Source: JBBIVP01 sp037439705 [NCBI: bacterium] (GTDB taxonomy: Bacteria; JBBIVP01). Taken from it: 8,229 nt of DNA. Below, in pieces: positions 1-8,229 of the stretch; within the stretch, counting starts at the first letter, position 1, and every line of letters starts with the position of its first letter. Under the pieces are notes generated by a model, which had not been told where the DNA came from, did no database searches, and worked only from the letters and a program-made list of their open reading frames with translations. The position numbers and the translations under genes are program-made. The DNA lies in contig JBBIVP010000093.1 in the NCBI GenBank assembly GCA_037439705.1, forward strand, positions 1 to 8,229, in the 5' to 3' direction.

Positions 1-205
1 TCGGTCCATACTCCACTAATTTCAGAAATAGTTTTATAGCCCTTCTTATGTCCCTATGAGCGTGGATCAAAAATCTGTCAACCTCAAGGTCAAGGACGAG
101 GTCCTAAAATTTGTAATGGGGATTACCACCTTCTGGAATCATAGCATTTCCTATTGCATTTATGAGCTCTGCCTCTTTAATGCTGAATGCCCTCAAACTG
201 CTCAT
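1..205 (-). pseudogene. ORF resembling gluconate 2-dehydrogenase subunit 3, interrupted by an in-frame TAG; continues past the window edge
   Basis: Reading minus from ATG at 205, 33 codons begin MSSLRAFSIKEAELINAIG and continue AMIPEGGNP; codon 34 is TAG (106-104). After it the same frame stays open to position 1 for 34 more codons and still reads like the same protein (LEVDRFLIHAHRDIRRAIK, then a helix ending LVEYGP). The pattern of an N-terminal helix, a 'IP-x-GG' turn and 'VDRFL...R...LLxLxEY' resembles short gluconate 2-dehydrogenase subunit 3-like proteins, which accompany GMC-type FAD oxidoreductases; this is recognition by eye over about 68 residues. No ATG restart follows the TAG. An in-frame TAA lies two codons upstream of the ATG, so the start cannot be earlier, and no ribosome site is seen, unlike several genes in the window. 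Options: a recent nonsense mutation, a sequencing error, or readthrough/recoding of UAG. No homologous stop-free copy is in the window to compare with. Confidence 0.45.
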
Positions 206-269
206 ACTTTAAAATTTCAATAGAATTTTTTATTTTTCAATGATTTTCAAAAATTTAAGTGTCATACTT

Positions 270-665
270 TTATTTAATTTTTACATTCTCGCTTATGAAC
301 CTTATTATTTCTTCTATGAGGCTACCTGCAGGAAATACCTCATCTACTCCCATCCTTTTCAACTTCTTTATGTCCTGGGGCGGAATAACTCCACCGACGA
401 GAAAAAGAACATCTTTCTGAACCTCTTTTTTTATGAGCCTTAAAACCTTTCTTGTATGCTCTATATGCTCGCCTGATAAAAAAGAGAGTCCTATCACATC
501 TACATCTTCATCAATAGCGGTTTTCACAACCTCTTCTGGCTTTAACATCTTTCCGAGATAAATCACCTCAAATCCTGCGTCTCTCAATGCTAAACTCAAA
601 ACCTTTATTCCCCTGTCATGCCCATCAAGTGAGGTTTTGGCAAGCAGAATCTTTATTCTTTTCAT
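270..665 (-). CDS. B12-binding small subunit of the acyl-CoA mutase
   Basis: A 131-residue stand-alone cobalamin-binding domain, the usual size for the small subunit of split CoA mutases. Seen: the base-off/His-on motif DGHDRG (14-19), with H16 expected to replace dimethylbenzimidazole as the lower cobalt ligand; the preceding K10 in LLAKTSLDGH, conserved in this family; the nucleotide-loop motif GLSFLSGEH (59-67); and the third motif VGGVIPPQD (90-98). The protein keeps the complete flavodoxin-like fold up to its C-terminal helix. It overlaps the large subunit by 4 nt (ATGA) and has no clear Shine-Dalgarno sequence, so it should be translated by coupling and made in step with its partner. 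It ends in TAA at 270, and the 64-nt gap that follows is the largest in the window. No MeaB-type GTPase chaperone or epimerase gene is visible nearby. Confidence 0.93.
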   Translation of the reverse strand: MKRIKILLAKTSLDGHDRGIKVLSLALRDAGFEVIYLGKMLKPEEVVKTAIDEDVDVIGLSFLSGEHIEHTRKVLRLIKKEVQKDVLFLVGGVIPPQDIKKLKRMGVDEVFPAGSLIEEIIRFISENVKIK

Positions 666-2293
666 TTTAGTGGGGATTTCAATTTTCCAAGCGGGTCATA
701 CCTCATGCGGTAAGCTTCCCTTATTATACCCATTATTTCGCCCATAGTGCAATATGCCTTCGCACAATCCACTATGTAGGGAATTAGATTTTTGTCATTC
801 TTCGCAGCTTCTTTAAGAGCGCTGAGAGTATCAAGAACCTCTTTCCTTAACCTTTTTTTTCTCAAATCCTTTATCTTCCTTATCTGCTCCATCTTCTTTC
901 TCTTTGAAATCCTGTGAACTGGCAATGGTTTTGTCTCTTCCTGTGAACGAAAAATGTTGACCCCAACTATGAGTTTTTTTCTCTCCATTACCTCCTTCTG
1001 ATACTGATAGGCAGACCTGTCAATCTCTCCCTGAACCCATCCAGATTTTATTGTATTCACCATTCCACCTCTTTTCATTATCTCATCAAGGATTTTGTTC
1101 GCCTCCTCTTCAAGTTTGTCTGTAAGGTATTCAACATAATAAGAACCGCCAAGTGGGTCAGCACATCTTCCAACACCAGTTTCGTATGCGAGAATCTGCT
1201 GTGTTCTCAATGAAATTCTTGCGCTTTCTTTCGTGGGAAGGGCTAAGGGCTCATCATAAGCACAGCAATGAAGGGATTGAACCCCTCCGAGGACCGCTGC
1301 TAATGCTTCATAAGCAACCCTTATTATGTTGTTCAAAGGTTCCTGAGGAACGAGAGAACATCCAGCAGTGTGAACTCCAAATTTGAACCTCATCGTCCTC
1401 TCATCCCTTGCTCCATATTTTTCCTTCATCAACTTAGCCCACATCCTCCTCATTGCCCGCAGTTTTGCCACTTCTTCAAATATGTCAATATGGGCTGAAC
1501 AATAAAAAGCAATTCTGGGTCCAAACTCGTCAATTGACAATCCCCTTTTTAAACAGGCATCAATGTATGCCATTGCCATGGCGAAGGAAAAGGCAATCTC
1601 CTGAGCAGCATTCAATCCATTTTCTCTCAGATCATAGGCATTGATGTTCTGGGGATAAAAAAGTGGCATATTTTTTGTGCAGAAATCAATGATATCTGTA
1701 GCAGTTTTCAGGCAGAGTTCTGTAGGAGTGAACTCTTCAGGATATCCGCAAAAACGATGGTGAAGTGGGTCGTTCTGTATTGTCCCCCTTAGATTTCTTA
1801 TATCAATTCCCCTCTTCTGAGCAGTAGCAATGTAAAAGGCAAGGATAACAGGAGAAGCATAGGATGTGATGACGAGTGACGAACTAACCTTATCAAGAGG
1901 AATTCCATCCATCATTTCCTCCATATCTGGAAGCGAACAAAGGGAAGTTCCCTGAACCCCAACCTCATCCCTTACATCGGGATGGTCTGCATCAATCCCT
2001 GTCATTGTGGGTATATCAAAAATCACATCAAGTCCGGTTTCTCCTTCTTTAAAAAGGAACTTAAATCTTTCGTTCGTCTCTTTCGGTGTGCCGAACCCGC
2101 AGACCGCTCTCATTGTCCACAATCTTCCCCTGTACATATTCGGATATATTCCTCTCGTATAAGGAAATTCTCCTGGAAGGGATTTATCCTTTTTCCTTAT
2201 GTCATCATTCGTATAGAAAACCTTCACAGGATAACCTGACCAGGTTCTATCTTCCTCAATTTTTGAAAAATAGCCATATCTTCTTTCTTTCAT
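662..2293 (-). CDS. Large subunit of an adenosylcobalamin acyl-CoA mutase (methylmalonyl-CoA mutase family), atypical active site
   Basis: A 543-residue mutase catalytic (TIM-barrel) subunit without its own B12 domain, as in split MCM, ICM and HCM enzymes. Seen: GRLWTMR (56-62), FDIPTMTGIDADHP (92-105), GTIQND (170-175), FAMAMAYID, AHIDIFEEVAKLRAMRRMWAK (268-287 region), GGVQSLH (336-342) and DPLGGSYYVE (379-388). It acts with the adjacent B12-binding subunit in carbon-skeleton rearrangement of a CoA ester. Aligned with P. shermanii MCM, Y75, M78, R82 and Q197 are kept (Y50, M53, R57, Q173), but Y89 is V64, A116 is I91, R207 is G183 and H244 is D221. Loss of R207 argues against a methylmalonyl substrate; V64/I91 differ from the Ile/Asp of 2-hydroxyisobutyryl-CoA mutase. 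Start at ATG 2293 with AAAGGAG 7 nt upstream, and an ATGA overlap with the dehydratase gene. The C-terminal 450-543 is Lys/Arg-rich and probably contacts the small subunit. Specificity unknown. Confidence 0.9.
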   Translation of the reverse strand: MKERRYGYFSKIEEDRTWSGYPVKVFYTNDDIRKKDKSLPGEFPYTRGIYPNMYRGRLWTMRAVCGFGTPKETNERFKFLFKEGETGLDVIFDIPTMTGIDADHPDVRDEVGVQGTSLCSLPDMEEMMDGIPLDKVSSSLVITSYASPVILAFYIATAQKRGIDIRNLRGTIQNDPLHHRFCGYPEEFTPTELCLKTATDIIDFCTKNMPLFYPQNINAYDLRENGLNAAQEIAFSFAMAMAYIDACLKRGLSIDEFGPRIAFYCSAHIDIFEEVAKLRAMRRMWAKLMKEKYGARDERTMRFKFGVHTAGCSLVPQEPLNNIIRVAYEALAAVLGGVQSLHCCAYDEPLALPTKESARISLRTQQILAYETGVGRCADPLGGSYYVEYLTDKLEEEANKILDEIMKRGGMVNTIKSGWVQGEIDRSAYQYQKEVMERKKLIVGVNIFRSQEETKPLPVHRISKRKKMEQIRKIKDLRKKRLRKEVLDTLSALKEAAKNDKNLIPYIVDCAKAYCTMGEIMGIIREAYRMRYDPLGKLKSPLK

Positions 2294-3750
2294 TTCTCAT
2301 CTCCTTTAATTCCTGCTATCTCCTTAGCAAGTCTCTTTTTTTCTTCCCAGTTCACAAGCCTGTTAATCATACTTTTCTGCGCCTCCGGAGGTCCTGCCCC
2401 CTGCATTGATTCTACCATATATCCAACTGCCCCAAGACCAAACAGGAGGTTCTCTATGAGCCTTATTATCCTTATTTTATCCTCTGTTTTTACACCTTCT
2501 TTTCCCTGAAGGTATTTTTCTAAAAATTTTCCTGCTTCGGGATGGAAGAAATCCTTTTCGGATGGCAATGTGCCGATTATTCCGCCTGCAATATCCACTG
2601 CAAGCTCAGCCATTCTATACGGGAGTTTCGCCACATTGAGCTTGCACACATTTCCAAGGAGTAAATTTGTGAAATATGTGCCTTGAGAGGTCATTTCTCC
2701 TTCCGCTCCCGCTGCAATTCCGCAGGAATAAATGGTTTCGGTGAGGTAAACCATTTCAATAAGTTTTTCCTTTATGTGGGGAAATTTCATCAGTCCGTTG
2801 TATTCAGCGAGAAGGGCAACTGCTCCTATCAAAACATCAGAAACCCCTGCTTTGCATCCTCCGTAGGTCTGTCTGTGATTTGAGCCAAATAAATAAGGTA
2901 TTCTTCCAGCCCATTCATACTCTCCGCAGAGGAAAACTCTTTCCCACGGAACGAACAGGTCATCAAAAATCATTATCGTTTCCTGTGCCCCAAATCTGTA
3001 ATTTCCTACATCTATTTTGCATCCCTCAAGTTTTCTTGAATCGGAAAACTGCCTTCCATATATGTGTATTATCCCTTTCTCATCAGAAGGAACCACAAAG
3101 GCTACCGCATACTCCTTATCCTCCTCCCTCATAGCACAGGTGGGAGCAACAAATGTCCAGTGAACATTTATTGAACCGCTCTGATTTGCTTTCGCTCCCC
3201 TAACAATTATTCCTTCTGAATTCTTCTTTATCACTCTTAGATAGAGGTCTTTGTCCTTTTGTTCATGGGGTCTCAAGCCCCTGTTTCCCTTTACATCCGT
3301 CATAGCAACCCCCACATTCAAATCCTTCGTCTGCACCTCCTTCATAAATTCAATGAACCTTCTATGGTATTCCGTTCCCAGTTTCTGATCCATTTCCTTT
3401 GTTACAATGTAAAGGGCGTTGGCTGTATCCATGGTCGTGCACCTCTGAAAACAGGTTGCAGTTTTCTGACCGAGTAGCCTGGCCATCTTCACCTTTTTTA
3501 TAAGGTCCTCTTTTGTTTGATAAATGTGGGTAAACCTGTTCACCCTCTCTCCTGTTATTCCTGAAATAGCGGTCATAATATCCTCATACTCAGGACAATG
3601 GGCAAGTTCGTATGTCATAGCCACTGCATTTCTTGAGGGAATGATTATTGGATGCTCTGATGGATTTTCAACCCTTTCGCCAAAAAGGTAAACGATGGGC
3701 TTCATCTTTTTAAGACTTTCAATGTATTCCTTACCGTTCATTAAAGCCAT
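2290..3750 (-). CDS. abfD: 4-hydroxybutyryl-CoA dehydratase / vinylacetyl-CoA delta-isomerase family (AbfD-like, HpaB superfamily)
   Basis: A 486-residue flavoprotein of usual AbfD length. Characterised members are homotetramers with FAD and a [4Fe-4S] cluster; they remove water from 4-hydroxybutyryl-CoA through a ketyl radical to give crotonyl-CoA, and isomerise vinylacetyl-CoA. Seen: the cluster ligand set of the Clostridium aminobutyricum enzyme (C99, C103, H292, C299) is present as C100-FQR-C104 and, in HRQTYGGCK, H292 and C299. The same stretch keeps the catalytic Y296 and K300. E257 and E456 (in GAGPPEAQ) match acidic residues studied in that enzyme. The flavin region has RGAKANQSGS (184-193), where the catalytic Thr190 appears to be replaced by Ser191, a conservative change. 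The intact ligands argue strongly against the flavin monooxygenases (HpaB) that share the fold. The start is fixed by AGGAGG 7 nt upstream. Its stop overlaps the mutase start (ATGA), so the two are co-translated. The exact substrate may differ from 4-hydroxybutyryl-CoA. Confidence 0.88.
   Translation of the reverse strand: MALMNGKEYIESLKKMKPIVYLFGERVENPSEHPIIIPSRNAVAMTYELAHCPEYEDIMTAISGITGERVNRFTHIYQTKEDLIKKVKMARLLGQKTATCFQRCTTMDTANALYIVTKEMDQKLGTEYHRRFIEFMKEVQTKDLNVGVAMTDVKGNRGLRPHEQKDKDLYLRVIKKNSEGIIVRGAKANQSGSINVHWTFVAPTCAMREEDKEYAVAFVVPSDEKGIIHIYGRQFSDSRKLEGCKIDVGNYRFGAQETIMIFDDLFVPWERVFLCGEYEWAGRIPYLFGSNHRQTYGGCKAGVSDVLIGAVALLAEYNGLMKFPHIKEKLIEMVYLTETIYSCGIAAGAEGEMTSQGTYFTNLLLGNVCKLNVAKLPYRMAELAVDIAGGIIGTLPSEKDFFHPEAGKFLEKYLQGKEGVKTEDKIRIIRLIENLLFGLGAVGYMVESMQGAGPPEAQKSMINRLVNWEEKKRLAKEIAGIKGDEK
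2301..2307 (-). promoter_or_regulatory. Ribosome binding site of the mutase large subunit, inside the dehydratase gene
   Basis: AAAGGAG on the minus strand, 7 nt before the ATG at 2293, lying within the last codons of the dehydratase gene. The mutase thus has its own ribosome site as well as the ATGA coupling. Confidence 0.75.
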
Positions 3751-3757
3751 CTCTTCA

Positions 3758-3763
3758 CCTCCT
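3758..3763 (-). promoter_or_regulatory. Ribosome binding site of the AbfD-like dehydratase
   Basis: A perfect AGGAGG on the minus strand, 7 nt before the ATG at 3750. It supports the first Met over the alternative Met at residue 4, and suggests strong translation of this gene independent of the upstream one. Confidence 0.8.
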
Positions 3764-3764
3764 A

Positions 3765-3779
3765 TATTTTACTAAAATA
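3765..3779. repeat. Perfect 15-bp AT-rich palindrome just upstream of the dehydratase ribosome site
   Basis: The plus strand reads TATTTTACTAAAATA: two 7-bp arms around a single central base. It fills much of the 34-nt gap between the SCP2-like gene and the dehydratase gene and ends 1 nt before the AGGAGG site. A one-base centre makes it a poor tight hairpin but a plausible DNA operator. The sequence TAAAATATAG on the minus strand could also be part of an internal promoter. In AT-rich DNA such a palindrome may be chance. Confidence 0.4.
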
Positions 3780-3784
3780 ACATC

Positions 3785-4189
3785 TCAAAACTCCGTTTCT
3801 ATAGATGATACGATATTTGCAAAAATGTTTGTGGCTTTTAATAACTTCATAGCTCTCACAGTATCCCCTTCAAACTCTATATTTCCTGATGTAAATGCTT
3901 CAAGTGGAGAGACCTCCCCCATCACAATTTTTGAGAGATAATCGTAGGTGGTGGTTGTCTTGAAGTCAGCATCCTTTACATCTTCAAATATAACATCAAC
4001 CAGTTTCCCTTCTTTGAACACATAACAGAAATATATCTCAGGACCCCCTCCATGAACACTTTCTGGACAGTCGGTTATGTGGTATAAAATTTTGGCAGTC
4101 AACTCCTTCCCTTCCCTTTCCATATCTGAACAGAGATTTGTCCTCCTTTTTACCTCCTCAAACCATTCCTTTGTAAGAAATTTTATCAT
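3785..4189 (-). CDS. Small stand-alone SCP2-like sterol carrier domain protein
   Basis: A 134-residue protein consisting of one SCP2-like domain. Seen: residues 50-80 run through EIYFCYVFKEGKLVDVIFED into DADFKTTTTYDYLSKIVMGE (73-92), followed by PLEAFTSGNIEFEGD (95-109) and an MKLL segment, matching the usual SCP2 pattern of a charged strand, a Thr-rich helix start, a Gly turn and the 'G-x-I-x-F-x-GD' strand. SCP2 domains form a hydrophobic tunnel that binds lipids, fatty acids or acyl-CoAs and have no catalytic residues. No signal peptide or membrane helix. The start at 4189 is chosen because AAGGAGG lies 5 nt upstream, overlapping the TAA of the preceding gene; an ATG 16 codons further upstream, at 4237, would overlap that gene by 38 nt and has no such site. 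Lying between redox genes and two CoA-ester enzymes, it may bind or present a hydrophobic CoA substrate (inference). Confidence 0.78.
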   Translation of the reverse strand: MIKFLTKEWFEEVKRRTNLCSDMEREGKELTAKILYHITDCPESVHGGGPEIYFCYVFKEGKLVDVIFEDVKDADFKTTTTYDYLSKIVMGEVSPLEAFTSGNIEFEGDTVRAMKLLKATNIFANIVSSIETEF

Positions 4190-4194
4190 GTCAA

Positions 4195-4201
4195 CCTCCT
4201 T
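4195..4201 (-). promoter_or_regulatory. Ribosome binding site fixing the SCP2-like gene start
   Basis: On the minus strand AAGGAGG lies 5 nt before the ATG at 4189 and overlaps the TAA stop (4202-4200) of the Fe-S protein gene. It decides between this start and the longer one at 4237. Confidence 0.8.
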
Positions 4202-5318
4202 ATAAAAATTCTGCAATGAATTCAGTAAGGTCTCCAATGTAATAATTCACCCTTTTTCCAGCCTTTCTGAGGTTCATTATACAAAATGGGCAAGATGTTA
4301 GAAGGTAATCAACTCCTTCAGGAACATCGTTAAGTCTCTCCTCCGCTATCTCCCTGGCAAGGAGTGGAAAACCCTCCATTACCCCTCCACCTGCACCACA
4401 GCACCAGGCATTTTCCTTACTCCTTTTCATCTCAAGAAAGGTTATCCCTTCAATTGATTTTATTATATCCCTCTGAGCGTCAAAGACCTTTGCATGCCTT
4501 CCGAGATAACATGGGTCGTGATATGTTACTACCGCTCTCCATCCCTTTTTTGGTTTGATTGCTTTTTCCCTTATTTTCCTTTTCAGAACCTCAACTATAT
4601 GGCTCACCTTCACTCCATTCAATTTATAGTCGATTTTTAGAGTTCTGTAGCAATGACTGCATATAGCTACTACCTCTTTTATTCCCCTTTCTTTTATCTT
4701 TGACAGATTTTCATCCCTTAATGAATTAAATGTGAAAAGGTCTCCTACCCTTTTCGCAAAATCCCCACAGCATATTTCATCTTTGAATACAAGAGGGTCA
4801 ATTCCGCATCTCAAAAGGAGCTCAATGGATTTTTCAAGAATGTTCTTTAGCCCCCTGTCATAATAGAAACTGCATCCTATGAAAAGGAGGATTTTGCTGT
4901 TCTCATTTTCATATTCATAAGAAAATTCTTTCCCGCCGTAAAGGTTTTTGAAATTTTTGAGGTTTTCCAAAAATTTTTTGTGTACTTCAAGTGGAGCTAT
5001 TCCGCTATTAAATGCTTCCTCCCTCAATGCAAAAAAAATGGAAAGCGTATCAACTGATGATGGGCAATGTGCCATACAATTTCCACAGGTCAGGCAGTGA
5101 TATATTCTTTCAAAGAGTGGCCCATCAAAATTTTTTATCCTCCCCTCATAAATCAATCTTGAAATTCCAACCTTTCCTCTCGCAAAGAATGTATCAATTC
5201 CGTATCTTTCTCCCATAGGGCAGAGCAGATTTACCCCACTTTTATAATCAACTGCCCTCCTGCAGAAACCACACCTTGTGCAGGTATATATTTCTTCTCT
5301 TACCCTTTCAATTGCCAT
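4200..5318 (-). CDS. Fe-S electron-transfer protein with two 4Fe-4S motifs and two CCG domains (GlcF/HdrD-like)
   Basis: A 372-residue protein in the GlpC/GlcF/HdrD class. Seen: cluster 1 ligands C13, C16, C19 and C33-Pro; cluster 2 ligands C75, C78, C81 and C85-Pro; then two CCG domains. The first is C149-x33-C183C184-x35-C220-x2-C223, the second C270-x35-C306C307-x35-C343-x2-C346. Both fit the CX31-39CCX35-36CXXC pattern that in heterodisulfide reductase HdrB binds non-cubane [4Fe-4S] clusters. No membrane segment is visible, so it is probably cytoplasmic or peripherally bound. It overlaps the end of the GlcD-like gene by 11 nt, the usual arrangement for a dehydrogenase and its Fe-S partner; it would accept electrons from the flavoprotein and pass them to a quinone, a disulfide or another carrier (inference). 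ATG at 5318 was chosen; an in-frame TTG at 5327 would add three residues and is possible, as neither has a strong ribosome site. Ends in TAA. Confidence 0.88.
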   Translation of the reverse strand: MAIERVREEIYTCTRCGFCRRAVDYKSGVNLLCPMGERYGIDTFFARGKVGISRLIYEGRIKNFDGPLFERIYHCLTCGNCMAHCPSSVDTLSIFFALREEAFNSGIAPLEVHKKFLENLKNFKNLYGGKEFSYEYENENSKILLFIGCSFYYDRGLKNILEKSIELLLRCGIDPLVFKDEICCGDFAKRVGDLFTFNSLRDENLSKIKERGIKEVVAICSHCYRTLKIDYKLNGVKVSHIVEVLKRKIREKAIKPKKGWRAVVTYHDPCYLGRHAKVFDAQRDIIKSIEGITFLEMKRSKENAWCCGAGGGVMEGFPLLAREIAEERLNDVPEGVDYLLTSCPFCIMNLRKAGKRVNYYIGDLTEFIAEFL

Positions 5319-6726
5319 AAAAATCAATGCCCATCATTCCTGGATGTAAAATTCCATTCGGATCAAGAACTTTTTTGATTTTTTTTAGTATTTCATGAAG
5401 TGGTTTTATCTGCGGAACTATCCACGGATGAGCAAGAATTCCCATCTGATGGTATGCGCCGCCTGCAAGGGCATTCCTTCTGTAAAACTCAGAAGCCATC
5501 TTCTTTGCAATTTCTAATACCTCCTCGTTATCTTCTCTGTAATGAAATACAGATGAAAAGAGGAAAGAATTGGAGACTGCAAATGCCACTATTTCATATC
5601 TCATCCCATATTTCTGAATCTCAAATTCTTCAAAAATCTCAAGGGCTATTTTTCTAAATTTCATAAAATCAAGAACTGGAATTCTCACGCACGGAAAGAT
5701 GATCGGGTAATAAAGCTCTTTCGGAGGCTTCAAACCTTTCGCAAGGGCAATTGCGGATTGAGGCATTATTTCGTAATACATCCTTGAATAATCCTCACCA
5801 ACATCTTCCCCTCCTTCCTCCTTGCATATCTTTTTGACTATTTCTATTTTCCCTTTCACTTCCTCCTTTGTGAATCCATCCACAACAATAAAAAGGATGC
5901 CTGCATTTTTCACATTCATTGTGAGAAATCCGTCAGCATATATAAGGCTTAATGGGATTCTCTTCCACATAATTTTGTGGGAAGCAATTATCCCTCTTTC
6001 TATCTCATCGAAAACAAATGTTGAAAAACCAAGTTCATCGGGTTCAGGAAATAGGTTCAGGGTTATCTCGGTAATAATTCCAAATATGCCATGAGAATTT
6101 ATAAAAAGTCCGGTGAGGTCTCCACCGTGAACATATCTTGAAAGCCCTTTCGGAGAGGAAGGGTTGGCATTGGAACCCGTTCTTATTATCTCTCCGTTCG
6201 GAAGAACTACCTCAAGACCGAGAAGGTTTTCCCCAGTGCTTCCATATTTCGCAGAGCAATATCCCATTGAGCCTATCGCACAAGCGCCACCAACAGTTGC
6301 TGAATAGGAAGATACCGGACCAAGAAAGCCCGTTGTCATTTTATATTGGTGAAGAAGGGAATTAAGTCTTGACCATGTAATTCCGGGCTGGACGCTCACG
6401 CTGAAGTTTTTTTCGTCTATCTCAAGAATCCGATCCATTCCTGTAAGGTCAAGGACTATTGAATTTTCCTTTAAAGGAATTGTGCATCCAGCAGGATGAG
6501 TTCCAGAACCGCGCGGAACAAGGGGAAGAAGGTGCTCATTGGCAAGTTTCACAATTTTTGAAACCTCACCTGCACTCCTCGGTCTCACAACCGCCATCGG
6601 CGGAACTCCCTTGAGGGGAGATGTATCCCTTGAATAAACGAGAAGGTCAGCGGGATGGGAACTGACATTTTCGGGTGAGCATATATCCTTCAAAGCATCT
6701 ATTATTTCTTCTTTTTTAAACCTCAT
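5308..6726 (-). CDS. GlcD-like FAD-linked oxidase/dehydrogenase (FAD_binding_4 / VAO fold)
   Basis: A 472-residue flavoprotein of the glycolate oxidase GlcD / D-lactate dehydrogenase family, of usual length. Seen: a PCMH-type FAD domain at about 40-230 with VVRPRSAGEVSKIV (46-59), PRGSGTHPAG (71-80), VQPGITW (112-118), a GG-A-x-GSMGYCSAKYG stretch (146-162) and DLTGLFINSHGIFGIITE (203-220); then a FAD-oxidase C-terminal domain ending with the family signature LDPNGILHPG (454-463). H426 in GGAYHQMG sits roughly where GlcD relatives have an active-site His. The family oxidises 2-hydroxy acids to 2-oxo acids and usually hands electrons to a partner Fe-S subunit; the next gene down encodes just such a protein. 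There is no obvious Shine-Dalgarno sequence before the ATG. The gene starts 1 nt after the upstream stop, so coupled translation is likely. The substrate cannot be read from the sequence: a hydroxy acid or hydroxyacyl intermediate of the local pathway is inferred. Confidence 0.88.
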   Translation of the reverse strand: MRFKKEEIIDALKDICSPENVSSHPADLLVYSRDTSPLKGVPPMAVVRPRSAGEVSKIVKLANEHLLPLVPRGSGTHPAGCTIPLKENSIVLDLTGMDRILEIDEKNFSVSVQPGITWSRLNSLLHQYKMTTGFLGPVSSYSATVGGACAIGSMGYCSAKYGSTGENLLGLEVVLPNGEIIRTGSNANPSSPKGLSRYVHGGDLTGLFINSHGIFGIITEITLNLFPEPDELGFSTFVFDEIERGIIASHKIMWKRIPLSLIYADGFLTMNVKNAGILFIVVDGFTKEEVKGKIEIVKKICKEEGGEDVGEDYSRMYYEIMPQSAIALAKGLKPPKELYYPIIFPCVRIPVLDFMKFRKIALEIFEEFEIQKYGMRYEIVAFAVSNSFLFSSVFHYREDNEEVLEIAKKMASEFYRRNALAGGAYHQMGILAHPWIVPQIKPLHEILKKIKKVLDPNGILHPGMMGIDFYGN

Positions 6727-6727
6727 C

Positions 6728-8229
6728 TCAATCGAAAGAATTGGCTATCTCAAAGGCGGAAATAATGGCGTGGTCTATCTGCCTCGGCACTATAGCGTCT
6801 CCACATCTTTCAACATTCATCCCAATCTTTTTTAGTTCAAAATATAAATCCGCATTGGGCATGTCGGGGCATATAAGGACTACTTTATCACAGGGTATCT
6901 CCCTTGTTGAAAAGGTCATCGTGTTCATCACAATGCATCCATTATCGGTAATTTCCTCAACTGCTGAGAAGGTTTGAATTTCTCCTCCGAGCATGAGGAT
7001 TTCCTGAAGAAGAAAAAAGGAAGAGATGCTTTCCCCTTTTCCATATTCAAGGATATTTTCATAGGGGTCAAGGAGGATAACTTTTTTTCCCTTTTCAACG
7101 AGAAACCTTGCGCAATATATCCCTTTATGGTATGGAGCGGTGGAATACACCACAATTCTTTCTCCATCTACATTTCCATCTCTTTTATAAACATCTTCCC
7201 ATGTTAGCAGGTTTTGATGATGGGGATTTTTTATCTCTGGAAATGGCGGGGGAACACCCCTTGATATCTTTGAGCCTGTTGCAATAACCACAAAATCAGG
7301 ATTAAGAGAAAGGACAAACTCTGAATCAGCAAAAGTTTTTAATTTTACCTCTACATCAATTTCCTCAAGACGAATTTTAAGATGCTCAACAGGTTCAAGA
7401 AGGGAATCCCTTTTTGGGGTTTTACTTATAAGATTTATCTTTCCGCCAAGTTCCTTCTCCTTCTCAATCAATATAACCTCATGCCCTTTTTCTCTTAGAA
7501 CCTCCGCTGCCTTCATACCTGCTATTCCTCCTCCCACGACAACTGCTTTTTTCTTTGACCTTGCTGGCTTGATTTTCATATACCTCTCTCTCCCTGCGGA
7601 CGGATTCTGAGAGCAGGAAAGGTGAAGTCCTGCCCTTATCCTCCCTATGCATCCCTGATTGCATCCCATACATCTTCTAATGAGATGCCCTTTTCCTTCC
7701 ATCGCCTTTTTTGGAAAATCTGGATCGCATATCAGCCCCCTTGTTACAGCCACCATGTCCGCCTTCTTATCCCTTATTATTTCTTCCGCTATCGCTGGAG
7801 AATTTATTCTTCCTGCAATTATAATTGGGAGATGAACAACAGATTTCATCATTTCTCCGTATCCAGCAAAGCAGGCAACAGGAAAATTCATTGGAGGAGA
7901 GATTGTAAAGAATGTGGTATAATTTCCACATGTTAGCGAGAGGTAGTCCACTTTTCCCAGAGTTTCTATAATTTGTGCCACCTTTTTTGAATATTCTGGC
8001 GTTATTCCGTATCCAAGTAGCTCGTCAACGCACAATCTTACCCCTATCACCATCCCTTTTCCCACTGCTTCATAAACCACTTCTATTACTTCGCACAGAA
8101 GTCTTGTCCTTCCCTCGAAATCCATTCCGTATTCGTCAGTCCTTCTGTTTGAGTATGGTGAGAGAAATTGCTGAAGGAGATATCCGTGTGCACAATGAAT
8201 TTCTATCCCATCTGCTCCTGAATCCATTT
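6728..8229 (-). CDS. OYE-type NADH:flavin oxidoreductase with 4Fe-4S and FAD/NAD(P) domains (2,4-dienoyl-CoA reductase/TMADH-like), N-terminus off the window
   Basis: The visible 499 residues are the C-terminal part of a multidomain reductase of the FadH/trimethylamine dehydrogenase/BaiCD type; the frame is open to the window edge and the first Met at 8227 aligns inside the TIM barrel, so the true start lies outside. Seen: end of the FMN barrel with an EIHCAHGYLLQQFLSP motif (residues 9-24 of the fragment); a 4Fe-4S motif C186-x2-C189-x3-C193-x11-C205, the same spacing as in FadH; an FAD-binding GGGIAG at 232-237; ATGS at 317-320; and a C-terminal GDAIVPRQ at 477-484. Family members pass electrons from NAD(P)H through FAD and the cluster to FMN, which reduces an activated C=C bond or demethylates an amine. 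Oddities: the FadH region holding catalytic His252 reads CGNYTTF with no His, and the second nucleotide-binding motif (YSTAPYHKG, 361-369) is poor in glycine. It is therefore probably not a classical dienoyl-CoA reductase. It ends 1 nt before the next gene. Substrate unknown. Confidence 0.9.
   Translation of the reverse strand, partial: MDSGADGIEIHCAHGYLLQQFLSPYSNRRTDEYGMDFEGRTRLLCEVIEVVYEAVGKGMVIGVRLCVDELLGYGITPEYSKKVAQIIETLGKVDYLSLTCGNYTTFFTISPPMNFPVACFAGYGEMMKSVVHLPIIIAGRINSPAIAEEIIRDKKADMVAVTRGLICDPDFPKKAMEGKGHLIRRCMGCNQGCIGRIRAGLHLSCSQNPSAGRERYMKIKPARSKKKAVVVGGGIAGMKAAEVLREKGHEVILIEKEKELGGKINLISKTPKRDSLLEPVEHLKIRLEEIDVEVKLKTFADSEFVLSLNPDFVVIATGSKISRGVPPPFPEIKNPHHQNLLTWEDVYKRDGNVDGERIVVYSTAPYHKGIYCARFLVEKGKKVILLDPYENILEYGKGESISSFFLLQEILMLGGEIQTFSAVEEITDNGCIVMNTMTFSTREIPCDKVVLICPDMPNADLYFELKKIGMNVERCGDAIVPRQIDHAIISAFEIANSFD

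Follow-up and report, generated by a model that had tools for sequence, protein, structure and literature searches.

We found that the window (the whole analysed stretch of 8,229 nucleotides) probably encodes an active enzyme, a carbon-skeleton mutase belonging to an uncharacterised subfamily, whose rebuilt pocket, as far as sequence comparison tells, is shared by dozens of relatives from anaerobic bacteria. As part of this reading, two of the window's genes would probably encode the subunits of a heterodimeric AdoCbl-dependent enzyme. Since the pocket is unlike those of the compared relatives and its residue set is common to dozens of unstudied enzymes, the mutase probably acts on a substrate outside those assigned so far. 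A first-pass annotation of this DNA had proposed an active enzyme with a new substrate; the enzyme does look active, with key residues kept and a pocket conserved down to about 50% identity, and the new substrate is what we infer from that pocket.

Table 1. Genes predicted in the window, with the evidence for each assignment.
Feature	Position	Strand	Evidence and remarks
B12-binding small subunit, KTSLDGHDRG motif	270-665	minus	acid_CoA_mut_C, 144 bits (cut-off 57)
AdoCbl-dependent acyl-CoA mutase, large (substrate-binding barrel) subunit	662-2293	minus	Pfam/NCBIfam profiles, 4r3u match, structural model
4-Hydroxybutyryl-CoA dehydratase/vinylacetyl-CoA delta-isomerase type (AbfD-type)	2290-3750	minus	1u8v, E 1e-170; 6vjr, E 1e-159
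SCP2-like (sterol-carrier/lipid-binding) protein	3785-4192	minus	PF02036, E 4.9e-6 (weak); start codon chosen by the analyst
Fe-S protein, 4Fe-4S dicluster and CCG domains	4200-5318	minus	Family profiles; probable partner of the flavoprotein
GlcD-type FAD-linked 2-hydroxyacid dehydrogenase	5308-6726	minus	Below NCBIfam cut-offs; D-lactate dehydrogenase 8jdb, E 5.9e-38
OYE/2,4-dienoyl-CoA-reductase-like flavoprotein (BaiCD/mycofactocin-OYE type)	6728-8227	minus	Below cut-offs; N-terminal part past the window edge

The reading frame of the large subunit opens with ATG, runs for 543 residues without internal stops, and matches the Pfam model MM_CoA_mutase (PF01642) with 612 bits over residues 16-528, corresponding to the full-length barrel domain. 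It scores 579 bits against the NCBIfam model acid_CoA_mut_N (cut-off 304), and its nearest solved sequence is that of 2-hydroxyisobutyryl-CoA mutase (HCM; 4r3u; HMMER, E 8.7e-129). The end of the large-subunit gene shares 4 bases with the start of the B12-subunit gene, and the start of the large-subunit gene shares 4 bases with the end of the AbfD-type gene; these overlaps on both sides of the mutase gene suggest translational coupling. The base-off DxHxxG motif of the small subunit reads LDGHDRG and, together with the Lys three residues upstream, is invariant in all ten aligned small subunits. Similarly, E370 (E348 in the window) is present in each of the 79 non-redundant mutase sequences. 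With the barrel domain, the B12 motif and E370 all present, we assign the enzyme to the family of AdoCbl acyl-CoA mutases of the methylmalonyl-CoA mutase (MCM) type, and rearrangement activity is predicted.

Residues are numbered below as in P. shermanii MCM, whose Y89, Q197, R207, Y243, H244, E247 and Q330 were confirmed on the expected letters. MAFFT alignments with this protein, human MCM, HCM (4r3u) and as many as 114 further sequences paired Y89 with V64, A116 (Asp in HCM) with I91, and H244 with D221, bearing out the three exchanges that the first-pass annotation had reported. It had also called the positions secure, which is right for 89, 116 and 244, all of which fall in conserved blocks (YHMQEAG/YDLRENG around the H244/D221 pair), and too strong for 207, where one extra residue in the window near 180-186 makes the pairing ambiguous. 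HMMER and one MAFFT run pair R207 with Y184, another MAFFT run with a Gly, and the HxRxCG motif shared with insertion-free relatives with G183, so that the partner is either Y184 or the G183 originally named. Since the partner is neither Arg nor Gln under any pairing, the loss of R207 holds.

The change in the pocket is wider than had been noticed: S241>N218, F287>Y264, H328>G306, Q330>H308, W334>C312, N366>C344 and S114>D89 had all been missed, and G289 is replaced by S266. On the other hand, the claim that the B12-binding side and the barrel motifs are intact agrees with our alignments, in which LDGHDRG and residues Q197, Y243, E247, R283 and E370 are kept. All ten references (four MCM-type, two HCM, three IcmF and one MeaA) carry H244, Q330 and either R or Q at 207; as the first-pass annotation had it, the isobutyryl- and 2-hydroxyisobutyryl-type enzymes keep the His and have Gln at 207, in the HCM rows as well as in the IcmF rows (L122-L124). 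We take residue 207 to bind the substrate carboxylate, with Y89 and R207 as the carboxylate-binding pair of MCM, residue 244 to contact the thioester carbonyl, and residues 330, 366 and 370 to contact the adenosyl ribose, E370 being its ligand. In MCM, the H244A exchange slows the enzyme strongly, so Asp at this position might mean low activity.

To place these exchanges among relatives, we scanned a genome collection of 84,980 species, in a search that detects loci only if they share one of six patterns of 8 residues and that yielded 32 loci, and added sequences from the 10 genomes behind those loci, 395 Desulfobacterota genomes and 301 Chloroflexota genomes. Identity to the window was at most 52% in the species-wide scan; in the genomes of the two phyla it did not exceed 58% for full-length matches and 63% for a fragment. 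Matches at E 1e-165 or better occurred in 19 of the 395 Desulfobacterota genomes and in one of the 301 from Chloroflexota, whose protein has Asn at 244; no mutase relatives were found in the three-genome phylum of G009. Eight draft genomes held 12-30 mutase matches each, with many paralogues alongside the close relatives. The resulting table of 118 sequences comprises the window, 114 sequences from the loci and three PDB segments, and leaves out partial mutases (match start above 160 or end below 380 of the query), including one with Asp at 244 (L028). In this table, which contains many near-copies, residue 244 is His in 55 sequences, Asp in 44, Asn in 12 and Val in three, with Ser, Thr, Ala and Phe once each.

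Close to the window, the new residue set predominates. The 38 sequences with 50% identity to it or more, which were unselected by residue 244, have D244 in 36 cases (the exceptions being L039 with Ser and L006 with Asn), H330 in 36, Y287, C366 and N241 in 37 each, and P200 in all. At 49% identity or more there are 42 sequences, with Asp in 38, His in two, and Ser and Asn in one each at 244. We defined a core as the window plus the sequences at least 49% identical to it that carry D244 (n = 39; mean pairwise identity 61%, minimum 49%), so that D244 is invariant in the core by definition. Invariant as well are H330, Y287, C366, N241, P200, Y243, E247, R283 and E370; among the 55 His-type sequences, H330 occurs in one, C366 in three, and Y287, N241 and P200 in none. 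Position 89 varies in the core (V/L/A/G), as do 114 (N/S/D, the Asp being specific to the window), 117 (six residues) and 119 (four residues). We infer that the fixed set may represent a rebuilt catalytic site, and that positions 89, 114, 117 and 119 may form a tunable specificity pocket. The earlier statement that the combination matches no known subtype thus stands with respect to MCM, HCM, fused IcmF and MeaA; rather than being unique, the combination marks a group of uncharacterised relatives. Across the 79 non-redundant sequences, the residues at 244 and 330 are H/Q in 33, D/H in 18, N/Q in eight and V/H in three, the remainder being scattered, and this covariation is due in part to the relatedness of the sequences. 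The D/H pairing is not universal, since position 330 is K, D or N in three Asp-type rows that lie outside the core.

We then examined the placement of the window in a tree of 79 rows, built with a quick method from sequences of at least 380 letters and at most 80% pairwise identity. Its references were human and P. shermanii MCM, two plasmid MCM homologues adjoining mce genes, HCM (4r3u), one MeaA and two of three fused IcmF proteins identified by an NCBIfam model above its cut-off (L122-L124); the HCM of Methylibium PM1, which is in the table, was dropped as more than 80% identical to another row. The window belongs to a set of 20 rows (16 Asp, three Asn and one Ser at 244; SH-aLRT 97), apart from MCM, HCM, IcmF and MeaA. 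This set is nested in a group of 38 rows (support 92) that contains 37 of the 39 rows lacking His244 and none of the references. A single row of the group has His (L055), and the two rows lacking it elsewhere are L027 (Asn) and L045 (Thr); the only MeaA reference (L119) sits on a long branch, and its placement is unsure. The 16 non-redundant core rows do not form one clade in the free tree because the Asn-type trio intervenes. Constraining them to one clade gave a log-likelihood 0.55 higher (p 0.51), that is, at no cost, which allows a single origin of the core and does not prove it. A clade uniting the window with HCM was rejected (p-AU 4.3e-5).

A ligand-free AlphaFold2 model of the large subunit, computed from a 20-row alignment, reached a mean pLDDT of 84 and a pTM of 0.87. 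Compared as a whole chain by VIA-align, it matched 4r3u with Z 49.3 (rmsd 2.2 over 525 residues, 39% identity), human MCM with Z 49.2, the P. shermanii substrate complex 4req with Z 48.5, and IcmF with Z about 40; the matches to HCM and MCM span almost the whole chain. Stretches with pLDDT below 50 include residues 348-351, which hold E348 (E370 of MCM). The pocket geometry assumed here is read from the sequence alignment and this ligand-free model, and the pairing of D221 with H308 (Asp244 and His330) in it is putative. A His at 244, an Arg at 207, or a position inside a characterised subtype would each have spoken against the first-pass reading; alignments and tree gave none of these, and the structure was compared at the level of the whole chain.

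The genomic surroundings of the mutase were analysed in 35 loci with this enzyme or a close sister type; two of them (L005 and L040) are one and the same stretch, and L006, L039 and L041 have Asn or Ser at 244. Neighbouring proteins were clustered by similarity, and 16 representatives were typed with family models. The clusters include B12 subunits (19), acyl-CoA dehydrogenases (18), enoyl-CoA hydratase-like proteins (11), SCPx-type thiolases (10) and D-2-hydroxyacid dehydrogenases (6). Such neighbours would be expected for acyl-CoA degradation. The gene set of the window differs from that of the mutase relatives. The HpaB/AbfD family appears in one locus (L035) and OYE proteins in two (L035 and L099), while relatives of the GlcD, CCG and SCP2 proteins appear in none of the 35, absences that mean little since some flanks are short. 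The OYE-type protein of the window scores 405 bits against TIGR03997 (cut-off 793) over profile positions 153-643 of 645.

The AbfD-type protein has C100, C104, H292 and C299 where 1u8v has C99, C103, H292 and C299, the four ligand residues of a [4Fe-4S] cluster. In L035, the genes for a core mutase and its B12 subunit are followed by an HpaB-family gene whose product lacks the Fe-S ligand cysteines. Relatives of the AbfD-type protein at E 1e-130 occur in 100 of the 395 Desulfobacterota genomes; a tblastn search of 40 stretches around such relatives (32 distinct places, mostly with flanks of about 1.5 kb) found neither mutase nor B12 subunit. We therefore rejected a linkage of AbfD-type and mutase genes as a group-wide rule, given one HpaB-family gene without ligands in 35 loci and no mutase in 40 stretches. 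Judging by the starts of the sequences, two AbfD relatives (G185:C72 and G029:C277) are flanked by acyl-CoA dehydrogenase-like and ETF-like genes, and another (G185:C754) by OYE-like genes.

In the reaction that we envisage for an active mutase of this subfamily, substrate binding would trigger Co-C homolysis, and the resulting 5'-deoxyadenosyl radical would abstract a hydrogen, after which, in the manner of MCM or isobutyryl-CoA mutase (ICM), the CO-S-CoA group would migrate to the adjacent carbon. Asp244 and His330 may take the place of His244 at the thioester carbonyl, either with His330 oriented by Asp244 or with Asp244 acting directly. The side group handled would be a non-carboxylate, and specificity would be determined by residues 89, 114, 117 and 119. 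Enzymes of this kind in anaerobic Desulfobacterota may turn branched acyl-CoAs that block beta-oxidation into linear ones, or the reverse, and in the window the product or substrate of the mutase may be shared with the AbfD-type dehydratase/isomerase.

A narrower form of this explanation names the reaction: 3-hydroxyisobutyryl-CoA (2-methyl-3-hydroxypropionyl-CoA) would be rearranged to 4-hydroxybutyryl-CoA, which the AbfD-type enzyme would dehydrate to crotonyl-CoA. The 4-base overlap between the two genes, the Fe-S ligands retained in the AbfD-type protein (1u8v, E 1e-170), the ICM-type thioester migration, which would yield 4-hydroxybutyryl-CoA, and D89 (position 114), a possible hydroxyl ligand found solely in the window among the 39 core sequences, are all consistent with it. 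We nevertheless regard it as unlikely, because the arrangement is confined to a single locus, as the counts for the 35 mutase loci and 40 AbfD stretches indicate, and the GlcD, CCG, SCP2 and OYE proteins have no obvious place in so short a pathway. The GlcD-type gene, together with the engineered lactyl-CoA mutase described in PMC11599936, led us to weigh a natural lactyl-CoA mutase as well; this reading leaves the AbfD-type gene unexplained.

Other readings compete with the main explanation. Alkylsuccinyl-CoA mutases exist in anaerobes, and the enzyme could be an aryl- or alkyl-succinyl/malonyl-CoA mutase of this or the IaaGH type, whose sequences lay outside our comparison; IaaGH, also from anaerobes, is named in PMC8360864. 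The substrates of such enzymes bear a free carboxylate, with which the loss of the R207 ligand would be unexpected, and none of the 16 typed neighbour proteins, a small sample, is a glycyl-radical synthase or iaa-like, making this reading quite improbable. A degenerate or non-catalytic paralogue would account for the lost active-site His and carboxylate ligand, and close-relative genomes hold many paralogues, but the open frame, the overlapping B12 gene, the retained E370, Y243 and R283, and the conservation of the new set among relatives make it very improbable. Drift from a known subtype (MCM, ICM, HCM or ECM) is compatible with the family fold and sequence, HCM being the nearest solved protein (39% identity, Z 49.3). 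Still, we consider it the least credible of these readings, since H244, Q330 and R/Q at 207 are uniform in the ten references, the window lies elsewhere in the tree, and its union with HCM was rejected.

His244 and residue 207 are common guides for assigning acyl-CoA mutases. A conserved group in which 244, 207, Gln330 and Asn366 are exchanged would offer a natural test of the purpose that the active-site His serves when B12 enzymes catalyse radical reactions. Such a group also leads one to predict that anaerobes carry out carbon-skeleton rearrangements still to be assigned. The label "methylmalonyl-CoA mutase" would falsely imply propionate metabolism, possibly many times over in some genomes. 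Tentatively, and less likely than not when taken as a whole, the subfamily with Asp244/His330 (plus Tyr287, Asn241 and Cys366) may be one of the branches of a large, still hidden radiation lacking His244, with up to about 30 mutases per anaerobic genome and a wide range of active-site types, every mutase serving its own acyl-CoA; the member in the window would be tied to an AbfD-type radical enzyme, for instance by interconverting 3-hydroxyisobutyryl-CoA and 4-hydroxybutyryl-CoA.

As for the literature, none of the titles and abstract openings listed from open-licence papers deals with mutases that lack this His or with tens of mutases in one genome, which does not imply absence from print, and the available parts of PMC13188929 and PMC6759758 give no residue codes for the mutase group of the window. 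PMC7176365 describes HcmAB together with RcmAB, a distant relative, and reports that the acetone-degrading Desulfococcus biacutus has an RcmAB-like mutase. In PMC5719088, a mutase for hexylmalonyl-CoA is proposed within the HCM subclass, and distant homologues in thermophiles are mentioned.

Set against known systems, the aligned residue set matches none of the compared subtypes, which were MCM, HCM, fused IcmF and MeaA, with benzylmalonyl-CoA mutase (IaaG), alkylsuccinyl-CoA mutase, pivalyl-CoA mutase (PcmF) and RcmA left out. MCM (MutB, MUT) resembles the window in fold, B12 site and Q197/Y243/E247/R283/E370, whereas its Y89, R207, H244, Q330 and N366 are all replaced, the Y89/R207 pair by V64 and G183/Y184. 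IcmF acts on non-carboxylated acyl-CoAs and is among the fold matches to the model; its rows differ from the window, a stand-alone subunit, in F89, Q207, H244, Q330, the fused G-domain and a separate branch. The ethylmalonyl-CoA mutase MeaA, represented by one sequence, has Y89/R207/H244, unlike the window, and is not placed with it. The product of the AbfD-type gene matches AbfD (1u8v) along almost the entire protein and has all four cluster ligand residues, and its adjacency to a mutase is seen in the window and absent from the 40 AbfD stretches and the 35 mutase loci. HCM (HcmAB, 4r3u) has, like the window, separate large and small subunits, the barrel fold, an aliphatic residue at 89 and a residue other than Arg at 207. 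HcmA is recognised by Asp116 with Q207, present in both HCM rows, and by a shared branch; the window has neither those residues nor that branch, and where HCM carries H244, Q330, F287, N366, Q207 and Asp116, it carries Asp, His, Tyr, Cys, Gly/Tyr and Ile.

Eight draft genomes of 1.9-3.1 Mb, chosen on high first-look counts from the 39 genomes listed in the Desulfobacterota search, each carried many mutase matches at E 1e-50: 30 in G010 (bin CSMAG_2994, of unstated completeness and contamination), 28 in G085, 24 each in G199 and G222, 17 each in G118 and G049, 15 in G147 and 12 in G174. Their mutase loci include L033-L034, L036-L037, L039, L041-L043, L045, L048-L063, L098-L103, L109-L110 and L112-L114. 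At position 244 (P. shermanii methylmalonyl-CoA mutase numbering), the G010 mutases variously carry D, N, H, V, S, T and F. One group in this genome (L059-L063) retains Y89, R207 and H244; its residue 87 is G, a position held by Arg in most other mutases, and its residue 330 varies among R, S, M, H and G.

Differing mutase types also come together in tandem clusters (table), which in L003 and L115 combine D244, H244 with Q207, and N244 types. In all three tandem loci, B12 subunit genes are interspersed among the mutases together with a gene of neighbor cluster 8, which looks MeaB-like. The L003 cluster is followed by HMG-CoA-synthase-like and thiolase genes.

Features located in the related loci
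Feature	Location	Remark
HpaB-family protein	L035:6028-7752	Fe-S cysteines absent
Tandem clusters of differing mutase types	L003:8615-18885; L038; L115	

Proteins of the 4-hydroxybutyryl-CoA dehydratase (AbfD) type occur commonly among Desulfobacterota: at E 1e-130, matches turned up in 100 of the 395 genomes, some of which have several, and two relatives (noted at G185:C754 and G029:C277) are 68% identical to the window's 2290-3750 product. At L035, a core mutase (at least 49% identical to the window's large subunit, with D244) and its B12 subunit precede an HpaB-family gene, the first ~85 residues of whose open frame fall outside the match.

The window's OYE-type flavoprotein gene (6728-8227) is incomplete, part of it lying beyond the window, and a full-length relative adjoins a core mutase at locus L099. 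The window product matches, all below cut-offs, the BaiCD, bilirubin-reductase-long and mycofactocin OYE models.
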